64,000 bases of DNA from Candidatus Acidiferrales bacterium (lineage in GTDB: Bacteria; Acidobacteriota; Terriglobia; Acidiferrales; UBA7541), in the NCBI GenBank assembly GCA_035934015.1, contig DASYYH010000020.1:124001-188000 (forward strand), written 5' to 3'. A model generated the notes under the pieces. The model was not told where the DNA came from. It did no database searches and saw only the letters and a list, made by a program, of their open reading frames with translations. How positions within the stretch are numbered: the first letter of the stretch is position 1; the number at the start of each line of letters is the position of its first letter. Made by a program: the position numbers and the translations under genes. Positions 1 through 64,000 of the stretch are shown here, one piece after another.

Positions 1-109
1 TCCAGCAAGCTCCGGACCTTGCGACTGTGCGGCAGCGCGTCGTGCGACTGCGCGCTCGTTCTTAACGCTCTTCTTTTGAAATCGCGCAGTCTCTCACAGG
101 CGCGCTGCA

Positions 110-1186
110 TTAGGCGCCGAGCCACCGGCCGATGGGTTCCCAGTTTTCCACGTGGTCGCAAACAACCTTGATGACCCCCGTGATGGGGATTGCAAGCAGA
201 AGGCCCATTGCTCCCCACAACCATCCCCAGAAAAGAAGCGCAATGGTTACGGCAACTGCATTGAGGTGAACACGCCGGCCGATAAAGGCGGGCAGCAAGT
301 AATTTGCTGCCATAAGATGAAAGAACGCCAGCATCGCACAAATTCCGACGAATGGACCGACGGTGTGAAATTGCCTAATGCCGATGATGAGGGGCGGAAG
401 CCAGGACATCACCAGGCCGATGTAAGGAACCATGTTGGCCAAACTAGAAACAAGAGCAGTCAGGAATGGGAAATCGAGGCCGATGACCCAGAAAAAGACC
501 CAACTGGCGATCACGAGAATGAGCGCGACGAGCGCTGTGCCAACGACATAGCTGCGCAGCATGTTACTGACTTCGGAAAGCGCGAGTTTCACGCGCGTCC
601 GTTCCTTCAAGGGAAACAATTCCATGGTAGCGTGCCAGATTTTTCTTTTGGCAACGAGCATGAAAAATACGAGAAAAGGAATAAAGGTCGCGACGAAAAC
701 GACGGTATAAAGTGAGCCGGCGCGCGCCAAGAGAGCATCCTGGACGGGATGCGATTCAGTGACGGCGACAACGCCTTTGGGTTCGCGCGGCGCGGGAGCG
801 ATTTCGTTGACGCGAGATTCAATCAAATTAAGCCGCTTTTCGAACGTGCCTACGACGGACCTGAGCGGCGCCCGATATTCCGGCCAGTTTGTGCCGAACT
901 GGTCGAGGCTTCCGACCAGCAACGATCCCGCTGCAAACACGGCTGAAAATGCAAAAAGAAGAACAATCAAAGAACCGAACACACGCGGCAAGCGGAACAT
1001 TTCCAGCCAGACAACTATGGAATCGAGGAAGTAGGCCGCCAGAATTGCGACAAGAAGAGTGACGACCACGCTCGAAGCGAGATAGCAAAACGCGATCACG
1101 ATTCCCGCGGCAATGATGCGCGCACTCGTCGTCGCGGGACGCAGTGGCTTCTGCTCCGAATTGTTTCCGGCAATCGTTTCCGGCAT
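110..1186 (-). CDS. AI-2E family transporter / PerM-like permease
   Basis: A 358-residue polytopic membrane protein of the AI-2E/PerM family (PF01594). It has hydrophobic segments near the N-terminus (about residues 23-52 and 68-90), a polar stretch (about 95-150), then several more segments to the C-terminus. The conserved core is recognisable around 240-260, where a Pro-Tyr-Ile-Gly element follows a Ser-Leu-Ala-Asn-Met-Val run. Family members are proposed exporters or ion-coupled permeases; the substrate cannot be read from sequence, and the AI-2 label should not be taken literally. It starts at an ATG about 100 bp from the divergently transcribed cdaA, so the two genes probably share a promoter region. 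Confidence 0.85.
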   Translation of the reverse strand: MPETIAGNNSEQKPLRPATTSARIIAAGIVIAFCYLASSVVVTLLVAILAAYFLDSIVVWLEMFRLPRVFGSLIVLLFAFSAVFAAGSLLVGSLDQFGTNWPEYRAPLRSVVGTFEKRLNLIESRVNEIAPAPREPKGVVAVTESHPVQDALLARAGSLYTVVFVATFIPFLVFFMLVAKRKIWHATMELFPLKERTRVKLALSEVSNMLRSYVVGTALVALILVIASWVFFWVIGLDFPFLTALVSSLANMVPYIGLVMSWLPPLIIGIRQFHTVGPFVGICAMLAFFHLMAANYLLPAFIGRRVHLNAVAVTIALLFWGWLWGAMGLLLAIPITGVIKVVCDHVENWEPIGRWLGA

Positions 1187-1289
1187 TTACCCGACGATAC
1201 CACAGCCGCAGGGCAAGCGAACAATGGCCAGGCCCCTGCGACGTGGCCAACCTTGCCTGGCAAGCGCCAGGTGGGCTAACTTACATGCC

Positions 1290-2117
1290 GTGGCTATTGC
1301 TCTTGCATTTCCGCTGCGCGCAATTTCCCAGCTTCACCTGCGCGCGGCCATCGACATCATCGTCATCGCGATTATCATTTACTACATCCTGAACCTGCTC
1401 AAAGGCACGCGCGCAGTGCAAATGGCCGTCGCGATTATGCTGCTGGTGGCGTTTTATTATGGGGCGCAGTGGGCGCGGCTGGGAATGATCGAGTGGTTGC
1501 TGACGACGCTGCTGCCCTATTTCGTTATCGCACTGATCATTCTGTTTCAGCCGGAAATTCGGCGCGCACTTTCGAGGCTGGGACGCACGCCGCTGTGGCG
1601 AGCCTTCGGCCCCTATTTTTCGCAGGGCGGAGACGACGACCTGGTGCTGGCCGCGAACTATTTTTCTCAAAACCGCATTGGTGCGCTGATCGTGCTGGAA
1701 CAGGCGATTGGACTGCGAACGTATGTGGAAAGCGGGATTCCGCTGGACGCGGTCTTAAGTTACGACCTGCTGCTGGCGATTTTCCGGCCGGGCGGCCCGC
1801 TGCACGACGGAGCCGTGATCGTTTGCGGAGGACGCCTGGCCGCAGCAGCGTGTTTTTTGCCGCTTTCGCTGAATCCAACGATTTCGAACCAGCTCGGCAC
1901 GCGCCATCGCGCGGCGATTGGCATCTGCGAAGAGAGCGACGCCGTCGTGCTGATTGTTTCGGAGGAAACCGGTTCGATCGGGCTGGCCACGGGCGGTACA
2001 ATCGAGATGGATTTGACGGCGGAACGCCTGAGCGAAAGACTGGGCCAACTGACGAAGCGTTCGCGCCGCTTGCCGGTGCTGCCCGCGGCGGCGGAGCGCG
2101 CCACGGCGAGGAAATGA
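1290..2117 (+). CDS. cdaA: Diadenylate cyclase CdaA
   Basis: Makes cyclic di-AMP from two ATP at the inner membrane. The N-terminus carries three hydrophobic segments (about residues 13-80), followed by a DisA_N cyclase domain. That domain holds the Asp-Gly-Ala motif (within GGPLHDGAVIV) and the GTRHRAA motif, both diagnostic of diadenylate cyclases. The length (275 aa) matches CdaA. The open frame extends upstream into the divergent permease gene without an ATG. I chose the in-frame GTG at 1290 because the first membrane helix begins soon after it, but the start remains uncertain. The stop codon overlaps the ATG of the next gene (ATGA), so translation is probably coupled. The cdaA-cdaR-glmM order is a known conserved operon. 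Confidence 0.9.
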   Translation: MAIALAFPLRAISQLHLRAAIDIIVIAIIIYYILNLLKGTRAVQMAVAIMLLVAFYYGAQWARLGMIEWLLTTLLPYFVIALIILFQPEIRRALSRLGRTPLWRAFGPYFSQGGDDDLVLAANYFSQNRIGALIVLEQAIGLRTYVESGIPLDAVLSYDLLLAIFRPGGPLHDGAVIVCGGRLAAAACFLPLSLNPTISNQLGTRHRAAIGICEESDAVVLIVSEETGSIGLATGGTIEMDLTAERLSERLGQLTKRSRRLPVLPAAAERATARK

Positions 2118-2515
2118 ATATGCGCTGGTTCCGCAAATGGGTGTTGCACAATTGGAGCTTGAAACTCATGGCGCTACTGATTTCGTTTCTACTCTGGGCG
2201 ACCTATAGCGCGGAGCCCGTGGCAGAAATTGGGTTCGCGGTGCCGATTGAATTCGTGAATGTGCCCTCGCGGATGGAAATTGCCAACGACGTGCCGACCG
2301 TGGTGCATGTTCGCGTGAGGGGACGTTCGGCACTGCTCCGGCGGCTGATCCCGCCGGACCTGGGAGTCGTCCTCGATCTTTCCGGAAGAACGGCGGGAAG
2401 CGGAATGGTGGAGCTTGACCCGCAGGAGGTCGATGCACCTTATGGTGTGCAAATCGTGCGCATCGATCCGCAGGAGCTTCGTATCCATTTGGTGCCGCGC
2501 GAAAATTCTCCGTGA
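2114..2515 (+). CDS. cdaR: YbbR-domain protein (CdaR-like)
   Basis: A 133-residue protein with one N-terminal membrane helix (about residues 10-28) and a single YbbR-like domain outside the membrane. By analogy with Firmicutes CdaR it would bind and tune the cyclase CdaA. It has only one YbbR repeat, whereas the Bacillus homologue has several, so this is a minimal version. The ATG overlaps the cdaA stop by 4 bp and glmM follows 65 bp downstream. The function is inferred from domain and operon position. Confidence 0.8.
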   Translation: MNMRWFRKWVLHNWSLKLMALLISFLLWATYSAEPVAEIGFAVPIEFVNVPSRMEIANDVPTVVHVRVRGRSALLRRLIPPDLGVVLDLSGRTAGSGMVELDPQEVDAPYGVQIVRIDPQELRIHLVPRENSP

Positions 2516-2580
2516 ACAATTCTTCGCATTTCCTGTGCTAGACTGTGAGACCCAGCGAACCTCAGAATTTTTTCGGACTC

Positions 2581-3945
2581 ATGCCCAAAGAGCTCTTCGG
2601 CACAGACGGCATTCGCGGAATCCCCGGCAAGTATCCACTCGATGATGCGACGCTCTTTCGCGCCGGCGTGGCGCTGGGGGAGTATCTGGCAAGCCATCGC
2701 GACGCGGGCCGGCCGCTGCGCGTGCTGATCGGCATGGATACGCGAGAATCGGGTCCGGGAATGGCCGCGCGCATTGCACAAGGGCTGCGCGCCGGAGGAG
2801 CCGAGCCAGTCTCCGCGGGAATTTTGACCACGCCGGGCATCGCGTATCTTGTCCGCACGGAAGATTTTTCGGCGGGAGTGGTCATCTCCGCTTCGCACAA
2901 TCCCTATCACGACAATGGTGTGAAGCTGATTTCGGCGCGGGGAATGAAATTCCCGGACGAATCTGAAGCGCAGATCGAAGCGCGCATCCTCGCGGCACAG
3001 GAAAGCAAATGCCCTGTGCCGGAAACCAAATTCGAGAAAATTTCTACGGAAGCGACCCTTCATGAGGATTATCTCGCGGCGCTGCGGACAAAGCTTTTCG
3101 GAAAAAAGGGTCTTCGCGGGATGAAAATCGTGCTGGATTGTGCGAATGGAGCAGCAAGCGCGCTGGCACCGGATCTTTTCCGCTCGCTCGGCGCCGAGGT
3201 CACGGCCATTCATAACCATCCGGATGGCCGAAACATCAATGCGGACTGCGGGTCCTTGCACCCAAAGAAGATGCAGGAAAAAACAATCGCGATGGGAGCG
3301 GATCTGGGCGTGGCGTTCGATGGCGATGCGGATCGCGCGGTATTTTCCACGGCGAGCGGGCAATACGTGGACGGAGATGGTGTCCTTTTTGCGTGTGCGC
3401 GGTACATGAGAAAGACCGCGGCGCTGAAAGGAGATGCCATCGTGGGCACATCGATGGCCAATCTGGGCCTGGAGCGAGCGCTGGAGCGCGAAGGTTTGCG
3501 GCTGGTGCGCGTGCCCGTGGGTGATCGGTACGTCCTGGAAGAAATGATTCGCAGTGGCGCGAATCTCGGCGGCGAACAATCCGGACACATCATTTTTCTT
3601 GACGATTCGAGCGCGGGCGACGGCATGCTGACGGCAGTCAAAATGGCGTCGCTTGTCTCCATCGAGGGAAAGCTGGATCAACTCGTCTGCGATTTGAAGA
3701 TTTTCCCGCAGAAAATCGTGAACGTGCGAGTCGGCTCGAAGCCGCCGCTCGACTCACTTCCTGGCGTTTCGCGAGCCATCGCCGAGGCAGCGAAGGCGCT
3801 GGGCCACTCGGGGCGCGTCGTGGTGCGATATTCCGGCACGGAACCTCTGGCGCGCGTGATGATTGAAGCGGAGAGCGCGCATGACGTGGAGCGTTATTCC
3901 AATTCGATCGCTTCCGCGATCAAGTCCGCGATCGGCGCGAACTGA
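2581..3945 (+). CDS. glmM: Phosphoglucosamine mutase
   Basis: Converts glucosamine-6-phosphate to glucosamine-1-phosphate for UDP-GlcNAc, and so for peptidoglycan and LPS. The 454 residues show the full phosphohexomutase set: FGTDGIRG at the N-terminus, the phosphoserine loop SASHNP (Ser about 105), the metal loop DGDADR, the sugar-binding loop GGEQSGH and the phosphate-binding RYSGTEP near the C-terminus. I used the ATG at 2581, because the GlmM family begins only a few residues before FGTDG; an in-frame GTG at 2545 would add a non-homologous extension. It is the last gene of the cdaA-cdaR-glmM operon. GlmM is known to bind and restrain CdaA in some bacteria. Confidence 0.95.
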   Translation: MPKELFGTDGIRGIPGKYPLDDATLFRAGVALGEYLASHRDAGRPLRVLIGMDTRESGPGMAARIAQGLRAGGAEPVSAGILTTPGIAYLVRTEDFSAGVVISASHNPYHDNGVKLISARGMKFPDESEAQIEARILAAQESKCPVPETKFEKISTEATLHEDYLAALRTKLFGKKGLRGMKIVLDCANGAASALAPDLFRSLGAEVTAIHNHPDGRNINADCGSLHPKKMQEKTIAMGADLGVAFDGDADRAVFSTASGQYVDGDGVLFACARYMRKTAALKGDAIVGTSMANLGLERALEREGLRLVRVPVGDRYVLEEMIRSGANLGGEQSGHIIFLDDSSAGDGMLTAVKMASLVSIEGKLDQLVCDLKIFPQKIVNVRVGSKPPLDSLPGVSRAIAEAAKALGHSGRVVVRYSGTEPLARVMIEAESAHDVERYSNSIASAIKSAIGAN

Positions 3946-4008
3946 CCACAGCATTTGGATTTTGGCATGCGCGCGGCGCGAGCGAATGGCAACGCTGACG
4001 AGATCACC

Positions 4009-4515
4009 TCAGCCTTCGAGGGGCCAAGTGGATGGCTCGCATTCCTCGCAGGCGACTTCGATCTGTTCGAGAGCCTTCAAAATCGCGGGAATGCCGGGCG
4101 GTTCGGTGTTTTTACCGAAGATCCATTTGGCGTAAAGCTCGCCGTAACGATCCGCCACAAAAACCGCTTGGCGTGGCAGTCCGTCAGGATCCATCGCTTC
4201 AGCGCCCAAGTAGCGGACGATTGAGCGGCCGGTGGAGTCAATTCCGGCAATGATCTCCGGAGGCAGCGCTGCGGGCAAATTCGCAGAGGGAGCCTTGGAG
4301 AATACGATCAGGCCAATGGCGTCCTTGCTCTTCCAATCAGTGGCGTGAGCGACGACGTCGTGAACGAACTTCCAGGAGCTGGGCGACTCGGCGTGGAGAA
4401 AGGCGATGACGCGATTGCGCTTTTGTTTGAAATCCCAAGACGAGATGCTGCGACCGTCGAAGGTACGGAGGGTCAAAGCCGGAATCTGATGACGAAGATC
4501 GATAGAGTTTTGCAT
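4009..4515 (-). CDS. Redoxin-like protein lacking the peroxidatic cysteine
   Basis: A 168-residue protein with a thioredoxin/AhpC-TSA-like start: a Pro-Ala-Leu-Thr-Leu strand, then a Phe-Asp-Gly-Arg turn and a hydrophobic strand ending in AFLHAES. Where peroxiredoxins carry their catalytic Cys there is none. The only cysteines are a C-terminal Cys-Glu-Glu-Cys pair close to a Trp-Pro. Start ATG at 4515 has an AGGAT-like ribosome site. It converges with glmM. It could be a redox protein using the C-terminal pair or a non-catalytic thioredoxin fold; I cannot decide from sequence. Confidence 0.6.
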   Translation of the reverse strand: MQNSIDLRHQIPALTLRTFDGRSISSWDFKQKRNRVIAFLHAESPSSWKFVHDVVAHATDWKSKDAIGLIVFSKAPSANLPAALPPEIIAGIDSTGRSIVRYLGAEAMDPDGLPRQAVFVADRYGELYAKWIFGKNTEPPGIPAILKALEQIEVACEECEPSTWPLEG

Positions 4516-4570
4516 AAATTATCCTAGGCAACATCTAAAGCTTACCATCCTCGGCCACTCGCTGAATTTG

Positions 4571-4608
4571 AGAAAGAAAAGCCGGTGTCCTCGAAGGAAC
4601 ACCGGCTT
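4571..4608 (-). terminator. Rho-independent terminator after nrdJ
   Basis: A perfect 10-bp inverted repeat (AAGCCGGTGT at 4579-4588, ACACCGGCTT at 4599-4608) with a 10-nt loop. It lies 40 bp past the nrdJ stop and is followed on the minus strand by a T-rich run (TTTTCTTTCT). It separates nrdJ from the redoxin gene. Confidence 0.8.
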
Positions 4609-4649
4609 GGATTAGGTATCGAAACGAACTGGTTGCCTGGGCCCAGGGC

Positions 4650-7466
4650 TCAGCTGCAGCCGGAAGTGCTGCCGCAATTCTCGCATTTGTAGCAGCTTCC
4701 GTTGGGAGTCATGAGCATGCCGCACTCAGAGCAGGAAGGGGCGTCGTCAATGGCCGCACGCGGGCGAGACTTATCCGCTTCAACCGGCTTTGCGACGACC
4801 ACGGGCACCTCTGGAACAGCCGCCTTCGGCGCGGGTGCATCTTCGGGCTCATCCGTCTGGACCAGATAGTCGCTGGAGATGAACTTTCCGCCGAGCCAGC
4901 GACCGATGTAGTCGATGATCGACTTCGCATAAGGAATCTGGCGATTGCCGGTGAAGCCGGAGGGTTCGAAGCGCGCGTTGACGAATTTATCGATCAGCGC
5001 CCGCAGCGGCACGCCGTATTGCAGCGCGATGGAAACAGAGAGCGCGAAGCCGTCCATGATGCCGGAGAGCGTCGAACCTTCCTTGGCCATCTTGATGAAG
5101 ATCTCGCCGGGGGTTCCGTCGTCGTACATGCCGACGGTCAAGTAGCCCTCGTGGCCGCCGACGTTGAATTTGTGCGTGATGGAACGGCGCTCGTTCGGGA
5201 GCTTTTTGCGGCCTGCGCGGAAGAGCTCCTGCTGCGCAGGAATGGCGACCTCTTCCTTTTCCTTTGCCGGCGCTCCGGGCGCGGCAGCAACCGCCGCAGG
5301 CGCTTCGGTCTTCTTGCCGCCAGAGGCGGAAAGCGGCTGTGAGCGCTTGGAATTGTCACGGTAGATCGCGACAGCCTTTAATCCGAACTTCCACGATTCG
5401 ATGTAGGCCTGCATCACGTCTTCCACCGTGGATTCTTCGGGCATGTTGATCGTCTTCGAGATCGCACCGGAGAGGAACGGCTGCGCAGCAGCCATCATTT
5501 TCAAATGGCCGCGCCAGGCGATGGAACGTCCGCCGCCCGCGGGAGCAAGCGAGCAATCGAACACAGGCAAATGCTCGAGCTTGAGCGCCGGCGCGCCTTC
5601 GATCGTGCCGTGATGATCGATCCAATCGACGATGAGCGACGTTTCCACGTCGGAATACCCGAGGCGCATGAGCGCCATGGGCACAGTGTTGTTGACGATC
5701 TTGATCACGCCGCCGCCGACGAGGCGCTTGTGCTTCACGAGCGCGAGGTCCGGCTCGATGCCTGTGGTATCGCAATCCATCATGAAACCGATGGTGCCTG
5801 TGGGAGCAAGAACGGAAACCTGCGAATTGCGGTAGCCGAACTTTTCGCCATGCTCGACGGCGTCGTTCCAGGATTCGCGAGCCGCGCGCAGCAACTGCGG
5901 CTGCACGTTTTCTTCCTTGATCGGGCGCAGAGAATCGCGGTGCATGCGCATCACGCCGAGCATGGGTTCGCGGTTCTTCGCGTATCCAGAGAACGCACCA
6001 AGGCGCTCGGCGACGCGCGAAGATTGCGCATAAGCCTCGCCGGTCATGAGAGCCGTCACGGCGCCGCACATATCGCGGCCCTCATCGGAGTCGTAAGGAA
6101 TGCCGAGCGAAAGCAGCAGCGCGCCGAGATTCGCGTAGCCAAGGCCAAGCGGCCGGAAATCATGGGAGTTCTGCGCGATTTTTGGCGTCGGATAGCTGGC
6201 GTTGTCGACCAGAATTTCCTGAGCCGTGATGGTTACGTCCACCGCATGACGAAAACCTTCGACATCGAATTGGCCGTTCGGTCCGAGGAATTTCAATAGG
6301 TTGAGCGAGGCGAGATTGCACGCCGTGTCGTCGAGGAACATGTACTCGGAGCAGGGATTCGAAGCATTGATGCGATCCGTCGTTTTGCACGTGTGCCAGC
6401 GATTCACGGTGGTATCGTATTGCATTCCGGGATCGCCGCAATGCCACGCGGAATCAGCCATGCGCTGGAGCAAATCGCGGGCGCGGAATTTTTCCACGGG
6501 CTTGCCATCGGTGACGTTGCGCGTCCACCAGTCACGATCTTCCTCGACGGCCTGCATGAACTCGTCAGTGACGCGCACGGAATGATTGGCGTTCTGGAAA
6601 AAGATCGAACTGTAGGCTTCACCGTCAATCGCGGGATCGTAGCCTTGCTCGATGAGCACCTGCGCCTTGCGCTCCTCTTTCATCTTGCAGTCGATGAATT
6701 CGGTGACGTCCGGATGGTCAACATTGAGGATGACCATCTTCGCGGCGCGGCGCGTCTTGCCGCCGCTCTTGATTACGCCAGCGAAGGCGTCGAAGCCTTT
6801 CATGAAGCTCACGGGGCCGGACGCGATCCCGCCGCCAGAAAGAGTTTCCTTGCTGCCGCGGAGAGTCGAGAAATTTGTGCCCGTGCCCGAGCCCCATTTG
6901 AAGAGCATGCCCTCCGTCTTGGCCAGGTTCATGATGGAATCCATGCTGTCCTGCACCGAATTGATGAAGCATGCGGAACACTGCGGCTTGGCTTGCACGC
7001 CGACGTTGAACCACACGGGCGAATTGAAGGCCATTTTCTGCTCGACGAGCAGGCTGGTCAGCTCGTCGCGAAATGCGGCCTGCGAATCGGCGGAGGCAAA
7101 ATAACCACCCTGCTCGCCCCAGTGGACAATTGTGTCCACGACGCGGGCGATGAGCTGCCGCACGGAGCCTTCACGCTCTGGTGTGTTGGGCTTGCCGTGA
7201 AAATATTTCGACGCGACGATGTTGGTGGCCGTTTGCGACCACGACTTGGGAACTTCGATATTCTCCTGGCGGAAGATGACCTGGCCCTTCTCGTTGCCGA
7301 TTTGGGCTGTGCGACGCTCCCATTCGACGGCGTCGAACGGCGCCACCCTTCCATCCGTGAAGTAGCGATGGAATTCGAGGCCGCCGGAAACTGCCTTGCG
7401 CTCGCGCTGTTCCGTTTCCATTTTTGCCGCCGAAAAACCCGTCAAAGCCGCTCTTGCTTCCGCCAT
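4650..7466 (-). CDS. nrdJ: Vitamin B12-dependent (class II) ribonucleotide reductase
   Basis: Reduces ribonucleotides to deoxyribonucleotides using adenosylcobalamin, independently of oxygen. It shows the N-terminal block around FNSPVWFNVG and QCSACFINS, the active-site NPCSEYMFLD with ACNLASLNL, and the PTGTIGFMMD loop. A TSCPD-type C-terminal domain follows, ending in a Cys-rich zinc ribbon (CSECG, CYKCENCG, final CS). I chose the ATG at 7466 (938 aa) because a GGAGG ribosome site sits 8 nt upstream and family similarity begins just inside it; the reading frame itself runs open to 7826. A promoter and about 300 nt of leader precede it. Confidence 0.95.
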   Translation of the reverse strand: MAEARAALTGFSAAKMETEQRERKAVSGGLEFHRYFTDGRVAPFDAVEWERRTAQIGNEKGQVIFRQENIEVPKSWSQTATNIVASKYFHGKPNTPEREGSVRQLIARVVDTIVHWGEQGGYFASADSQAAFRDELTSLLVEQKMAFNSPVWFNVGVQAKPQCSACFINSVQDSMDSIMNLAKTEGMLFKWGSGTGTNFSTLRGSKETLSGGGIASGPVSFMKGFDAFAGVIKSGGKTRRAAKMVILNVDHPDVTEFIDCKMKEERKAQVLIEQGYDPAIDGEAYSSIFFQNANHSVRVTDEFMQAVEEDRDWWTRNVTDGKPVEKFRARDLLQRMADSAWHCGDPGMQYDTTVNRWHTCKTTDRINASNPCSEYMFLDDTACNLASLNLLKFLGPNGQFDVEGFRHAVDVTITAQEILVDNASYPTPKIAQNSHDFRPLGLGYANLGALLLSLGIPYDSDEGRDMCGAVTALMTGEAYAQSSRVAERLGAFSGYAKNREPMLGVMRMHRDSLRPIKEENVQPQLLRAARESWNDAVEHGEKFGYRNSQVSVLAPTGTIGFMMDCDTTGIEPDLALVKHKRLVGGGVIKIVNNTVPMALMRLGYSDVETSLIVDWIDHHGTIEGAPALKLEHLPVFDCSLAPAGGGRSIAWRGHLKMMAAAQPFLSGAISKTINMPEESTVEDVMQAYIESWKFGLKAVAIYRDNSKRSQPLSASGGKKTEAPAAVAAAPGAPAKEKEEVAIPAQQELFRAGRKKLPNERRSITHKFNVGGHEGYLTVGMYDDGTPGEIFIKMAKEGSTLSGIMDGFALSVSIALQYGVPLRALIDKFVNARFEPSGFTGNRQIPYAKSIIDYIGRWLGGKFISSDYLVQTDEPEDAPAPKAAVPEVPVVVAKPVEADKSRPRAAIDDAPSCSECGMLMTPNGSCYKCENCGSTSGCS

Positions 7467-7970
7467 ATTCTCCGCCTCCGCGCAGGCAGTGTTGCCGCTG
7501 ATGTTTTTGCCGGGTCGAGAAAGGCGGTCACTCTGATTCATTATACCGCACTCCATGCACCCGGCGTTTGTTGCGCCAGCAATTCCACTAGCGCCGTGAA
7601 ACTCGTCCAGAAAGAAAAGGGAAAGCTCCGCCCGCATGGTTCTACACGGCGATTGCGTTCGGGCGACTTGCCCTCTATGTCGTCGGTGATGAACCTGGGT
7701 AAGGCGCCGCAGATTTTTTTTCGGTTGCGATGATCTGCGGGCCGTACCGCTATTCCCCGAATCTGGGAGCGCAGTATTACCGGGTTGTGGAAAACGTGTC
7801 AAGGGAAAACCGCAACGACACCACAAAAAATTGTGGTTTGGGTGTCGAAGTTGTCTATAGGTGGTGGTTGCGGCGCGAACCTTCTGGCCACTAGCGTGCG
7901 CAAAGTTTCTGCGAGACGCCCAAGTGTCTCCTGCCGAACCGAACGGCTGCCTCGTTTGGCTTCGCGGAAA
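7467..7970 (-). promoter_or_regulatory. nrdJ promoter and long leader
   Basis: A 504-bp gap without a credible gene. On the minus strand TTGACA (7797-7802) and TAATAC (7774-7779) are separated by exactly 17 bp, giving a predicted start near 7767 and a roughly 300-nt leader. The leader contains an 8-bp stem (CCGCAGAT at 7707-7714 with ATCTGCGG at 7733-7740). A second TATAAT-like hexamer lies near 7539-7544, close to the start codon. I found no B12-box typical of cobalamin riboswitches. Confidence 0.6.
7816..7847. other. Nested inverted repeat upstream of the nrdJ promoter
   Basis: An outer 7-bp pair (CGACACC at 7816-7822, GGTGTCG at 7841-7847) encloses a 16-bp palindrome, CCACAA-AAAA-TTGTGG (7821-7836). 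It sits about 20 bp upstream of the nrdJ -35 box and after the end of the preceding permease gene. It could be an operator (NrdR-box-like architecture) or the permease operon terminator. Confidence 0.4.
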
Positions 7971-9212
7971 TTACTCGTAACGCAGAGCTTCGATGGGATC
8001 GAGTTTTGCCGCTTTTATTGCCGGCCAGACGCCGAAGACCAAACCGACACCGACAGAAACGGCGATGCCGACGACAATAGCCCAAATCGGCACAACGGCC
8101 TTCATGGACGTGACGTGCGGGATAATCATGACAAGGCCGCTGAAGATCGCCACGCCGAGAACACCACCAGAGCCAGTCAACGTCATCGCTTCAAACAGAA
8201 ATTGCCAGGTGATGTCGCGGCTGCGCGCACCGATGGCTTTTCGCACGCCGATTTCGCGCGTGCGTTCGGTGACGCTGACGAGCATGATGTTCATCACGCC
8301 TACGCCGCCGATTAACAAGCCAATGGAGCTGAGCACAATCAGTACAAGCGCGACGCCGCCGATAATCTGATTGAACTGCTCCTCTTCTTGAACCTGCGTG
8401 GTGATGGAAAAATTATCGGGAGCGGTGTAAGCCACCTTGCGGCGGCGGCGCAGGACTTCGCGAGCCTCGTCGACGGCTTGATCCACCTTTCCGTGGCGAG
8501 CGAGGATGCGGAAGCCATTATCCTCCGCGGAGGGGAACATCTCCTTGAAGGTGTAATAGGGAATGACCACGCGAACATCCTGATCGTTCATGCCGAAGCC
8601 GCCGGGCGGCTTTATGAAAACGCCAATCACACGAAAATCCGAGCCATCGAGCTCGATCAGTTTGCCGACGGCGTCTTCTGCGGTGGGAAAAAGAGCCGTA
8701 GCGATGTTTTCGCCGAGGACAACGACTTTTTCACGGTGATCGTTTTCCGATTCGGTGAAGAAGCGTCCGGCACGCAGGGAAGCATTGCCATAGACGTCCA
8801 TATACGCCGGAAATGTCCCGCGAAAATCCATGTTCTGGACCTGATTCTTGCCGTAGCGAGCAGTATGCGCCTGATGCCAGTTGAAAAGAGAAATGGCGAT
8901 CTGCTGGACCGAAGGGCAAGACTCAAGGATGGCCTGGCCATCGCCGAGCGTGAGAGGAGGACGCTCGCGCACCTGCTTCGATGGCCGGCCGACTTGCGGG
9001 CCCTGATCGAAGCGATCGATATAGGCGGTATCGGCGCCGTATCCCTCGATTGTCTCGTTGATTGTGGCCTTGAAACCGCTAATCAGCGCTGAAACGATGA
9101 TGATTACCCCCACGCCGATGACGACGCCTAGGACGGCAAGAATGCTGCGCGTCTTGTGGCTGCGCAGCGTATCGAAGGCCAGAGCCAGATTTTCGCGAAG
9201 GTCCTGTTTCAT
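7971..9212 (-). CDS. MacB/FtsX-type ABC transporter permease
   Basis: A 413-residue permease with one N-terminal membrane helix (about residues 22-45), a MacB_PCD-like periplasmic domain (about 50-260) and three C-terminal helices forming the FtsX domain, including the conserved block VTERTREIGVRKAIGAR. Such permeases couple to an ATPase for efflux or for mechanical work on envelope substrates. It follows a homologous permease gene with only a 12-bp gap, so the two are probably co-transcribed. No ATPase or MacA-like adaptor gene is adjacent within the window. The substrate is unknown. Confidence 0.85.
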   Translation of the reverse strand: MKQDLRENLALAFDTLRSHKTRSILAVLGVVIGVGVIIIVSALISGFKATINETIEGYGADTAYIDRFDQGPQVGRPSKQVRERPPLTLGDGQAILESCPSVQQIAISLFNWHQAHTARYGKNQVQNMDFRGTFPAYMDVYGNASLRAGRFFTESENDHREKVVVLGENIATALFPTAEDAVGKLIELDGSDFRVIGVFIKPPGGFGMNDQDVRVVIPYYTFKEMFPSAEDNGFRILARHGKVDQAVDEAREVLRRRRKVAYTAPDNFSITTQVQEEEQFNQIIGGVALVLIVLSSIGLLIGGVGVMNIMLVSVTERTREIGVRKAIGARSRDITWQFLFEAMTLTGSGGVLGVAIFSGLVMIIPHVTSMKAVVPIWAIVVGIAVSVGVGLVFGVWPAIKAAKLDPIEALRYE

Positions 9213-9224
9213 TGGACGCTCAAG

Positions 9225-10493
9225 TTAAGCCTCAGCGCGCAACGCCTCGATGGGATCGAGACGCGACGCGCGGACAGCAGGATAGATTCCGAAAAATAAA
9301 CCCACACCGGTGGAGAGCGCCAGCGCAATCAGTACGGCCTGAAGTGGCGTGGAAATGGGCAAGGGTGAAAGTGCGCGCACGAGCATGGCGATCCCCAGCG
9401 CGAGCAAAACACCGAGTAGTCCGCCAGTCGCAGACAGGATGGATGATTCCATCAAGAATTGCAGCACAATGTGGCGGCGCCGGGCGCCGAGAGATTTGCG
9501 CAAACCGATTTCGCGCGTGCGCTCCGTGACGCTGGCGAGCATGATGTTCATAATCACGATGCCACCGACCACGAGGAAAACGCTTGTCAGCCAGACGGCG
9601 ATTCCAAAAATGTTTCCGGTCAGGCTCTTCCACAAGTCCGTGATGGAAGAAGGCTCGATGATGCCGAAATTGTCCGGATCCTGGACGCGCACATGCCGGC
9701 GGGCACGCAAAAGCACGCGCGCTTCGTCTTCGGCAGCGGGCATCGCGTCGGTGGTGATAGCTTCGACAAAAAATGTGACGGAATCGTCGGCGGCCATGAA
9801 AACGTTGCGGTAGGTCGTAAGCGGCAGCATCACAAAGCTATCCTGCGTCTGGCCCAGGAGCGTCCCGAGCGGCTTGGCTGTCCCGATCACCTGGCATTGC
9901 TGCGAGCCCACGCGCAGTTCGCGGCCAAGCGGGTCAACACCGGGGAAAAGATGCGTGACCAGGTCATTTCCGATGAAGCAGACGGGCGTGCGATGGTCCT
10001 CATCGGCTTGGGTGAAGAACCGGCCGCTGGCGATGTCAAAATCGCGAACCTCGGCGAATTCTGGCGTCGCGCCAATGACGGTGACGTCTTCCATCAGTTG
10101 TTCATTGCGATGCACATCCTGGATGGTGTTTTCTTCCGCGGCAACTCTGCGTGCGTATTGCAAATTATCTTTGAGCGCATTGTAGTCCTCCATGCGGAGA
10201 GGAGGGCGCTTATTGGCCTTCAGGAAGTCGTCGTAGTTGGTGATGATTCCGATGCGGTCAACGACAAAGGCGTTCGAGCCCAGATTGGCGATCTTGGTGG
10301 CGACGTAGAGGTTGAGTCCGTTGAGGACGCTCATAACCGAAACGAGCGTCGTGACGGCGAGAATCACGCCCAAGAGCGTCAGGAAGGTCCGCAGCTTGTG
10401 CGCGCGCAGCGTATCGAAGGCGAGATTCGTCGCCTCGCGCAGAGATATCGCCGCCTGACTCCAGCCGAGCTTCAGTTTTGAATTGTCCGGCAT
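9225..10493 (-). CDS. MacB/FtsX-type ABC transporter permease
   Basis: A second permease of the same family (422 aa from the chosen ATG). It has an N-terminal helix after TLRAHKLRTFLTLLG, a periplasmic MacB_PCD domain and three C-terminal helices with VTERTREIGLRKSLGAR. It ends in Glu-Ala-Leu-Arg like its neighbour, so the pair looks like a tandem duplication that has diverged. The open frame runs upstream to 10952. The ATG at 10493 puts the start just before the conserved N-terminal region; another ATG some 80 bp upstream is possible. A TATAAT lies about 8 bp before the ATG, so a very short leader is possible. Confidence 0.8.
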   Translation of the reverse strand: MPDNSKLKLGWSQAAISLREATNLAFDTLRAHKLRTFLTLLGVILAVTTLVSVMSVLNGLNLYVATKIANLGSNAFVVDRIGIITNYDDFLKANKRPPLRMEDYNALKDNLQYARRVAAEENTIQDVHRNEQLMEDVTVIGATPEFAEVRDFDIASGRFFTQADEDHRTPVCFIGNDLVTHLFPGVDPLGRELRVGSQQCQVIGTAKPLGTLLGQTQDSFVMLPLTTYRNVFMAADDSVTFFVEAITTDAMPAAEDEARVLLRARRHVRVQDPDNFGIIEPSSITDLWKSLTGNIFGIAVWLTSVFLVVGGIVIMNIMLASVTERTREIGLRKSLGARRRHIVLQFLMESSILSATGGLLGVLLALGIAMLVRALSPLPISTPLQAVLIALALSTGVGLFFGIYPAVRASRLDPIEALRAEA

Positions 10494-10711
10494 CCAACCA
10501 TTATAACGTTTCAGGGAAGGTAAAAGTTCGTCTGAGAGGAGATTTATTTGAGGCCGTGACGCTCTGGCCATCAACCCGTCATGGATCTGATTGGCAGATT
10601 CTCGAATTGGATACAATGACTTTGAACGAAGAGATTGAAGAACAGAAGAACATAAGGAAGAACGACCTAATCCTCTTCCACCTAGACATGACGTAAGACG
10701 TTTGCACGAGG

Positions 10712-11686
10712 ATGCCAAGAAAAGAATCGATGGGACGTTTGCCCCAATACCGGCTCGCGTTAAGCGCGACGATTCTGACGTCGTGCGCTTTGGCCGTAGC
10801 GCAACCGAGATCCGCCATACGCAACATGCCTGCGGCCATCGAGCAATCAGCGGAAACGCCCGATCAAACCCCGCTCTCTGACGCCCAGATTCACGACCTT
10901 CTTGCACGGGTTGGGCGCAGTCAACACCGCGACGACCAGGCCCTGGACACATTCGAACGCATGGAGCACGTCGTAGCGCGCAATGGCGGCGCGAATGGGC
11001 CGGTCGTGAGCGATAAGACTTTTCGTTTGGTGCCGACGGGCAGCGGCAACCTAAGGCTCCTCGTGCGCCAGGATGGGCAGCCAGTGACGGCGGACGTCTA
11101 TCGGCGGCAATTGCGCGACTGGGAAAACATCCTTGAAATCGCCATCAATCCCAACGATCCGCGGGAAGCCAGTTCTATGGCAAAACAGCAGCGTAAATGG
11201 AAAGATCGCGCGAGACTCATCGACGCTGTTCCCAGCGTTTTTGTCATTCACTGGCAAGCGCGCGAAGACCGCGGCGGCCGCATTCTCGACCAACTGCTTT
11301 TCGAGCCCAATCCCAATTATCAGCCGCGCGGCGATTCAACCGATTGGCTGGCTCATGCGCGCGCCACGGTGTGGATTGATGCGCACGCGGCACAGATCGC
11401 GCGCGTGGACGCCTACGTCATTCGCGATATTTCCATTGGCGGGGGAATCCTCGGCAAGGTGTATCACGGCACGCATTTCATGATGGAGCAAGCGGCGGTC
11501 GCGGAGGGCATCTGGGAGCCCACGAGCCTCCAGTACGACATCATGGGGAGAAAATTCCTATTCGCGTTTGAGTTGCACCAACTCACGACGACCGGCCGAT
11601 ATCGCCTCATCGGCGCCCCTGACAAAGCTCTCGATGTAGCACGGGACGATTTAGCGCGCTGTTGCGAGATTCCGGCGGATCCGTGA
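10712..11686 (+). CDS. Secreted protein of unknown function
   Basis: A 324-residue protein with a probable signal peptide: Arg near residue 14, a hydrophobic stretch about 15-29, and Ala-Val-Ala-Gln as a likely cleavage region. The mature part mixes charged and beta-prone segments, with no cysteine cluster or enzymatic motif that I recognise. A Trp-Glu-Pro-Thr-Ser-Leu-Gln-Tyr-Asp stretch near residue 270 is followed by alternating strands, which suggests a periplasmic or outer-membrane-associated beta fold. It may start at the ATG at 10712 or at 10730. It converges with the next gene. Confidence 0.65.
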   Translation: MPRKESMGRLPQYRLALSATILTSCALAVAQPRSAIRNMPAAIEQSAETPDQTPLSDAQIHDLLARVGRSQHRDDQALDTFERMEHVVARNGGANGPVVSDKTFRLVPTGSGNLRLLVRQDGQPVTADVYRRQLRDWENILEIAINPNDPREASSMAKQQRKWKDRARLIDAVPSVFVIHWQAREDRGGRILDQLLFEPNPNYQPRGDSTDWLAHARATVWIDAHAAQIARVDAYVIRDISIGGGILGKVYHGTHFMMEQAAVAEGIWEPTSLQYDIMGRKFLFAFELHQLTTTGRYRLIGAPDKALDVARDDLARCCEIPADP

Positions 11687-11705
11687 AGCTGCGGGCGGTC
11701 GAAAC

Positions 11706-12443
11706 TTACCTCGCAAACTTTTTGCGCGCTTCGCTATAAATTGTGGCAAAGAAGCCCGGTGGATTCTGTTCGGCATATGCCGCGTCCGGATCGTAGCTTT
11801 CCAGGCCACGGATGATTTCATTGGCGGGCAAGCGGCGAAGCAGATAAACGTAGGGACGATCGTTCGCAGCCGCGACATATTGTTCCGTCTGCACTTGATA
11901 GAATTCATTCTGGTAACGGATGGTGAGCGGATATTTCCAGTGCGACTTGGGCTGCGAAGAAGAGATCTTCAAGTCAGACCTCCCCTCACCGAGCATAACT
12001 TCGTCTTTGACGCGATGTCGCGCCTTCCACTCGCCATATTTGGCGTAGCGAATGACGCGATCGAGAAGCCGCAAAGGCAATGTGCCCGGAGTTTCGAAGT
12101 TGGCGCGAGCGTTGAGCGTACGCAGAATGCCTTCGATCGCGAGATACCAGAGAATCCAAGTGAGCGGGTGCAAAGCGATCAGGAAAAACGTGAGCGAGCC
12201 GGTTACACCAGTGTCGGCATGCAAGTCCGGATGCGTCACCAGGGATGCGTGAATGGCTTGGCGAACCCAGTGGTCCACGGAATAGAAATACCAGGCGATG
12301 TACCCCCCGACCATAAGGATGGTCTGCACAAGCCCGGAGATAATCCCAGCGCGATGCCAGTCGATAGAGTCGGCAAAGGCTGAATGGCGGCGCCAATCAA
12401 GCGGAAGAAGAACCAGGATCGGTGCCGGAAGATTGGTGCGCAC
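11706..12443 (-). CDS. Membrane protein of unknown function
   Basis: A 245-residue protein from the GTG at 12443, which has an AGAGGAA ribosome site a few bases upstream; the frame is open further upstream but without a better start. It has hydrophobic segments at about residues 30-55 and 85-110, then a soluble C-terminal half containing tandem Tyr-rich stretches near YQNEFYQVQTEQYV and a LLRRLPANEIIRG segment. I do not recognise a family. The topology suggests two membrane helices with a cytoplasmic C-terminal domain. Confidence 0.6.
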   Translation of the reverse strand: MRTNLPAPILVLLPLDWRRHSAFADSIDWHRAGIISGLVQTILMVGGYIAWYFYSVDHWVRQAIHASLVTHPDLHADTGVTGSLTFFLIALHPLTWILWYLAIEGILRTLNARANFETPGTLPLRLLDRVIRYAKYGEWKARHRVKDEVMLGEGRSDLKISSSQPKSHWKYPLTIRYQNEFYQVQTEQYVAAANDRPYVYLLRRLPANEIIRGLESYDPDAAYAEQNPPGFFATIYSEARKKFAR

Positions 12444-12661
12444 GCGTTCCTCTGTTCCAAACAATAGGAGAATTGACCCCCTGCAGCAAGCGCCGCGTCG
12501 CAACTGGCAACCAAAGTGGCAATCACTAGCCGAAGGTCTGAGTGACCAGAAATTGCTGGTCGAGAAGCCCTGCAAAAGAGACGATGCCCTTTACTGCATC
12601 CCCGAGACAAGAGTAGTCTAGGCGCATATTTCTTCGGACTGTTCGGCTTCGAGGAGGCGCT

Positions 12662-13021
12662 ATGTACGCGCGTCTGACGCAATACCACGTCGTCCCCGAA
12701 AGACTTAAGCACTTCCAGGCTTCCTTCCAGACGGCCGTCTCGCATGCGCGCGAACAGCGAGGCTATCGCGCACTCATAGCACTGCGCGGCGACGCCAGCG
12801 CAACCTCAGTCGAAGTTCGCATTATCTCCATCTGGAACTCCATCGAAGACCTTCAGGCAGTCGAGCAGAATTTCTATTTCTATCAGGCGCTGGCCAAGGT
12901 GATGGCTTCCTCGAAGGGATTTCCGCTGATTGAAGGACAGGAGGTCCTCGCGGCGGACTTTGGAGGCCAACCCGGCACCCGCAACGATCCCAGCATGTCC
13001 TCCGAAGAAACACAATTCTAA
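12662..13021 (+). CDS. ABM-like dimeric alpha/beta-barrel protein
   Basis: A 119-residue protein whose first 75 residues fit the antibiotic-biosynthesis-monooxygenase (dimeric ferredoxin-like) fold: an N-terminal strand MYARLTQYHV, a helix (FQASFQTAVSHA), then a GYRALIALRG strand and an IISIWNSIEDL strand-helix. A GGAGG ribosome site precedes the ATG. The fold covers monooxygenases, decarboxylases and heme-degrading enzymes, so the reaction is not predictable. The tail after about residue 95 is low complexity. Confidence 0.6.
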   Translation: MYARLTQYHVVPERLKHFQASFQTAVSHAREQRGYRALIALRGDASATSVEVRIISIWNSIEDLQAVEQNFYFYQALAKVMASSKGFPLIEGQEVLAADFGGQPGTRNDPSMSSEETQF

Positions 13022-13162
13022 GAACGCCAGGCACAAGCCTTCGCACTTGTGCCGTCCTTGACCATCCTGCGCGCGGCCAGTAAGCTAGACGTTTCCCGAG
13101 AGTGCGGCGAGGGGCACAGGTGAGGTGTAGGCTCCCAGCCGCGGATGCATCACGGATTAACG

Positions 13163-15100
13163 ATGGCAACCCTGCAAATCACGCTGCCCGACGGAGCAAA
13201 GCGCGAAGTCTCAAGCGGCACCACGCCCGCGGAAATCGCGCGGCAAATCTCGCCACGACTGGAAAAAGAGGCGCTCGTTGCGCGCGTCGACGGACAACTG
13301 TGGGACTTGTCACGCCCGCTCGAAGAAAGCACTTCGCTCGCGATTCTGACTCCCAAGGACCCCGAAGCGATTCAAGTTCTCCGCCATTCCGCGGCGCACC
13401 TGATGGCAGCGGCGGTAATCGAGCTTTTCCCTGACGTGAAGCTGGGCATCGGGCCGCCCATCGATAACGGTTTTTTTTACGAATTTCTGCGAAGCGAACC
13501 GTTCACTCCGGAGGATCTCGAGCGCATCGAGAAAAAAATGCATGAGCTTGCGGCGAAGGATATTCCCAACGAACGAAAGCTGCTGCCCAAGCCCGAAGCG
13601 GTGAAGCTCTATCGCGAGTCGAAACAGGAGTTCAAATGCGAACTCGTGGAGGAGAAGGCTGTCGAGCCGATGGTGTCGTTTTATACGACGGGAAAATTCA
13701 TCGACTTCTGCCGCGGGCCGCACATTCCTTCGACGGGGCGCATCAAGGCCTTCAAGTTGATGAACGTCGCCGGAGCTTACTGGAAGGGACACGAAGGCAA
13801 TCCGCAGATGCAGCGCATTTATGCCGCCTGTTTTTATACACAGGCGGAGCTGGACGAGTACCTGCATAAGCTCGAAGAGGCGAAGCGCCGCGACCATCGC
13901 AAGCTCGGAGCCGAGCTCGATTTGTTCAGCATCCAAGAAGAAGCCGGACCTGGATTGATTTTCTGGCACCCGAAGGGCGGGCTGGTCCGCACGATCGTGG
14001 AAGACTGGCTGCGTGCGGAGCTGCAGCGGCGCGGCTATGATTTGGTTTTTACGCCGCACGTGATGCGCCTCGACTTATGGAAAACCAGCGGGCACACCGG
14101 CTTCTATCAGCAGAGCATGTTCAGCCCCATTGAAATCGAAAAGGCCGATTATCAGATCAAGCCGATGAATTGCCCGGGCCATATTTTGATTTACAAGTCG
14201 CATCTGCGCAGCTATCGCGAGCTGCCGTTGCGCTTCGCGGAATTGGGCACTGTCTATCGCTATGAGCGCACCGGCGTGCTTCACGGCCTGCTGCGCGTGC
14301 GCGGCTTTACGCAAGATGACTCGCACATTTTCTGCCGACCGGATCAAATCGAATCCGAAGTGGAAGGCTGCCTGGATTTCGCATTTGCAGTGATGAAAAC
14401 TTTCGGCTTCGACCGTTATGAAGTGGAACTTTCGGATTGGGACTCTTTGCATCCGGAAAACTACGCGGGAAAGGCCGAAGATTGGACTCGCGCGACCGCC
14501 GCGCTTTCAGACACTCTCCGGCGCATGAAGATTCCCTTCAAGCATATCCCCGGCGAAGCTGCTTTTTACGGCCCGAAAATCGACGTGAAATTGATCGATG
14601 CCATCGGCCGCCCGTGGCAGCTCACCACCGTGCAATTCGATTTCAATTTGCCGGCGCGATTTGCACTCGAGTACGTCGGCGAAGATGGCGCGCGGCATCA
14701 GCCGCTGATGGTGCATCGCGCGCTTCTTGGTTCTGTCGAGCGGTTTTTCGGGATTCTCATCGAACACTACGCCGGCGCGTTTCCTGCCTGGCTCGCGCCG
14801 GTGCAAGCGAGCGTCCTGCCGGTGAGCGGAAAATTCTCGGAGTACGCGAAGTCGGTCGAAGAAAAGCTGCACGGGGCCGGAATTCGCGTGCACCTCGACG
14901 ATCGAAATGAAAAGCTGCAAGCGAAAATCCGCGACGCACAATTGCAAAAGATTCCCTACATGCTGATTGTTGGCGGCAAGGAAGCGGAATCCGCGTCCGT
15001 CTCCGTGCGTCACCGTTCGAAGGGCGACCTCGGCCCGCAGCCGCTTGAGCAATTCGCCGCCGCTCTGCGGAGTGAGATCGAAGGCAAAACGGCGAGCTAA
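13163..15100 (+). CDS. thrS: Threonyl-tRNA synthetase
   Basis: Charges tRNA-Thr and edits Ser-tRNA-Thr. About 645 residues: a TGS domain (1-62), an editing/SAD domain with the HSAAH motif and DFCRGPHI, then the class II catalytic core. The core has zinc-ligand Cys in MNCPGH, motif 2 in RYERTGVLHGLLRVRGF and motif 3 near HRALLGSVERFFG. A C-terminal anticodon-binding domain completes it. An ATG six codons earlier (13145) is possible, but MATLQITLPDG is the usual family start. It opens a cluster with infC, rpmI, rplT, pheS and pheT, the same order as in enterobacteria. Confidence 0.95.
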   Translation: MATLQITLPDGAKREVSSGTTPAEIARQISPRLEKEALVARVDGQLWDLSRPLEESTSLAILTPKDPEAIQVLRHSAAHLMAAAVIELFPDVKLGIGPPIDNGFFYEFLRSEPFTPEDLERIEKKMHELAAKDIPNERKLLPKPEAVKLYRESKQEFKCELVEEKAVEPMVSFYTTGKFIDFCRGPHIPSTGRIKAFKLMNVAGAYWKGHEGNPQMQRIYAACFYTQAELDEYLHKLEEAKRRDHRKLGAELDLFSIQEEAGPGLIFWHPKGGLVRTIVEDWLRAELQRRGYDLVFTPHVMRLDLWKTSGHTGFYQQSMFSPIEIEKADYQIKPMNCPGHILIYKSHLRSYRELPLRFAELGTVYRYERTGVLHGLLRVRGFTQDDSHIFCRPDQIESEVEGCLDFAFAVMKTFGFDRYEVELSDWDSLHPENYAGKAEDWTRATAALSDTLRRMKIPFKHIPGEAAFYGPKIDVKLIDAIGRPWQLTTVQFDFNLPARFALEYVGEDGARHQPLMVHRALLGSVERFFGILIEHYAGAFPAWLAPVQASVLPVSGKFSEYAKSVEEKLHGAGIRVHLDDRNEKLQAKIRDAQLQKIPYMLIVGGKEAESASVSVRHRSKGDLGPQPLEQFAAALRSEIEGKTAS

Positions 15101-15130
15101 GACAGATTTTTGGGATTCCGCGGAATTTCT

Positions 15131-15682
15131 ATGTCACAGAAGATTCGGATTCGCCGCGCGGAAACGGCCGACATTCCGGCATTGACGGCTCTGATTCAAC
15201 TCTCCGTTCGCCGCTTGCAAGCGCAAGATTACACGCCCGCTCAAATCGAAGGTGCGTTGAAGACCGTCTATGGCGTGGATACGCAGCTCATCGCTGACGG
15301 AACGTATTTCGTGGCCGAAGCCAGGCTCGAAGACAGGGCGAATGCGATCCTCGCGGGCTGCGGTGGCTGGAGCAAACGCAAGACACTCTATGGGTCTGAT
15401 CATTTCGCAGGACGCGAGGACTCACTGCTCGACCCGCGGCGCGATGCGGCGAAGATTCGCGCCTTCTTTGTACACCCAGATTGGGCGCGCCGAGGCATCG
15501 GCACGCTGATCCTGGATGCGTGCGAGGCGGCTGCGCGTCAAGCCGGCTTTACGCGCCTCGAGATGGGAGCCACGCTGACGGGCGTGCCATTCTACCGGTC
15601 GAAAGGTTACACGGAGCTGGAACACCTCAGTGCCCCGCTACCCGGCGGCGAATCGCTGCCCATCGTTCGCATGGCCAAGTGA
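15131..15682 (+). CDS. GNAT family N-acetyltransferase
   Basis: A 183-residue acetyltransferase of the GNAT fold. The N-terminal strand IRIRRAETADIPAL is typical. The acetyl-CoA-binding motif A is seen as FFVHPDWARRGIGTLIL, with the Arg-Arg-Gly-Ile-Gly pyrophosphate loop. The C-terminal part includes GFTRLEMGATLTGVPFYRSK. The substrate is unknown. It sits 30 bp after thrS and before infC, an insertion into an otherwise conserved translation operon. Confidence 0.85.
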   Translation: MSQKIRIRRAETADIPALTALIQLSVRRLQAQDYTPAQIEGALKTVYGVDTQLIADGTYFVAEARLEDRANAILAGCGGWSKRKTLYGSDHFAGREDSLLDPRRDAAKIRAFFVHPDWARRGIGTLILDACEAAARQAGFTRLEMGATLTGVPFYRSKGYTELEHLSAPLPGGESLPIVRMAK

Positions 15683-15694
15683 ACCACCCGAGGC

Positions 15695-15725
15695 TTGCCG
15701 GACACGGCGGCTGCCATGCTATACT
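15695..15725 (+). promoter_or_regulatory. Possible infC promoter
   Basis: TATACT (15720-15725) resembles a -10 box, with TTGCCG (15695-15700) 19 bp upstream. The spacing is longer than ideal. A small CCTC-TCGG-GAGG hairpin follows near 15738. Weak evidence for a promoter between the acetyltransferase gene and infC. Confidence 0.35.
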
Positions 15726-15784
15726 TCATAGCCCATCCTCTCGGGAGGCCATTCTGTGCGACCGAGGGGGCGGCAAGCACAACT

Positions 15785-15799
15785 GGAGGTGGGTTTATC
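15785..15799 (+). promoter_or_regulatory. infC ribosome-binding site and AUC start codon
   Basis: GGAGGT (15785-15790) is followed after 6 nt by ATC (15797-15799), in frame with IF-3. No ATG, GTG or TTG lies at an appropriate position. Non-canonical AUU or AUC starts are an established property of infC and permit autoregulation by IF-3, which discriminates against such codons. Confidence 0.7.
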
Positions 15800-16363
15800 G
15801 CCGAACGTGGTGGGATCAGCGGCCCGCGGGTCAATGAACGCATCCGCGCGCGTGAATTGCGCGTGATCGATGAGCAAGGCAATCAGCTTGGCGTAATGAC
15901 CTACTTCGACGCCATGAAAGCGGCGCGCGACGTGGGCTTGGATTTGGTCGAGATTTCGCCCAATGCCGTGCCGCCAGTGTGCAAGATCGCCGATTTTGGC
16001 AAATACCTGTACGAGCAAAATAAGAAGGCGCACGAAACGCGCAAGCATCAGAAAGGCACGCAAATCAAGGAAGTGAAATTCCGCCCTTCCACCGCGGAAC
16101 ACGATTTTCAGGTGCGCAAGAATCAGATCATCGAGTTTCTGGGCAAGGGCTATAAAGTGAAGGCCATGGTTTTCCACCGTGGACGGGAAATGGCACACCA
16201 GGACGTGGGACGTGCGAAGATGACTCGCCTGCTGAAGGAAGTCGAAGATCACGCGCTGGTGGAATTCGGGCCGCGCATGGAAGCGAATATTCTGCTGGCG
16301 CTTCTGGCGCCGAAGAAGGGCGCGACGGCATCTCGTCCAGCGCCGGCGACGGGCCAGGCATAA
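15797..16363 (+). CDS. infC: Translation initiation factor IF-3
   Basis: Binds the 30S subunit, prevents premature 50S joining and proofreads the start codon. About 188 residues. The N-domain contains VNERIRARELRVIDEQG and VGLDLVEISPNAVPPVCKI, the linker contains the Lys-rich KYLYEQNKKAHETRKHQK, and the C-domain contains EVKFRPSTAEHDFQVRK and VFHRGREMAHQDVG. The open frame begins earlier (15695), but upstream residues do not resemble IF-3. The Shine-Dalgarno points to an AUC start at 15797. It is the first of the infC-rpmI-rplT set. Confidence 0.92.
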   Translation: MAERGGISGPRVNERIRARELRVIDEQGNQLGVMTYFDAMKAARDVGLDLVEISPNAVPPVCKIADFGKYLYEQNKKAHETRKHQKGTQIKEVKFRPSTAEHDFQVRKNQIIEFLGKGYKVKAMVFHRGREMAHQDVGRAKMTRLLKEVEDHALVEFGPRMEANILLALLAPKKGATASRPAPATGQA

Positions 16364-16397
16364 GTTCGAAAATGATTCGGGATTCTGCGGGGGGATT

Positions 16398-16616
16398 GTG
16401 CCAAGAAAACCAAGAGCGAAGATAAAGCTGAAGACGCATCGTGGCGCGGCGAAGCGATTTAAGATCACGTCCACCGGCAAAGTGATGCGCATGCATTCCG
16501 GCAAGCGGCACCTGCTCGGAACCAAGAAACCGAAGCGGATGCGGCGTCTCAAGAAACAGATTCAGGTTACGCCGGGCGACGCAGCAAAAGTGCATCGCCA
16601 GTTGCCGTACGGCTAG
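16398..16616 (+). CDS. rpmI: 50S ribosomal protein L35
   Basis: A 72-residue, very basic protein with the L35 signature LKTHRGAAKRFKITSTGKV and HLLGTKKPKRMRRL. The start is a GTG preceded by a G-rich ribosome site, 34 bp after infC. The N-terminus has a few more residues than typical L35. It lies in the conserved infC-rpmI-rplT order. Confidence 0.95.
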   Translation: MPRKPRAKIKLKTHRGAAKRFKITSTGKVMRMHSGKRHLLGTKKPKRMRRLKKQIQVTPGDAAKVHRQLPYG

Positions 16617-16871
16617 AGCCTCAGCGGCGGATTTTTTGAGATAGATTTTTTCTGCGCCAGGCAGCGCGTCACGGGTGCCTGCCGGCCAGTTACCCCGCGA
16701 AGCGGGGCGAATCACAAGCTGTACCCACGAGACAAACCCGTTGCGTCATGCGGCTGTGCGCCGCGTGCGCGGCCTGCTTGTCTCGGTTTGTCTCCCGTGA
16801 ATTTGATTTCGATTTGAGCGCACAAAGCGCGCAAGAGATCGATAAATTTCGTCTTTAAGGAGCCTTCATTT
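16617..16871 (+). promoter_or_regulatory. Structured rplT leader
   Basis: A 255-nt gap, unusually long for rpmI-rplT. It holds a CCCCGC-GAA-GCGGGG hairpin (16693-16707) and a perfect 10-bp long-range pair, GAGACAAACC (16729-16738) with GGTTTGTCTC (16785-16794). The pair encloses a GCGGC-TGTGC-GCCGC hairpin. A second TTGTCTC (16778-16784) could pair with the same 5' strand. AAGGAG precedes the rplT ATG. L20 is a known autogenous regulator, which makes a leader role plausible. Confidence 0.55.
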
Positions 16872-17252
16872 ATGGCAAGAGTGAAACGCGGGACCAAGCG
16901 CCGTGCGCGGCGCAAGAAGATTTTGAAACATACCAAAGGGTTTTTCCTGACCAAGAGCAAGCTCTATCGCTCGGCGCGGGAGGCGATGAACCGCTCACTG
17001 CGCTATTCCTATCGCGACCGCCGCGCGCGCAAACGCGACTACCGCACGCTATGGATTCAGCGCATCGGCGCGGCCGCGCGCAACAATGGCATTTCGTACA
17101 GCCAATTCATGCACGGGCTGAAGAGCGCGGGCGTCGAACTCGACCGCAAGATTCTGGCGGATCTGGCCGTGAACGATGCCGCGGGGTTTACGGCGCTGGT
17201 CGCGCAGGCGAAAGAGCATCTCGCCGCACGGCCAGCTCCCGCTTCGGCTTAA
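16872..17252 (+). CDS. rplT: 50S ribosomal protein L20
   Basis: A 126-residue L20, an early assembly protein of the 50S subunit. The N-terminal basic extension ([20 protein letters not shown]) and the globular part with the [20 protein letters not shown] segment are characteristic. AAGGAG sits 9 nt before the ATG. L20 often represses its own operon by binding a leader that mimics its rRNA site, and the unusual structured region directly upstream fits this. Confidence 0.96.
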
Positions 17253-17300
17253 ATCGCAATCTGATTTTGCTTGAGGCGCAAAGCGAACGCCTTTCCCAAT

Positions 17301-18386
17301 ATGTCTAACGCTCTCGAAAAGACGAATGGCGCATTCGACGCGCTCGGGGTGTCCTCCGAAGCCGCTGTCTCCGCGCTTTTCGACGCATTGTTGCGCAGCG
17401 CCGAAGAGGAAATGGCTAGCGCGAAAACCGGCGAGGAATTGGAATCTTTTCGCGTGCGCTGGCTGGGGAGAAATAACAGCGTCAAGTCGCGTGTGCAGGA
17501 GAATTGGCTGAAGCGCGCGTCTCCGGACACGAAGAAATGGGTCGGAGCGAGCTTCAATGCGTGCTTCCGCAAATTGGAACAGGATTTTGCCGCGCAAAAA
17601 GCCAAGCCCGCAGCGACGGGAACATCCGGCCGCATGGATCTTTCGCTTCCCGGCGTCGTGCGGCCGATCGGCACGCGCCATCTGATTCGCCAGACCTACG
17701 ACGAGATCGAACGGATTTTTCTTTCGCTAGGGTACACCGTTGTCGAAGGGCCGGAAATCGAGACTCCCTATTACAACTTCGAGGCACTGAACATTCCCGA
17801 GCATCATCCCGCGCGCGACAATATGGACACGTTTTATCTCGGGAGCGCGCCGGGCTATCTGCTGCGTACGCACACTTCGCCGATGCAAATCCGCACGATG
17901 GAAAAACAAAAGCCGCCTGTACGCATCGTCGTGCCCGGGAAAGTCTACCGACGCGACAATCCCGATGCGACGCACTCCTTCATGTTCCACCAGCTCGAAG
18001 GGCTCGCCGTCGATGAAGACATTACGTTTTGCGATTTCAAAGGCACGATCGAATATTTCGTGCGCGAGTTTTTCGGCGCTTCGACGAAGACGCGCTTCCG
18101 GCCGAGTTACTTTCCGTTCACCGAACCTTCGGCGGAGTTCGACGCGTCGTGCATCTTCTGCGGCGGCAAGGGATGTCGGACGTGCAAGCAGTCGGGCTGG
18201 ATCGAACTGTTCGGTGCAGGAATGGTGAACCCGGCTGTGTACGGTTTCGTGGGCTACGACGCAAAAAAATTGAACGGCTTCGCCTTTGGAATCGGCGTGG
18301 ACCGCCTGGCAATGCTGAAGTACGGCCTGGGCGACATTCAAGTTCTTTTTCAGAATGACGCGCGCTTCCTGCGCCAGTTTCCATAG
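17301..18386 (+). CDS. pheS: Phenylalanyl-tRNA synthetase alpha subunit
   Basis: Catalytic alpha chain of the alpha2-beta2 PheRS. About 361 residues: an N-terminal coiled-coil arm (1-100), then the class II core with GPEIETPYYNFEALN, HTSPMQIRTM, motif 2 in GKVYRRDNPDATHSFMFHQ, and motif 3 in GFAFGIGVDRLAMLKYG. A CIFC...CRTC cysteine cluster near residue 290 may bind zinc, as in some bacterial PheS. The ATG at 17301 is used; an in-frame TTG at 17271 would add ten residues. Its usual partner pheT follows after a VOC gene. Confidence 0.95.
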   Translation: MSNALEKTNGAFDALGVSSEAAVSALFDALLRSAEEEMASAKTGEELESFRVRWLGRNNSVKSRVQENWLKRASPDTKKWVGASFNACFRKLEQDFAAQKAKPAATGTSGRMDLSLPGVVRPIGTRHLIRQTYDEIERIFLSLGYTVVEGPEIETPYYNFEALNIPEHHPARDNMDTFYLGSAPGYLLRTHTSPMQIRTMEKQKPPVRIVVPGKVYRRDNPDATHSFMFHQLEGLAVDEDITFCDFKGTIEYFVREFFGASTKTRFRPSYFPFTEPSAEFDASCIFCGGKGCRTCKQSGWIELFGAGMVNPAVYGFVGYDAKKLNGFAFGIGVDRLAMLKYGLGDIQVLFQNDARFLRQFP

Positions 18387-18398
18387 GATGAGGACGCT

Positions 18399-18788
18399 AT
18401 GTGGGGTCGCATGCCATTTTGGATTGCCGATAACTACGCCATTGACATCCATGACCTGGGCGCTGCTTGCCAGTGGTACAAAGAAAAGCTTGGTCTGCGG
18501 AAGGTCCGTGATGGCAAAGACGACTCCGGCCGACCGTTTGCGGACGTTTGTCTGCTTCGATCTCGAGGGATGGCGGGGATTTGTTCGCTCGTCGAACTCG
18601 AGCCCGGCACGGCTACGGAGAAACAACATGTCATCTTCTACGCGAACAACCTGGAAAAAACTCAGCAATGGTTGATCTCCCGTGGAGTAACGACAGAACC
18701 CATTACGGTTGACTCGGGCGGAAATCGTTTCTTTCGGTTTCTCGATTTGGACGGGAATGCCATTGAAGTTTGCGTTGAACCAAAATAG
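18399..18788 (+). CDS. VOC family (glyoxalase/bleomycin-resistance-like) protein
   Basis: A 129-residue protein with two beta-alpha-beta-beta-beta modules of the vicinal-oxygen-chelate fold. The first holds AIDIHDLGAACQWYKEKLGL. The second holds HVIFYANNLEKTQQWLISRG and ends RFLDLDGNAIEVC, with the usual C-terminal metal-ligand Glu. The N-terminal ligand position is Asp-Ile-His-Asp rather than a clear His. It has an AGGATGAGG ribosome site overlapping the pheS stop region. Substrate unknown; its position between pheS and pheT is unusual. Confidence 0.75.
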   Translation: MWGRMPFWIADNYAIDIHDLGAACQWYKEKLGLRKVRDGKDDSGRPFADVCLLRSRGMAGICSLVELEPGTATEKQHVIFYANNLEKTQQWLISRGVTTEPITVDSGGNRFFRFLDLDGNAIEVCVEPK

Positions 18789-18815
18789 CTGTCGCTGACG
18801 ACATCGGAATTAAGG

Positions 18816-20903
18816 ATGAAAGTTCTCTACAACTGGCTGAAAGAGATCGCCGACTTCGTAGCGGCTCCGGCTGAATTGCGCTCGCGTCTTTCGATGGCCG
18901 GTGTCTCCGTCGATTCGATCGAAGAAACTGCGGCCGGCCCTGTGCTCGACGCGGAAATTACGATCAACCGGGCTGATTTGCTCGGCCACGCCGGGATTGC
19001 GCGCGAAGTTGCGGCGTTATACCGGCTACGATTGAAGATCATTCAACCGCATTTCAAGGAAAGCGCGGAGTTCGTGGGGAAAGCGGCGCGCGTGGAAATC
19101 GAATGTCCGGATCTTTGCGGACGCTACACGGCACGCATCGTTCGCGGCGTAAAGATTCAGCCGTCGCCGGACTGGCTGCGCCAGCGCCTGGAAGCGCTCG
19201 GCCAGTCGTCAATCAACAACGTAGTCGACGCCACGAATTACGTCATGCTCGAGCTTGGCCAGCCGCTGCATGCCTTCGATTACGACGAGCTCGCCGAGCA
19301 TCGCATCATCGTGCGGCGCGCGCGGCCCGGCGAGACGATGCGCACGCTCGATGGAATCGACCGCAGGCTCTCGAAGGATATGTGCCTCATTTGCGATGCG
19401 CGCACGCCGGTGGCGATCGGCGGAGTGATGGGCGGAGCGGACAGTGAAATCAGTTTCAGCACGAAGAATCTGCTGATCGAGTCGGCGTGGTTCGATCCGA
19501 TTTCGATTCGCCGCACGTCGAAAGCGCTCGGTCTGCGCACGGAAGCATCGCTGCGCTTTGAACGCGGCGTGGATCCGGAACTGGCAGAGTTCGCGTCGCG
19601 CCGCGCGGCCGAATTGATTCAACAGCTTGCCGGTGGTGAAGTGCTGGCCGGCGTCGTGGACGTGCATCCGCATCGCGAGGAGCAGCGGAAAATTGAACTG
19701 TCGCGGCAGGAACTGCTGCGCGTGATGGGCGCTGACGTTCCAGACCGCGCAATCGAAGAAATACTCGGCGCTCTCGGTTTCCATCCGGCACGCGTAGATT
19801 CCAGTCGCGGGAGTGCCGAATCGCTTGTGGCGCGATGGGAATGCGAATCGCCTTCGTGGCGCAGGGACGTGTCGCAGCAGATTGACCTCATTGAAGAAAT
19901 CGCCCGGCACTACGGCTACGATAAATTCCCTCCGCGATTGCCTCCGGCGAAGCGGCCCGCCGCGCGGCGCCCGAACGCACACGAGGAAGACCAGTTGCGC
20001 GAACGGCTGGTCGCGCTGGGCTACGAGGAAATTCTGGCGATCCCACTTGTTGATCCCGATCGCGATTCGTTGTTTCGCGATGAGGGAACGAATCCTGCCA
20101 CGATTGGCAATCCTCTCTCGGAAGACGCCTCTGTCCTGCGCAGCTCGAGCTTGACGAGCATGGTCTCCACGATCGAGTGGAATTTGAATCGCAGCCAGCG
20201 CAACCTGCGGCTCTTCGAAGTGGGAAAAAGATACGAAGTGCACAACGGGAAGCCCGTGGAAATGCGCGTGGTGACGATGGGCGCGACCGGGCTGGCTCGC
20301 GAGCAATCGATTTACGAGGCGGCGCGCGAATTTTCCTTCGCTGACTTCAAAGGGGATGTCGATCAATTGCTTGCTATTGCGGGCGGCGCACACTGGAAAA
20401 CCGGCGGTCCGTCTTGGCTGGTGAATGGCTGTGCAAGCGAACTTTTGCTGACGCGAAACGGCAATGAGCGAGTCGGTACAGCAGGAGAGCTTTCGCACGA
20501 CCTCGCGCACCGTTTCAAAATTCGCCAGGATGTTTTCCTCGCAGAGTTGCGCCTTGAACCGCTCGTAGCGGCCGTGGCTTCGGTGCATGCAGCGTTGCGC
20601 TACGAGGCTTTGCCTCGTTTCCCCGCGGTTGAACGCGATTTCTCTCTCGTGCTCACCGAAAGCACAAAATTCTCGCAAATCGAAGACGTGATCCGCGCTC
20701 TCGGGATTCCCGAGCTTCGCGGCATCGAAGCCGTTGATTTATTTCGCGGCGGCCAGGTTCCCGCGGGCAAGTATTCGCTCCTTGCGCGCGTGACCCTGCA
20801 AAGCGCGGAAGCGACGTTCACCGAAGTGCAGCTCACGGAAATTTCGTCGAAGATCATTGCGGCCCTCGCCGAGAAATTGGGCGCGACGCTTCGCGCCACC
20901 TAA
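18816..20903 (+). CDS. pheT: Phenylalanyl-tRNA synthetase beta subunit, short form
   Basis: Beta chain of PheRS. It begins like other PheT (MKVLYNWLKEIADF, then SMAGVSVDSIEE) but at about residue 43 passes directly into LDAEITINRADLLGHAGIAREVAAL. The EMAPII-like OB-fold tRNA-binding domain that normally lies between these blocks is therefore absent. The B3/B4 editing domain (GGVMGGADSEIS), B5 domain, catalytic-like core (EEIARHYGYDKFP) and C-terminal anticodon-binding domain (FPAVERDFSLVL) are present. The 695 residues compare with about 800 in standard PheT. No frameshift is seen, so this looks like a genuine short form. Confidence 0.93.
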   Translation: MKVLYNWLKEIADFVAAPAELRSRLSMAGVSVDSIEETAAGPVLDAEITINRADLLGHAGIAREVAALYRLRLKIIQPHFKESAEFVGKAARVEIECPDLCGRYTARIVRGVKIQPSPDWLRQRLEALGQSSINNVVDATNYVMLELGQPLHAFDYDELAEHRIIVRRARPGETMRTLDGIDRRLSKDMCLICDARTPVAIGGVMGGADSEISFSTKNLLIESAWFDPISIRRTSKALGLRTEASLRFERGVDPELAEFASRRAAELIQQLAGGEVLAGVVDVHPHREEQRKIELSRQELLRVMGADVPDRAIEEILGALGFHPARVDSSRGSAESLVARWECESPSWRRDVSQQIDLIEEIARHYGYDKFPPRLPPAKRPAARRPNAHEEDQLRERLVALGYEEILAIPLVDPDRDSLFRDEGTNPATIGNPLSEDASVLRSSSLTSMVSTIEWNLNRSQRNLRLFEVGKRYEVHNGKPVEMRVVTMGATGLAREQSIYEAAREFSFADFKGDVDQLLAIAGGAHWKTGGPSWLVNGCASELLLTRNGNERVGTAGELSHDLAHRFKIRQDVFLAELRLEPLVAAVASVHAALRYEALPRFPAVERDFSLVLTESTKFSQIEDVIRALGIPELRGIEAVDLFRGGQVPAGKYSLLARVTLQSAEATFTEVQLTEISSKIIAALAEKLGATLRAT

Positions 20904-20963
20904 TTCAGCGCTGCGGTACTTGCCTTGTTCCATCGATTGCCCCAGAATGGCGCCACCATCCCG

Positions 20964-21383
20964 ATGCGCGCAAAATCGCAAAACCTGATCAAGCCACGCG
21001 ACGCGGCGCAGGTCCTGGGTATCAGCTATCCGACGCTCAAACAATGGATCTATCACGGCAAATTGCGCACGGTGAAGACAGCTGGCGGCCATCATCGCGT
21101 TCCCGAATCGGAGATTGACCGTTATCTTTCACGCGCGCTGCGGCGCACAGACGTCGCCGAGCGCCGCAAGACCTTTCGCCGCATCAGCGGGCGAAATCAG
21201 CTCGTCGGCCGTGTTGTGGACATCAAGACCAGCGGCCTGATGGCGCAGGTGACGCTTTCGATCGGCGAGCAGCACATCACGGCGATCATCACCGCCGATG
21301 CCGTACGGGAAATGCGCCTGCAGAAGGGCGACATGGCCGCGGCGCTGATCAAGTCCACGGAAGTGATGATTCTGCGCGTTTGA
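20964..21383 (+). CDS. Helix-turn-helix and TOBE domain protein
   Basis: A 139-residue protein with an excisionase/MerR-like winged helix at the N-terminus (LIKPRDAAQVLGISYPTLKQWI, then GGHHRVPESEIDRYL) and a C-terminal TOBE/Mop-like domain (RNQLVGRVVDIKTSGLMAQVTL through ADAVREMRLQKGD). TOBE domains typically bind molybdate or tungstate. The combination suggests a small oxyanion-responsive DNA-binding protein, but the ligand is inference. The ATG at 20964 is chosen as closest to the HTH; a start at 20925 is also open. It lies between pheT and zapA, where enterobacteria have ihfA after pheT. Confidence 0.75.
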   Translation: MRAKSQNLIKPRDAAQVLGISYPTLKQWIYHGKLRTVKTAGGHHRVPESEIDRYLSRALRRTDVAERRKTFRRISGRNQLVGRVVDIKTSGLMAQVTLSIGEQHITAIITADAVREMRLQKGDMAAALIKSTEVMILRV

Positions 21384-21474
21384 TTCTTCTCTTTCGCTCC
21401 CACGCAACATTCCCTTGCGCTTGCGTTGCCTGCGGCATTGCCCCAGAATGACTGCACCCGCCGGGAGAAACGAA

Positions 21475-21753
21475 ATGAAAATCGAGATTTTCGATCAGAC
21501 TTACAACATTCAGTCGGAAGACGACGAGAATTACTTGCGCGAGCTGGCGTCGTTCGTTGACGAACGGATGCGCACGATCTCCGAAGCCACGCGGCAGGTG
21601 GACTCGATGCGCGTCGCCGTCCTGGCATCGCTCAATATCGCTGACGAGCTTTTCGCGCTGCGCAAACGCCAGAAAGAAATCGAAGGCCCCCTGCGCAAGC
21701 GCGTCGAAAAATGTGTGACCTTGGTGGAACGGACGCTCGAAAGTTCACATTGA
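21475..21753 (+). CDS. zapA: Cell division protein ZapA
   Basis: A 92-residue ZapA, which cross-links FtsZ protofilaments in the division ring. It shows the N-terminal strand KIEIFDQTYNI, the SEDDENYLRELASFVDERM helix, and the VDSMRVAVLASLNIADELF helix leading into a C-terminal coiled coil. A GGGAGAAA ribosome site precedes the ATG. Its location just upstream of a 6S RNA candidate matches the zapA-ssrS neighbourhood known from proteobacteria. Confidence 0.85.
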   Translation: MKIEIFDQTYNIQSEDDENYLRELASFVDERMRTISEATRQVDSMRVAVLASLNIADELFALRKRQKEIEGPLRKRVEKCVTLVERTLESSH

Positions 21754-21851
21754 GTCAGATTGCTTTCCGGATACCGATTCATGGCATCCTCATTGCGCCG
21801 CGTGAAGGCCAGCGAAAGCATCGCCTCGACCAATCCTGCTACAATGGTTCG

Positions 21852-22040
21852 CGGGGTTGGCCTGCAACGCGCGTGTTGCTGCGATGGCCTGTTTGAACCA
21901 ACACTGAGTCCCGGGGAGCCCTTGTCGTCCTGCCGGTGTGCATGTCCCTCCCGAGCGATCGGGATGGGAAAGCCTGAAGGCAGGCGTTGGGCGCCCACTT
22001 TATCCAGGGGTTCAGCGGCCTAGCTGCCACGACGAAGTGG
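21852..22040 (+). ncRNA. ssrS: 6S RNA candidate
   Basis: 6S RNA binds the housekeeping RNA polymerase holoenzyme by mimicking an open promoter. The 5' half carries GGCC-TGTTT-GAACC (about 21884-21897) and the 3' half carries GGTTC-AGC-GGCC, which pair on either side of an internal loop, with flanking CGTG/CACG. The inner arm has a CCTGCC/GGCAGG pair capped by a TCCCGA-GCGA-TCGGGA hairpin. The 3' block GGGCGCCCACTT ahead of AGGGGTTC resembles conserved 6S sequence. A TACAAT -10-like box lies at 21840-21845. It is directly downstream of zapA. Ends are approximate, and a covariance-model search would settle it. Confidence 0.75.
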
Positions 22041-22207
22041 ACCGCTCCGCTTGCCTCTTGTTCCACATGGAACGTTTTCTGCCAAGCGGTCTGCTGAGAA
22101 CCTGCTTCTTTCCCGGCTTTGCAATTACCTGCTCACTTGACCACGGCGCCCAAAGATTCTAGTGGTCTTTTGTAACGTCCAGCCTCTAACATCTAGCCCC
22201 TAACTTT

Positions 22208-22990
22208 ATGCGCATCCTTTTCGTAGGTGACGTTGTCGGCTCGCCAGGACGGCGGATCGTAAAAGACCGCCTCGCCGACATTGTCGAGCAGCGAGAAATC
22301 GATCTGGCCATCGTCAATTGCGAAAATGCAGCCTCCGGCTTCGGCATCACGCCGCGGCTTGCCGAGGAACTTTTCGCCACGGGAGCCGACGTGCTTTCCG
22401 GCGGAAACCACATCTGGGATCGCAAGGAGATTTTCGATTATTTTCCGCAGCAGCCGCGCCTGCTGCGGCCGGCGAATTTTCCCGAAGGCTTGCCCGGCAG
22501 CGGACTTTACGCTGGCGCGGCCCGCAACGGCACGGGCTACGCCGTCCTGAATCTGCAAGGCCGGACGTTCATGGCGCCTCTCGACTGTCCTTTTCGCACC
22601 GCGGAACGCGAATTAGCGCGCATTCCCAGCGGCGTGAAAGTGATTCTCGTCGACATCCATGCGGAAACTACCTCCGAAAAACAGGCGATGGGCTGGTTTC
22701 TCGACGGCAAAGTCTCTGCCGTCGTGGGAACGCACACTCACGTCGCCACAGCGGACGCGCACGTCTTGCCGAAGGGTACAGCTTTCATCACCGATGTGGG
22801 CATGACCGGCCCGCATGATTCCATCATCGGCATGACCAAAGAGCCCATCATTGAGCGGTTTCTGAACAGCCTGCCCGCGCGCTTCGAGGTGGCTGAAGGC
22901 GACGTGCAGATGCACACCGTGCTGATTGATGTCGACGAAGCCACCGGCCACGCGCGCTCGATTGAGCATCTTGCCTTTCGCGCTGACTAA
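22208..22990 (+). CDS. ymdB: YmdB-family metallophosphoesterase
   Basis: A 260-residue metallophosphoesterase of the TIGR00282/YmdB family, which in Bacillus hydrolyses 2',3'-cyclic AMP and affects biofilm and RNA turnover. Metal-ligand motifs are in order: FVGDVVG near the N-terminus, VNCENAASG, SGGNHIWDRKE, VDIHAETTSEK and VVGTHTHVATAD. The length is typical. It lies downstream of the 6S RNA candidate and just upstream of an exported propeller protein. Confidence 0.9.
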   Translation: MRILFVGDVVGSPGRRIVKDRLADIVEQREIDLAIVNCENAASGFGITPRLAEELFATGADVLSGGNHIWDRKEIFDYFPQQPRLLRPANFPEGLPGSGLYAGAARNGTGYAVLNLQGRTFMAPLDCPFRTAERELARIPSGVKVILVDIHAETTSEKQAMGWFLDGKVSAVVGTHTHVATADAHVLPKGTAFITDVGMTGPHDSIIGMTKEPIIERFLNSLPARFEVAEGDVQMHTVLIDVDEATGHARSIEHLAFRAD

Positions 22991-23076
22991 TTCGTGACTC
23001 TGGCGGATTGTCCGCAAACCTCAGCGGCTCGGCGTGCATCTCATTTGGGCTGAAATGCCAGGCATTCATTAGCGCG

Positions 23077-24108
23077 ATGAAAATCCAGCCCAGCCGAGTC
23101 ACGATCCTTTGCGCTGCCGCGCTCCTCTGCGCAGTTTCTTTTCTGTTCGCGGTTGAAATTTCTCCTGCACAAGGGGAGATGGAGACGGAAATCACGGCAA
23201 AGGCTCGCCTTTTTCCTGACGTCGGGCCGGGCATCAAGGCCATGAAGCACGATGCCGCGGGCCGCTACTATTTCCTTTCCACGATGGACCACACCGTGCG
23301 CATTTACACGGCCGACAACACCTATCTTGGCCAGATCCCGAAAAATGATCAGGGGCCGGCGGGCATCGTGTACGGCGAGGATTTTGCCGTCGACGCTTCT
23401 GGTCGCCTGTACGTTGCCGATCGCGGCGCAAACGCCGTCAAAGTGTATACGCGGGATGGATCGCTCGCCTTTTCCATACCCGTGGCGACGCCGATTTCTG
23501 TCGTCGCTCTTCCTTCGGGCGACATTGCCGTCGCCAGCCTGGGATCCGCACGGCTCGTGACTATTTACGATAAGAATGGCAAGGACCTTCGCGAGTTCGG
23601 CGATTTCTCCGATCTCGCCGATCATGAGTCGCTCAACCGCCTGCTGAATGTCGGCCGCTTGGCGACCGATCCCGCCAACCACATTTATTACGCCTTCACT
23701 TACTTGCCAGAGCCGACGGTGCGGAAGTACGACGCTTTCGGCTACGCCTCCTACGAAATCTCGCTGGCCACGATTGACATGTATCCTTCGGCGCAAGCCA
23801 TGCGCCGCGATATCGCGCGCCTTGATGCGCAGGATACTCCACCGGTTCTTCCGAAAATTATCAATGCCATCGGCGTCGACCCCGCGACGCAAGAGGTTTG
23901 GCTGGCACTGGGCGACGAATTAATGAAGTTCGACAAGGACGGCAACCGTAGCGAAGAGTACCGTACGCTGATGCCCAGCGGCGAAGATCTCAACGCGACG
24001 GCGATCCTCATCGAGCCGCATCGCATCTTGCTTGCCGATGATCCCCACGGCGTCTTCGAATTCGCGCGCCCCGATCTTCGCAAGGCCCCCACGCCAAAAA
24101 CCAACTAA
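23077..24108 (+). CDS. Exported NHL/beta-propeller protein
   Basis: About 343 residues from the ATG at 23077, with a signal peptide (MKIQPS followed by a hydrophobic stretch about residues 8-26). The mature protein is made of NHL-like blades, the clearest being DFAVDASGRLYVADRGANAVKVYTRDG, and later blades beginning ISVVALPSGDIAVAS and NRLLNVGRLATDPANHIYYAF. Such propellers usually act in protein or ligand binding in the periplasm. No catalytic motif is seen. The upstream ATG at 23008 would place the hydrophobic segment internally, so I prefer 23077. Confidence 0.7.
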   Translation: MKIQPSRVTILCAAALLCAVSFLFAVEISPAQGEMETEITAKARLFPDVGPGIKAMKHDAAGRYYFLSTMDHTVRIYTADNTYLGQIPKNDQGPAGIVYGEDFAVDASGRLYVADRGANAVKVYTRDGSLAFSIPVATPISVVALPSGDIAVASLGSARLVTIYDKNGKDLREFGDFSDLADHESLNRLLNVGRLATDPANHIYYAFTYLPEPTVRKYDAFGYASYEISLATIDMYPSAQAMRRDIARLDAQDTPPVLPKIINAIGVDPATQEVWLALGDELMKFDKDGNRSEEYRTLMPSGEDLNATAILIEPHRILLADDPHGVFEFARPDLRKAPTPKTN

Positions 24109-24182
24109 TTCTTCCGCTGTCGCTCCGCTCGAAAAATGGCGCCGGCCAGAGCGCAGCGCGGATGTAAGGGTCGATCCAGAGT

Positions 24183-26168
24183 TCACGGCGAATCGCCGCA
24201 GAGTGCCTCAACTTGCTGCTCTAGCGGCGCATCCATTTGTGCGCCCGTGTGGCTGGCTGTGGAGCAGACTTGCATGGCTGTGAGCGTCAGGGCTCCGCGC
24301 AGATCGGCATTATCCAGATTCGCGCCGTGAAGATCCGCGTCGCTGAGAATTGCGCTTTGAAATATGGCTCCGCGCAAACTCGCGCCGCGCAAATCGGCGC
24401 TATCGAGGAATGCTTCGCTGAGCTGCGCACCGTCGAGTTGCGCATTTTCCAATTTCGCGGAGCCAAGGTAGGCGCCCTGCAGGTCTGTTTGATTCATCTC
24501 CGCCGATCGCAGAATTGCGCCGCGCAGGTCGGCTTTCACGATGCTGGCTCGTGCGAGTTGCGCGCCGGTCATCTGCGCGTCGTAAAAATTAGCGACATCC
24601 AGCCTGGCTCCGGCAAGGATGGCATTCTCGAGAGATGCGTACATCAAATCCGCTGCGCGCAAGTCCGCGCGGGAAAGATTCGCAGACGCAAGGCTGCTAT
24701 TCGAAAGATTCGCTCCACGAAAGTCCGCCTCAGCCAGATACGCAGCCTTGAGGTCCGCGCCCTGCATTCGCGACTTGGCGAAAAACGCGCGATAGGCTTG
24801 TGCGTACCGTAGACTCGCATTCTCCAGTCGCGCGCCTTTCACTGCACTCAAATCATCCAGCCCTGTCCATCCCTGCGGCGGCGAGGAAATCTCCGCCTCG
24901 GTCAGGTTGGGAAAGGGATCGTAGCCGATGACCCAAAAAGCATTGGCGGTCCAGCGGCGCACGTCGGAACGTTTGAGCTCCGGCGCGCGGCTGACGTCGT
25001 GCGGTGCGCCGAGAATCGCTCCGACGGAAAGCAAAACGAGCAGGATGCATCCGCTGAGAGCCGTGATCGTAAGCCAATTCGTTCGCCAGGGTCCTGCATG
25101 GCCATTCGCATGCTGTTCGCTCGAGCGCGCGGGACCGAAAATGCTGTTTGTCTTGCCGGGAAGAAAACCGCTCATCGCCGCAGCCGCGAGGATGAAAAAG
25201 ATCTGCAACAGGCTGCCGCGCCAATCCTGCTCCGCCAGGTAACGCGCCCAGACCAATAACAATGTCGCGGGAACCATCCAGTAGGCGATCGCTTTAAAAA
25301 TCAATCGCTGCAGAAAGCGAAACGCAGAGCGCTCTGAATTCGTTTCTGCGAGGCGCACGGGCGCAAGCGCAATCATGGAAAGAGGCACGCACTCAGTCAG
25401 CCGCCGTCCGTCGGGAAACACGGCGGGCAATTCGCCCAGCGCGTCCCATAGCCGTTGCAAATAGAAATGGAAGCAAATGTAAATGCCGGCGAGTAGCATC
25501 GGCGCAATCAGGTAAAACGCAAGCATCGGGATCGCGCCGCCGACAACAGGAACTGGAGCGAACGGAGAGTTTTTCAGCAGTTGCGCGTCTTTTGTTTTCG
25601 CCACGACGATGCAGACGCCCGCGCAGATCGCCGCCATCCCCGCCAGGAGGATCCGTAGCACCTTCGCAACGGCCGTGGTCTCGGCAAGTCCCTCGAACGG
25701 GTAAAGGGATTCGGGCACCGAAGCGCCAAACAGGCTCGCGCCGGCGAGTTGCCGCGCCACAAGCCCCGTTGCTGTCGCCAGATTCGCGCCCAGCAGACTC
25801 GCCCCGCGAAGATTTGTGCTGACCAGGTTCGCCTCGCTCAGGTCCGCCTCAATCAAGCACGCGCCGCGCAGATCCGCAAGGAGCAAGTCTGCGCCTTTCA
25901 AATTTGCGCGCATCAGATTGGCGCCTTGCAGTGGAGCGCCCATCAAATCGGCGCCTTCGAAATTCGCGCCGGTCAGGTCGGCCTTCCTGCCGGATTCCCC
26001 GCGCGACTCTACCCACGCGCGATGTTCCTCGACGATCTCGTCGAGCTCGGGATCGCCAAATTTCCGGCACCAATACGTCAGCGTTGCGTCGCCTTTGGCT
26101 TCCTGCTCGGCAGTCACGGCCTCGTCGCGCTCTTCTGCCCAAGGTCCGAAGTGGAATTTCAGTTTCAT
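24183..26168 (-). CDS. Membrane protein with N- and C-terminal pentapeptide repeats
   Basis: A 661-residue protein with three parts. Residues about 62-160 are pentapeptide repeats (pattern A-[DN]-L-x-x, for example ANLKGADLLLADLRGA). About 170-420 is a membrane region with roughly five hydrophobic segments. About 440-655 is a second, longer pentapeptide array (for example ADLRGASLRGAIFQSA). Pentapeptide arrays fold as quadrilateral beta-helices and can mimic DNA or act as scaffolds. Function unknown. It ends the group left of dnaN and converges with the NHL gene. Confidence 0.85.
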   Translation of the reverse strand: MKLKFHFGPWAEERDEAVTAEQEAKGDATLTYWCRKFGDPELDEIVEEHRAWVESRGESGRKADLTGANFEGADLMGAPLQGANLMRANLKGADLLLADLRGACLIEADLSEANLVSTNLRGASLLGANLATATGLVARQLAGASLFGASVPESLYPFEGLAETTAVAKVLRILLAGMAAICAGVCIVVAKTKDAQLLKNSPFAPVPVVGGAIPMLAFYLIAPMLLAGIYICFHFYLQRLWDALGELPAVFPDGRRLTECVPLSMIALAPVRLAETNSERSAFRFLQRLIFKAIAYWMVPATLLLVWARYLAEQDWRGSLLQIFFILAAAAMSGFLPGKTNSIFGPARSSEQHANGHAGPWRTNWLTITALSGCILLVLLSVGAILGAPHDVSRAPELKRSDVRRWTANAFWVIGYDPFPNLTEAEISSPPQGWTGLDDLSAVKGARLENASLRYAQAYRAFFAKSRMQGADLKAAYLAEADFRGANLSNSSLASANLSRADLRAADLMYASLENAILAGARLDVANFYDAQMTGAQLARASIVKADLRGAILRSAEMNQTDLQGAYLGSAKLENAQLDGAQLSEAFLDSADLRGASLRGAIFQSAILSDADLHGANLDNADLRGALTLTAMQVCSTASHTGAQMDAPLEQQVEALCGDSP

Positions 26169-26473
26169 TCAATTACCGCGTCATGATTCTGCTGTGCCGC
26201 TCAATCCCTGGTCCGTGCTGGAGAAGACCATGTTCGCGAGAACAAATGGGAAAGCGGAGACGGAATCACCCATGCTGCGTCCGAGCCCCATGCCGCAATC
26301 AGAGTAACGGCTTTCGCCGCACAAGTTCGGCCATCATAGGTCGGGTGACGCGAAGAAATCTCCTGTCCTGAGGGTCAGGCACGCAGGCGCTGTTTGTGGC
26401 CGTGAAAAATCAGCGCCTTTCTATTTCTTCGCCTGTTTTGGGGTTGGTTTTTTGAAAGCTTGCTTATGCCACT
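26169..26473. other. Gap downstream of dnaN with one hairpin
   Basis: A 305-bp stretch without a convincing gene. The only structure seen is a 7-bp inverted repeat, GGCGCTG (26386-26392) with CAGCGCC (26411-26417), which could help terminate the dnaN transcript; it lacks a clear T-run on the minus strand. Confidence 0.4.
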
Positions 26474-27586
26474 TCAAATCCGCATGGGCATGACAACGTA
26501 CCGATAGCGGCTGGACTCATCGGCGAGCGGGCGCATCTGACCTGCGGACTGATCATCCTTCAGTTCCACGGAAATCGGTCCATCCGCAGTGGCGGCGAGA
26601 AAATCCAGCAGATATTGCGCGTTGAAGCCTATTGTGATCGGCTCGCCTTTATATTCCTTTTCGATGGCTTCCTTCGCTTCGCCGTATTCCGGGCTTGAAG
26701 CGGAAATCTCAATCGCTTCCTTGGCCAGCATGAATTTCACGGCATGCGACCGCTGGTCGGCGAGCTGTGAGACGCGCCGCAGCGCGTCCTGGAGCTCGTT
26801 GCGCTCCAAAACCACTGTCTTACTGACGTCGCGTGGTAGCACGGCCTCGTAATTCGGAAATGTGCCCGTCAGTTTTCGCGAAGTGAGCAGGCGTCCGCCG
26901 AACTGAAAGAAGAGGTGGCTTTCGTCTTGCGCGAACTCGATTTCGCCGTCGTCGCCCGCCTCACCGCACAGCCGTTGCACCTCGGTCATCGCTTTCTTCG
27001 GAACGAGCACGCGAACCTCACCGGGGAGCCCGCTCAGTTTGTGCGGCATTTCCACCATGGCTAGGCGGTGGCCGTCGGTGGCCACCATGGTGATCGCAGC
27101 TGAATTCAGCACGAGCAGCGCACCGTTCAGCGTGTACCGCGACTCTTCCTGTGAGATGGCGAATATGGTCTTGGAAATAAGGCTTGCAAACAATTTCGAC
27201 GGAATCTTCACCAGGGTCTGCGGGAAGGCGGGCAGCGCCGGAAAATTGTCCTTCGACATTCCGACCAACTTGTAAGTCTTCCGGTCGCAGACGATCTGCA
27301 CCCAGTGGTTGTCGAGTAGCTTGAATTTGATCTCTTCTTCCGGCAACAAGCGCACCAAATCCAATAGTTTCTTGGCGGGGATGGTTCCCGCGCCCTCCTT
27401 TTTGACCTTCGCTTCGCACGATGTGCGGATGCTGAGTTCCAGGTCCGTCGCTGTGATGTACAGGCGGTTGCCCTTCGCTTCGCACAGCAGGTTCGACAGA
27501 ATGGGAATCGTTGTCTTGCGCTCAATCACACCCTGTGTCAGATTGAGCTCTTCCACTAGGTCGAACTTTTTTACGCTAAATTCCAT
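26474..27586 (-). CDS. dnaN: DNA polymerase III sliding clamp (beta subunit)
   Basis: The ring-shaped processivity factor of replication. The 370 residues fit three topologically similar domains. Recognisable blocks are QGVIERKTTIPILSNLL at the N-terminus, DGHRLAMVEM in the middle, and the C-terminal YRYVVMPMRI. A GGGGGAAG ribosome site precedes the ATG. It lies downstream of dnaA on the same strand (275-bp gap), the usual dnaA-dnaN order next to an origin. Confidence 0.96.
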   Translation of the reverse strand: MEFSVKKFDLVEELNLTQGVIERKTTIPILSNLLCEAKGNRLYITATDLELSIRTSCEAKVKKEGAGTIPAKKLLDLVRLLPEEEIKFKLLDNHWVQIVCDRKTYKLVGMSKDNFPALPAFPQTLVKIPSKLFASLISKTIFAISQEESRYTLNGALLVLNSAAITMVATDGHRLAMVEMPHKLSGLPGEVRVLVPKKAMTEVQRLCGEAGDDGEIEFAQDESHLFFQFGGRLLTSRKLTGTFPNYEAVLPRDVSKTVVLERNELQDALRRVSQLADQRSHAVKFMLAKEAIEISASSPEYGEAKEAIEKEYKGEPITIGFNAQYLLDFLAATADGPISVELKDDQSAGQMRPLADESSRYRYVVMPMRI

Positions 27587-27861
27587 CGCGTGCTTCCCCC
27601 ACGGGTCGCTTTTACCGGAGCAGGTACTTTACTTCTTTTCTTCAAATGAATAAATAGAGGAAATACCGTCGTAGCCGCCGCATCTGTGGATTTTTCGGAA
27701 AAATCGCCATCCCTTTACCATTCGCTGCCTTACCGCATTTCTTCGCCTGTGAATCGCCGCGCGCCCCATCGGAAATTCTGCGCTGCTGTTAGTCGGAGAG
27801 AGAAAAATTGCACAGAACTCACAGGCCACAGTGGCCGTGCCTGCGGAAAAGCCACGTATCT

Positions 27862-29169
27862 CTATCCAAATGAATCGAGTAGCCTGTTGATGGTCTTGTT
27901 CAATTCCTTGTCGGTGTGGCGTAAGGTCTCGATCTTGTGAATCGAGTGCAGTACTGTCGTGTGATGTTTCCCGCCGAATTGTCGGCCGATTTCCGGCAGG
28001 GATGCGGACGTGAGCTGCTTCACCATATACATCGCGATTTGTCGCGGGAACGCGATCGCTTTAGAGTTGCTCCGCACCTTTAAATCCTGCCCACGAAGTC
28101 CAAAATGTTCTCCCACGCGGCGCTGTATTTGATCGATCGAAACTTTTTTCTCTGCGGTATCGATGAGATTCTTCAGCACCTGCTGCGCCGTCGAAACGCT
28201 CAGCTCGATCCCCGTCAGCGACGTGTACGCCAGCAACCGAATCAGCGCGCCCTCAAGCTCTCGGATATTCGATTTGATCGATCGCGCGATGAATTCCGCG
28301 ACGTCCTCGGCCAGCTTGACGTGTTCCGTCTCTGCTTTGCGCTGCAGGATGGCAATCTTCGTTTCCAAATCCGGCGGCTGAATGTCGGCGATCAATCCCC
28401 ACTCGAAGCGCGACCGCAGCCGCTCTTCGATCGCGGAAATCTCTTTCGGCGGGCAGTCGGAGGAAATCACAATTTGCTTTTGTTGATCGTAGAGCGCGTT
28501 AAAGGTGTGGAAGAATTCCTCTTGCGTGCGTTCTTTGGCGGCGATGAACTGGATATCGTCCACCAGCAGCACATCCATCGTGCGAAAGCGATCGCGGAAG
28601 CTGCTCATGCGGTCGAAACGAACCGCAGCGATCACTTCATTCGTGAATTTTTCCGCGCTCACGTAGGTCAGCCGCGCCGCTGGATTGCGCCGCTTGATCG
28701 CATGGCCGATGGCTTGCATCAAATGGGTTTTTCCGAGCCCCACTCCGCCGTAAAGAAAAAGTGGGTTATACGACTTCGACGGCTGTTCCGCCACAGCCTG
28801 AGCCGCCGCGTGCGCAAACTGATTGCTGCTGCCCACGACGAAGTTCTCGAATGTGTAGCGTCCATTGAGTTGATGGTTTGCGGAATCGAAATCCAACCGT
28901 GCCTGGGCCGGCGGTGCCACGGCCTCACTCTCCGTTTCGGCGCACACGAAATCCAACTGCGTCTCGCGCATGTTCAGTTCCGCCAGGACCGCCTCGAGCA
29001 AGTCCCCGTAAGTTTGCGTCAGCCGCTTGCGGAAGAGCGCCGTGGGGACTCGAATTGCCAGGCGGCCGTCTTCCGCGGCTTCGAGGCGCGTCGGTCGAAA
29101 CCAGGTCGAAAAACTGTGGGCGTTAACCCGCCGCTCCATGCGTTGAAGAATTTTATCCCAGACGTTCAC
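27862..29169 (-). CDS. dnaA: Chromosomal replication initiator DnaA
   Basis: AAA+ ATPase that binds DnaA boxes and melts the origin. Domain I (1-75) begins VWDKILQRMERRVNAHSFSTW. The AAA+ domain has Walker A GGVGLGKTHL, Walker B LLVDDIQF, and a sensor region near EERLRSRFEWGL. Domain IV carries the DnaA-box-binding signature GKHHTTVLHSIHKIETL. I use the GTG at 29169 (435 aa), which has a GGGG-containing site upstream and matches family starts; an in-frame GTG at 29196 would add nine residues and lies inside an inverted repeat. It runs away from the putative origin on its right. Confidence 0.95.
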   Translation of the reverse strand: MNVWDKILQRMERRVNAHSFSTWFRPTRLEAAEDGRLAIRVPTALFRKRLTQTYGDLLEAVLAELNMRETQLDFVCAETESEAVAPPAQARLDFDSANHQLNGRYTFENFVVGSSNQFAHAAAQAVAEQPSKSYNPLFLYGGVGLGKTHLMQAIGHAIKRRNPAARLTYVSAEKFTNEVIAAVRFDRMSSFRDRFRTMDVLLVDDIQFIAAKERTQEEFFHTFNALYDQQKQIVISSDCPPKEISAIEERLRSRFEWGLIADIQPPDLETKIAILQRKAETEHVKLAEDVAEFIARSIKSNIRELEGALIRLLAYTSLTGIELSVSTAQQVLKNLIDTAEKKVSIDQIQRRVGEHFGLRGQDLKVRSNSKAIAFPRQIAMYMVKQLTSASLPEIGRQFGGKHHTTVLHSIHKIETLRHTDKELNKTINRLLDSFG

Positions 29170-29186
29170 AGCAATATAGACCCCTG

Positions 29187-29210
29187 CAATTTCCACACCA
29201 GTGGAAATTG
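29187..29210. promoter_or_regulatory. Perfect inverted repeat in the dnaA leader
   Basis: CAATTTCCAC (29187-29196) and GTGGAAATTG (29201-29210) form a perfect 10-bp inverted repeat around ACCA. A TGTGGAAAA DnaA-box-like sequence follows directly. It lies about 20 bp upstream of the chosen dnaA start, a position suited to autoregulation or a 5' hairpin. Confidence 0.55.
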
Positions 29211-29440
29211 TGTGGAAAACCCCTTCATCAAAGGGGGAGTGATTAAGCTTCCCTTACGATTCAGTCCCGATTCGGATGCGTGCCCTATACGGTCCAGCCA
29301 CGAAGCCTTGAGGAGTGCAAGTCCATCGCACTGACCACAAGTGCGAGGGCGGATTCTGCCTAAATAAAACGACGGGAGCAAGAGAAAATTGAGCGAACAT
29401 GATCAACATCATTCACAGCTCATCCACAGTTTTTCCACAG
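29187..29440. other. oriC: Putative chromosomal origin (oriC) with DnaA boxes
   Basis: This gene-free interval between dnaA and the kinase gene holds DnaA-box-like 9-mers: TGTGGAAAA (29211-29219), TCATCCACA (29420-29428) and TTTTCCACA (29431-29439), the last two one mismatch from TTATCCACA, plus the related CATTCACA (29410-29417). Three CACAG-ending units recur at 10-11-bp spacing. AT-rich sequence surrounds them (29355-29410 and 29440-29500). The neighbours dnaA, dnaN, gyrB and gyrA support an origin. Exact limits are unknown. Confidence 0.7.
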
Positions 29441-29580
29441 CACAAAAGTACGACGGATTTCTGAACAAAACCCTTGACTTCCGAAATTTCTGCGTTTCGC
29501 CACAAGTTCTCCATGCCCTCTCACATTTTCGTCCGTGCAGAATCGCGTTGGCAGCGTGCGATAGCCATCCTGCTGCTTAC

Positions 29581-32424
29581 TTACTGTGGCGTCGCCCCGG
29601 AGTCACGCAGCAATACAACGTCGGAATCAGTACGGAAGCGGCGAACCCCTAGCATCTCGCCTTTCGGCGACCAATGAAATTCGAAAATTTGCTGCGAGTT
29701 GTAATTTGTTATCTGGCGGCCTTTTGATCCGTCGAGCGGCTGAATCCACACATTATCCACTCCGTTTTCGCGGACAACGTATGCCAACGCCTTACCATCC
29801 GGTGTAAATTGTGGTCCCGGCGGTCCGGCAATGTTCGCGTTGGGCTCCAGAAGGCGAAGTGTGGAGTTCACGCCTGAACCCACGGCGAGGATCGCGATCT
29901 TCTGCTGGCCTTTGCGAGTTACCGGATTCGTTACGGACGCAAGGAACGCTATCAGATGGCCGTCGTTGGACACTGCGGGCGCGCCGCCAGCGTAGATCCC
30001 GTTCGGGACTGCGGCCCCCGGAACCCTCTGCGAAAGGCCGCCTTCTAAAGGCACGCGCATGAGCTCATCAGCGTCAAAGGCTAGGTAATATACCCACTTC
30101 CCGTCCGGAGAGCAGATGGGGGACACATCATTCTTTCCATTCGTTAATTGAATAGCGTTTGAACCCTCCGCGTCCGCGCGCCAGACGTTCCTCGCGTTCG
30201 AGCCTCCGGGGGAAAAACGCGCATAGACGAGGGAGCGTGCATCTGGACAGGCTGAGGGTGAGTCAACTCGTGAGGCAGGATCACTGACGAGCATTCTTCG
30301 CGCGCTGCCGTCTGCACCAATCTTTACAATCTGGCCATTTTCATCGAGCAATAAAGACCCATCCGCTGCCCAATTGAAGCCGTTTATCGGCTGCTCCTGC
30401 GCAAGCGCCTGGCTGGGCGCACTTTCGCGGCTCCCCGAGCCGGGCAGCAGGTCTAACTCTCGCGTAACCTTTCCCTGAACTGTGGCGAGACTCTTGCCAT
30501 CCGCAGAAAGAGTAAGAGTCCGATAAGCATTCGTATCCTGCGTAACTGTCTGGAACTTCCAACCTGCAGCAGAAACGAATCCGATCTGCCCTCGGCCGTT
30601 TTTTGCCGAACGGTAAACCATCAATACGCCGCGACCGTCCGGTAACCACGCCAGTTCTGTCCCTGATTTGTCGCTAAATCGGACCGCCGGACGAGTCTTC
30701 TTTTCCGCCAAATCGAAAAGGTCGATCCCTCCAAGAGCATTGTCAGGCTGAAACAGGTCTTCGGCGATTTCGGTCCCATCCGGTGACCATGCCAAGTACT
30801 GCGACGGATTCTCGCCCGATTCAATCTGGAGGACTGTTTCGTTGCTCCCGTCGATATTCGCCATAAGCAAACGCCATTTTCCCACGTCGGGATCGTTTGC
30901 GCGCACATATGCCATGCGCCTCCCATCCGGTGAAAATGTCACGCCGCTATCGATGTCGCGCACGATCTCCTGCGGCATCCCGCCGAGCACCGGGGCGCGA
31001 TACAGATTGAATTCCGTGCTGACATTTGATTCCGCCTCGCGAAAATAAATGTAATTGCCATCCGGCAAGAATGCGAGCGTCTGGTACGACACAGCCCCGG
31101 GAGCGATGATTTGCGTATTGCTCGAGGTTGGCACATTGCGCAACCACAGGCTTTGCTTCCCGTTGTCGTTTTGCACGTTTAAGATGTACTTGCCATCGGG
31201 CGAGATGGCGGCAAGCAGGGCCCTGCCCGAGTTCGTCGCCTGATTGATACTGAAATTTTGGAACGGCGCCGGGCGCGCACGGTTTAGAAACGCATAGATT
31301 CCATAGCTCGCTCCCACAACCAAAATCAGAACAATCAAGACAATGACGCTCAGACTCAATTTATGCTCGCGCGCCACAGCGCCCACTGCTGAGGATCCTG
31401 ACGTGTGCGTACGCGCCGTTCCACTGGACCCCGCGGCTGCCGGAAGAGATGGGTTGGATGGAACTCCGAAGGCCGCACCTGGCGAAATCGGAGTCGTCAC
31501 CTGCAGCGCCGAATCCGTCGCGGTTTGGACGCGCCGCCCGGAATCCGAGTCGCGTTTCAGCCGCTGCAAATCCGCGCGCAAATCCGCCGCGTGCTGATAG
31601 CGCAGCGCCGCATCCTTCTCGATTGCTTTATTGATGATGCGTTCGAATTCCGCGGGAATCTCCGGATTGAGCCGTACCGGCGCGATCGGCGCGCGATTCA
31701 AGATTCCATCGAAGACCTCCGCGGACGTGCTCCCCGAAAAAGCCTGGCGTCCCGTCGCCATCTCGTAGAGTACGACACCGAATGAGAAAATGTCGGTGCG
31801 CACATCGAGCTCGCGGCCTCGCGCTTGTTCGGGTGACATATACGCCACAGTCCCTAGTGTCATGCCGGGACTCGTCAAGTTCGCATCGTCTTGTGTCCGC
31901 GTCGCTCCCGCTGTCATCGAATTTCCGGGCGTCCGCGCGATGACCTTCGCCAGCCCGAAGTCGAGCATTTTCGCCTGTCCGCGGTCCGTGACGAAGATGT
32001 TCGCCGGCTTGATATCGCGATGGATAATTCCTTCGCCGTGTGCTGCGTCCAGCGCATCCGCTACTTGGATTCCGATCTCGATCAATAGCTCGAGCGGCAG
32101 CGGGCCTGCATCAATTCGGTGCTTTAGCGTCGCACCCTTCAGGAATTCCATGGCGATAAAAGGCTGGCCATCGCATTCATCGATGTCGTAAATCGTGCAG
32201 ATGTTCGGATGATTCAGTGCGGAGGCAGCCTGAGCTTCGCGTTCGAAGCGGTCAAGCGACGTGCGGTCCTTGATCACATCGGCGGGAAGGAACTTCAACG
32301 CCACAAAGCGACGCAGCTTCGTGTCCTCTGCCTTGTAGACCACTCCCATTCCGCCGCCGCCGAGTTTTTCGGAGATGCGGTAGTGCGAAACGGTTCGGCC
32401 AATAAAACCTTGTAAATCCGTCAT
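29581..32424 (-). CDS. Ser/Thr protein kinase with C-terminal PD40/TolB propeller
   Basis: A 947-residue receptor-like kinase. The Hanks-type kinase domain (about 14-285) has a Gly-rich loop (GGGGMG), VALK Lys44, HRDIKPAN with catalytic Asp137, and DFG at 155-157, so it should be active. A Ser/Thr/Pro-rich linker and one membrane helix (about 350-375) follow. The rest is a TolB/WD40-like propeller with repeated blades such as [26 protein letters not shown] and [11 protein letters not shown]. This layout is common in acidobacteria, where the external propeller presumably senses a ligand. It points towards the putative origin. Confidence 0.92.
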
Positions 32425-35474
<3,050 letters not shown>

Positions 35475-35529
35475 ATGCGAGGCCCTAACTAAGGGGCGAG
35501 AATGGCTACCTCGTTACCAGCAGACTTGT

Positions 35530-35946
35530 GTTGTCATTCCGAGCGGAGTGACCGGCGCATTTGTTTTTGCCGGTCACGCAGAGAGAAATCTGCAGTTCGC
35601 TTTTAAAGTTTTATGGAGCGCCAGTATTTTGTGTACATCATGTCCAGCCGCTCGCGGAATCTTTACACGGGTGTGACCAACAATCTGTTTCGCCGAACGG
35701 CTGAACACAAACTCGGTTCGATGAGCGGTTTTACGTCGAGATACAAGATCCAGAGGCTCATTTACTTTGAACCTTTCTCTGACATTCGCTCCGCTATCGC
35801 GAGGGAGAAGCAAATCAAATCTTGGAGTCGCGCGAAGAAGATTGTGCTGATTATGCAAATGAATGAGACGTGGAAAGACTTGCCCGAGGCATGGTTTTCG
35901 AAGCGAAGCCGAACTGCAGATTCCTCGCTCCGCTCGGAATGACAAC
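35530..35946. repeat. Inverted REP-like repeats enclosing a GIY-YIG ORF
   Basis: Two matching blocks in inverted orientation. The outer block GTTGTCATTCCGAGCGGAG (35530-35548) is repeated perfectly as its complement at 35928-35946 (19 bp). The inner block AATCTGCAGTTCG (35587-35599) is repeated perfectly as its complement at 35910-35922 (13 bp). The left copy also contains a 9-bp hairpin, GTGACCGGC (35548-35556) with GCCGGTCAC (35569-35577), absent from the right copy. The unit looks like a small mobile or REP-derived element. Confidence 0.7.
35613..35942 (+). CDS. GIY-YIG nuclease family protein
   Basis: A 109-residue single-domain GIY-YIG protein of the UPF0213/COG2827 type. It shows FVYIMSSRSRNLYTGVTNNL, where YIM and YTG occupy the GIY and YIG positions, then a RRTAEHKLGSMSGFTSRY region, the LIYFEPF strand and the IAREKQIKSWSR catalytic-helix segment with the Glu. 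The last 13 or so residues are encoded by the right-hand repeat, so the ORF reads into the element terminus. It lies between gyrB and gyrA. Probably a small element-borne nuclease; its target is unknown. Confidence 0.8.
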   Translation: MERQYFVYIMSSRSRNLYTGVTNNLFRRTAEHKLGSMSGFTSRYKIQRLIYFEPFSDIRSAIAREKQIKSWSRAKKIVLIMQMNETWKDLPEAWFSKRSRTADSSLRSE

Positions 35947-36237
35947 AGGCGGGCTGGGGCGGCGCACAGAAGGGAAACTTGCTTTACCAGTTGAGTTGGC
36001 AAACATTGCCGGGATTGAAAGGCCTGAGCTGCTCGAATTTTCGCGCTGTGGCGACGGACGCGCCGGATAGAGATCGCGGCGTGGCCTTTGAATGCGCGAG
36101 CGAAGCCGAATGTGCGGATTTGCTGAGGAAGCTCGAAGCTCATTTCGCCGCACAGCGGTTTTCAAACAATGCTGCCGCCTTCGAGGCGGTCAAGGCCCAG
36201 GTCTTGGAATTGAGCACAAGGCGAAGCTAAAGGAGTT

Positions 36238-36432
36238 CTAACAGAATGACTGGTCGCTTGCCGAGGCGAATTCGGGGGCTCCCCAGGTCTCGAGGTAGAG
36301 TTCGATGGCTTCGCGGAGATTGGCGCGCGCTGATTCCACGTCTTTGCCCTGTGTCGTTACATCAAGTTCAGGGCAGCGCGCGATGTACCAGTCGTCTTCT
36401 TTCGTAATCAACGCGGAGAAACGATAGTTCAT
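36238..36432 (-). CDS. HicB-like antitoxin-type protein, apparently orphan
   Basis: A 64-residue protein with the HicB fold: FSALITKEDDWYIARCPELD, then TTQGKDVESARANLREAIELYLE. HicB proteins normally neutralise a HicA RNase toxin encoded next to them. No HicA-like ORF is visible on either side, and the usual DNA-binding C-terminal extension of longer HicB forms is absent. It may be a solitary antitoxin-like protein or a relic. It lies just upstream of the gyrA control region, on the opposite strand. Confidence 0.75.
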   Translation of the reverse strand: MNYRFSALITKEDDWYIARCPELDVTTQGKDVESARANLREAIELYLETWGAPEFASASDQSFC

Positions 36433-36580
36433 GAGACGATGCTAGCGGAAGCGGGCGGAGGAAGCAAGTAAGGGGGGCAATTTGAATGTCTGAGCAATCG
36501 TTACAAATGGCATAGGGAGCAAGGGCAAGAGCGCTCACGGTGCCGCGAGCCATTGGCTCGAGTGAGGTCATACAGAAAAG

Positions 36581-36659
36581 TCTAATCGGGACAGAAAATT
36601 ATTAGAAATGGCTGTAAGTTATTGAAAACACTAGGCGGAGTAGCGTTCTAATCGGGACA
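36581..36659 (+). promoter_or_regulatory. Direct repeats upstream of gyrA
   Basis: The 13-mer TCTAATCGGGACA occurs at 36581-36593 and 36647-36659, 66 bp apart, both just upstream of gyrA. Each contains a -10-like TCTAAT, and TTGAAA lies about 19 bp before the second. They may be duplicated promoter or operator elements. The rest of the 268-bp gap shows no gene. Confidence 0.45.
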
Positions 36660-36700
36660 AATTTGCACTCTTCAAAAAGCTGATTTATGGGGAAAACGGA

Positions 36701-39253
36701 ATGGCTGACGAGCAATCACAACAGATTCTGACTCCGGTCGATATCGAATCGGAGATGAAGAAGTCGTACCTCGATTACGCCATGAGCGTGATCATCGGGC
36801 GCGCGCTGCCTGACGTGCGCGACGGCTTGAAGCCCGTCCATCGCCGCATTCTTTATGCCATGTACGACATGGGCCTGCTTGCTGGCCGCAAGCGCTCGAA
36901 ATCGGCCGGCGTCGTTGGCGAAGTGCTCAAGAAATATCACCCGCACGGCGACGTTCCCGTCTACGACGCACTGGTTCGCCTCGCGCAAACGTTCAACATG
37001 CGCTATCCGCTCGTCGATGGCCAGGGCAACTTCGGCTCTGTCGATGGTGATCCTCCCGCAGCCATGCGTTATACGGAGGCGCAGCTTTCCCGCATTGCCG
37101 CGGAGATGCTTGCGGACATCGAGAAAGAAACCGTTGATTTCGTTCCCAACTACGACGAGAGCACGCAGGAGCCCGTCGTCCTGCCGACGAAGATTCCCAA
37201 TTTGCTTGTCAATGGTTCAAGCGGCATCGCCGTCGGCATGGCCACGAATATTCCGCCGCATAACCTGAAAGAAATCCTCACGGCGACGGTTGCGTTGATT
37301 GAAGATCCGGAAACGAATCTGAAAAAAGTGATGAAGATCGTGCCCGGTCCGGATTTTCCGACCGGCGGCTATATCTACGGCCGCGAGGGAATCGAGCAGG
37401 CGTACAAAACGGGCCGCGGAACTTTCCAGGTGCGCGCCAAAGCGGCCATCGAACAGGCCGGAAAAGACCGCGAAAATATCGTCATCACCGAGCTGCCCTA
37501 CCAAGTCAATAAATCGCGGCTCATCGCGCACATCGCCGATCTGGTGCAGAACAAGAAAATTCAGGGCATCAGCGACATTCGCGACGAAAGCGACCGCGAC
37601 GGCATGCGCATCGTCATCGAGGTGAAGCGCGACGAAGAGCCGCAGCTCATTCTGAATCACCTCTTCAAGCAGACGCAGATGCAGGAATCTTTCGGCATGA
37701 TCCTGCTCGCCATTGTCGCGGGCCAGCCGCGCGAGCTGGGCCTCGTCGAACTCATCAAGCTTTTCATCGAGCACCGCATCGAAGTGGTCCGTCGCCGCAC
37801 GCAATACGATTTGCGCAAGGCCGAAGAGCGCGAACACATCCTGCTCGGTTTCAAGAAAGCTCTGGAAGTTCTCGACGAACTGATCAAGCTGATTCGCCGC
37901 TCGAAGTCGCCCAAGGAAGCCAAAGAAGGAATGATCGAGCGGTGGAAATTCACGGAGCGCCAGGCGCAGGCGATTTTGGATTTGCAACTCCATCGCCTCA
38001 CGCAGATGGAGCGCGAGAAGATCGCCGAGGAACTGAAGCAAGTTCAGGTGCGCATCGCAGAACTGAAAGAAATCCTCGGCAGCGATAAAAAACTGCGCGG
38101 CGTCATCGTCGCGGAGCTGAAGGAAATCGAAAAAGATTATGGCGATGACCGCCGCACGCAAATTGTGGACCGCGTCGAAGAGATCAAGCTCGAAGACTTG
38201 ATCAAAGAAGAAGAAATGGCCATCACGGTGAGTCACGCGGGCTACGTGAAGCGCACGCCGGTGGATGTCTATCGCCATCAATCGCGCGGCGGCAAGGGCC
38301 GCATCGGCGCGAAGACGCGCGAAGAGGATTTCGTCGAGCATTTGTTCGTCGCCTCGACGCACACCTACATTTTGCTCTTCACTTCGAAGGGCCGCGTCTA
38401 TTGGCTCAAGGTCTATGAAATTCCCGAAGCGGCGGCGGCCACGCGCGGCAAGGCCATCAACAGCCTGGTCCATTTCCAAGAGGGCGAAAAGCTGACGGCC
38501 GTGGTTGCAGCGCGGAATCTCGAGGAGGAGGGCCGCTACGTTTTTCTGGCTACAAAGCAAGGCACGGTGAAAAAGACCGGCCTCGCGGAATTTTCCAATC
38601 CGCGGCCAAGCGGCATCATTGCCATCAATCTCGATGGCAGCGATGAACTCATCGGCGCGAAATTGACCGACGGCAAGCAGATGATTTTCCTCGCCAGCCA
38701 CGACGGCCAGGCCATTCTCTTCCGCGAAACGGAAGTGCGCGCGATGGGCCGCCAGGCCGCCGGTGTAAACGGCATGGATCTCGCCAAGGACGATTACGTT
38801 GTCTCCATGGACGCTGTGCAGCCCGATTTCGAAATCATCAAGAAGGAATTCAAGAAAGAGACGCAAGACCTCGACGATCTCGAAAGCGATCAGATCCGCG
38901 AATCGCTCACGTCGCTGATGCTTACGGTCGCCGAGAAAGGCTACGGCAAGCGCACGCCGCTCGCCGAATATCGCGTCACGTCGCGCGGGGGCAAAGGCGT
39001 CATCAATTTGAAGACCACCGACCGCAATGGCTCGGTCGTTGCCGCCCTACAGGTGAAGGAAGATTCCGACGTGATGATCATCACCGGCCAGGGCAAAGTG
39101 ATTCGCGTGCACTCAGCGGAAATTCGCGAAGCGGGCCGCTCGACGCAAGGCGTGCGCCTGCTGCGCCTCGATGAAGGCGACCGCATCGCCGCTGCCGCTT
39201 CCATCCTCGAAGAAGAAGAGGCCGGAGCGCCCGGTGAAGGTTCACAGGGCTGA
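36701..39253 (+). CDS. gyrA: DNA gyrase subunit A
   Basis: Breakage-reunion subunit of gyrase, 850 residues. The N-terminal winged-helix core carries the catalytic Tyr124 in [10 protein letters not shown]. The quinolone-region helix reads [15 protein letters not shown]. The C-terminal beta-pinwheel shows repeated blades such as [26 protein letters not shown], shortened here, and a degenerate GyrA-box [11 protein letters not shown]. An acidic EEEEAG-rich tail ends the protein. Unlike the E. coli form, the positions equivalent to Ser83 and Ala84 are Val and Pro. Confidence 0.96.
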
Positions 39254-39294
39254 ATTCGAGCGGCGAAGGCGCATCGTTCAGCCAGAAGGAAGGG

Positions 39295-40437
39295 TTATTC
39301 GTTTGGCGGGGCGATGAAGTAGCCGGGGCGCGTGCGGATTTTCAGGCTCGGTTCCGTGACGCGCACTTCGATGTTGTGATACCCGTAGGCCGTATTGCTC
39401 GGCGGACGGTAAGCCAGCAAATAATCGCCATGAAGATCGTTGCCGATGGAGTTCATGGCGCGCTGAATGGAATTGTCTTTGAATGTTCCTTCGTGCAAAC
39501 CTCCCGTAGCTGTACTGGCGAGCACGAGTGCATTCTTGCCCACGGCGTTCGCGCCGTGCTGCACGAGCCAGGCAATCAACGGCAGGAACGACACGCTGTC
39601 CTCATTTCCCATCTGCTCTTCGACCGTGCTCGGTGTTTGCATCGTACCCGTCGGTGGATTCATGGGATAGGTTCCCGGAGGCCCGGTTTCCACGGGCCGT
39701 GGCCGCTCCGGCGCCTTGCGAAATTCAGCCGCCGTGCTGCTCAGGCCGATGGTGTAAATCGAAGTGTTGTCGAGCTGCGCGCGGCGAAGCACCTGGCCGA
39801 GTTTGGTCTCGCTGCCTTTGTCATTTTTTTCGCCCACGACAACGATGATGCGGCGGCGCTCCGAAGGTTCTTTCTCGAGAATGTCTTCCGCGCGATTGAG
39901 CGCGTCATAGAGACGCGCCCCGGACAATCCGGGTTGAACATGCTCGATCGTTTTCAGAACGGCATCGGAGTCCGTGGTCATCGGGCACAAAATATCCACT
40001 TCGTCGTTGTAGCCGATCACCGTGGCTTCGCCTGTGGCCGCCATCACCATCTGCGTGAAAATGATTCCGGTTTTTTGCACGGCAGGAAGCAACGGAGCGA
40101 CGCGGGAACTGGTTTCGAGCACGAGGACAATCGAGAGCGGATCTCCTCCCTGGTCGAAGCGGATAATCTGCTGCGGTTTCCCATCCTCGAAAACCTGAAA
40201 GTCTTTTTGCGTGAGATTCAGCACGAGATTATGCGAACGGTCGGAGACGGCAACCGGCAGCGTGACCACCTTGACCTGAATCACCACGCGCCCCGTTTGC
40301 TGGCTTGACTGCTGCCCCGTCTGCGCCCCCAGTTTTACTTGGATCGGTCCGGACGGCTGGCTCTGTCCAAAGGCTGGCGCTGCCGCGGCCAAAAGGAGTG
40401 CCAGCGAGCGCATGGTCAGCTTGGCGGCGGTTGTCAT
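39295..40437 (-). CDS. Acidobacterial VWFA-related domain protein
   Basis: A 380-residue exported protein with a signal peptide (hydrophobic about residues 10-24, cleavage near Phe-Gly-Gln). After a Gln-rich linker a strand FQVFEDGKPQQIIRF matches the TIGR03436 family, followed by a VWA-like domain beginning LSIVLVLETSSRVAP. The metal site is degenerate (Glu-Thr-Ser-Ser instead of Asp-x-Ser-x-Ser), so metal-dependent adhesion is doubtful. The C-terminus GDYLLAYRPPSNTAYGYHNIEVRV is typical of the family. These proteins are strongly enriched in acidobacteria; their role is unknown. Confidence 0.88.
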   Translation of the reverse strand: MTTAAKLTMRSLALLLAAAAPAFGQSQPSGPIQVKLGAQTGQQSSQQTGRVVIQVKVVTLPVAVSDRSHNLVLNLTQKDFQVFEDGKPQQIIRFDQGGDPLSIVLVLETSSRVAPLLPAVQKTGIIFTQMVMAATGEATVIGYNDEVDILCPMTTDSDAVLKTIEHVQPGLSGARLYDALNRAEDILEKEPSERRRIIVVVGEKNDKGSETKLGQVLRRAQLDNTSIYTIGLSSTAAEFRKAPERPRPVETGPPGTYPMNPPTGTMQTPSTVEEQMGNEDSVSFLPLIAWLVQHGANAVGKNALVLASTATGGLHEGTFKDNSIQRAMNSIGNDLHGDYLLAYRPPSNTAYGYHNIEVRVTEPSLKIRTRPGYFIAPPNE

Positions 40438-40623
40438 GATTACCTAATCTATCTGATTCCGGATTTCCAGTCGACGTTGTAATTGAATTCGCGGAGCTTG
40501 CAGGGTGGCCAACAGGAGTCGCCGCCGGGTATTCGGCCCAGTACCATCGCACAAGAATCATATTCCATTCGAATCGAACCGAACTAGAATGCTGGATTCG
40601 CACTCTTACGCACAGGAGAACAC

Positions 40624-41475
40624 ATGAAGTCGCGAGCCTATTTGCCCATGGCCAAGCTGGCCTATCACGATGCGCACTTTACCGAGAGTCCCGCGGCACG
40701 CCCGCTGCGGATTCTGGCCGAATACTTGGACCCGGCAAAACGGCTGCGCGACGAGAGGATCGGCGACACGATTGTCATGTTCGGATCGGCGCGAATCATG
40801 CCGCGCGAGCGGGCCATCGCGAAGCTGGAACGGTTGAAGCGCAACCGCCGCGCGGCAAAAAACCCCGCGCGGCGCGAAGAAGTGCGCATGGCGCGAGCGA
40901 CGCTCGAAATGTCGCGCTATTACGAGGAAGCGCGCGAACTGGCGCGGCGAATCACGGCGTGGTCCATGTCTCTCGGCGAGCACCCGCGGCGATTCGTCAT
41001 TTGTTCCGGCGGCGGCCCCGGAATCATGGAAGCAGCCAATCGCGGCGCATCGGAAGCGGGAGGGTCTACTGTGGGGCTGAGCATTCAGCTTCCACACGAG
41101 CAGCGGCCCAATCGCTATATCACGCCGGAATTGAATTTTTGTTTCCATTACTTCTTCATGCGCAAGCTCTGGTTCGCGCAACTGGCGAAAGCTCTGATCG
41201 TTTTCCCCGGCGGCTTTGGCACGATGGATGAGCTATGGGAAATGCTCACTCTGATGCAAACCGGCAAATTGCCCGAGCATCACCTGATTCTGATTTACGG
41301 CAGAAAATATTGGGACAAAGTACTGAACTGGCGCACCATGGTCAATTCAGGAACCATCAGCAAGCGCGAATTCAATCTGCTGCAGTTCGCGGACACAGTT
41401 GATGAGGCTTTCGTGCGCATTCGCACCGGTCTCGAACAGTATCATTTGGTGCTGGACGCAGATTGGGAAGGATAG
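40624..41475 (+). CDS. LOG family protein (TIGR00730-like)
   Basis: A 283-residue protein of the LONELY GUY family, often misnamed lysine decarboxylase. Plant and some bacterial members release active cytokinins by phosphoribohydrolase action on nucleotides. The signature GGGPGIMEAANRG and the PGGFGTMDELWE motif (PGGxGTxxE) are both present. The N-terminal extension of about 120 residues includes a FGSARIMPRERA strand and a charged helix. An AGGAG ribosome site precedes the ATG. Natural substrate here is not known. Confidence 0.88.
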   Translation: MKSRAYLPMAKLAYHDAHFTESPAARPLRILAEYLDPAKRLRDERIGDTIVMFGSARIMPRERAIAKLERLKRNRRAAKNPARREEVRMARATLEMSRYYEEARELARRITAWSMSLGEHPRRFVICSGGGPGIMEAANRGASEAGGSTVGLSIQLPHEQRPNRYITPELNFCFHYFFMRKLWFAQLAKALIVFPGGFGTMDELWEMLTLMQTGKLPEHHLILIYGRKYWDKVLNWRTMVNSGTISKREFNLLQFADTVDEAFVRIRTGLEQYHLVLDADWEG

Positions 41476-41567
41476 GCCGCAGCTGATTTGCTGCGAAGTG
41501 AGTCCTTTGCCTTCGATGAATCATCCGATGGAAAAGCGGAGCCGCGTATCGGGATAAAGGAGGAGTC

Positions 41568-42104
41568 ATGCAAGAGAGACATTTTCTGGAAACGACAATC
41601 GAGCAGTTTCGCGGGCAAAAAAAGCTTGCGGACAAGGCCATGGACCAACTGAACGACGAGCAATTTTTTGCGTCGCTCGGCGCGGAATCAAACAGCATCG
41701 CCCTAATCCTGAAACACGTTGCGGGAAACCTGCGGTCACGATGGACGGATTTCCTGACGACCGATGGAGATAAATCCGATCGAAACCGCGACACGGAATT
41801 TTTGAACGAAGAGCGAGACACACGCGCGAGCCTGGTGGAGCGCTGGGAAGCCGCATGGCAAGTAACGCAGGACGCGCTGGAAGAACTGACGCCGGCGGAC
41901 CTGGATAAGACGGTCACGATCCGCTCCGAGCCGCATACCGTGGTGAGAGCGATTCAGCGGTCGCTGGCGCATACAGCGCAGCATGTGGGACAAATTATTT
42001 TGCTCGCGAAGCATTATGCCGGGGCTCAATGGCAAACGCTGAGTATTCCTCGCGGAAAGTCGCAGGAATTCCAAAAACAATTGGAGAAGAAACACGGAGC
42101 ATGA
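41568..42104 (+). CDS. DinB/DUF1572-like four-helix protein
   Basis: A 178-residue helical protein with DinB-superfamily layout. It carries His residues placed for metal binding: HVAGNLRSRW in helix 2 and SLAHTAQHVGQIILLAKHY in the later helix. An AAAGGAGG ribosome site precedes the ATG. Relatives include thiol transferases such as bacillithiol S-transferases, but substrate cannot be inferred. It follows the LOG gene by 92 bp. Confidence 0.8.
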   Translation: MQERHFLETTIEQFRGQKKLADKAMDQLNDEQFFASLGAESNSIALILKHVAGNLRSRWTDFLTTDGDKSDRNRDTEFLNEERDTRASLVERWEAAWQVTQDALEELTPADLDKTVTIRSEPHTVVRAIQRSLAHTAQHVGQIILLAKHYAGAQWQTLSIPRGKSQEFQKQLEKKHGA

Positions 42105-42105
42105 A

Positions 42106-42143
42106 GCGCGGCACAAACTGTGATAATCCAGATTGAGCCGCGC
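42106..42143. terminator. Possible bidirectional terminator
   Basis: GCGCGGC (42106-42112) and GCCGCGC (42137-42143) form a 7-bp inverted repeat between two convergent genes. There is no strong T-run, so the call is tentative. Confidence 0.35.
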
Positions 42144-42161
42144 CGCCGTGAATTGCGAGAT

Positions 42162-42479
42162 TTAATTTAGGGATGCGGGTACAAGCTCGGTTTCGAAAAA
42201 GGCCTCGAAGCGCCGCTTTTCATCCTGATCGTGCAACATCACCACAGGCGAGATGTGCAGCGAACGCTTGCATCCGCGGCACGTGGTCGTCTCGCCTTGC
42301 AAGTCTTGCACAAACCCATCGGTGAAGTGATATTCCGCGTGCGAACGCCGCGCCGGCTTGCTGCCGACTGTGCCGCAATGCGGACAGGTAAACTCCAGCC
42401 GGTCATCCTGCGGATCGCGATCGAGCGCCGCGCGGCCCGTATACCGAACGCCAAGTGTTTCCAAACTGCTCTTACTCAT
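42162..42479 (-). CDS. Small zinc-ribbon protein of unknown function
   Basis: A 105-residue protein with CPHCG near residue 32 and CRGCKR near residue 68, a four-Cys pattern suited to a zinc ribbon. The intervening part contains His residues and an EYHFTDGFVQDL segment. No enzymatic motif is seen. It ends the convergent pair with the DinB-like gene. Function unknown. Confidence 0.6.
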   Translation of the reverse strand: MSKSSLETLGVRYTGRAALDRDPQDDRLEFTCPHCGTVGSKPARRSHAEYHFTDGFVQDLQGETTTCRGCKRSLHISPVVMLHDQDEKRRFEAFFETELVPASLN

Positions 42480-42774
42480 GATGATTGCCTCCGTATGAGT
42501 CCCAAGGGCCCATTTTCACCCGATTGGATGCACAAACCCGCCGCAATGATGCCGGACACGCCTAGTGCATCTAAGTAATTCTTTTTCTTAGACTTAAGAT
42601 CAAATGGAGCTTTTTAGGGCATTTGAGGGAGCCAGTTTGAGGAACTTCCCTCGCCAACCGGTGTCCATAATCGCAGAGGTCGCGCGATCTCGCAAATAGA
42701 ACTTTCGTACGGCTGAATTTCATCCGTGCGCGAGGATTCTTGACTCGAAAAAACGACTTGCGAGGGGTGCGTCC

Positions 42775-43509
42775 ATGCGAGGCGAGCGATTTCTGAAAAC
42801 ATGTTTGGTGGAAGGCGACTCGGAGACAGAGGGGCGCGCGAAACGGCGCCGCCGCGGCGCTCTAAGTGCCGCTCTGGCAGTTGAAGTCCTGACGATAGCA
42901 GTCCTCGTGATATTGCCGCTCATGAACACGAGCGCATTGCCACCGCAATTTATCTTCCTGCCACACATTCCGTTTTCTGGCACGCCTGCGGTGAGGCCAG
43001 CCGTAATTCATGCCCGCGAAACTGCGAACGCGTCGCAGGTGTTTGTGCCATTGAATCCGAATCTTTCGCCAACGCGGGTATCGCGCATAGCGGCCGTTAC
43101 GCCTTCTTCTGCGCCTGAGATTCCAGGCAGTCCTCAAAGTTTTTCGGATCAGCCACTGGGAATTTTTGACGCATCAGTAGACACGCCGTTGCTTCAGCAG
43201 CCCCGCCCCGCGCCGCCGCAAATCATTCGACGAAGCGAAAGCGTGCAGGAAGGGCTTCTGGCAAACCGTGTTCAACCGCAGTATCCGGAAATCGCGCGAA
43301 TGGCAAGGATTTCGGGAACGGTCGAGCTGCGGGCCATCATCGGGCGCGACGGACGCGTGCGCTCCGTGGAAGTCCTGAGCGGCAGCCCGCTACTTGCTCC
43401 GGCCGCCGTGTCCGCCGTACGCCAATGGCGCTACCGCCCCACTCTGCTCGATGGCGAAGCGGTCGAGGTCGAGACGCACGTTACCGTGCGATTCCTCTTG
43501 GATCCGTAA
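42775..43509 (+). CDS. TonB family energy-transducer protein
   Basis: A 244-residue protein with one N-terminal membrane helix (about residues 30-52), a Pro/Ala-rich periplasmic spacer and a C-terminal TonB domain: NRVQPQYPEIARMARISGT, then VELRAIIGRDGRVRSVEVLSG, and VRQWRYRPTLLDGEAVEV. It probably links an inner-membrane motor to outer-membrane receptors. No exbB or exbD is adjacent. The TonB-dependent receptor in the same window (50.7-53.8 kb) is a possible partner, but that is inference. Confidence 0.85.
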   Translation: MRGERFLKTCLVEGDSETEGRAKRRRRGALSAALAVEVLTIAVLVILPLMNTSALPPQFIFLPHIPFSGTPAVRPAVIHARETANASQVFVPLNPNLSPTRVSRIAAVTPSSAPEIPGSPQSFSDQPLGIFDASVDTPLLQQPRPAPPQIIRRSESVQEGLLANRVQPQYPEIARMARISGTVELRAIIGRDGRVRSVEVLSGSPLLAPAAVSAVRQWRYRPTLLDGEAVEVETHVTVRFLLDP

Positions 43510-43561
43510 GTCGTTGTGTCGCGTTCCGCCGCCATCGCCGATATTTTGCTCGCCGGGAAAA

Positions 43562-43596
43562 GCGAAAGGCCGGCAGGGCATCTGCCGGCCTTTCGC
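43562..43596. terminator. Perfect 15-bp hairpin between convergent genes
   Basis: GCGAAAGGCCGGCAG (43562-43576) and CTGCCGGCCTTTCGC (43582-43596) form a perfect 15-bp stem with a 5-nt loop. It lies between the TonB-like gene and a convergent outer-membrane protein gene and should act in both directions. Confidence 0.75.
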
Positions 43597-43627
43597 ACAG
43601 GGATTCACTAATTATCCGCGGCGTTCG

Positions 43628-44122
43628 TCAGAATCGGAAATCGATTCCAACGGAATAGCGCAGGTTATTTTGCCCCGATCCGCCGAAACCCGTATGGATG
43701 TAATCGATCTGCAGCGGCCGAAAGGACAGGAAATGCCCTTCATGAATATCAACACCGCCGCCGATTGCCGTGGCGAACGATGTGTCGGAAGAGCCTCCGC
43801 CGCTGACGTGCGCGCCTCCAATCATGATGCGCGCGAAGGGCGAGATCGTGGAGGGGAAGCGCACTTCGGGTCCGACCAGAAACGTATGCAACGTGGAGCT
43901 GACGCCGCTGATCTTGCCGTAGTCGCCCCCGAGATCAGCGGTAACCCCGAATACCTTGAAGAAGTTGTCGGTGAAGGACAGATCGTAGCCATTGAGGCTC
44001 GATGTGTCCGGAGAACTGTCCAGACGGAAATAGGAATAGCCGCCGTAAGCGTCAAAGCCCTGCGCGTGCGCAGCCAGCGGCAAAAGGAAAATGACTCCGA
44101 GCAGAAGGGCGAGTTTTCGCAT
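43628..44122 (-). CDS. Outer-membrane beta-barrel protein
   Basis: A 164-residue protein with a signal peptide (about 1-20, cleaving after Ala-His-Ala) and alternating aromatic/hydrophobic strands ending in Arg-Phe, typical of small OmpA/OmpX-like barrels. It opens GFDAYGGYSYFRLD and closes LRYSVGIDFRF. I chose the ATG at 44122, which has GGAGG 8 nt upstream; the frame also reads a TTG one codon earlier. Function unknown, probably structural or adhesive. Confidence 0.75.
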   Translation of the reverse strand: MRKLALLLGVIFLLPLAAHAQGFDAYGGYSYFRLDSSPDTSSLNGYDLSFTDNFFKVFGVTADLGGDYGKISGVSSTLHTFLVGPEVRFPSTISPFARIMIGGAHVSGGGSSDTSFATAIGGGVDIHEGHFLSFRPLQIDYIHTGFGGSGQNNLRYSVGIDFRF

Positions 44123-44410
44123 CAAAAATTCCTCCGAATTGGAATGGGAAGGCGAGCGTTGAAACTGGCGCGACCGCTCGCGCGCAAAGACCGAGCCCGA
44201 TTCCCGCCAACTCCCGTAACACGGTTCGGCTCCGGTTTTCAGCCTTCCAGGCTGGCCGATACTTTAGATGTCACAATCCAGGCATCGGTTGGCAATTCGC
44301 AAAGAGGATTGCACAATCAGCTATCTCTTGCAGCCATGCCCCGTGCGGCGATAACATCTGGCTGGAATCGAGATCGCTTCTTGTAGCTCTGGCTTTCCGC
44401 GAGGTGCCCC

Positions 44411-45775
44411 ATGGCCAAAAAGAGAAAACCTCTTTTCATCGCTTTGATTGTCATTGTTGTGATTTTTTTGATTCTGATCATCACGCCGTTTTTCATCGAC
44501 GCCGACCGTTTCCGCCCGCAGATCGAGAATGCGCTGAGCGGAGAGCTTGGCCGGAAAGTCGAGATCGGGCACCTGAGCGTTTCTTTGCTCTCGGGCAGCC
44601 TGAAGGCCGACGAGATTTCCATCGCGGACGATGCGGCATTCAGCAAAGAGGATTTTTTGACCGCGAAATCGCTGGCCATCGGCATCGACGTGATGCCACT
44701 GATTCTTTCGCGGCAGTTGCACGTCCATTCGCTCGACATCAACGATCCGCAGCTCCAATTGCTGCGCACCGCGGCTGGCCAATGGAATTTCTCGACGCTG
44801 GGGGGCGCAGCTCCGGCAAACGCCAAACCGGCAGCGGCGACCGCGAATGATCCTCCCAGCGACCCGCCTGCCGATCCGCCCGCTACTCCAGCGACGACAA
44901 CTTCGATGGCGAACAGCATCACCGTGGACAGCTTGAAGATCTCCGGCGCCACAGTTTCTTTGCGGCGCGTAGGCGAAGCTATGTCGGCTACGAACGTCTA
45001 TCAGAACGTGAATATCGCCGCGCAGAATATCTCCGAGGCCTCGGCGTTTCCCTTTCAATTCGACGCCAAGACTCCCACCGGCGGCAAGCTGAACCTCACG
45101 GGCAAAGTCGGGCCGCTCGGCAATGGAGACGCGAATCATTTGCCATTTGACGGCGAGTTGAAAGCGCACAGCGTGCCCGCCGAGGACATCGAAAATCTTC
45201 TGGCCGTGTTGGGATATGCGTTGCCAAGCGGATCGTCGCTCAAGGGCGGCACGCTCGAAGCGAATTTGGCGTTGCGCGGGCCTCTCGAAGGATTTGTGTC
45301 TCAAGGGCCGGTCAGCTTGAATAATGTCACGCTCGCCGGTTACAGCTTGGGATCGAAACTCGCCGGCGCTTTGGGGCAGTCCAGCGCGCAGACGGGCAAC
45401 GATACGCTGGTCAAAGTGGCAAGCTCGAATGTGAGCTATGGACCCGCGGGCGTTCGCGCGGAGAGCGTAAACGTGGAAATTCCCGGAATCGGCGACGTCA
45501 CCGGTTCAGGAACGGTCAGCGCGAACAACGCTCTGGATTTTCACCTAATCGCAAAACTCGAAGGCTCGAGCCCGCTTGCAAAACTGACGCAACTACCGTT
45601 TTTCAATCAGGGCGGCGGCATACCGTTCCACGTGGATGGAACGACGTCCGATCCGCACGTGACCGCAGACATCGCCGGACTGAATAAGACGCCTCTCAAC
45701 CAGCTGAAAGTTCCGACGAAGGGCCAGCTGGGAGGCATGCTCGGCGGACTGCTGAAAAGGAAGAAGCCGCAATAG
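44411..45775 (+). CDS. AsmA family protein
   Basis: A 454-residue protein with an N-terminal membrane helix (about residues 8-28) and an AsmA-like periplasmic domain: DADRFRPQIENALSGELGRKVEIGHLS at the start, then repeated short beta strands. A Pro/Ala-rich linker lies near residues 135-165. The C-terminal half ends in a Lys-rich tail. AsmA/TamB relatives form grooves that move phospholipid between membranes. A GAGGTG ribosome site precedes the ATG. Single-copy operon context; it converges with the SDR gene. Confidence 0.8.
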   Translation: MAKKRKPLFIALIVIVVIFLILIITPFFIDADRFRPQIENALSGELGRKVEIGHLSVSLLSGSLKADEISIADDAAFSKEDFLTAKSLAIGIDVMPLILSRQLHVHSLDINDPQLQLLRTAAGQWNFSTLGGAAPANAKPAAATANDPPSDPPADPPATPATTTSMANSITVDSLKISGATVSLRRVGEAMSATNVYQNVNIAAQNISEASAFPFQFDAKTPTGGKLNLTGKVGPLGNGDANHLPFDGELKAHSVPAEDIENLLAVLGYALPSGSSLKGGTLEANLALRGPLEGFVSQGPVSLNNVTLAGYSLGSKLAGALGQSSAQTGNDTLVKVASSNVSYGPAGVRAESVNVEIPGIGDVTGSGTVSANNALDFHLIAKLEGSSPLAKLTQLPFFNQGGGIPFHVDGTTSDPHVTADIAGLNKTPLNQLKVPTKGQLGGMLGGLLKRKKPQ

Positions 45776-45782
45776 CGCGCGC

Positions 45783-46631
45783 CTATTTTTTGCGCGCGGC
45801 TTCGAGGGCATCCCATGCGGCGTCGGGGAAATCGGCGAAGTCGTTGAATTCGCCCGCGCCGCGGAGCCACAGACCACCATCGATGACCACGCACTCGCCG
45901 TTGATGTATTCCGATAAATCGCTGAGCAAATAGGCGGCAAGATTGGCCAGCTCTTCATGGCGGCCAAAGCGCTTCATGGGATGCGCCTGCCGCGCGCGCT
46001 CTTCCAATTCTTTGGATGGCAGGAGACGCGACCACGCGCCTTCGGTCGGAAACGGACCGGGCGCGATAGCATTCATGCGGATGCGGTAGCGCGCCCATTC
46101 CACGGCGAGCGAACGCGTCATGGCCAGCACGCCGGCCTTGGCGCACGCGGAGGGAACGACGAATCCGGAGCCGGAAGCAACCGCGGCGTACGTGGCGGCG
46201 ATGTTGAGCACATTGCCAGGCTGTTTTGCAGCGATCCATTTTCGCCCGAGCGCCAGCGTGCAATGAAATGTTCCCTGCAGCACGATGTCCACCACGGCAT
46301 GGAAGGCATTGACGGAAAGTTTCTCTGTTCGCGCGATAAAATTGCCGGCGGCATTGTTGACGAGCGTGTCGACGCGCTGGAATTCCTTCTCCGCCGCCGC
46401 TATAGCTTCTTCTACGGCCGCGAAATCGCGGACATCGCACATGGCATACGCCGCGCGAGCCTTCTTAGCGCGGATTTCTTCGCAGGTTTTCGCGAGCGGT
46501 TCTTCGCGCCGGCCAATTAAAAATAAATTTGCGCCGAGCTCCGCGAAGCGCAGAGCCATGGATCGGCCCAGGCCGGTGCCGCCTCCGGTAATCAATATGG
46601 TTCTTCCCTTCAGCAAGTCCGTCTGAAACAT
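45783..46631 (-). CDS. 2,4-dienoyl-CoA reductase-like SDR oxidoreductase
   Basis: A 282-residue short-chain dehydrogenase. It has the nucleotide loop TGGGTGLG (residues 15-22), NNAAG at 92-96, and NIAATYA plus SACAKAG at 161-167, followed by EWARYRIRMNAIAPGP. The classical Tyr of YxxxK is replaced by Ser161 with Lys165 kept, and the catalytic Ser is absent. This pattern is known from peroxisomal-type 2,4-dienoyl-CoA reductases, which help degrade unsaturated fatty acids. Substrate assignment is by family resemblance. Confidence 0.8.
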   Translation of the reverse strand: MFQTDLLKGRTILITGGGTGLGRSMALRFAELGANLFLIGRREEPLAKTCEEIRAKKARAAYAMCDVRDFAAVEEAIAAAEKEFQRVDTLVNNAAGNFIARTEKLSVNAFHAVVDIVLQGTFHCTLALGRKWIAAKQPGNVLNIAATYAAVASGSGFVVPSACAKAGVLAMTRSLAVEWARYRIRMNAIAPGPFPTEGAWSRLLPSKELEERARQAHPMKRFGRHEELANLAAYLLSDLSEYINGECVVIDGGLWLRGAGEFNDFADFPDAAWDALEAARKK

Positions 46632-46698
46632 CGCGGCTCTCCCCGAATCCCCATTTCACTGGCGTGCCCGGCAAGCGCGAGCGTCCGCCGCGGCGAAA

Positions 46699-47280
46699 TC
46701 AATGCGCGCGCGGCAAAAATTCCTTGGGCAAGGGCATCGAGGCAGTTTCCTCCTGCCAGTAGATCGTGACGATCCACCAGCGCGTTCCGTCGAAAAATAA
46801 CTGCACGCCATTGACGCCGCGCGCGAACGGCTTGGGATCGTTCGCGGCGTGGCGAGATTCATACGTGCTGAAAACCTGCATGATGCCGCCGAAGCGTTCC
46901 GACTTGCGCGCAACCTCGCGTTCGAAAAATCCGCTCTTTTCGAAATAGGCCTGCCCTCGGCTGGCGTAGTCGTCCGGCGTAAGCACGCGCGTGGTTTCTC
47001 CTCCACCCGGCTTTGGAACTGTCGGAATCAAGCGCGCACCGGGAGTGAAGAGCGAACGGAAGCGATTCCAGTCGCGCTGCTTTCCAGCCGGGCCGGAGAT
47101 GACGTCATACATCGCGGCGAGGATTTCGTTCGCCGTCGAGACGTCGGCGGGATTCGCCGCCGGCAAATTGGCCGGAGCTTGCGAAGCCGGAGATTGCTGG
47201 GCGAAAGCCGTCGCCGCAAAACCAGCGCCGGAAAGAGCGAACCAGGCCCAGAACAAAAGGCGGACAAACCTTCGAAGCAT
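46699..47280 (-). CDS. Exported NTF2/SnoaL-like protein
   Basis: A 193-residue protein with a signal peptide (hydrophobic about 7-27, cleaving near Ala-Phe-Ala-Gln) and a Pro/Ala-rich start. The mature part fits a cone-shaped NTF2/SnoaL fold: a helix (STANEILAAMYDVI), strands with FTPGARLIPT, and the C-terminal GVNGVQLFFDGTRWWIVTIYW strand pair. Such domains can be enzymatic or ligand-binding; no catalytic set is evident. A GGGAGG ribosome site precedes the start. Confidence 0.65.
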   Translation of the reverse strand: MLRRFVRLLFWAWFALSGAGFAATAFAQQSPASQAPANLPAANPADVSTANEILAAMYDVISGPAGKQRDWNRFRSLFTPGARLIPTVPKPGGGETTRVLTPDDYASRGQAYFEKSGFFEREVARKSERFGGIMQVFSTYESRHAANDPKPFARGVNGVQLFFDGTRWWIVTIYWQEETASMPLPKEFLPRAH

Positions 47281-47465
47281 GGATTGCCTCCCACATACGA
47301 AACCGCGGAATTACAGGCGTACGAGCTTACCTTTTTTCAGCTTCCAAATGGCGAAAGATATGTCGCGCAAGAATAAGAACTGGATGCATAATTGTCGCTG
47401 CAATTTTTTGAGCACCGAGGCGTGTGGGTCGCAGCGCGATCGGCAGCCGGAAGGAGATTCGAGCT

Positions 47466-48413
47466 GTGAAAAAATTCATTTTGGGGATCCTTGTGGGATT
47501 CGCAATCGTTTTTGCGGGAGCGTATGTTTACTTCAGCTACGGCCTTGCTCCTGTGGCGACGTCGGACAGCCCCATGCCCATGGAAAGGTATTTTGCGCGG
47601 AAAGCGTTGCACGCCAGAATCAGTCGTGAAGCTCCCAAGCGAGATGCTTCGACGTTCACGACGGCGGACCTCACCGACGGAGCGACCGTCTATCAGATGA
47701 ATTGCGTCTTTTGTCATGGTCTTCCAGGGCAGCAAGAAAGCGCGGCCGCCAAAGGGATGTTCCCCGATCCGCCGCAGCTCTTCACGCCCGACGGCACGGT
47801 GACCGACGACCCGGTGGGCGTTACCTACTGGAAAGTGAAAAACGGCATACGCCTGACCGGCATGCCGGGATTCCACGCGTCGCTAAAGGATGATGAAATG
47901 TGGCACGTCAGCGCGCTCCTTGCCCGCGCCGATAAGCTTCCGCCGGAAGCTGCCTCCATTCTCAAGCTGCCTGCGGGAGATCCGCCAGCATCAACGACGT
48001 CAAGCGCATCCGCTCCGGCGAGCACGCCGGATTGGAAAGACGCGCGGCAGATTTCGCCCGAGGCTCTGGCCGCGAAGCTCGCCGGGCCGAAGGCCGAGCG
48101 CCCAATGGTGCTTCAAGTCGGCGCGCGCGCCCTCTATGAGGGAGGACATATTCCCGGAGCCATCTACGCTGGAATGGCTTCGACGCCATCCGGCCTGGCA
48201 AACCTGAAAGCAGAAGCGGCCAAACTTTCCAAGAATCAGCAAATCGTGATTTATTGCGGCTGCTGTCCCTGGGAGAACTGCCCGAACGTCCATCCGGCGT
48301 ACGACGAGCTGCGCAAAATGGGATTTACGCGGTTGGTCGTCCTTCTGCTCCCGCAGGACTTCGCGCACGATTGGGTCGCGCAGGGTTATCCCGTAGCGCG
48401 AGGAAACAAGTAA
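47466..48413 (+). CDS. Cytochrome c - rhodanese fusion protein
   Basis: A 315-residue protein from the GTG at 47466 (AAGGAG 9 nt upstream). An N-terminal signal anchor (about 4-25) leads into a class I cytochrome c domain with heme motif CVFCH (80-84) and likely distal Met133 in GMPGF. A Ser/Ala/Pro linker (170-190) joins a rhodanese-like domain (about 195-312) with EGGHIPGAIYAG and an unusual Cys-rich active loop IYCGCCPWENCP (Cys264, 266, 267, 272). It is probably periplasmic. It may couple sulfur transfer or thiol chemistry to electron flow, which is inference. Confidence 0.8.
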   Translation: MKKFILGILVGFAIVFAGAYVYFSYGLAPVATSDSPMPMERYFARKALHARISREAPKRDASTFTTADLTDGATVYQMNCVFCHGLPGQQESAAAKGMFPDPPQLFTPDGTVTDDPVGVTYWKVKNGIRLTGMPGFHASLKDDEMWHVSALLARADKLPPEAASILKLPAGDPPASTTSSASAPASTPDWKDARQISPEALAAKLAGPKAERPMVLQVGARALYEGGHIPGAIYAGMASTPSGLANLKAEAAKLSKNQQIVIYCGCCPWENCPNVHPAYDELRKMGFTRLVVLLLPQDFAHDWVAQGYPVARGNK

Positions 48414-48420
48414 CACCGGA

Positions 48421-48464
48421 TTCGGCCTCGCCGTTTGGCGCGCAGCGCGAATGCGCGAGCCGAA
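48421..48464. terminator. Possible bidirectional terminator
   Basis: TTCGGC (48421-48426) with GCCGAA (48459-48464), extended by TCGC/GCGA pairing with one bulge. It lies between the convergent cytochrome-rhodanese and porin-like genes. No clear T-run. Confidence 0.4.
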
Positions 48465-48474
48465 CGCACCGCTT

Positions 48475-49953
48475 TCAAAAATCCACGTGCGCGCGCACGC
48501 CGGGAACGAGCACCGGCCCGCGGTCCTGGTTGTAGCCGGGATTGTTGATGTGCTGCAGATCGAAAGAAACAAATGTCCCGCGCCAGATATGCGCTGTGTA
48601 ATACGTCTCCACGATTTTCTCATGCGCGTAATTCAGAGAGCCGTCGCCGAGCAAAAAGCCGTCGCCTCCCAGGGCGAGATAGCGCGCGTGATCGCCGGAG
48701 ATTCCGTTGAGCGAAAAAGCGAAGCCCGCGCGGTCGTTCTTGCGCCGCCACGAATCGCCGCTGTTGTCGGCCCCCAGTTCGAGCGTGCGATCCACTTCCG
48801 TGTAAACAAATGATTCGTTGTGTCCGTCGCTCCAGCCCCAGCGGCCAAAGGCGCGAAGCTGGCCCGTTAGATTTTGCTCGAAATTCAATCCGAAGCCGTA
48901 CTTGTGGCGTCCTTGCCGGCGCGTGGCAGTGATGGTGGGCTTTGAAGTGTCCCCGGCAAGAAATTCTTCGATAGCTTCGCGATAATTCCCCATGTCCGCA
49001 TGATTCAAATACGCGAGAATGCGAATTGCGCCATCGCGGTGATGCAGGAATCCGCCATTGTAGTCCGCCTCGAAATTTTCCGAGCGCGACCGCGCCACAT
49101 CGGCGTCGAGATTGATGCCATTGGCAACTTTAGGCATCAGCGCCTCGGCGAATCGCGCGGACCACCGGCCATCGTCGTATTCCACCATCGCGCCGTCGGT
49201 ATAGCCGCGGGTATTCGCCGCGTAGTCATACGCGCCGTTATTGTCCACAGTCCAATTCAAGAATTGGAGATGCGAGTCGCTACCCGGGCCGTTGGTATCG
49301 AAAAAATCAGGCATGGTGAATTTGCCCACCCAGAATTCGAGTCGCCGCTTTGGCAGCGAAGTGGCGAGATTGAGAAAATTGCGTTCGGCGGAAACCTTTT
49401 CGTGTGAAAGCGGAATGATCTGGCGAAGCAAGAGCCGCGCCAGATACGGCGCGTGCGTCAAAACAACTCCGTCGGCTGTGCGCACGACGTCGAGATTCGT
49501 GTACCCGGCCAGACCCAGAGCGTCGCCAATTCCCGGACCGGTGGAATCCTCCGCGTCAGCGAAGACCTGAGTCGTATCAGAGAGCTCATAACCTGTATAG
49601 ACGGTGAAAACATGGGACGTCGAGCTTTGCGCCGCCGCCGAGAGGCTGTTTGGACCGCTATACTTTGCAGGAAATGCGGGATGCCATTGAAGGATGATAT
49701 TGGCCTGACCCGAGAGCCAATAGCGCGTGGAATCCAGATGAGGAAAGATCGTAAGCGCATCCGAATCAGGATCGCCCGAAGCCGCAGCGCCGGAGTCCGT
49801 CTCTATTTGTTGCGGTGGATTCAGCGAAACCTGGTCTTGCGTCTGCTGCGTTCCGGCGGCAGAAGATGTTTGCGCGCGAGTTCTTTCTCCGCCGAGTATC
49901 AACAAGCAGACGAGAATCAAATACGCCAGCAACGAGAATGTTTTCTTTGCCAT
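48475..49953 (-). CDS. Porin-like outer-membrane protein (OprB-like)
   Basis: About 492 residues from the ATG at 49953, with a signal peptide (hydrophobic about 7-22). The mature part has a WLSGQANIILQWHPAFPAKYSGPNS segment, shortened here, and many amphipathic strands (for example LEFWVGKFTMPDFFD, GFGLNFEQNLTGQLRAFGRWGWSD) ending HVDF. This fits carbohydrate-selective OprB-type porins, which mediate sugar uptake across the outer membrane. The specific solute is unknown. It diverges from the RcnR-type regulator gene. Confidence 0.75.
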   Translation of the reverse strand: MAKKTFSLLAYLILVCLLILGGERTRAQTSSAAGTQQTQDQVSLNPPQQIETDSGAAASGDPDSDALTIFPHLDSTRYWLSGQANIILQWHPAFPAKYSGPNSLSAAAQSSTSHVFTVYTGYELSDTTQVFADAEDSTGPGIGDALGLAGYTNLDVVRTADGVVLTHAPYLARLLLRQIIPLSHEKVSAERNFLNLATSLPKRRLEFWVGKFTMPDFFDTNGPGSDSHLQFLNWTVDNNGAYDYAANTRGYTDGAMVEYDDGRWSARFAEALMPKVANGINLDADVARSRSENFEADYNGGFLHHRDGAIRILAYLNHADMGNYREAIEEFLAGDTSKPTITATRRQGRHKYGFGLNFEQNLTGQLRAFGRWGWSDGHNESFVYTEVDRTLELGADNSGDSWRRKNDRAGFAFSLNGISGDHARYLALGGDGFLLGDGSLNYAHEKIVETYYTAHIWRGTFVSFDLQHINNPGYNQDRGPVLVPGVRAHVDF

Positions 49954-50317
49954 TTGACGCACTTCATTAACCTCAACCAATGCGCCGGCTGCCCGGGCTC
50001 GCGAGGTACAGTTTGCGCGGCGAAAATCGGCAACTTTGGAATTGCAAAGCCAGCCGCCGCACCGATAGATCATTCTTGTGAGGGGGATCGCAACGCTGCA
50101 TGGATTCCCGCTCGCCTCGTTGATCGGTTTCGTGAGAGCGAGCAGACGGTGAGCTCAGAAGGGCCTTATGCTATGCTCGCTTTTCGCGAAATTCGGATTC
50201 GCGCTACCCGGAGGTTCCTGTTCTTGCCGTGAAAGTTCCATAAGCTCTGATTTCCCGGGCCCTCTTGCATCGAGCCCGCAGATTGGATACCATACCCCAA
50301 TAGGGTAGTCAAGCAAA
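49954..50317. promoter_or_regulatory. Divergent region between porin and metal-regulator genes
   Basis: A 364-bp gap without a credible gene. It holds a palindrome just upstream of the regulator gene (separate entry) and presumably both promoters. I see no other strong repeats. Confidence 0.4.
50293..50307 (+). promoter_or_regulatory. Operator-like palindrome of an RcnR/CsoR-type regulator
   Basis: TACCC-CAATA-GGGTA, a 15-bp inverted repeat ending about 10 bp before the regulator ATG. G/C-tract palindromes of this type are the known binding sites of CsoR/RcnR proteins, so autorepression is likely. Confidence 0.65.
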
Positions 50318-50584
50318 ATGTCGCACCTTTCGCGAGAAAAACTCGATCTGATTAATCGCACGAAGAAAGTCGTGGGCCAGCTGGAAGCCGTCCAGCGCGC
50401 GCTTGAAGAGGATGCGCACTGCTCCGACGTTCTCCAGCGGCTGGCCGCGGCGCGCGGCGCCATCAATAGCCTGATGGGGGAGCTGATGGAGGACCACATT
50501 CGCCATCACATGCCGCGAAATTCCAAATCTTCGGAAGAAGCCGCCGATGACGTCATTGACATCATCCGGACGTATCTGAAGTAA
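50318..50584 (+). CDS. RcnR/CsoR-family metal-sensing repressor
   Basis: An 88-residue all-helical regulator of the CsoR/RcnR/FrmR family. Cys35, His60 and His64 are present, and His3 lies directly after Met-Ser. This His3-Cys35-His60-His64 set is the nickel/cobalt site of RcnR. The copper-type second Cys of CsoR and the paired Cys of persulfide-sensing CstR are absent. A nickel/cobalt role is therefore favoured, though formaldehyde sensing (FrmR) shares some residues. No rcnA-like exporter gene is adjacent in the window. A matching palindrome lies just upstream. Confidence 0.85.
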   Translation: MSHLSREKLDLINRTKKVVGQLEAVQRALEEDAHCSDVLQRLAAARGAINSLMGELMEDHIRHHMPRNSKSSEEAADDVIDIIRTYLK

Positions 50585-50620
50585 CTCTCCTTTGTGCCGG
50601 CTCACAGAACATCATGGCAC

Positions 50621-50656
50621 AAACAAAAAAGCGAGGCCGCCTTGCAGCGGCCCCGC
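50621..50656 (-). terminator. Rho-independent terminator of the TonB receptor gene
   Basis: A 10-nt arm GCGAGGCCGC (50631-50640) pairs with GCGGCCCCGC (50647-50656) with one mismatch, and on the minus strand is followed by TTTTTTGTTT. A second 7-bp hairpin (AGCCGCG-TTA-CGCGGCT, 50667-50683) lies between it and the stop codon. Confidence 0.8.
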
Positions 50657-50687
50657 CCCGGTGAATAGCCGCGTTACGCGGCTTGGT

Positions 50688-53600
50688 TTAGAAAATCAGC
50701 TTCAGCGCAAACTGGAGCTGTCGCGACGAGCCGAAGTCACCCGTCGGGAAGCGCGTCGAGTTAATCACGCTGGAAGCCAGCGCAGTGCCCGTCGCCGCGT
50801 TGAAAACGAAGTTCGGATCGCCGAAGTTGGGATGATTAAAGATATCGAACGCTTCCGCCCGAAATTCGGACGTGACCCGCTCGGTGATCTTCGTGTCCTT
50901 AATCAACGAGAAGTCCGTGTCTACAAAGTCCGGCCCGATGATCGAGTTCCGGCCTTCGTTTCCAGGGGCGCAGACCAGCGTTCCACTCGCTGAGCTGCAC
51001 GGATTGGTGAAGACGCCTGGGTTCGCAATCCAGTTTGATGGGTTGCCGGTGACATCGATCGGCCCTGTCACATTGGGTCGCACGACGGCACCCGGGAAAA
51101 GACCGCTGACTCCGGACATATACGCCGTCAGCGGATTGCCGCTCTGCGCTTGTGTGACAACTGCAACCTGCCACCCGGAAATCGCTCGATTCCCCTTGAA
51201 CGGCAAGGAATAGAAACCGCTCAGCACAAAACGGTTCCGCGCGTCGAAATCCGAAGGTCCGTACTCATTCTGCAGGTTGTTGCTGTCCTGCGGAAGAACG
51301 TTCGGGAAATCGAGCGAGGCGTAGTCGAGAGATTTCGACCACGTGTAGGTCGCCAAGAACTCAAGCCCATGAGTCGCCTGTTTCTTGGCTGTCACCCAGA
51401 GGGCGTTGTAATTGGAATTGCCGTTGCTCGTGACCTCCGGTATTTCACTGAAGTTTGCGTATGGAGCGGCAGTCTTCACCCCAAAAACGCCGGCGACGAC
51501 TGCGGGCTGGTTGAGGTTCACTTCCTGCTGCAAATGAGTGGCCTTGGAGCCGACGTAAGCCACTTGAATGCCCAATGTATTGGTCAGCTCGCGCTGAATT
51601 GTGACGTTCCAATCCTGCACGTAGGCGTCGTGGTAGTTCGGATCGACAGTGAAAGGCGAGACTGTCTTGGGATTCGTCGGCGGAGCCTCCAACGTAATGC
51701 TGTTTGTGGCGGAACTGCTCGCCAGCGGCACCGCAAACGGCGGATTTCCCGTCAATCCGGAAACGACGTTCGTCGTCGGTTGTTGATCAAGGATCGCATA
51801 ACCGACGCGTACGGCCGTCTTGCCGTCACCCCACGGATCCCAGGCGAGGCCCACGCGCGGCTGAAATAGCTTATTGTTCGTCGGGAAAACCTGGCCAAAT
51901 CCCGGAGTGCCGATAGTAACCAGCGAATCTGAACTTGGATCAAATACGGCGAACCGATTGGCCGCCTCAGTTGGCGTCCCGTTCCAGTCATAGCGCAAAC
52001 CGACATTGAACGTCAGGTTCGGTTTCCACTTGTAGCTGTCCTGAACAAAAGCGCCCCATGAGGGCATCAGAACCTTGTTGTCTGAGTTGCCTTCGAGAGT
52101 CGAGAAGGCTGCAGCCCCGTCATTCAGGAAATTGGTAAGTGAGCTGAATGTGAACGAGCCCACGTTTTCTCCAATATTATTGTTGTAGAACCGGCTGATA
52201 TCCACACCGAAGTCGACCGTGTGCTTGCCCTTCAGCCAGGTCATTGTGTCGTTGAACGCCACTGTGGTGTCGCCGCGTCCCTGAGGTTCCCCGCCAGGGT
52301 TACCGAACTCCAGAACCCCGGACGGGAGTCCTTGGATCACAATGCTCGGCAGACCAACGTTAGGCACTGTAGCCGGAAGGCCAATGCCAAAACTGGATGG
52401 CGTGAGATTGCTGTCGTTCGGTAAGAACGTGATGTGCAGGCGGTTGAATCCAAGACGAACCTGGTTGGTCATGTCGGGATTAAAAATGTGGCTCTCACTC
52501 AGGGTCAAAAGCTGCCGCGATCCGTCGCGCGTGTCGCCGAAACCAGGAACGTTAGTCGCCGACGTCGGCTCAAAGCGATGATCTTTTTCAATGGCATAGT
52601 AACCATGAAATTGATCATTGCTGGTCAAATTGAAGTCCAGGTCGCCTGTTCCGATGTCTACATTCACCGGTGCGTTCGTGGACCCGAAGAAGGCCGGTTG
52701 TCCGCCCAACGTGCCATTCGCCGGCGCGTCCTTCGCAAGCAGAGTCAGAAGGCTGTTGACCACAGTATTTGAAGAAGTGGTTCCAGTTCCCGGAACGCTC
52801 ACCTCCAGTGGTAATGCGTGAAGCTGTCGCAGGCCCTCATAGCTGGCGAAGAAGAATGCCTTATTTTTCTTGACCGGCCCTCCGAAGTCGCCGCCAAAAT
52901 CATTGCGGTTGAGAGGTGATTGCGTCGTGCCCACGGGATTGAAAAAGTTGCGCGCGTCGAAATAATTGTTGCGCAGGAAATCGAACGCTTCGCCGTGATA
53001 ATCGTTCGTTCCCGAGCGCGTGGCGATGTTGATAATCGCGCCGGAGTTTCTGCCATACTGCGCGGGAAACGTGGAGTTGTCGATCTTGAATTCCGACACC
53101 GTATCAATTGACGGCTGGAACGTGGCTTGGTTCTGTACTTCATCGTTCAAGTTGACGCCGTTGACCAGCAGATTCACTGTCGTTTCGCGCTGACCGGCCG
53201 TATCAATGCTCAGTGCGCCCAAGCCCTGCAGCGGGGAGACCAGGAATCCATTCTGGGGCGCCGTCATCGTCCCGGGCGTCAGGTTAGCCAGATCCAGAAA
53301 ATGCCGGCCATTCAAAGGAATCTCCTGCACCGTCTTTTGCGTAATCACCTGGCTCACGGAAATGCTGCTCGGATTCACTAGAGGTGTGCCACCATTAACG
53401 ACCACCTCCTGCGTAACTTCCCCTACTTTCAGTTGCGCGTTTTCTGTGACCGTCGTGGCCACGTCGAGCTTCAAATCCTTAATAACGAAGCTCTGAAATC
53501 CATTGGCGTTGAAGGTGATGGTGTAAAGGCCCGGAAGCAATCCAGGCATTACGTAGTCACCGGCTTGATCCGTCTTCGTCGTAACATCCACGCCGGTACC

Positions 53601-53786
53601 TTGGTTGTGAATGAGCACCGTGGCGCCGGGCACCGCGGCGTTTGATGCATCCGTGACGAGTCCTTGCAGCGTGGCTGTCGACTGCGCCATCGCCACGGAA
53701 CTCAATGCGAAAAGTAGCGCCACCACTCCAGCGGAGCGAAGCGCGAACACGAGAAAAGAAAATTTTGTCTCGCTTATGTTTTGCAT
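50688..53786 (-). CDS. TonB-dependent receptor, Oar-like with carboxypeptidase regulatory domain
   Basis: About 1,032 residues from the ATG at 53786 (AAGGAGGG ribosome site). A signal peptide (about 12-32) is followed by a CarboxypepD_reg beta-sandwich (TATLQGLVTDASNAAVPGATV to about 115), then a plug domain (TVQEIPLNGRHFLDLANLTPG and SGAIINIATRSGTNDYHGEAF, each shortened here) and a large beta-barrel ending LQFALKLIF. Oar-like receptors are abundant in acidobacteria and import or sense large substrates; specificity is unknown. The gene diverges from a PD40 lipoprotein gene across an AT-rich region. Confidence 0.92.
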   Translation of the reverse strand: MQNISETKFSFLVFALRSAGVVALLFALSSVAMAQSTATLQGLVTDASNAAVPGATVLIHNQGTGVDVTTKTDQAGDYVMPGLLPGLYTITFNANGFQSFVIKDLKLDVATTVTENAQLKVGEVTQEVVVNGGTPLVNPSSISVSQVITQKTVQEIPLNGRHFLDLANLTPGTMTAPQNGFLVSPLQGLGALSIDTAGQRETTVNLLVNGVNLNDEVQNQATFQPSIDTVSEFKIDNSTFPAQYGRNSGAIINIATRSGTNDYHGEAFDFLRNNYFDARNFFNPVGTTQSPLNRNDFGGDFGGPVKKNKAFFFASYEGLRQLHALPLEVSVPGTGTTSSNTVVNSLLTLLAKDAPANGTLGGQPAFFGSTNAPVNVDIGTGDLDFNLTSNDQFHGYYAIEKDHRFEPTSATNVPGFGDTRDGSRQLLTLSESHIFNPDMTNQVRLGFNRLHITFLPNDSNLTPSSFGIGLPATVPNVGLPSIVIQGLPSGVLEFGNPGGEPQGRGDTTVAFNDTMTWLKGKHTVDFGVDISRFYNNNIGENVGSFTFSSLTNFLNDGAAAFSTLEGNSDNKVLMPSWGAFVQDSYKWKPNLTFNVGLRYDWNGTPTEAANRFAVFDPSSDSLVTIGTPGFGQVFPTNNKLFQPRVGLAWDPWGDGKTAVRVGYAILDQQPTTNVVSGLTGNPPFAVPLASSSATNSITLEAPPTNPKTVSPFTVDPNYHDAYVQDWNVTIQRELTNTLGIQVAYVGSKATHLQQEVNLNQPAVVAGVFGVKTAAPYANFSEIPEVTSNGNSNYNALWVTAKKQATHGLEFLATYTWSKSLDYASLDFPNVLPQDSNNLQNEYGPSDFDARNRFVLSGFYSLPFKGNRAISGWQVAVVTQAQSGNPLTAYMSGVSGLFPGAVVRPNVTGPIDVTGNPSNWIANPGVFTNPCSSASGTLVCAPGNEGRNSIIGPDFVDTDFSLIKDTKITERVTSEFRAEAFDIFNHPNFGDPNFVFNAATGTALASSVINSTRFPTGDFGSSRQLQFALKLIF

Positions 53787-53837
53787 GATCCCTCCTTGAA
53801 CGTTTGACAAGTTTGAAGAATATCGGGCTCGCTGCAC

Positions 53838-54403
53838 CTTTGTAGTGGAAGTGTCGAAGCGAAGAGGGCGGTTTGGGCTGGGCCAAGCTCGCCAATTTTT
53901 GCCAGCTCGGCACCGCCCGAGTGCAAAACTGACATTTCACGAATCTAGCCGAATGCTCTAACTCCGACTGAGGCGAGTATGCAAGGCTGAAACCATATCG
54001 TAACATTACGTATATATCTGCAAACAATAGAAATATAAGCACATAGCCGCTAAATGATGTATATCATATATTTTAATGTATAGCATATTGTACGTAAAAC
54101 AGGATATATATATTGTTTGCGGTAACAATAATCCGTACTTTGCATTTTCCTTCGTTTCATATCATGACCGGCCGAAGTGCCATATTCATTTTGTGGCTCT
54201 CTCATGTGCATTGCATGTTGCTGGTCAATCGGACGATTTCTTGCCTGTTGTGGCTCGCGAGATGTGGTCCGTCCCGTTGGAAAGCGGGACATCCCGGTTG
54301 CCCTGTTTCCTCATCTTTAGTAGTCTCTTGGATTGCCGCAACGCTGTTGGCAAACTCTGGGCGCACGAGTTCCGGACAGGGATCAATAATCGAGAACCAA
54401 GGA
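53838..54403. promoter_or_regulatory. AT-rich divergent control region
   Basis: Between the receptor and lipoprotein genes lies a markedly AT-rich stretch (about 53995-54150) in an otherwise GC-rich window. It contains a perfect 10-bp inverted repeat, GCAAACAATA (54020-54029) and TATTGTTTGC (54111-54120), 81 bp apart, and several TATATA-like boxes. ORFs here look spurious. Confidence 0.5.
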
Positions 54404-56827
54404 ATGCTTGACATACGAAAAAGAACCTTAATTTTGGCGCTGGGACTGGCCGCTGTTGTGATTCCACTCGTTTCCTGCGGAGATATCATCAATCTGCCGA
54501 TCCCGGCAATCTCGACTATTTCTCCCACGTCGGTCCCTGCTGCCGGAACGCAATTTACTCTGATCGTCAACGGTTCCGGATTTGCGCCCAGCTCGCTAAT
54601 CTTGTTGAACGGAGCGCCACAGGTCACAATTTTCGATAAGTTTGGACAGAACGAGTTGAGCGCGGCCATCAACCCGGTAAATCCCCTCCAAGCGCAGTTC
54701 AACACGCCCGGCACGATTGACGTCACCGTATTCTCTCCGCAGCCCGGCGGAGGAACTTCAAACATCGTTTATCTGACGGTGACAACAACGGCTCCGCCAA
54801 TACCGATCATCACTTCCATTATTCCGAACAGCGTGCTTGCCGGAGGCAGTGGACCGACGATCACAGTTATAGGTTCCAATTTCGTCTATACCTCGGTTGT
54901 CACCGTGAATGGCAACAACCGCCAGATGAATGGCTCGTCGAGCGGCGATTACGTAAATGGCACCGAAGTTCGCGCCTCGCTGAATTCCACCGATCTTGCA
55001 ACGGCGGGCCCGTTGCAGGTCGCCGTTGTGAACCCGCCGGCGGTCGGATTGAATCCGCCGGGCGGAGGAACATCGAACGTACTTGTGCTTAACGTGGTGA
55101 ATCCCGTCCCCATCATTACCTCGGTCTCCCCTTCTGTCTATGTCGCCGGCGTGATCACGGGTTCGCTGGGAGTCCAGGGAAGCGGATTCGATGGGGCAAG
55201 CCAGGTCCTCATCAACGGAAGCGGCAGGCCGACTACTTTCATCGGCTCGCAACTGGTGGCGGCTCTCTCCAGCGGAGACTTGGCGGCAGCCGGAACGTAC
55301 ACCGTGCAAGTTGTGAATCCAACTCCGGGCGGAGGCGCTTCAGGGACTCTTCCTTTCTCCGTGATTCCGTCGTCAACCGGCCTTGGCCTGCCGGAATTGG
55401 TGGATGTGGCGACAGATGGCGTGCAAGCGAACGACGGTGCCACGGCTCCGCCGAATTCCGGTCCGGCCATGGATCCGAGCGGGCGATTCGTAATTTTCGT
55501 TTCCTCTTCGACGAATCTTCTCCAAACCACCCTGATTAATCCGCCGCCGAATCCGCTGACAAACAGCGAGCCGAATATCTTTCTGCGTGATACTTGCCTC
55601 GGCCAAGCGACCGGGTGCGTGCCCCGGACCATCCTTGTGAACGTCGGGCCGGGCGGTTCGATCGCCAATGGAAACAACACTCAGCCGGTATTGGCAAACG
55701 GCCCCAGTTCCGAACCGGCGGTGGATCTGAACGGAACGGAGGTTACGTATACCTCGCTGGCCACGGACCTCGTTTCCGGAATTAACTTCGATGGCGTCAC
55801 CCCGCAGGTTTTCGTGGCCAATCCGTGCGCAGGCGTCGGATCCAGTTCCGCTTGCACGCAAACCACGGGGCTCATTTCCGTTGCCACAGACGGTGTGACT
55901 CCGGGTAACAGCGGCTCCGGCGGACCTTCCATCAGCTCGGAAGGCCGCTTCATCGCCTTCGCTTCCACGGCAACGAACCTCGTCTCGAGCGCGACGACCG
56001 GCGCACAGGAAATTTTCCTGCGCGACACTTGCTTGGGAGTCTCGGTGACGGCCTGCAAGCCGACGACGTATCTGGTCTCCACGCCTGACGGCACAACTCC
56101 TGCTGCCGGCGCGAGTTCTCAGCCTGCAGTCGTCTCCACGAAGACGGGCCAATTTGTCGTATTCACGTCCGCGGCAACGAATCTTGGCGGAGGTTCCGGC
56201 GGCGCACAGGAAGTCTATCGCACCGGATTCTGCATCGGCATTTCGAAAGGCTGCACGTCGAGCGCCGCAACCCTGATTTCGACTCCGGATGGTACAACCT
56301 TCGCGGACGGTGCAAGCGGCGAGCCGGCGATGACCTCTGACGGCCGGTTCGTTGCCTTTGCTTCCACGGCGACGGATCTCGGTACATCCTCGAATGGCAC
56401 CCAGGAAATTTATCTGCGCGATACGTGCCAGGGCGTGGCAACGGGCTGCAAGCCGGCGACTTCGTTGATCTCCGTCGCCACGGATGGAGTTTCACCCGCA
56501 AATGCGTTGAGCGAATCCCCGAGCCTGGGCAGCACAGGACAGTTTGTCGCCTATGCTTCGCTGGCGACGAATCTTACCGCTACGCCCACAAATGGCTTCG
56601 AGAACATCTACGTTCGCAACACCTGCATTCAAGGGCTCAATGGCTGCGCGCCAAGCACTGCAATTTCGAGTGTATCCGCAATTCATGCCGCGGGAAACGG
56701 CGCGTCGCTGGCTCCGGTGATCAACGGGCCGGGACATGTTGTCGTGTTCTACTCCGCGGCCAGCAACCTCGTACTCAATGACCTGAACGCCTATCCCGAC
56801 ATTTTCCTCGGGATCACCACCTTCTAG
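54404..56827 (+). CDS. Exported lipoprotein with IPT/TIG domains and PD40-like repeats
   Basis: About 807 residues. The N-terminus has a lipoprotein signal (hydrophobic residues about 8-22, then LVSC lipobox). Three IPT/TIG immunoglobulin-like domains follow (starting near ISTISPTSVPAAGTQF, IITSIIPNSVLAGGSGP and IITSVSPSVYVAGV). The C-terminal half has six propeller-like repeats of about 67 residues, each with SxxGRFVAFASxATNL and a paired-Cys segment such as RDTCLGVSVTACKP. It is probably anchored on the membrane and surface-exposed. The start is uncertain: AAGGA lies directly next to the ATG at 54404, and the frame is open further upstream. Confidence 0.75.
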   Translation: MLDIRKRTLILALGLAAVVIPLVSCGDIINLPIPAISTISPTSVPAAGTQFTLIVNGSGFAPSSLILLNGAPQVTIFDKFGQNELSAAINPVNPLQAQFNTPGTIDVTVFSPQPGGGTSNIVYLTVTTTAPPIPIITSIIPNSVLAGGSGPTITVIGSNFVYTSVVTVNGNNRQMNGSSSGDYVNGTEVRASLNSTDLATAGPLQVAVVNPPAVGLNPPGGGTSNVLVLNVVNPVPIITSVSPSVYVAGVITGSLGVQGSGFDGASQVLINGSGRPTTFIGSQLVAALSSGDLAAAGTYTVQVVNPTPGGGASGTLPFSVIPSSTGLGLPELVDVATDGVQANDGATAPPNSGPAMDPSGRFVIFVSSSTNLLQTTLINPPPNPLTNSEPNIFLRDTCLGQATGCVPRTILVNVGPGGSIANGNNTQPVLANGPSSEPAVDLNGTEVTYTSLATDLVSGINFDGVTPQVFVANPCAGVGSSSACTQTTGLISVATDGVTPGNSGSGGPSISSEGRFIAFASTATNLVSSATTGAQEIFLRDTCLGVSVTACKPTTYLVSTPDGTTPAAGASSQPAVVSTKTGQFVVFTSAATNLGGGSGGAQEVYRTGFCIGISKGCTSSAATLISTPDGTTFADGASGEPAMTSDGRFVAFASTATDLGTSSNGTQEIYLRDTCQGVATGCKPATSLISVATDGVSPANALSESPSLGSTGQFVAYASLATNLTATPTNGFENIYVRNTCIQGLNGCAPSTAISSVSAIHAAGNGASLAPVINGPGHVVVFYSAASNLVLNDLNAYPDIFLGITTF

Positions 56828-57230
56828 ATTACCTGCCGAAATGAAGCTGCCTCATCGGAATGGAAATGTCGCGCCTCTGCGCGGCAAGCCCCGCTCGCAG
56901 GGCAATCTCATTGGCGCGTTTTTTGCGAAGCGTTCCAGGAGGAGTTAAAGAGCTCCGCTGCCGGTGGGGGTTAATGCTGGGGGAACACCGGCAGCGGGCT
57001 TGATTCGGGTTGGAAGCGGCCCCGGCTCCTTTAGGAGCCGTCGTCCCCGCAGCACGTCCCCCAACCCGCTATGCCATGCTAGAGAGGGCTCGCAACCGTA
57101 ACAATAATGCGGAGGGTCTAATGGGATAGTACTTTCCCGCCGGTACTTTTATTGAAAATAAAGAACTTAGGAGACATATCTCGCGTGAAAGGTACTGTCC
57201 AGCCCGTCTGCAGGGCAATAGCCACCCCGC
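56828..57230. other. Gap with tandem strong hairpins
   Basis: A 403-bp gap without a gene. It contains a 12-bp perfect inverted repeat CCGCTGCCGGTG/CACCGGCAGCGG (56955-56997) and a second compound hairpin: CGGGTTGG/CCAACCCG (57006-57013, 57061-57068) enclosing CGGCTCC-TTTA-GGAGCCG (57023-57040). It may contain terminators or an unannotated structured RNA. Confidence 0.5.
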
Positions 57231-57575
57231 CTATTTCGATGGCGGAATGCGACGCAGGCGCAGATTCACTTCCGTCGTCTGTCCCCACCTGACGATTACA
57301 TTGTGCTTCCACGGCGAGGCCGATTCGCCTCGAGAAGCGCGAATGTCGTAATACCCTTGAACGAGGAATTTCACGGCGTATTGCCCTTTTGCATCCGTAT
57401 GTGTCGCTGCTGGATGCGAGCCGTCCGAGCGCTCAATCACCACATCCGCATTAGCGACTGGCCGGTCATTGGCACCGAGCACCACGCCAGCAATCCTGCC
57501 GGTGGACGGGCGCGCAGCGGCACTGGCGATAGCGAAAAGCGAAATTGCGAGAGCCCAGGTGATTTTTCGTCGCAC
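57231..57575 (-). CDS. Small exported carboxypeptidase-regulatory-domain protein
   Basis: About 114 residues from the GTG at 57575, which has GGAGGTG 3-4 nt upstream; the frame also opens at a TTG at 57596. A signal peptide (about 5-22) precedes one CarboxypepD_reg-like beta-sandwich: GRIAGVVLGANDRPVANADV, then TDAKGQYAVKFLVQGYYDIRA. It resembles the N-terminal domain of the TonB-dependent receptor but stands alone. Binding partner unknown. Confidence 0.7.
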   Translation of the reverse strand: MRRKITWALAISLFAIASAAARPSTGRIAGVVLGANDRPVANADVVIERSDGSHPAATHTDAKGQYAVKFLVQGYYDIRASRGESASPWKHNVIVRWGQTTEVNLRLRRIPPSK

Positions 57576-57714
57576 GATGCACCTCCGCTTGCGCAATCAT
57601 AGCAATGCAAACGTAAGGCAAGTGCATCCGCGCCGAGCAAGTCGCGTGTTAGGCAACTGGCCTGACGGACGAGCCATGCCGAACACAGTACGCGCTTGCG
57701 CCATGCGTCTCCGG

Positions 57715-60700
57715 CTATTTTCCGCAGCCAGCGGACGCTTGGATCTGTGCCGCTGCAATCGGCGCCAGATTGTATTTTTGCAAGAGAGAATTCAGCGCGG
57801 GCAGATCGTGCGCATTCAAGTTACGCCACGCCTCGAAATCCTTGTCGAGGTATGTGCAAGCCACGTTCGTGGAGTCCTTCACGGTTTGCGGCGGTGCGCC
57901 ATCGCCCATATTCGCGGCGTAGACTTCCTGCGTCAGAATGCTATTGACCGTCCCGAATCCCGGCGCCATGCTGCCGCCGTTTTGTATGTCATCCAGCTTC
58001 TTTTCGAATGTCGTCGCCGCGTCGAGTGCGTCCTTGGCCTGCGCATTGGCCCTCAGGCCCTTCAGACGATCCTCCACGGCCGCATGTAACGCTTCCGCGC
58101 GGCCAAACGCGTCGTAGCTCGCCGACATTCCGTTCGCCATTCGCTGGATCAGATTGAACAGCGAAACATAATCGTATTGCGCGGCCGGAACGCGCGGGTC
58201 TTTCTCAACGTGCAGCGCCTGCCGGTACGTCTGGCCATTCACGGTTAGAGCGATCGAGTAATCGCCCGGAACGACAAGCGGCCCGAGCGGTTGATCGCGC
58301 GGCGTGACGCCGGGAATGGCATCCTGCGTGCCGTAAAATTCCACGTACTTTTGAAGTCCGCCATAAACTCCGTAGCTCAGCGCCTCCGGATGCGGATAGC
58401 GCAGATTCCACACGAAGCGATTCATGCCCGCGTCCTTCGGCAGCACCGTCGGCGGCGCGAACCAGTATTCCGGCACGGCGTCCGGCTTGTGGTCCGTGGA
58501 TTTTGGCGGCGCGCTCGTGTACTGACGAATTAGATTTCCCATCGAATCGTAAATCGCCATAGTGATGTCGCCCTGCGGCGCAGATTTCAAATAGTAGTCA
58601 AGGAAAGCGCCATCAGGCGGATTTTGCCCGGCCGGAACCTCTGGCGGCAGCGGCGTATCCTGATCGTTGTCCCAAATCGTGCGAATGGCCGTCTCCGGCC
58701 GATAAAAATAGGCATCCGCGCCGGCCACTTGCGCGCTGGCCTGGCGCAGCGGCGTCACGTCGTCGAGCACCCAGAGCGATCGCCCATAGGTCGCAATCGC
58801 CAAGTCATCGCCATGAACAATCAAATCGCGCACCGAGCACGTCGGCAGATTGAGCTGCAGCGATTGCCAGTGGTCGCCGTCGTCGAAAGAAACGTAGACG
58901 CCTGTCTCCGTTCCCGCATAGAGCAATCCTTTGCGTTCCGTATCCTCGCGGATGACGCGAGCAATCCCGCTTTGCGGAAACCCGTCATTGATCTCCTGCC
59001 ACGTCGCGCCGTAGTTGTGCGTGCGATAGAAGTGCGGCTTTAGGTCATTGAAATTGTCGGCCGCCGCGTAGGCGCTCGCGGCGTCGAAAGGCGACGCTTC
59101 CACGATGCTCACGAAACTCCGGTCGGTCAATTCCGGCGGCGAAACGTTCTGCCATGTGGCGCCGCCGTCGCGCGTCATTTGAATCAGCCCGTTCGTCGTG
59201 CCCGCCCACATTACGTTCGACGAAACCGGCGACGGCGCGAGCGCACTGATCACGCCATTTCGCGGACTCGGTCTGCGCCCCGTTCCGCCGGAAGATTTCA
59301 CTTCCGGCCGCGCGCCCAGATCCGGGCTGATTTCGCTCCAGGTCATTCCGCTGTCGCTCGTCTCGAGCACATACTGCGCGCTGTAATACAGCGTATTTGG
59401 GTCTTCGGGGGAAAACGCCAGCGGAGCGTTGGATGAGACGTGGTATTTCAGGCCGGCGACGAAGACGGTCATCGCCTGATTCGTTCTGCGGTCCAGCCGG
59501 ACAATCGTCCCCGGCGCGCCATCCGAATAGACGTAGTACGGGTGCACCGGATCTTCCACGATGTATCCGAATTCATAGCCATCCGGCGCAAAAACGTCGC
59601 GGTCGCGGATGCGTCCGAAATCGCTGCGGCTGGGAATCGCCACGCTGCCGCTATCCTGCTCCGACGCGTAAATGATGTACGGAAATTGATTGTCGGCCGA
59701 GACGTGATAGAGCTGGCCGGTAGGCTGGTTGTACCACGTCGTCCACGATTTGCCGCCATCCACGCTGATGATCGCGCCTTGATCGACGCCCAGGAACAGA
59801 CGCTTCGAATTTGCCGGATCGATCCACAACACGTGGTAGTCGTCGCCATCTGGCGCGCCTTTGAACGCTTCAAAAGTTTTCCCGCCATCCGTCGAGCGAT
59901 ACAGACAGGTTTGCACCACGTAAACCATGTCGGCATTCTTGGGGTCGACGAACACGCGGCTGAAATACCCACTGCCCACGACGCGCGGATCTTTCGTAAT
60001 TTGCTTCCAGTTCTCGCCCGCGTCATCGGAGCGATATAGCCCCTCGTCGACGATGGCGAATACCCGCCGCCCGTGATCCCCCGGTGCGACGGCAATTCCC
60101 GTGCGGCCCCATTTGTCCGAAGGCATTCCGTCTGCATCCAGCCGTTTCCACGTGGAACCCTCATCCGTCGATTTGTAAATCCACGCGTCGGGACCCTTCA
60201 GCGGCGCTCCCGCCGACGCGAAGAAAACGCGCGAAAACGGATGCCACAGCGCCGCGTAAACGACGCGCGGATTATTCGGGTCGAGCACCATGTCCGCGAT
60301 GCCTGTCATATCGTCCTGATACAGCACCTTCTTCCACGTTTTTCCGCCGTCCGTCGTCTTATACACGCCGCGATTTTCGCTCGCCGCGTTGTCGCCCATC
60401 GCGCCAACGAGCACGATGTCCGGATTCCGCGGATCGACGACCACCGAATTGATGAAGTGCGTGTCCTCCAGTCCAATGTGCGTCCACGTCGCGCCCGCGT
60501 CGGTGGATTTGTAAACTCCGTTTCCTGGAGTCTGCTCACCCGTTCCAACGTAAATAATATTTGTGTCCGACGGTGCCAGCGCCACTGCGCCGATGGAAGC
60601 CACGTGCTCGGCGTCAAAAATCGGCTTCCACACCACGCCTCCATCCGTCGTCTTCCAAACGCCGCCGCCCGGCGTCCCAAAATAATATGTGGATGGATCG

Positions 60701-60897
60701 CCCGGGATTCCGGCGACGGACGTGACGCGTCCGGCGCGATAAGGACCGATCAGTCGCCAGCGCATCGCGCTGTAGAGGCTCGCATCCACTTGCTGGGCCA
60801 CGGCGCGTTGCGAGGATGCGATGAAGGCGATCAAGAAGACCGACAGGCACACAATCATTGCGGCAGCCGAACACATCCAGCGAATAAAATTTCTCAC
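57715..60897 (-). CDS. Giant exported BNR/sortilin-type beta-propeller protein
   Basis: About 1,060 residues from the GTG at 60897 (GGAGG 10 nt upstream; a TTG at 60906 is also in frame). A signal peptide (about 10-33) precedes two propellers built from BNR/VPS10-like blades with repeated Ser/Lys-Thr-Asp-Gly-Gly-x-x-Trp motifs, for example GVWKTTDGGVVWKPIF, GVYKSTDAGATWTH and GVYKTTDGGKTWKKV. The last 300 residues are a different, partly helical domain. Related proteins are common in acidobacteria and Bacteroidota; some are called exo-sialidase-like, but no sialidase active site is apparent. Confidence 0.85.
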   Translation of the reverse strand: MRNFIRWMCSAAAMIVCLSVFLIAFIASSQRAVAQQVDASLYSAMRWRLIGPYRAGRVTSVAGIPGDPSTYYFGTPGGGVWKTTDGGVVWKPIFDAEHVASIGAVALAPSDTNIIYVGTGEQTPGNGVYKSTDAGATWTHIGLEDTHFINSVVVDPRNPDIVLVGAMGDNAASENRGVYKTTDGGKTWKKVLYQDDMTGIADMVLDPNNPRVVYAALWHPFSRVFFASAGAPLKGPDAWIYKSTDEGSTWKRLDADGMPSDKWGRTGIAVAPGDHGRRVFAIVDEGLYRSDDAGENWKQITKDPRVVGSGYFSRVFVDPKNADMVYVVQTCLYRSTDGGKTFEAFKGAPDGDDYHVLWIDPANSKRLFLGVDQGAIISVDGGKSWTTWYNQPTGQLYHVSADNQFPYIIYASEQDSGSVAIPSRSDFGRIRDRDVFAPDGYEFGYIVEDPVHPYYVYSDGAPGTIVRLDRRTNQAMTVFVAGLKYHVSSNAPLAFSPEDPNTLYYSAQYVLETSDSGMTWSEISPDLGARPEVKSSGGTGRRPSPRNGVISALAPSPVSSNVMWAGTTNGLIQMTRDGGATWQNVSPPELTDRSFVSIVEASPFDAASAYAAADNFNDLKPHFYRTHNYGATWQEINDGFPQSGIARVIREDTERKGLLYAGTETGVYVSFDDGDHWQSLQLNLPTCSVRDLIVHGDDLAIATYGRSLWVLDDVTPLRQASAQVAGADAYFYRPETAIRTIWDNDQDTPLPPEVPAGQNPPDGAFLDYYLKSAPQGDITMAIYDSMGNLIRQYTSAPPKSTDHKPDAVPEYWFAPPTVLPKDAGMNRFVWNLRYPHPEALSYGVYGGLQKYVEFYGTQDAIPGVTPRDQPLGPLVVPGDYSIALTVNGQTYRQALHVEKDPRVPAAQYDYVSLFNLIQRMANGMSASYDAFGRAEALHAAVEDRLKGLRANAQAKDALDAATTFEKKLDDIQNGGSMAPGFGTVNSILTQEVYAANMGDGAPPQTVKDSTNVACTYLDKDFEAWRNLNAHDLPALNSLLQKYNLAPIAAAQIQASAGCGK

Positions 60898-61082
60898 GTG
60901 GTTCAAGCCTCCCTCTGTGAAGCTCTCCGAATCAGAACGCGCAGTATATAACGCTCGCGTCCTGTTCAGCGAGGGATGCGTCCGATGATGCGTTTAGGGC
61001 TTGCGGATTTCGGGAGTGTGGTGCGTTTGCAGGCAGGGGATGATTCTCTGCTGTGCATCAGCGGGAAACTGCGCGCCGCAAA

Positions 61083-62213
61083 CTAACCACTGCGTCGGCT
61101 CCCAGCTTCTAACGCCCGGGCGCCGAGTAACTGTTTATGCTCCGCATCGGATCCATTTCGCCGCCGCAGATGTCCCTGCGCTGCCAGCAGTTCCGCGTTC
61201 AAAATCGCCGCGCCCGCCGCGCCGCGAATCATGTTATGCGAAAGCAAAGTGAACTTGAAATCAGCCAGTGGGCACGGCCGGAGTCTTCCGACAACAACCG
61301 CCATGCCATTTTCCGCGTTGCGATCCAGCCGCGGCTGCGGCCGGTCCGCTTCCTCGCGCAGAAGAATCGGATGCGCAGGCGCAAAGGGCAATTTCAGCCG
61401 CTGCGGCTCCGCCGTAAAACTCAGAAACGCCTCGCGGACTTCCTCAAGCGAAGCCTTTCGCCTCAGCCGCACGGAGACCGCTTCCGTGTGGCCGTCGATT
61501 ACCGGCACGCGATTGCAATGCGCGCTGACGCGAAATCCCGCCGGCACGAACCGCTGCGCTTCGAGCTTGCCGAGGATTTTCTGTGGCTCGGCTTCCATCT
61601 TTTCTTCCTCGCCGCTGATGTGAGGAATCACATTGTCGTGAATTGCGCCTGCGGCCACGCCGGAATGTCCCGCGCCGGAAATCGCCTGCATCGTCACGAC
61701 AAAGACTTCCTCCAGGCCAAATGCATCTTCCAGCGGCTTGAGCGCCAGCGCCAGTCCAATCGCCGAACAATTCGGATTTGTGGCGATGAAACCCGTCAAA
61801 TAATTTCGCGCTGCTTGCTGGTGCGGCAAAATCGCCGTGTGCTGCGGATTCACTTCGGGTATGAGCAGAGGCACATCGGCATCCATGCGATGATTCCGGC
61901 TGTTGCTGATCACCGGATAACCTGCACTAGCGAATTCTTCTTCCGCTTCTCCTGCCACTGAGGAATCCAGTCCGGAAAAAACAAAATCGCAATCCAGATT
62001 TGGACGCAAATCCTTCACTAAAAGACCGCCCGCCGCCTTCGGCAGCGGCGTATCCAGCCGCCATCCGGCTGCGTCCACATACGCCTTTCCGGCGGAGCGC
62101 TCCGACGCCGCCACTTCCGCGACCTCAAACCACGGATGATGCTCGAGCAGTTGGACGAATCGCTGTCCCACCGCGCCCGTCGCTCCTAGAATTCCCACCC
62201 GAAATTTTTCCAC
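61083..62213 (-). CDS. asd: Aspartate-semialdehyde dehydrogenase, archaeal/fungal type
   Basis: Makes aspartate-semialdehyde, the branch-point intermediate for lysine, threonine and methionine. The 376 residues have the NADP loop GILGATGAVGQRFVQLL, catalytic Cys in TNPNCSAIGL, and the His-containing SAHCNRVPVIDGHTE block. The sequence fits the archaeal/fungal (asd_EA) branch rather than the classical bacterial one. Start is a GTG at 62213 with CAGGAG 11 nt upstream. It is divergent from thrC-thrB, which use its product downstream. Confidence 0.92.
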   Translation of the reverse strand: MEKFRVGILGATGAVGQRFVQLLEHHPWFEVAEVAASERSAGKAYVDAAGWRLDTPLPKAAGGLLVKDLRPNLDCDFVFSGLDSSVAGEAEEEFASAGYPVISNSRNHRMDADVPLLIPEVNPQHTAILPHQQAARNYLTGFIATNPNCSAIGLALALKPLEDAFGLEEVFVVTMQAISGAGHSGVAAGAIHDNVIPHISGEEEKMEAEPQKILGKLEAQRFVPAGFRVSAHCNRVPVIDGHTEAVSVRLRRKASLEEVREAFLSFTAEPQRLKLPFAPAHPILLREEADRPQPRLDRNAENGMAVVVGRLRPCPLADFKFTLLSHNMIRGAAGAAILNAELLAAQGHLRRRNGSDAEHKQLLGARALEAGSRRSG

Positions 62214-62345
62214 TGTCGTCTAAACTCCTGAATCTTCCGCAGCGCGCTTCAGCCGCATTTCCTGCTGCATCAACCGCTGATTTCGGCTGTTCGCAGCGTG
62301 CGCCTTGAGAAGCATCTCCACTTAGATTATCATTACAGGCCTTCG

Positions 62346-62370
62346 GACTCAGGTCCTTCCGATCTGAGTC
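62346..62370 (+). other. Upstream hairpin competing with the riboswitch P1 5' strand
   Basis: GACTCAG (62346-62352) and CTGAGTC (62364-62370) form a 7-bp hairpin. Its 3' arm overlaps the 5' strand of the SAM-riboswitch P1 stem (62367-62375), so the two helices are mutually exclusive. Confidence 0.5.
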
Positions 62371-62479
62371 TCATGAAGAGTGGCCGAGGGATCAGGCCCG
62401 AGGACGCCACGGCAACCGAGTCAGGACTTCCAGAACCGCGGTGCCAATTCCTGCCCCGAGTCGCGGGGGACATGAGACT
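62367..62479 (+). ncRNA. SAM-I riboswitch (S-box)
   Basis: The S-adenosylmethionine aptamer core is clear. P1 is AGTCTCATG (62367-62375) with CATGAGACT (62471-62479). It encloses GAAGAGTGG, CCGAGGGA, CAGGCCCGAGGAC, CACGGCAACC and later GGTGCCAATTCCTGCC. These match the conserved S-box blocks in order. Downstream, GAGA/CGCA of the P1 3' side can pair with TGCGTCTC (62497-62504), an alternative to P1. A CCTC/GAGG pair (62562-62565 with 62578-62581) can cover the thrC Shine-Dalgarno. It lies about 110 nt before thrC on the same strand. Confidence 0.93.
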
Positions 62480-62589
62480 TACGCAGCAGTGCAGTTTGCG
62501 TCTCTTCCCATACTCGACCGTTGAGTTCTTTTTGCGCTCAAACGCTCGAATCCGCAATTCACCTCTCGGCGTGATTTGAGGAAGATGAA

Positions 62590-63849
62590 ATGGCTCCTTT
62601 GTTTCAGTTGCGCTGCCGCCAATGCGGCCGCTTGCTCGGCAATGGTCCGCTCGTTCTCTGCGAGGATTGCTTCTCGCCCGTCGAAGTCAGCTACGATTTG
62701 AGCGCCATCCGCGAAATCCTGACGCGCGAAGAAATCGCCGCGCGCCCCTCCAATATCTGGCGTTACGCGGAGCTGCTGCCCATCGAGCCGCAAAATCGCT
62801 CCAGCCTGCCCGTCGGCTTCACGCCACTCGTCGAAGCGCCGCGCCTCGGCGCACGTATCGGCTCGCGCAATCTCTACTTGAAAAACGACGCCGCGTGTTT
62901 CCCCACGCTTTCGTTCAAGGATCGCGTCGTGGCCATGGCCCTCGCGCAGGCCAAAGCTTTCGGCTTCAAAGTCGTGGGCTGCTCCTCGACGGGCAATCTT
63001 GCCAACGCCGTCGCCGCACAGGCCGTGCGCAATGGGCTCGAAGCGTGGATTTTTATTCCCTCCGATCTCGAAGCCGCTAAAGTCCTCGGCACGGAAGTCT
63101 TCGGCGCGCGCGTCGTGCGCATCGGCGGCAATTACGATCAGGTGAATCGCCTCTGCGCGCAGATCGCCGAGCGCTATCACTGGGGTTTCGTCAACGTGAA
63201 CCTGCGCCCTTATTACTCCGAAGGCTCGAAGACCGTCGGCTTCGAGATTGCCGAGCAGCTGGGCTGGCGTCTGCCAGACAACGTCATCGTGCCCATGGCC
63301 GGCGGCTCGCTCATCACGAAAATCGCCAAGGCCTTCCACGAACTCGTCGAGCTCGGCTTCGTCGAGCCGAAGCCCGTAAAAATTTTCGGCGCTCAGCCGG
63401 CAGGTTGCTCGCCAATTTCCACGGCGGTGAAGAATCAGTCCGAGGAAATCGATCCGCAGCGCCCCAAGACCATTTGCCGCTCCCTCGCCATCGGCAATCC
63501 TGCGGACGGCGAGAACGCGGTGAAGACAATTCGTTCCAGCGGCGGATGGGCCGAAGACGCCAGCGACGCCGAACTCGTCGCGGGAATTCGCCTTCTCGCT
63601 GAAAACGAAGGCATTTTCGCAGAGACCGCCGGTGGCGTGACCGTCGCGTGCGCGAAGAAGCTGATCGCTCAAGGCCGCATCGCCGCCGGTGAAACAACTG
63701 TTCTTTGCATCACCGGCAACGGCCTGAAAACCACCGACGCGCTCTCCGGCGAGTTCACCGCCGCGCCGGCCATCGAGCCCAAATTGGCCGCCTTCGAATC
63801 CTATCTCGCCGAACTCGGCGCGCCCGCGGCTGTCGCGGCAGGAGATTGA
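62590..63849 (+). CDS. thrC: Threonine synthase
   Basis: Converts O-phosphohomoserine to threonine with PLP. The 419 residues start with a zinc ribbon (CRQCGRLL and CEDCF), then FTPLVEAPRLG, the PLP-Lys motif LSFKDRVVA, CSSTGNLANA and the phosphate-binding GGSLITKIA. The C-terminal FAETAGGVTVA block is typical of the plant/archaeal-type branch. A GAGGAAG ribosome site precedes the ATG. It is directly downstream of a SAM-I riboswitch, and thrB follows 3 bp after it. Confidence 0.93.
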   Translation: MAPLFQLRCRQCGRLLGNGPLVLCEDCFSPVEVSYDLSAIREILTREEIAARPSNIWRYAELLPIEPQNRSSLPVGFTPLVEAPRLGARIGSRNLYLKNDAACFPTLSFKDRVVAMALAQAKAFGFKVVGCSSTGNLANAVAAQAVRNGLEAWIFIPSDLEAAKVLGTEVFGARVVRIGGNYDQVNRLCAQIAERYHWGFVNVNLRPYYSEGSKTVGFEIAEQLGWRLPDNVIVPMAGGSLITKIAKAFHELVELGFVEPKPVKIFGAQPAGCSPISTAVKNQSEEIDPQRPKTICRSLAIGNPADGENAVKTIRSSGGWAEDASDAELVAGIRLLAENEGIFAETAGGVTVACAKKLIAQGRIAAGETTVLCITGNGLKTTDALSGEFTAAPAIEPKLAAFESYLAELGAPAAVAAGD

Positions 63850-63851
63850 AC

Positions 63852-64000
63852 GTGGCCACTTCTCCCGCTTGCGCGTCTGTCACCGGCAGCGCTGCGTTCG
63901 ATTCCAGCTCTGCCATCATTGTTCCCGCGACCTCCGCAAATCTCGGCTGCGCGTTCGATTGCGCTGCGCTGGCGCTGAATCTCTATTTGCGGCTTCGCGT
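63852..64000 (+). CDS. thrB: Homoserine kinase, 5' fragment at the window edge
   Basis: A GTG-initiated frame starting 3 bp after thrC and running off the window. After about 22 residues it reads IIVPATSANLGCAFDCAALAL, shortened here, the N-terminal GHMP-kinase signature of homoserine kinase (PATSANLGxGFD with Cys replacing the usual Gly/Pro position). With thrC it forms the last two steps of threonine synthesis. Only about 49 codons are visible, so length and C-terminal motifs cannot be assessed. Confidence 0.85.
   Translation, partial: MATSPACASVTGSAAFDSSSAIIVPATSANLGCAFDCAALALNLYLRLR

Follow-up and report, generated by a model that had tools for sequence, protein, structure and literature searches.

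A gene for a small GIY-YIG nuclease lies between gyrB and gyrA of a Candidatus Acidiferrales bacterium, enclosed by inverted repeats of which one encodes the end of the protein. What is this arrangement, and what does the nuclease have to do with the repeats? The annotators' label for the gene is only "GIY-YIG nuclease family protein", and a link to the repeats would give the gene a meaning. The locus is part of a stretch of 64,000 nucleotides that was analysed as a whole and is termed the window here. A sequence-only reading had seen in it a possible undescribed mini-element with REP-like repeats. This interpretation largely holds; the association is far wider than first seen, and movement is what we infer. 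We consider it rather probable that an autonomous, REPtron-like REP element is seen here in one of its copies, with a GIY-YIG nuclease in place of the HUH transposase.

Anatomy of the gyrB-gyrA interval

The gyrB and gyrA open reading frames (32985-35474 and 36701-39253, labels assigned by reading the translations) stand on either side of the locus, where the sequence-only reading had placed them. Two outer inverted arms of 23 nt (35529-35551 on the plus strand and 35925-35947 on the minus strand, 96% complementary) flank the gene, and their longest perfect block is TGTTGTCATTCCGAGCGGAG, 20 nt. A second inverted pair (35577-35599 with 35910-35932, 87%) includes the perfect 13-nt block AATCTGCAGTTCG, with the left copy at 35587-35599 on the plus strand and the right copy at 35910-35922 on the minus strand. 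Perfect inverted blocks of 19 bp and 13 bp had been claimed; the shorter one stands as described and the longer one is corrected to 20 nt.

Each side holds a REP unit, and only the right one is a perfect canonical unit. It lies on the minus strand (35919-35944) and reads TGTC-ATTCC-GA-GC-GGA-GC-GA-GGAAT-C. The left unit (35532-35590, plus strand) has the tag TGTC followed by ATTCC-GA, a degenerate 3' stem (GAAAT versus GGAAT) and an enlarged loop. The additional 9-bp hairpin that had been noticed in the left copy is indeed found in this loop (35548-35577, plus strand): GTGACCGGC at 35548-35556 pairs with GCCGGTCAC at 35569-35577, with a z-score of -4.24 when folded as single-stranded DNA. The nuclease frame of 109 amino acids (35613-35942, plus strand) runs into the right unit, which, as the first reading had it, doubles as its C-terminus; the final codons and the TGA stop fall inside the repeat. 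Between 35400 and 36100 there is no Rfam match up to an E value of 1.

Two further small frames follow before gyrA. One, without a Pfam match (35979-36230, plus strand), lies on DNA whose conservation extends to the gyrB-gyrA interval of three relatives; the other (36238-36432, minus strand) has a weak likeness to UPF0150 at 24.6 bits, below the cut-off.

The encoded protein

The frame matches PF01541 with 55.3 bits (cut-off 22.6) and no other Pfam family, and the earlier description as a single-domain GIY-YIG protein is confirmed. In an alignment of 86 sequences Y18, R28, E65 and N84 are invariant, and Y8, G20 and H32 are conserved at 90% or more. The spacing of Y8, Y18 and H32 equals that of Y19, Y29 and Y43 in UvrC, which we take to be catalytic residues. 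A structure model has a mean pLDDT of 84.2, with residues 96-109 below 50, and the tail encoded by the repeat is predicted to be disordered. The best solved structural matches are a UPF0213 protein (1zg2, E 8.5e-5) and then Slx1-Slx4 (6seh, E 4.3e-3). No NCBIfam family matches the window protein at an E value of 0.001.

Dispersal of the repeat and polymorphism of the site

The sequence TCATTCCGAGCG occurs at 14 exact places in the bacterium's own genome (3.37 Mb, 28 contigs), far beyond the locus itself, and a genome-wide copy count is what had been proposed as a check. With up to one mismatch there are 72 places and 13 for the reversed pattern, and because the counts exceed this control the dispersal goes beyond chance. 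Thirty places were fetched: 13 of the 14 exact ones are repeat-like units, and most of the 16 with one mismatch are not. Orphan copies, for which a test had been proposed, are present. Six clean units of about 47 nt (L002, L005, L006, L009, L013, L014) consist of TTGTCATTCCGAGCGAGGATGCG, a loop and GCATCCGACGAGGAATCTGC, without a reading frame between the arms.

Of the 61 genomes of the family, the bacterium's own among them, 49 contain the pattern TCATYCCGARC-N(2-32)-GAGGRATCTG; its reversed control matches none of them. Homologues of the protein above 88 bits are found in 25 of these genomes and any match at E 0.001 or below in 38. Repeat units are more numerous where a homologue above 88 bits is present (median 9, n=25) than where it is missing (median 2, n=36; p 8e-4), and the absences are uncertain since the genomes are mostly metagenome assemblies. 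Against the reading as an element counts that 26 of the 36 genomes lacking such a homologue, three of the 36 having weak or partial ones, still match the repeat pattern.

The end of gyrB was located in four of the five genomes of the genus, own genome included. The GIY-YIG frame is absent from all three other genomes readable at gyrB-gyrA (G032, G026 and G002; G015 was not readable there). In G032 the aligned gyrB end and the following aligned stretch lie 36 bp apart, in G026 the interval holds an unrelated frame without a Pfam match, and in G002 it holds an unrelated gene for a Hypoth_Ymh protein (PF09509). A tagged hairpin was not found in the gyrB-side intervals of these three genomes. The site is polymorphic among relatives and the repeat has copies elsewhere, and neither of the two results named in advance as refuting came about. 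The stretch from gyrB to the next conserved DNA (L065, L067) carries differing cargo in G026 and G002 and may be an insertion hotspot.

For seven orphan repeats the flanking sequences were looked for in four genomes of the same genus, and four of these loci were comparable. At one of them (L028) about 86 bp are present here and absent in G026, and since the empty side keeps TCATTCC, a loss in G026 explains the difference as well as a gain. A second (L008) differs between genomes with indeterminable polarity, and at L006 and L002 other repeats or genes occupy the same interval. These four loci yielded no target-site duplication or exact junction, which also counts against the element.

Association of gene and repeat across bacteria

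A wider set of homologues consisted of the best 80 of at least 578 confirmed relatives in species-level genomes, obtained from the alignment of the family homologues. An initial rule, TCAT-xyz ... complement-ATC at no more than 300 bp from the gene, found units beside 65 of the 80 loci and on both sides of 48, with a background of 34 units in 125 kb located more than 600 bp from the gene. When the flanks of the 15 remaining loci were read, most showed the same hairpin with an altered outer base pair, such as GTCATCCC...GGGACC and GTCGTCCC...GGGACC. The final rule fixes the tag, a 5-bp stem with the outermost pair free, and the following C. A definition with a 6-bp stem was dropped; it missed units, since the stem is 5 bp and then GA/GA.

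Gene and tagged hairpin are associated in many phyla. Among 127 close homologues, which include the window's own element (L034) and were separated from the distant GIY-YIG genes by a split chosen after inspection near a tblastn score of 70 bits, a unit stands on any side of 122 genes against 56.2 in resampled flanks (first-order Markov), on both sides of 94 against 10.2, and in an outward-facing pair at 76 against 2.6; five genes have no unit on either side. Distant GIY-YIG genes have units on both sides in one of 22 cases (resampled 2.2) and an outward pair in none (0.6). Windows centred 750 bp upstream have both-sided units in 12 of 108 (11.3) and outward pairs in six (3.4). Near the 127 genes there are 442 tagged units against 80.6 resampled (TGTC 294, CGTC 100, CCTC 48; the search was limited to these tags). 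Inverted blocks of at least 14 nt join the flanks of 45 of the 127 close and three of the 22 distant loci, and none occurs in the resampled flanks of either set. For the 71 close rows with a known phylum, both-sided units are found in 51 rows and 20 of 23 phyla, and the outward pair in 41 rows and 18 phyla; Armatimonadota, Bacillota and Bacteroidota have no both-sided row among these 71, which, like the five genes lacking a unit, counts against the element. That a common repeat merely happens to stand beside a common gene has a practically negligible probability: repeats are indeed frequent in some genomes, whereas resampled flanks, far windows and distant GIY-YIG genes lie at or near chance level (Fisher p 4e-20 for outward pairs at close homologues versus far windows).

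Two loci near the border were assigned individually, L060 (66 bits, truncated gene) to the close set and L059 (67 bits, REP-like flanks) to the distant set. L105 was omitted for lying on the same contig as L036, one close locus for a short flank, and the distant loci L063, L199, L206, L207, L210 and L213 for having no tblastn match. Records from a plasmid collection contributed 16 of 38 with a match, 12 close and four distant. None of these four distant homologues (Subdoligranulum, Sphingomonas parapaucimobilis, Acidiphilium, Methylobacterium) has an outward pair; in two of them the flanks share inverted blocks of another kind, 16-17 nt long.

L059 carries a 19-nt inverted block with tag-like ends, CGCGTTTTCCGGGATGACA, on both sides. 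Because of these inverted flanks the family has no sharp limit, which counts against the element, and further GIY-YIG subfamilies may own REPs. Other inverted repeats (CTGAGCGAAGTCGAAG and GGCACCTCAGGATGAGG) lie near distant GIY-YIG genes of alphaproteobacteria (L189, L193). On a Planktothrix agardhii plasmid (L183) a GIY-YIG gene sits between a type IIL MmeI restriction gene and the DISARM gene drmA.

Design of the hairpin unit

The general form of the unit is TGTC-AT-xyz-GA...GA-z'y'x'-AT-C. A frame that does not ask for pairing, tag-AT-NNN-GA-(9 letters)-NNN-AT-C, picks out 87 units of 24 nt in 39 loci. The stem trinucleotides are complementary in 81 of the 87 units, against 16.5 expected when partners are reshuffled among units, and they vary among loci (TCT, TCC, CCC, CCT, GCT, TTC and others). 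The second GA is kept in 77 of the 81 paired units, and 74 have a GNA triloop (GAA 33, GCA 31, GTA 6, GGA 4). Stems of some relatives start with GT/AC, AC/GT or GC/GC rather than AT. With standard DNA energies the right unit of the window alone folds no better than its shuffles; perhaps such energies give the GA/GNA motif no weight. The structural claim for the hairpin is made because of the covariation of the trinucleotides.

DNA mini-hairpins with a GNA loop and at least two G-C pairs are extraordinarily stable and resistant to nucleases (Hirao and colleagues; PMC4686876). The likeness to these mini-hairpins points to single-stranded DNA as the form that may be recognised. The same resistance (PMC4686876) could mean that such hairpins need a special enzyme, and together with the structural nearness to Slx1, a branched-DNA nuclease, it speaks for a house-keeping nuclease with which the host would trim or resolve REP hairpins or cruciforms, the flanking repeats regulating the nuclease's own gene. 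A house-keeping gene would sit poorly with the patchy presence of homologues in the family (25 of 61 genomes above 88 bits), with up to five matches in one genome, with the existence of copies that have internal stop codons, and with chromosomal neighbours that differ among the loci read; on the Azospirillum lipoferum plasmid AZO_p3 (L178), for instance, the gene and its REPs split the suf cluster between sufB and sufC. We regard this explanation as decidedly unlikely.

Repeat types, gene-less pairs and Y1 transposases

Nuclease and repeat type go together. Three stem types (TGC, YCT, YCC) were counted in 50 genomes from the 80 loci, with a reversed control of 0 or 1 per genome; 45 of the 50 have one of these types at the gene, assigned by hand from the flanks. 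For 38 of these 45 genomes, the type that flanks the gene outnumbers the other two among the dispersed units (p 2e-12 against a chance of one third). The highest total is 538 units in G086, with a reversed control of 0, and G073 has 136 units of the TGC type. The genomes of L158 and L162 (G070 and G073) contain mosaic arrays with many hairpin cores and one stem type. Stem types also cluster on the protein tree, with 39 changes over 114 rows against a shuffled mean of 68.8 (lowest 61 of 200), on a tree that is poorly resolved (nine of 124 inner branches starred). Across phylum borders, nearest homologues agree in stem type in 24 of 65 cases against 15.8 with labels shuffled within phyla, a value reached in 35 of 1000 shuffles, and this is a weak test.

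Pairs also exist without the gene. In three genomes (G073, 80 of 136 places typed; G086, 46 of 538; G089, 47 of 47; the hand-selected rows of G093 and G050 were kept out) neighbouring listed places at most 60 bp apart form 42 outward, 17 inward and 14 tandem pairs. Outward pairs are closely spaced: in G073 24 of 26 have a 5-nt spacer, and the spacers measure 12-20 nt in G086 and 18-25 nt in G089. The arrays of G073 alternate in orientation with 5-nt spacers. From these narrow spacers it follows that the GIY-YIG gene takes the place of the spacer. No outward preference was seen in 56 gene-less loci from the pattern searches, mostly from Acidobacteriota and with chance places included (three outward, two inward, nine tandem), and this counts against the element.

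The same pairs lend themselves to the main rival, in which a GIY-YIG homing gene cuts REP dimers and recombines into their spacer while the REPs spread by another route. GIY-YIG is a classical homing nuclease fold, the gene sits in the spacer of outward pairs that also exist gene-less, and gene conversion would likewise keep the repeats of one genome alike. Such homing into existing dimers is nevertheless rather unlikely in our judgement: at gyrB-gyrA the three readable relatives keep no repeat, so that the whole block of repeat, gene and repeat is polymorphic, and the stem type tracks the protein tree, which is not required of a parasite on pre-existing repeats.

It might also be that RAYT-type transposases (Y1, HUH) move the repeats and the GIY-YIG gene rides along as a passenger. 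The GTAG REPs set a precedent, being tied to RAYT-type transposases (PMC3733652, PMC8266576), and Y1 transposases (PF01797) are encoded in 12 of 14 repeat-rich genomes; the two without a match, G073 and G042 (both of them assemblies that are incomplete or of unknown completeness), speak against the passenger. Of 51 Y1_Tnp matches, loci were obtained for 30, of which 29 were used and 28 had enough flank. Outward pairs are absent from these 28 genes (resampled 1.6), and units on both sides do not exceed chance (three against 3.7; none under a strict rule of tag plus GA). For the GIY-YIG genes there were 31 matches, of which the 24 best placed were used and 23 had enough flank. Ten of the 14 genomes are common to both surveys, and the comparison repeated on these ten gives outward pairs at 11 of 15 GIY-YIG genes (resampled 0.3) and units on both sides of 12 (0.8); several of these genes are also in the set of 127 and hence are no independent sample. 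PMC3733652 likewise reports no dedicated transposase for CGTC repeats. We hold the passenger to be very improbable.

Proposed mechanism and comparison with known systems

Taken as an autonomous REP element, the locus suggests the following working model. The GIY-YIG gene would sit in the spacer of a pair of tagged hairpins, with TGTC or CGTC tags facing outward, and gene-less pairs would be non-autonomous copies. When the repeats become single-stranded, on the lagging strand or in a cruciform, they would fold into hairpins that combine a short stem with a tandem GA/GA step and a GNA triloop. The nuclease, with a fold nearest to UPF0213 and the branched-DNA nuclease Slx1, may recognise its own family of hairpins and nick near the tag, a step that is favoured because UPF0213 and Slx1 are the best structural matches. 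The dimer, with or without the gene, could then be released or copied elsewhere by host replication and repair. Binding, cleavage and mobilisation by the nuclease are what we infer here; to our knowledge, such transposition chemistry has not been described for GIY-YIG proteins.

The protein differs from the enzymes it resembles. A single-domain GIY-YIG protein of the UPF0213 type (BH0048, PDB 1zg2) is nearest among solved structures by sequence and fold, and the distant GIY-YIG genes examined lack the outward repeat pair (0 of 22). Slx1, a structure-specific nuclease and the next best structural match, has the GIY-YIG domain in common with the window protein; Slx1 has a further domain and acts with Slx4, whereas the window frame is a single domain. 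Homing endonuclease genes normally sit in an intron, an intein or a cut homing site, and the window gene lies in the intergenic stretch that parts gyrB from gyrA; REP dimers may conceivably contain a homing site.

The closest known repeats are the CGTC REPs. Di Nocera et al. (2013, PMC3733652) describe them as abundant and old, without a known enzyme, and state that they "apparently lack a dedicated transposase"; the paper counts dRS3 of Neisseria and RPE-4/RPE-6 of Rickettsia among them. Their form in that text is a tag CGTC (TGTC and CCTC allowed), a stem of 8-9 bp, a loop of 4-5 and a tail CCA, with dimers usually in opposite orientation (PMC3733652). An unpaired CGTC or TGTC tag, a stem that begins with AT, dispersal, common dimers and occurrence in several phyla are shared with the repeats described here. 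The window tag TGTC is one of the allowed tags, and the stem of the right unit, ATTCC...GGAAT, starts with complementary AT as in CGTC REPs. Differences exist as well. The 24-nt form has 5 bp, GA/GA, 2 bp and a GNA triloop, or longer loops, in contrast to the stem of 8-9 bp and loop of 4-5 given in the text of the 2013 paper, and the window unit continues with CTG and not with the tail CCA given there. As to dimer orientation, the counts vary with the set: outward, inward and tandem pairs number 42, 17 and 14 in the three genomes, and 3, 2 and 9 at the acidobacterial orphan loci. Units from alphaproteobacteria and Neisseria look nearer to the published form than the 24-nt unit does.

In four taxa treated in PMC3733652, reached here via the plasmid collection, a GIY-YIG gene is flanked by CGTC-like units: Azospirillum lipoferum 4B (for example CGTCATCCCCGCGAAGGCGGGGATCC), Novosphingobium aromaticivorans, where the stem starts with GC, Sinorhizobium meliloti, where the tag is CCTC, and Neisseria gonorrhoeae (CGTCATTCCCGCGCAGGCGGGAATC). 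The string "giy" is absent from the main text of that paper, and among the papers listed for the open-access literature, preprints excluded, no title or start of an abstract makes an earlier link between GIY-YIG and REPs, which is no proof of novelty. For the question of which enzyme the CGTC REPs are missing, open since 2013, the nuclease that accompanies such repeats across phyla is a good and directly testable candidate. A wider reading is nearly as likely as not, and we offer it tentatively: a class of mobile elements that occur across phyla and depend on a lone GIY-YIG nuclease to move DNA via single-stranded hairpin repeats. This nuclease would be the missing CGTC REP enzyme, with the tandem GA step and the GNA mini-hairpin as the recognition fold and with dRS3 and its kin as non-autonomous copies. 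If true, arrays of repeats like dRS3 would gain a possible origin. A DNA mini-hairpin motif is apparently in use, which makes a single-stranded DNA substrate a sharp prediction.

The nearest analogue in overall design is the REPtron, the GTAG REPs with their RAYT or TnpA-REP enzyme. There, as here, the gene of a small DNA-processing enzyme lies inside inverted, dispersed and tagged hairpins, and enzyme and repeat type are paired. The first description of the locus as a REP/RAYT-type unit with a GIY-YIG nuclease is apt as an analogy, given the orphans, the polymorphic site and the flank association; as a family assignment it fails, the repeats being of the CGTC and not of the GTAG/RAYT kind. 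A REPtron has an HUH/Y1 enzyme and the tag GTAG, and the locus described here has a GIY-YIG fold and the tag TGTC or CGTC. Probably new is a REP element with another enzyme fold, joined to a REP superfamily for which the lack of an enzyme had been reported; if true, this would bring a second enzyme family into REP biology.
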